A stretch of DNA of 8,714 nucleotides, taken from the NCBI GenBank assembly GCA_001784175.1, contig MFPR01000007.1, forward strand, positions 1 to 8,714, written 5' to 3'. The position numbers and the translations under genes were made by a program. Below, in pieces: positions 1 to 8,714 of this stretch. This DNA comes from Candidatus Lindowbacteria bacterium RIFCSPLOWO2_12_FULL_62_27 (GTDB lineage: Bacteria > Lindowbacteria > 2-12-FULL-62-27). Numbering within the stretch: position 1 is the stretch's first letter; every line of letters begins with the position of its first letter. Under the pieces are notes generated by a model. The model was given only the letters and a program-made list of their open reading frames with translations, did no database searches and had not been told where the DNA came from.

Positions 1-461
1 ACCCCCGCGAACGGCGTGGCCGCCTTCGTGTCCCACGTTCCACTTGATATGGAATACGTGAACATGCGGTTCGTCGCATTGTTGATCATGACGTAGAGCG
101 TGTCGCCCGATCCGGTATACACCATCGCGCCGCCCTCGTCGACGGCGTACGGGGTGCTCGCCATCGCCGTCCATGAGTTGCCGCTCATGGAATAGGCGTA
201 GAACCAGGGGCTGGAATTGCCGGCAACCGCATAGATGGTGTCGCCCGATCCCGGATACGCGAGCGATCCGCCGTTGGCCACGGTGACGGGAAGGCCGGCC
301 CGAGTCGTCCACGTATCTGTCGCGGCCCAGGCCGGAGCCGGGAAAGTGAGAACGCAGTAATGCAACAATGCGGCAATACCGGCCAATCGCAACATCCTGT
401 TGCGACCGGGACGGAAACCCCCACCCGAACAAAGATTCAGGATCCTGTTGACCATCGACAT
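1..461 (-). CDS. Exported kelch-like repeat protein, N-terminal part (runs off left edge)
   Basis: The frame stays open from an ATG at 461 to the window edge (153 codons plus two bases). A strong GGAGGG (471-476) sits 9 nt upstream and supports this start. An internal Met23 would give a more standard 24-residue signal peptide. The hydrophobic stretch at about residues 25-46 ends in PAPAWAA, a plausible signal peptidase I site, so the product is probably periplasmic, outer-membrane or secreted. The mature part begins two similar units of about 50 residues. Each has a GG-(S/A)-x-x-Y-x-GSGDT-(I/L)-Y core, then F-x-YS and a conserved Trp near SGNSWTAMASTP and SGTWDTKAATP. This resembles kelch/galactose-oxidase-type beta-propeller blades. 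The biochemical role is unknown; such propellers usually bind proteins or glycans. Its upstream region carries the same element found before the lipoprotein-cyclase operon (5344-5425). Confidence 0.8.
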   Translation of the reverse strand, partial: MSMVNRILNLCSGGGFRPGRNRMLRLAGIAALLHYCVLTFPAPAWAATDTWTTRAGLPVTVANGGSLAYPGSGDTIYAVAGNSSPWFYAYSMSGNSWTAMASTPYAVDEGGAMVYTGSGDTLYVMINNATNRMFTYSISSGTWDTKAATPFAG

Positions 462-519
462 CTTTGAATTCCCTCCACCAACCCTGCCGCCCCCGGGGAC
501 CCTCCCCGCACAGGCCAAT

Positions 520-601
520 TGTCGCCCGCGGCCGGAGAAAATCAATCCAAGAAAAATACGTATTTTCGGAGTTAAACTCGCCTTTTAAGGCGAGTTTGGG
601 G
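520..601 (-). promoter_or_regulatory. Palindrome-rich upstream element, copy A
   Basis: This lies 59 nt upstream of the exported repeat-protein gene and is orientated with it. It holds a perfect 14-bp palindrome AAAATACGTATTTT (553-566) and a 24-bp palindrome (574-597) with 11-bp arms, AAACTCGCCTT and AAGGCGAGTTT, around a central TT. It aligns without gaps to 5344-5425, about 67 of 82 positions by eye, also upstream of a minus-strand gene for an exported protein. The 2-bp centre and lack of a T-run make an intrinsic terminator unlikely. A double operator is my preferred reading. A dispersed intergenic repeat is the alternative. Confidence 0.5.
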
Positions 602-624
602 GTCTTCATCGGAATCCATCGGTC

Positions 625-719
625 GGCCTCGGTGTCAGGTTGACACATTTACACATTCGTCCCGGATTTGGCCGGTCGAAACAGCGCCGGCCCCGTCGTC
701 CCGATGCCGACGTTGCCGG
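625..719 (-). repeat. 95-bp dispersed repeat, copy 1, carrying an S74-protein repeat scrap
   Basis: This matches 1797-1860 plus 1915-1945 with a single mismatch; copy 2 has 54 extra bases after the GCGCC at 1856-1860. On the minus strand the right part reads GNVGIGTTGPA, the hallmark repeat of phage-tail-fibre/S74 endosialidase-chaperone proteins. It then runs into unrelated sequence and a stop. The left part contains a small stem-loop, GTGTCA-ggt-TGACAC (632-646). It cannot encode a protein by itself and abuts the 3' end of the aspartic protease gene at 733. I regard it as a recombination scar. Confidence 0.75.
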
Positions 720-732
720 ATTTGGATGTCGA

Positions 733-1095
733 CTATACGGCGGGTAGACTGGGGAGTGCAACTAACTTTCGGTTTACAGGATCGACCATCAGCCCGAAAG
801 CTTCCAGGGCATGAGCGCCGAGAAGAACCGGGGAATCCTCGTCACCGAAAACGGCGATGCAGTGCCGATATTCACCGTTAATGTGAATCAGGACGTCGCA
901 ACAATCGCGTTCGATCACCTCGCCCGTCGCAATCTTGAAGGGACGGTGAAATTCCGCTTTGACGCCCTCGGCCTTCAAGAGCGAGGCGGGAATCCAGGAA
1001 TAAAACGCGCCCGTATCCACGAGCGCGTCGAGCCGCCGTTTCTTGGCCGGCGTTTGAGGATTGGCAAACCAGATTTCAGATGTGAATGCTCCCAT
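733..1095 (-). CDS. Clan AA (retropepsin-like) aspartic protease, small single-domain
   Basis: The 120-residue product has the catalytic LVDTGA motif (Asp27-Thr28-Gly29) after a beta-strand, followed by WIPASLL. Near the C-terminus it has the matching VLLGAHALEAFGLMVDP (LLG at 91-93). This order and length are typical of the stand-alone bacterial/archaeal clan AA proteases of the AF_0612 type, which would act as homodimers because each chain supplies only one DTG. There is no signal peptide or membrane segment, so it is cytoplasmic. Its target is unknown. The start at 1095 is the first usable in-frame ATG. AAGGAGA lies about 22 nt upstream, too far for a good ribosome site, so the start is moderately certain. 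It is convergent with no gene and sits directly beside the S74 scrap at 625-719, as if it were a transferred cassette. Confidence 0.82.
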   Translation of the reverse strand: MGAFTSEIWFANPQTPAKKRRLDALVDTGAFYSWIPASLLKAEGVKAEFHRPFKIATGEVIERDCCDVLIHINGEYRHCIAVFGDEDSPVLLGAHALEAFGLMVDPVNRKLVALPSLPAV

Positions 1096-1166
1096 GCCGA
1101 CATTCTATCGAAGGTTGTCTCCTTGGTCAACGGTTGCGCCATGCCCGGTCGGCGGCGGAGTCCCAT

Positions 1167-1195
1167 TTGAAAATGCACGCATCTCAGGATACACT
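1167..1195 (+). promoter_or_regulatory. Sigma70-like promoter for the DUF4160/DUF2442 pair
   Basis: TTGAAA (1167-1172) and TACACT (1190-1195) are separated by exactly 17 bp. Transcription would start near 1202, only about 8 nt before the ATG at 1210. No Shine-Dalgarno sequence precedes that ATG, so the first gene would be translated from a leaderless or near-leaderless mRNA. Confidence 0.5.
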
Positions 1196-1209
1196 CTGGA
1201 ATATAGATC

Positions 1210-1464
1210 ATGCCTACAGTCTTGTTTGTTCATGGGTGGAGATTTTACTTTTACGCAAATGAGAGAAACGAGCCGATCCATGTCCATTGCCGGAAGGGGG
1301 ACAAAGAGTGCAAATACTGGCTGTTGACGGATGTGTTCGGTATTGCGGAGGCGTATTCGTACAATTTGTCACCGGCCGACAAACGTCAGGTGAGAAAAAT
1401 CATCTTCGCGCATTTTGAATACATTGAAAGCGAATGGAATAATTTTAAAGGAGGCAGGCGATGA
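1210..1464 (+). CDS. DUF4160 domain protein, toxin-antitoxin-like partner
   Basis: The 84-residue protein begins MPTVLFVHGWRFYFYANE and continues with NEPIHVHCRKGD, the signature of the DUF4160 family. In that family a short beta-rich start precedes a conserved E-P-x-H-V-H motif (residues about 21-26). Its length is normal for the family. DUF4160 genes are commonly found next to DUF2442 genes, and the pair is often proposed to be a type II toxin-antitoxin module. The biochemical activity is not established as far as I know, and which partner is toxic is uncertain. The downstream gene overlaps it in an ATGA arrangement, implying translational coupling. The locus is visibly more AT-rich than the cyclase region, consistent with acquisition as a cassette. 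Confidence 0.82.
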   Translation: MPTVLFVHGWRFYFYANERNEPIHVHCRKGDKECKYWLLTDVFGIAEAYSYNLSPADKRQVRKIIFAHFEYIESEWNNFKGGRR

Positions 1465-1712
1465 CAAAATACCATGACGTGGAAGCGGTTCGATTCAAAG
1501 GTGACACGATGCTCTTGAGGGTCGACGGCAAAAACTACAAAATAGATTTAAGGAAACATTCCGCGCGTCTGACAGGCGCGGACCCGCGCGTCAAAAAAAA
1601 TTATGCCGTTTCTCCGTCCGGTTATGGCATTCATTGGCCCGACGTTGATGAAGATCTTTCGATCGACGCCTTGATTGGTATAAACCATAAAATCCCTCAA
1701 TCCACTTTCTAA
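1461..1712 (+). CDS. DUF2442 domain protein, partner of DUF4160
   Basis: The 83-residue product ends with GYGIHWPDVDEDLSIDALIG, the diagnostic C-terminal motif of DUF2442, where the domain folds as a small alpha/beta unit. The N-terminal half (VEAVRFKGDTMLLRVDGKNY) fits the usual beta-hairpin of the family. AAAGGAGG (1447-1454) lies 6 nt before the ATG, and the ATG overlaps the TGA of the DUF4160 gene, so the two are co-translated. Family members can be stand-alone antitoxin-like proteins or partners of DUF4160. By analogy this could be the antitoxin or DNA-binding half, but the sequence does not prove that. The gene is followed directly by S74-protein debris with no recognisable terminator. 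Confidence 0.82.
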   Translation: MTKYHDVEAVRFKGDTMLLRVDGKNYKIDLRKHSARLTGADPRVKKNYAVSPSGYGIHWPDVDEDLSIDALIGINHKIPQSTF

Positions 1713-1724
1713 TTTCCGCCGCGC

Positions 1725-1945
1725 TCCTCCGCGGTGAAATGATCCGCTGACCCGCCGCCGACTTTGGACGCGCCGCCGTTGACCGAGGGCCTCGGTGGCC
1801 TCGGTGTCAGGTTGACACATTTACACATTCGTCCCGGATTTGGCCGGTCGAAACGGCGCCGTACATACGGAGGCGCGGTAGACCGTTCAACCATTTACAT
1901 CCAACCTCCGCGCCGGCCCCGTCGTCCCGATGCCGACGTTGCCGG
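1725..1945 (-). pseudogene. S74/tail-fibre repeat-protein remnant
   Basis: Read on the minus strand, 1945-1890 encodes GNVGIGTTGPARRLDVNG and then a stop. After a stretch of unrelated, stop-containing sequence, 1787-1749 encodes VNGGASKVGGGS. The second piece is 33/34 identical in DNA (1752-1785) to 7426-7459 inside the larger S74 remnant. In an intact protein these blocks precede the SDGRLK self-cleaving chaperone domain, which is absent here. The fragment is therefore non-functional debris. Its left end joins a TCCTCCGCGGTGAAA phrase (1725-1739) that also occurs beside the other S74 remnant at 7027-7041. Confidence 0.7.
1797..1945 (-). repeat. Dispersed repeat, copy 2, with a 54-bp extra segment
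   Basis: Bases 1797-1860 and 1915-1945 together match 625-719 at 94 of 95 positions. The additional 54 bp (1861-1914) end in GCGCC, the same five bases that precede them. One copy therefore probably arose from the other by deletion or gain between short direct repeats. The 54 bp are a multiple of three and encode the LDVNG part of the S74 motif on the minus strand, so copy 2 looks ancestral. Confidence 0.75.
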
Positions 1946-2009
1946 TCGGCCGTAACGACTTGTTATGTGCGCTTCTTCCAATGTGTAGGGGATCTACTGC
2001 CATGCTGAG

Positions 2010-2221
2010 TCACAACCTGCGTCGAATGTCGGCCACAGCGGATGCGGCCGGCCGGCCGGGAGTCTTGTCAATCTCGTAGGCATCCAGCCGCCGGTCTATC
2101 TCCGCCTTCTGCTCGTCTGTCATGGGTAACGCGCGCGCTGATCGGCCGCGATGCTGTCCCACAGATCCTCAACGAGATGAACCCGCTCGTCAATCGGAAG
2201 CTCTTTAAGTTTGGAATTCAT
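2010..2221 (-). pseudogene. Addiction-module antitoxin (TIGR02574-like), frameshifted
   Basis: The ATG at 2221 has GGGAGG (2229-2234) 7 nt upstream. It opens MNSKLKELPIDERVHLVEDL then WDSIAADQ, the standard start of the putative addiction-module component family. The frame then hits a TGA after a GCGCGCGCG run. Removing two bases of that CG run restores LPMTDEQKAEIDRRLDAYEI, then a GRPA-x-x-x-V-A-DIRRRL ending and a stop at 2010-2012. The corrected length, about 69 residues, is normal. No RelE/ParE-type toxin follows; 9 nt after the stop only a chimeric short frame into S74 debris is seen. The module has therefore lost its toxin and its antitoxin reading frame. A sequencing error in the CG run is possible for the frameshift but not for the missing toxin. 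Confidence 0.78.
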
Positions 2222-2248
2222 GGCGCCACCTCCCACAGATGTGAGCAT

Positions 2249-2277
2249 ATTCTATCACGATGGGAGCGGCCGAGCAA
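2249..2277 (-). promoter_or_regulatory. Sigma70-like promoter of the antitoxin pseudogene
   Basis: On the minus strand TTGCTC (2277-2272) and TAGAAT (2254-2249) are spaced by 17 bp. The implied start near 2242 leaves a leader of about 20 nt that contains the GGGAGG ribosome site before the ATG at 2221. The promoter looks intact although the gene behind it is broken. Confidence 0.45.
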
Positions 2278-2360
2278 GGCGAACCGTTCCTCGTACGTGA
2301 ATAATCGACACATTCGCCTTATATGACGAGTTTTCGGGCCTTCGATTGAATCTTCCGTAT

Positions 2361-2981
2361 CTACGACGCGACCGGCACGCATATCTCCGTCTTCAGATTC
2401 TCGGGCTTCGTGCGTTTCGGATTGTTCAAGTAGATTTCGTAGCCTGGCACGTCCCGAAGTTTGGCGCCGCTTGAAGGCAGCCACTGCGAGAAAATGGCGT
2501 TGTAGGTTTCGCCCAGCTTCTCGTAGGGTCCAGCATGCAGAAAGACGGCGTACTTGCCGCCCGCGATGGCCTGCACGCCGGCGTCGCCTTTGGGCTTGAC
2601 GGCCTTGTGCAGATCAACGCAGGCGTCGTAGCGGAGATTCTCCTCGGGCGTGACGTTCGGGTTGTCGTGCGGGATGCCGATGCATTCGACGCGGCGATTG
2701 AACAGAAACTTCGACCACACCGCCTTCATGAGCGCCTCCCACGCGGCCCCAGCCGCTTTGGAATACTCTCCGGTCTTTCTTACATACAACACCTGTCGTT
2801 CGGGCATGTCTCGAAATTCAGGGTTCATCGGAATGACCTCCTTGAGGATTGCAGCGAGCACCAGCCGCTGCGGCCGCGGCGCGTTCCAGACGGGCGCGCC
2901 GGACATGTTGTTGGCCTCGATGTAAGCCAGCACTCGGTTCAATCGTTCCACATGGTCCTTGACGGTAACTTCCCGCGACAT
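2361..2981 (-). CDS. GyrI-like effector-binding protein, AraC DNA-binding domain missing
   Basis: The 206-residue product carries a GyrI-like small-molecule-binding domain from about residue 55 to the end. Its family landmarks are VLYVRKTGEY, IGIPHDNPNVTPEENLRYDA, GGKYAVFLHAGPYEKLGETY, QWLPSSG and PGYEIYLNNP. In relatives this domain follows an AraC-type double helix-turn-helix. Here only a possible beginning of that domain remains (VERLNRVLAYIEAN, residues 11-24), and residues 26-55 are not HTH-like. The protein may be a stand-alone sensor or binding protein, or a regulator that lost about 80-100 residues. No signal peptide is seen, so it is cytoplasmic. A purine-rich GGGAGGGAG lies about 14 nt before the ATG. 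The 136-nt gap to the cyclase gene (2982-3117) shows no other gene. Confidence 0.82.
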   Translation of the reverse strand: MSREVTVKDHVERLNRVLAYIEANNMSGAPVWNAPRPQRLVLAAILKEVIPMNPEFRDMPERQVLYVRKTGEYSKAAGAAWEALMKAVWSKFLFNRRVECIGIPHDNPNVTPEENLRYDACVDLHKAVKPKGDAGVQAIAGGKYAVFLHAGPYEKLGETYNAIFSQWLPSSGAKLRDVPGYEIYLNNPKRTKPENLKTEICVPVAS

Positions 2982-3117
2982 GCCGAATGTTTATCTCCCT
3001 CCCATCGGCCCCGCTATTCCGATCTTGCTATCTTTTTTACGATCGTGTGGTCTTCCCCGAATTTGCACATGGCGTCGCAATCCCGTCTTGACGCTGTCCA
3101 CCGCGTCCCGTGATTCA

Positions 3118-4431
3118 TCATGCCCGGGGCCGGCCCATGGGCCGGACGATATACGTCGTAATGCCCTCCGCCACTCCCTTCACCTTCAGGCCCTCGCGCC
3201 GCTCGACGCTTGCGGGATCCGGCGGCGGATTCACGCGGCGAAACGACTCCTGCCCGAGCTGGATCGCATCCACGGGGCAGGTCGATTCGAGCCGCTGGGC
3301 CACGTTGACGGCCGAACCGACGCAGGTGAAGTCGCGCCGGGAGGACATGGCCCCGATGTCGCCCTGAATCACGGGGCCGGTGTTGATCCCGATGCGGATG
3401 TGAAACGCATCGGGATCGTTCTCGCGCAAGGCCGTCAACCGCGCCTGCATCCCGCATGCGGCCGCGAAGGCGGCGGTCGCGCCACAATCCTCTTCCCCTT
3501 CGAAAACGGTCATGATCGCGTCCCCGATGAACTTGTCAATCATGCCGCCGTTGCGGGTCACGATCGGCGCCATCTCCTCCAGATACCGGTTGAGCCGCCG
3601 GACGATCTCGGCCGCGGGCGTCGTCTCGGTGAGCGGCGTGAATCCGGCCACGTCCGAGAAGAGGATCGTCATCTCCCGGCTTCGGGCGGCGCCCTCGTCG
3701 CTCCCGGTCGCCCGCCGATGCGCCGCCTCCCAGGCCGACTTCGGGACGTAGTGAAGGAGTTCGCGCTTCGCCCGCATGCCTTCGACGAGACGATTGAAGA
3801 TGGCGGCGAGATCGCCGACCTCGTCCTTTGTTCGAAGTTCGACCCGCACGTCGAGATCGTCGGACTCGAGACGTTTCATGCCGAACGCGAGCGTCGCGAG
3901 CGGCACGGTGATGCCCCGCGCGACGAGAATCGAGAAGAAGACGGCGACCAGAATCGCGACCGCCCCGAGCGTGACCGCGCGGCCGATGAGACTGCGGCGC
4001 GCGGCGTGCAGGCGCGTGGCGTCGAAGGCGACCTCGATCCGGCCGATCTCGCGGGGAGTCTCCCCGGGGGACGAAACCGTGATGGGGCGGACGACGCGGT
4101 GGGCGTCGGGCGGAACGGTCCCCCACTCGCTTCCCAGATCGAGCGTTTGCCCGTCGTCGCCCAGGACCGAAATCGATCGAAGGTCCCCGTACACCCGGCC
4201 GATCTCGCGCAGGACTTCGCGCGTGTTGTCCGGATCGATCACCTCGTTGGCGAGGAGCGTCTCGAGGAGCACGGGAGAGAGCGTGGTCGCGAGCGCCTCC
4301 GCGGATTCCCGGTACCGCGTCTCGATCGCGGCGCGTTCTCTTTGATAGTTCACGAAAAGCGTGAGCGCAGTCCCCTCAAGAATTCCGACCACGAGGATGG
4401 CCGCGATCTTGTGCCAGAGCCTGATTCTCAT
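3118..4431 (-). CDS. Membrane-bound class III adenylate cyclase with HAMP domain
   Basis: The 437-residue protein makes cAMP from ATP. It has TM1 at about 8-28, a periplasmic sensor of about 120 residues, TM2 at about 150-171, HAMP at about 172-223 and the catalytic domain from about 250. Metal-binding aspartates are in FSDVAGFT (Asp260) and FIGDA (Asp304). Lys300 and Asp367 (RRDFTCVG) are the ATP-specifying pair. Asn376 and Arg380 in VNVAQR are the transition-state residues. All are present, so it should be active as a homodimer. I chose the ATG at 4431 over upstream in-frame starts because it overlaps the TGA of the lipoprotein gene (ATGA), and because the extra 62 residues would be arginine-rich shadow sequence before TM1. 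The periplasmic domain resembles a single-Cache/PAS-like fold. Coupling to a PhnD-like lipoprotein suggests the cyclase reads out its ligand state. Confidence 0.92.
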   Translation of the reverse strand: MRIRLWHKIAAILVVGILEGTALTLFVNYQRERAAIETRYRESAEALATTLSPVLLETLLANEVIDPDNTREVLREIGRVYGDLRSISVLGDDGQTLDLGSEWGTVPPDAHRVVRPITVSSPGETPREIGRIEVAFDATRLHAARRSLIGRAVTLGAVAILVAVFFSILVARGITVPLATLAFGMKRLESDDLDVRVELRTKDEVGDLAAIFNRLVEGMRAKRELLHYVPKSAWEAAHRRATGSDEGAARSREMTILFSDVAGFTPLTETTPAAEIVRRLNRYLEEMAPIVTRNGGMIDKFIGDAIMTVFEGEEDCGATAAFAAACGMQARLTALRENDPDAFHIRIGINTGPVIQGDIGAMSSRRDFTCVGSAVNVAQRLESTCPVDAIQLGQESFRRVNPPPDPASVERREGLKVKGVAEGITTYIVRPMGRPRA

Positions 4432-5315
4432 TCCGGAAGCCGCCCGTGTCCCGAGAGCGTGGCCGCGACCCGGCGTACCGTTACGAACTGCGTGTCCGAG
4501 ACCGCGCCGAAAGGATGCGGCGACCCGGTGCGCGCGTCCGGGGCGAGGAGCGCGGCGCGGATGCGCTCCGCGAGGGCGGGATCGCGCGCGAGGAAGGAGC
4601 GGGAGAAGGCGACGCACCAGTTCGGAAGGAGGGGCGTTTCGGCGATGATGCGCACGCGCGCGCGTTCCGCCTCCGGGACGTGGCCGGCATACGCATGCGG
4701 GTAGGTGAACCCGGCGTCGTACCGCCCCTCCTTCAGGTGGATCAGGACGTTGGCGTGCGACCCGACGCCCGTGAATGAGGCGAAGTCATGGAACGGATCG
4801 ATGCCGGCATCGAGGCACATCGCAAGCGGATAGAGGTATCCGGAGGCGGAGTGGAGGTCCACATACGCCACACGCCGCCCGCGAAGGTCCGCAAGCGTTC
4901 GGATATCGGGAGCGGCGGCGACGACGAGACCGCAGTACGACGTCGAATCATCCTGAATCGGCCCCGCGACCGGCTCGACCCCGGCCTCCTGCCGCGCGCG
5001 GACGTAGTCGAAGGGCGCGAGGTCGACGATGTCGTACGCATTCTCGCGCACACGCGCATGGAAAACCTGAGGATCCCCCAGAACCCGGATTCGGACGCGG
5101 ACCCCGATCCGCTCTTCGAGATAGTCGGCCCGCACCGCGAGGCTTCGCGCCATGCCGCGCAGGTCGAGACTGCTCGAGGCCATGACCACCACGGGAGCGG
5201 TTTCGGCGGTGTCGCGCGATGCGCCCCCGGTCGGATTCGGCGCGATCGGGCCGGGCGACGGCCCACAGCCGATGCAGGCGGCGGCGAGGACGCAGAGGAA
5301 GAATGTTTTAGTCAT
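4428..5315 (-). CDS. PhnD-like phosphate/phosphonate-type substrate-binding lipoprotein
   Basis: The 295-residue protein starts with a short signal peptide (MTKTFFLCVLAAACIGCG). The lipidated cysteine is most likely Cys14 (AAAC) or Cys17, and a Pro/Gly/Thr-rich linker runs to residue 40. The rest is a periplasmic-binding fold of the PhnD type (PF12974-like). It shows YDIVDLAPFDYVRARQEAGV (94-113), DSTSY (123-127), RVAYVDLHSASGYLYP (148-163), GVGSHANVLIHLKEGRYDAG (183-202) and a final helix region. The SASGY and SHA segments and Asp200 line up with ligand-contacting loops of E. coli PhnD. The middle Thr of the PhnD STS motif is Ala here, so the ligand may differ. No ABC permease or ATPase is adjacent; the next gene is the coupled adenylate cyclase. 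A sensory rather than transport role is therefore inferred. A weak GGTGA precedes the ATG. Confidence 0.88.
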   Translation of the reverse strand: MTKTFFLCVLAAACIGCGPSPGPIAPNPTGGASRDTAETAPVVVMASSSLDLRGMARSLAVRADYLEERIGVRVRIRVLGDPQVFHARVRENAYDIVDLAPFDYVRARQEAGVEPVAGPIQDDSTSYCGLVVAAAPDIRTLADLRGRRVAYVDLHSASGYLYPLAMCLDAGIDPFHDFASFTGVGSHANVLIHLKEGRYDAGFTYPHAYAGHVPEAERARVRIIAETPLLPNWCVAFSRSFLARDPALAERIRAALLAPDARTGSPHPFGAVSDTQFVTVRRVAATLSGHGRLPE

Positions 5316-5343
5316 GGCACGTCACCCAACAACACCGGGCGAT

Positions 5344-5425
5344 TGTCCCCCGTGGCCGGCTGAAATCAATCCCGGAAAAAGACGTATTTTCAGAGATAAA
5401 TTCGTCTTACATGGCGAGTTTGGGG
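5344..5425 (-). promoter_or_regulatory. Palindrome-rich upstream element, copy B, between lipoprotein and XRE genes
   Basis: This lies in the 162-bp divergent intergenic region, 28 nt upstream of the lipoprotein ATG. It aligns without gaps with 520-601. The first palindrome (5377-5390, AAAAGACGTATTTT) has one changed pair. The second (5398-5421) keeps the right arm GGCGAGTTT exactly while the left arm is degenerate (AAATTCGTCTT). Position and symmetry suit an operator for the divergent XRE protein, possibly controlling both directions. A mobile intergenic repeat is the alternative. Confidence 0.5.
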
Positions 5426-5477
5426 CCTTCGCCGGGACTATCGAAACCGTTCGAAAAGAGATAGGGTGGAACCTGCC

Positions 5478-5864
5478 ATGAAAGGCGACGGCGGTTCGGT
5501 TACGGCACGGGAGTTGAAACATCTCGGCGGGCGGCTTCGCGGCCTGCGCAAAGACATGGGCGTGACCCAGGCGGACCTCGCGCGGCGGGCCGGGATCGAT
5601 CCGCGGTACTACTCCCGCATCGAGCGGGGGCAGGTGAACGCGACGTTTCAGACGCTGATGAGGCTCACGCGGACCCTGCGCGTCTGCCCCGGTATTCTAT
5701 TTTTTCCGGCGTCGCGCATGGACGGGTCGATGGCCGCCGCCTGCGCGTGCCTCTCGCAGATGAAATCGGCCGGCCGCCGCCGGCAACTGGATCAAGTCGT
5801 CTCCTTCGCCCGGCATGTCCTGGGCGTGAGGCCCCGATTGAGAGGCGCCCGGCGTATTCCATAA
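5478..5864 (+). CDS. XRE-family (Cro/CI-type) helix-turn-helix transcriptional regulator
   Basis: The 128-residue protein has a classic HTH_3 domain at about residues 15-72: LGGRLRGLRKDMGVTQADLA, then RRAGIDPRYYSRIERGQVN and TLMRLTRTLRV. The recognition helix covers about 41-50. The C-terminal 50 residues are alanine/arginine-rich and match nothing I recognise; they may dimerise. I prefer ATG 5478, preceded by a GGGTGGA-like ribosome site, to a GTG at 5466 that would add four residues. The gene is divergent from the lipoprotein-cyclase operon and shares its intergenic palindromes, so autoregulation and control of that operon are plausible. The similar element upstream of the exported repeat-protein gene could be a second target. 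The protein has high GC like the operon, so it is probably native. Confidence 0.85.
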   Translation: MKGDGGSVTARELKHLGGRLRGLRKDMGVTQADLARRAGIDPRYYSRIERGQVNATFQTLMRLTRTLRVCPGILFFPASRMDGSMAAACACLSQMKSAGRRRQLDQVVSFARHVLGVRPRLRGARRIP

Positions 5865-5898
5865 AGAAGCTCGCGGGAGATCTCTTCCATCTCGACCC

Positions 5899-5933
5899 TG
5901 CGGGTCACGATCGGCTCCATCTCCTCCAGATAC
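5899..5933 (-). repeat. 35-bp echo of the adenylate cyclase gene
   Basis: This matches 3552-3586, inside the cyclase catalytic domain, at 34 of 35 bases in the same orientation. On the minus strand it reads YLEEMEPIVTR, against YLEEMAPIVTR in the cyclase. The flanks do not continue the cyclase. It sits just after the XRE gene. It may be a relic of a second cyclase gene or a short templated insertion. It is too short to be functional as protein. Confidence 0.75.
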
Positions 5934-5988
5934 TAATCAGTTCATCTTCGCTGCATATTTTTTATTCAACAATTCAACGCCTGGCGCC

Positions 5989-6069
5989 ATGACCCATGAA
6001 GACCTGAATCAAAACTGGACTTTGTATCGAGAGCGTTTTTTAATGGAGGTGGCAAGGCATGCCGAATAA
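5989..6069 (+). CDS. Possible 26-residue leader ORF overlapping the DUF5647 gene
   Basis: ATG at 5989 opens MTHEDLNQNWTLYRERFLME and ends after VARHAE at a TAA (6067-6069), overlapping the next ATG (6059) in another frame. The peptide is charged and probably helical, with no membrane segment. Its last codons span the GGAGG (6045-6049) that serves DUF5647, so its translation could expose or couple that site. It has no clear ribosome site of its own. It could be a true small upstream partner, a truncated gene end or chance, and I cannot decide from sequence. Confidence 0.35.
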   Translation: MTHEDLNQNWTLYRERFLMEVARHAE

Positions 6070-6367
6070 AACGAAGACGGCATCGGGCGGCAAGGAGGGA
6101 GCGTTGTGGGAATTGCAGCGCGTCCTTTCCACGGAATTCAGCAAATATGTTCTGGCTCATCCGGAATTGGATGTACAAATACCGGACGGCGCGCAAATCG
6201 TATTTCATATGGAAGATAATCCGGAATTCAACAGGTGGGCCCGGAAAGTTGCCCATTCACAGATGGCGAAAAATCAGCCCATGATCGTGATAAAAGTAGC
6301 CGGGCTTTCTCCCGTACCTCCCTCGCGGTTGATCAACCCGCAGGTTGACTTAAGTCCCGCGACTTGA
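6059..6367 (+). CDS. DUF5647 family protein
   Basis: The 102-residue protein carries a central block LSTEFSKYVLAHPELDVQIP, then DGAQIVFHMEDNPEFNRWAR, then QPMIVIKVAGLSPVPPSRL. This agrees with the small DUF5647 family as I remember it: an N-terminal helix containing E-F-x-K/R-Y-V-x-x-H-P, a beta-hairpin and a second helix. Its function is unknown; relatives often sit in toxin-antitoxin-like or accessory contexts. GGAGG at 6045-6049 is 9 nt upstream of the ATG, which makes the start firm. The protein is soluble with no signal peptide. The gene is more AT-rich than the nearby XRE and cyclase genes. It is followed within 50 nt by the 53-bp repeat (6417-6469), so it belongs to the cassette-like part of the window. 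Confidence 0.72.
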   Translation: MPNKTKTASGGKEGALWELQRVLSTEFSKYVLAHPELDVQIPDGAQIVFHMEDNPEFNRWARKVAHSQMAKNQPMIVIKVAGLSPVPPSRLINPQVDLSPAT

Positions 6368-6416
6368 AAAATTATCTGTTCATGGGTGGGTCTTGAAGCC
6401 GCTCTTTCCGCGTCGA

Positions 6417-6469
6417 ATTCCCTAGAACATGTTTCTGTTGCGAAACAACTTAACAACTTACGGTCTGGC
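6417..6469. repeat. 53-bp direct repeat, copy 1
   Basis: This is identical to 8556-8608 at 50 of 53 positions and in the same orientation. It holds two tandem AACAACTT units and an AACATGTT palindrome. The right boundary, GGTCTGGC, abuts an S74-protein scrap. In copy 2 the same boundary abuts a truncated transposase. This suggests the end of a mobile element or of a cassette. Confidence 0.75.
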
Positions 6470-6523
6470 CCCTGAAGCCCAGTTTCCCCCCCGGAGCCGT
6501 GCTCCCGATGCCGACGTTGCCGG
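6470..6523 (-). pseudogene. Isolated S74/tail-fibre repeat fragment
   Basis: On the minus strand this reads GNVGIGSTAPGGKLGF and is then cut by the 53-bp repeat. Bases 6480-6518 match 7832-7870 of the larger S74 remnant at 36 of 39 positions. It is a single repeat motif with no start or chaperone domain and cannot be a gene. Confidence 0.72.
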
Positions 6524-6581
6524 CTTTCTTTAGCAGACCCGGAGGGTGGATAAGGAAGACGATCTGGAGCGTTGTTTGGGA

Positions 6582-6683
6582 TTAGTTTTTCGGCGGATCG
6601 GAAAGATACATCACAACGCCGAATAACCCAAATGCGCCGGCGCCAAGATACAGAGCCAACAGAACCACTGATGTCGCATCCAT
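6582..6683 (-). CDS. 33-residue single-pass membrane miniprotein
   Basis: ATG at 6683 opens MDATSVVLLALYLGAGAFGL and the protein ends VMYLSDPPKN before TAA (6582-6584). Residues about 5-27 form one uninterrupted hydrophobic, Gly/Ala-containing segment, followed by a short polar tail. The ATG is 2 nt after the stop of the 84-residue membrane-protein gene, so the two are almost certainly co-translated. GGGGGTAAAG at the end of that gene may act as a ribosome site. I do not recognise a family. Its shape recalls small accessory subunits of membrane complexes or hydrophobic toxin-like peptides. The tight coupling and clean hydrophobic profile argue against a chance ORF. Confidence 0.55.
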   Translation of the reverse strand: MDATSVVLLALYLGAGAFGLFGVVMYLSDPPKN

Positions 6684-6685
6684 GA

Positions 6686-6940
6686 TTAAACTTTACCCCC
6701 GTTTAATTTCTTTGTCAACCAGACGGCCGCAACCATAAGCGCCAATCCAAGCGCGACACCTGCCAAGTCGAAAGATATTCTGGCTTGGTCCTTTACAAGG
6801 ATTGCATCCGCGACGCCGCCCGTCAGAGCGGCCAGTCCCAAGGTATTGATGTTTTCAATGGTACGCTCCCATTGTCTCGTCGTCAGTCTCATCGCCTCTA
6901 TATATTTCGGCAGGTCGTCGATTTGGCGTGAATCCTCCAA
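6686..6940 (-). CDS. Small two-TM membrane protein of unknown function
   Basis: The frame encodes up to 84 residues. It has an N-terminal soluble helix (about 1-35, with LPKYIEAMRLTTRQWERTIE) and two membrane segments at about 30-50 (INTLGLAALTGGVADAIL) and 58-77 (FDLAGVALGLALMVAAVWL). A basic tail, TKKLNGGKV, suggests an N-in/C-in hairpin. The longest start is TTG (6940) without a ribosome site. ATG at Met17 (6892), after ATAGAGGCG, is an alternative. I recognise no family with confidence. It forms an apparent operon with the 33-residue membrane protein 2 nt downstream and is enclosed by S74-protein debris. A holin-like or complex-subunit role can be imagined but is not shown. Confidence 0.6.
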   Translation of the reverse strand: MEDSRQIDDLPKYIEAMRLTTRQWERTIENINTLGLAALTGGVADAILVKDQARISFDLAGVALGLALMVAAVWLTKKLNGGKV

Positions 6941-7055
6941 CGCCGCAGGCCGCCACTCAGTTGCGCCGTGACCTCCGCAAGTTCCGACGAGAGGGGACGT
7001 ATCGATGAATCACTCTTTCCTCTGCGTCCTCCGCGGTGAAAAATGTTTGTCTCGA

Positions 7056-7891
7056 TTATCTCGCGCCTTCTATCGCCCCCACTTTCTTCGTGAGTGCGTC
7101 GATCTGCGCCTGTTGTTCCTGAACCACCGTTTGCAATTTGTCGTTTGCCGCCTTCTGCTCCTTGACGGCGTTCAGCATAGCCCAGATGATGGGATCGTTG
7201 TCGAGCATCAGGTAGCCCTTGTTGCTGGACGAGATCGCGGCGGGAATCGCCTCCTGGACCTCCTGGGCCACAAGGCCGATATGTTCGGCGCGGTCGCGGA
7301 TGCCGGCGCCGTTTTCCTTTTTGTACCGGTATCGCACGGGATTCAGTTTCATGACCGCGTCCGTCCCGGGCGTATAAGCGCCTTCCACGTCCTTGAGCCG
7401 CCCGTCCGAAAACGTCGCCCACGATCCGCCGCCGACCTTGGACGCGCCGCCGTTGACCGTCAAGGTCGTATCCGGCGACACCGTGCCGATTCCGACGTTG
7501 CCGGAAGCCAAGATATTAACGCCATTATTCTCGTTGGGAACACCGGTGCCTGTCCCGACGACTAAGATAAGCCTGGTGTCGTTGAAGCGGATGTCAGCAC
7601 GGTTGGAGGCGGAGCCGAATCCGCCGCCAAAGATGAACCCGGAGTTGCCGTGGGGTTCGTAATCCGGATGTCCCCGCCCGTCCCACCGGTGGCGAAGTCG
7701 GCAGAACCGTTCACTGATAGGAGACTCGCGGGCGAGTCTGTCCCGACTCCGACCTTGCCGCTCTTTAATACAACCAATCGCGTATCTCCCACCGCAAGCG
7801 AATCCGAAACCAGGACACTGCCTACGACATCCAGTTTCCCCCCCGGCGCCGTGGTCCCGATGCCGAAGTTCCCCGAGAGGGCTAAGGCCAA
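7056..7891 (-). pseudogene. S74 endosialidase-chaperone (tail-fibre-like) protein, 5'-truncated and frameshifted
   Basis: Two minus-strand frames join into one protein of about 278 residues. It has three repeats (GNFGIGTTAPGGKLDV, GKVGVGTDSPASLLSVNG, GNVGIGTVSPDTTLTVNG). The S74 intramolecular chaperone domain follows with SDGRLKD (Ser/Lys self-cleavage site), LNPVRYRYKKE, HIGLVAQEVQEAIPA and GYLMLDNDPIIWAMLNAVKE. A C-terminal coiled coil follows (KLQTVVQEQQAQIDALTKKV). The frame changes at a GGGG run (7652-7655 on plus); one extra G would give ITNPHGNSGFIFGGGFG continuously. An in-frame TAA lies 5 codons before 7891 and there is no ATG or ribosome site, so the N-terminus is gone. S74 domains trimerise and release tail-fibre-like or surface beta-helical proteins. 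The 3' TAG of the DUF5615 gene overlaps its truncated 5' end. Confidence 0.82.
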
Positions 7892-8217
7892 TCGTCTCCG
7901 GTCTTATACCGGGAGAAATCCGAATCGATAAAAGTTTCCATGAACTTGGGTACGAAAATATCGGCCGTGTCTTGCTGGAGAGCCACGCGCAGAACCTTGA
8001 CGGCCGTGGAAGATGACAATTTCATTAGCCGCACAGAACGCGCAAAGCCGGCGTCTTTGGTGAAGAAAATATCGTAGGCGTGGGCTACTTCCCGATAGAG
8101 CGTCCCGTTTTTTGTGCCCTTTAAACGAAGCCGGTTGATGGATGTTGCCTCGTGTCCCGCCCGACGCAATTCGGGAACGAGAGACTCGGGAAGGTTTTCG
8201 TCGAGAAGAATTTTCAC
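7882..8217 (-). CDS. DUF5615 PIN-like protein, putative toxin
   Basis: The 111-residue protein begins MKILLDENLPESLVPELRRA and has IFFTKDAGFA at about 50-59, the two acidic motifs of the DUF5615 PIN-like fold. Members resemble VapC-type RNases and are paired with DUF433 antitoxins. Asp6 and Glu7 and the Asp of TKDAGF (55) are kept. The middle acidic position usual in this family (a G-x-x-D-type motif) appears as K-N-G (36-38), so activity may be altered. GTG at 8217 overlaps the TGA of the DUF433 gene in a GTGA junction, so it is translationally coupled as the second gene. Its 3' end (TAG at 7882-7884) runs into the truncated S74 gene, possibly marking the insertion boundary. Confidence 0.85.
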   Translation of the reverse strand: MKILLDENLPESLVPELRRAGHEATSINRLRLKGTKNGTLYREVAHAYDIFFTKDAGFARSVRLMKLSSSTAVKVLRVALQQDTADIFVPKFMETFIDSDFSRYKTGDDWP

Positions 8218-8429
8218 ACGGAAGCCAGAGCGCGGGAACCTGCCAGCTCACGCAGAACGCCGCGAATCGACTTTGCGGTCAGGCTCGGATACTCCTTCGT
8301 GATTTTCTCGATTGACATCCCGCAGGCGATCAACTCCAGGAGAAGCGAAATCGAGATGCGCGTGTCCCTGACCCTCGGCTCCCCGCCCAAATGATCCTTG
8401 TCCGACACGATCCATTTGGCTTTTCTCAT
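8214..8429 (-). CDS. DUF433 domain protein, putative antitoxin
   Basis: The 71-residue product has the DUF433 signature: HLGGEPRVRDTRISISLLLE, then LIACGMSIEKITKEYPSLTA and IRGVLREL. In the family this is a winged-helix-like DNA-binding domain that acts as the antitoxin and autorepressor of DUF5615 PIN-like toxins. Antitoxin-first order and the 4-nt overlap with the toxin gene fit a type II module. The ATG at 8429 has only a weak GGGAT upstream. A promoter at 8436-8464 would leave almost no leader. The C-terminus (SRALASV) is shorter than in some relatives, but the core is complete. Confidence 0.85.
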   Translation of the reverse strand: MRKAKWIVSDKDHLGGEPRVRDTRISISLLLELIACGMSIEKITKEYPSLTAKSIRGVLRELAGSRALASV

Positions 8430-8435
8430 ATCCCA

Positions 8436-8464
8436 AGACTACCCCATAGCCTCCCGCCAGTCAA
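8436..8464 (-). promoter_or_regulatory. Promoter candidate for the DUF433/DUF5615 pair
   Basis: On the minus strand TTGACT (8464-8459) and TAGTCT (8441-8436) are 17 bp apart. The implied transcription start would be at or next to the ATG at 8429, so the antitoxin mRNA would be nearly leaderless, like the DUF4160 gene. The -10 match is weak. Confidence 0.35.
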
Positions 8465-8555
8465 ACGACAGCGGCCCGCCACTGAATTCTGAACCGAAAC
8501 CGGAAAGGTTCAATTTTTTTTCAACACATGAAATATCCGGGCTATATGCAATGTT

Positions 8556-8608
8556 ATTCCTTAGAACATGTTTTTGTTGCGGAACAACTTAACAACTTAC
8601 GGTCTGGC
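8556..8608. repeat. 53-bp direct repeat, copy 2
   Basis: This is the second copy of the element at 6417-6469 (3 differences). Its GGTCTGGC end coincides with the point where the transposase fragment stops matching its family, and supplies that fragment's stop codon. The sequence to its left (about 8508-8555) is AT-rich with a T8 run and shows no gene. Confidence 0.75.
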
Positions 8609-8714
8609 GCCGGAAATCCCCGAGGCCGTCCAGCGTTGCCGCTGATCGCTGTTCTTCCAGCTTGCCACGCGGCCAGTGTATTGTCCGATCTGGCTGTTGA
8701 GCGACTCGATGCAG
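8597..8714 (-). pseudogene. IS256/Mutator-type transposase, C-terminal fragment (runs off right edge)
   Basis: The minus-strand frame entering from the right edge reads CIESLNSQIGQYTGRVASWK then NSDQRQRWTAS. The IESLN followed by a W-(K/x)-(N/S)-S-(D/E)-Q-(R/x)-x-RW block is characteristic of the C-terminal part of IS256-family transposases, where the glutamate of IES belongs to the catalytic triad. Relatives continue for about 20 residues with an L-x-x-IE-x-R-x-(R/K) tail. Here the sequence becomes GISGARP and stops in the 53-bp repeat. The transposase has therefore lost its C-terminal end and the element its terminal inverted repeat at this side. The rest lies outside the window. Confidence 0.65.

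Follow-up and report, generated by a model that had tools for sequence, protein, structure and literature searches.

The 8.7-kb window analysed here, which is an entire contig (C7, MFPR01000007.1) of a 4.39-Mb genome that is 94% complete, encodes a PhnD-like lipoprotein and a membrane cyclase that together probably form a solute-binding-protein-dependent cAMP receptor, built like AioX-AioS or YfiR-YfiN and with cAMP as the output. We propose that the lipoprotein, anchored in the membrane and facing the periplasm, would bind a small, probably oxyanion-like or phosphonate-like, ligand and close. In one ligand state, it would dock on the outer domain of the cyclase dimer, which is Cache-like and ~120 residues long; the second helix and HAMP would then carry the signal to the class IIIb cyclase, and the changed cAMP level would be read by cNMP-binding proteins. 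Of this model, we infer the physical contact, the ligand, the direction of control (on or off), adenylate as opposed to guanylate activity, and the downstream target. If the model holds, cAMP would be a further output that bacteria connect to solute-binding proteins.

The features of the pair are listed in Table 1. The first-pass annotation had described a PhnD-type lipoprotein and a HAMP cyclase with its catalytic residues, joined by an ATGA, without an ABC permease or ATPase nearby. Profiles, reading frames and alignments bear this description out: both reading frames are open and complete, and nothing in the 8.7-kb contig was recognised as an ABC permease or ATPase. An Rfam search of the window gave no match, and a scan for sigma-70-type promoters upstream of the pair found none.

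Table 1 Features of the lipoprotein-cyclase pair and its upstream region in the window.
Feature	Position	Strand	Remark
PhnD-like (PF12974) solute-binding lipoprotein, 295 aa	4428..5315	-	likely lipid-attachment Cys17; profile match
Membrane class III (IIIb-like) nucleotidyl cyclase, 437 aa	3118..4431	-	TM1, outer sensor domain, TM2, HAMP, catalytic domain
ATGA stop-start overlap	4428..4431	-	cyclase ATG overlaps lipoprotein TGA
Cyclase outer sensor domain, ~residues 28-152	3976..4350	-	remote match to sCache_3-type domains of other PhnD-paired receptors
Cyclase catalytic domain, ~residues 247-437	3118..3693	-	profile and alignment
SAS motif, residues 156-158, of the oxyanion-binding S-x-S...H pocket	4842..4850	-	translation and alignment
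Intergenic region between the lipoprotein gene and a divergent XRE regulator	5316..5477	.	one copy of a dispersed ~100-bp repeat (5333-5425)

Profile searches of the cyclase identified HAMP at residues 169-220 (41.6 bits) and Guanylate_cyc at residues 250-429 (80.4 bits). Two hydropathy peaks, at residues 9-27 and 152-171, flank an outer segment of ~120 residues, and the solute-binding protein gene thus adjoins a receptor whose outer domain is enclosed by two transmembrane segments. Pfam gave no direct match for the outer domain; against sensor regions from other receptors paired with PhnD-like proteins, hhalign returned a probability of 94 (E 9e-8) in one comparison that included the transmembrane segments. 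The residues of class III cyclases (PF00211) are present, with D260/D304 for metal binding, K300 for the substrate and N376/R380 for the transition state according to the CyaB alignment, while alignment with 3r5g gives K300/T369 as the substrate pair. A Lys/Thr substrate pair is the class IIIb adenylate cyclase pattern. On these aligned residues, the window cyclase appears class IIIb-like, with adenylate activity favoured over guanylate activity. D367 was considered as the adenine-specifying Asp and rejected, since the alignment and the pattern of the family put T369 in that place. The genome holds ~30 cNMP-binding matches and several further class III cyclases, which makes a cAMP network plausible.

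The lipoprotein belongs to PF12974 (159 bits, E 1.8e-46; curated cut-off 27 bits). It scored below the cut-offs of TIGR03431, which describes PhnD proper (68.6 vs 261.1 bits), and of TIGR01098 (96.6 vs 112.05 bits), and is therefore a member of the PhnD family and not PhnD itself. The signal peptide ends in ...CIGC17, and the equivalent Cys of the relatives lies in GVGC and LTGC, the latter being a canonical lipobox. The closest solved structure is PtxB (5o2j, E 4.8e-16), and pocket residues were placed by alignment with it and by published pocket descriptions (PMC5700983, PMC5908839). In this alignment, S156, S158, H187 and the hinge residue Tyr127 are kept in the window protein, as in all three proteins of its family (lineage 1), and correspond to Ser161, Ser163, His192 and Tyr131 of AioX. 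In contrast, Pro82 and Ala100 differ from AioX Tyr88 and from the arsenite-associated AioX Cys106. The first-pass annotation had taken Ala157, which replaces Thr in the SAS motif, as a hint at the ligand. The motif was read correctly, but the hint is weak because SAS is shared by four signalling-linked proteins and an ABC-linked one. Better hints come from the census alignment described below, where, of 33 ABC-linked rows, 29 have Tyr in the lobe-1 column of Pro82, and Tyr (12) or Asp (11) prevails in such rows at the column of Trp233; they suggest a ligand other than phosphite or 2-aminoethylphosphonate. Since Pro82 replaces an otherwise conserved Tyr, ligand binding itself may be altered, and the ligand may vary inside the family, as the relative in genome G001 has Tyr and Ser at the columns of Trp233 and Pro82, respectively. 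AlphaFold2 models built on shallow alignments were unusable (pLDDT 34 for the lipoprotein alone, 37 for the cyclase with one relative).

The first-pass annotation had made its reading depend on conservation of the pair in relatives. We found the pair in all three family genomes examined, which are drafts, overlapping each time and with otherwise different flanking genes, and again in a second lineage; the pairing is thus beyond chance. In G002 (L023, JACQOF010000029.1), the lipoprotein is 93% identical over 215 residues and the cyclase 81%, the ATGA is kept, and the flanks differ. In G001 (L032), identities are ~32% for the lipoprotein and ~33% for the cyclase including its sensor domain, and the overlap reads GTGA; the cyclase is split here across two contigs that carry the same sequence at their ends. 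A scan of genome contigs returned one relative only, and a plasmid search only distant PhnD records.

As assembled, G002 carries a 106-bp frameshifting deletion in the lipoprotein gene (L023 824-1611) next to an open cyclase frame. Either the loss is recent or the assembly is wrong at this point, and the cyclase may persist without the lipoprotein. The deletion also speaks for a decaying module, in which the lipoprotein disappears and the cyclase acts by itself. We regard this as highly improbable, as both genes are intact in the window and in G001 and the codons compared between the window and G002 are under purifying selection (dN/dS of 0.21 over 215 codons for the lipoprotein and 0.29 for the cyclase). 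Divergence between these two genomes is uneven along the pair: dS is 0.78 and identity 69% for the catalytic domain vs a dS of 0.16 for the lipoprotein and sensor half, the sensor half being 92% identical. The pattern looks as if one lineage had taken up another catalytic domain. Gene conversion from a paralogue was considered as its origin and rejected, as no close paralogue was seen in the three genomes.

When the cyclase alignment was used as query against 386 genomes, full-length sensor coverage was confined to lineage 1 among the matches listed, and a PF12974 protein lay directly upstream at three of the other cyclase loci among these matches. Together with their relatives, these three loci gave a second lineage of seven loci in six genomes (G258, G121, G384, G387, G389 and, with two loci, G388), in which a PF12974 protein is paired with a Cache-HAMP-class III cyclase; both lineage-2 cyclases scanned have sCache_3-type domains, and three of the PF12974 proteins scored 78, 76 and 50 bits. 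The tree joins the G001 lipoprotein to lineage 2 (SH-aLRT 87), a grouping flagged for long branches and compatible with one or two origins alike. Taken as a whole, we lean slightly towards the view that class III adenylate cyclases of at least two lineages are under the direct control of PhnD-like proteins, and that lipoprotein and sensor of lineage 1 are a conserved cassette whose catalytic domain has been exchanged. A further PhnD-paired HAMP protein (L077 4763-5713) has an sCache_3 domain and no recognised output domain.

All three lineage-2 PF12974 proteins aligned have lost the S-x-S-H pocket, and binding of the usual ligands is thus not needed for pairing with a cyclase. This loss would also suit a ligand-independent regulator that, like YfiR, holds the cyclase inactive or active by direct contact and answers to the state of the envelope and not to a solute. 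Pro82 in the place of the lobe-1 Tyr points the same way, as does a weak YfiN match of the cyclase N-terminal part (E 4e-4). In YfiR-YfiN (YfiBNR), as in the model proposed for the window pair, a HAMP cyclase with two TM segments is controlled via its outer domain by a protein of the periplasm; however, the YfiN product is c-di-GMP, and YfiR is not a PF12974 protein. Against such a regulator, which we consider unlikely, stands the pocket kept in the three lineage-1 proteins.

To place the lipoprotein among its homologues, we compiled a census of 146 PF12974 domains from the strongest matches of a longer list and three lineage-2 rows, with duplicates removed. The sample is broad but confined to the strongest matches, and partner genes were recognised with small models built from the same loci, so that the proportions are only indicative. 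Signalling partners, either neighbouring or fused, account for 82 of these domains: 71 lie beside genes of the histidine kinase, GGDEF, HAMP or MCP kinds, five are fused to MCP parts and six adjoin class III cyclases, the last count not being a frequency because the lineage-2 rows were entered for their cyclase. ABC genes adjoin 32, and another 32 have no recognised partner. In this sample, PF12974 proteins beside signalling genes are common and not exceptional, and annotation by PF12974 alone therefore misleads. The window protein falls into a 43-row branch (SH-aLRT 87) with 30 signalling-linked and two ABC-labelled rows, of which L157 has a GGDEF gene as a neighbour too. On the tree, only five changes are needed for the signalling and ABC labels, with the window protein on the signalling side. 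In this strongest-match census, the column of AioX Cys106 holds Cys in 17 of 82 signalling-linked and in none of 32 ABC-linked proteins (Fisher p 0.003, ignoring kinship), and those with Cys are possible sensors of thiophilic ligands.

The first-pass annotation had also named as a refutation that a phn-type ABC transporter of the genome uses this lipoprotein; neither this check nor that of conservation refuted its reading. No match to the PhnE permease was found anywhere in the 94%-complete genome by a search that was positive in 13 of 14 controls, and the PhnC-like ATPases that exist all score under the family cut-off. ABC ATPases are nevertheless numerous, and the two genes might only be co-transcribed, with the lipoprotein serving a distant or promiscuous ABC transporter or scavenging. 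Given the genome without a PhnE match, the overlap and pairing conserved despite different flanks, and the tree position of the window protein, we hold this to be very unlikely. A sensory and not a transport role is well supported by the absence of PhnE, the conserved coupling, the census and the tree position.

A receptor served by a PhnD-like protein has precedents with other outputs. AioX is a PhnD-like sensor protein serving a kinase, and in the arsenic-oxyanion sensors AioX-AioS-AioR, ArxX and ArrX, the gene of a PhnD-fold protein lies beside that of a membrane receptor, as in the window, and the protein functions in sensing, not transport (PMC5908839). The Aio output is an adjacent histidine kinase with a response regulator, whereas the window partner is a cyclase. 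In the Phn and Ptx ABC importers, which include the structurally closest PtxB, the binding protein has the permease and ATPase partners that the window lacks, and a capping Tyr where the window protein has Trp233. TtrS/ThsS-type histidine kinases carry PF12974-type sensing domains. They likewise use a PF12974-type protein for sensing but have a histidine kinase output and no separate lipoprotein with a class III cyclase. The name PF12974 appears in a paper on sensors of thiosulfate and tetrathionate (PMC5408782). Pairs with the same logic as that of the window, consisting of adjacent PhnD-like and HAMP-GAF-GGDEF proteins, occur at L001 (G000:C43) and L042 (G001:C60); they differ in their diguanylate cyclase output, and the pocket His is not kept. 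L001 holds the second PhnD-like protein of the window's genome, placed immediately ahead of the HAMP-GAF-GGDEF protein, and one genome thus pairs PhnD-like proteins with cAMP- and c-di-GMP-type outputs. In PMC9602780 and PMC11113362, the receptors described as activated by solute-binding proteins are chemoreceptors, sensor (histidine) kinases, Ser/Thr kinases and c-di-GMP enzymes; adenylate cyclases are not among them. Our search of the open-access full-text literature found no pair of PhnD or a solute-binding protein with an adenylate cyclase, and an earlier description may exist elsewhere. Adjacency is not proof of interaction, as the solute-binding protein PA4985, which is encoded near AruS, was negative with AruS in a two-hybrid assay (PMC11113362).

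Several minor features of the window were observed. Behind the XRE gene, at 5888-5932 (-), a 15-residue scrap (YLEEMEPIVTRRVEM) resembles YLEEMAPIVTRNGGM of the cyclase, with 46 bp repeated at 87%, and is possibly a remnant of another cyclase. A ~93-bp repeat occurs in two copies that are 81% identical (509-601 and 5333-5425), the second directly upstream of the lipoprotein gene, with further copies at G000:C34:17288-17391 and G002:C121:12380-12483. Two other dispersed repeats of 60-65 bp (92-98% identity) lie at 625-689/1797-1861 and 6417-6476/8556-8615. Finally, 7056-7511 (-) encodes a Peptidase_S74 (endosialidase chaperone) protein, and a GVGT-type sequence is repeated in neighbouring frames.
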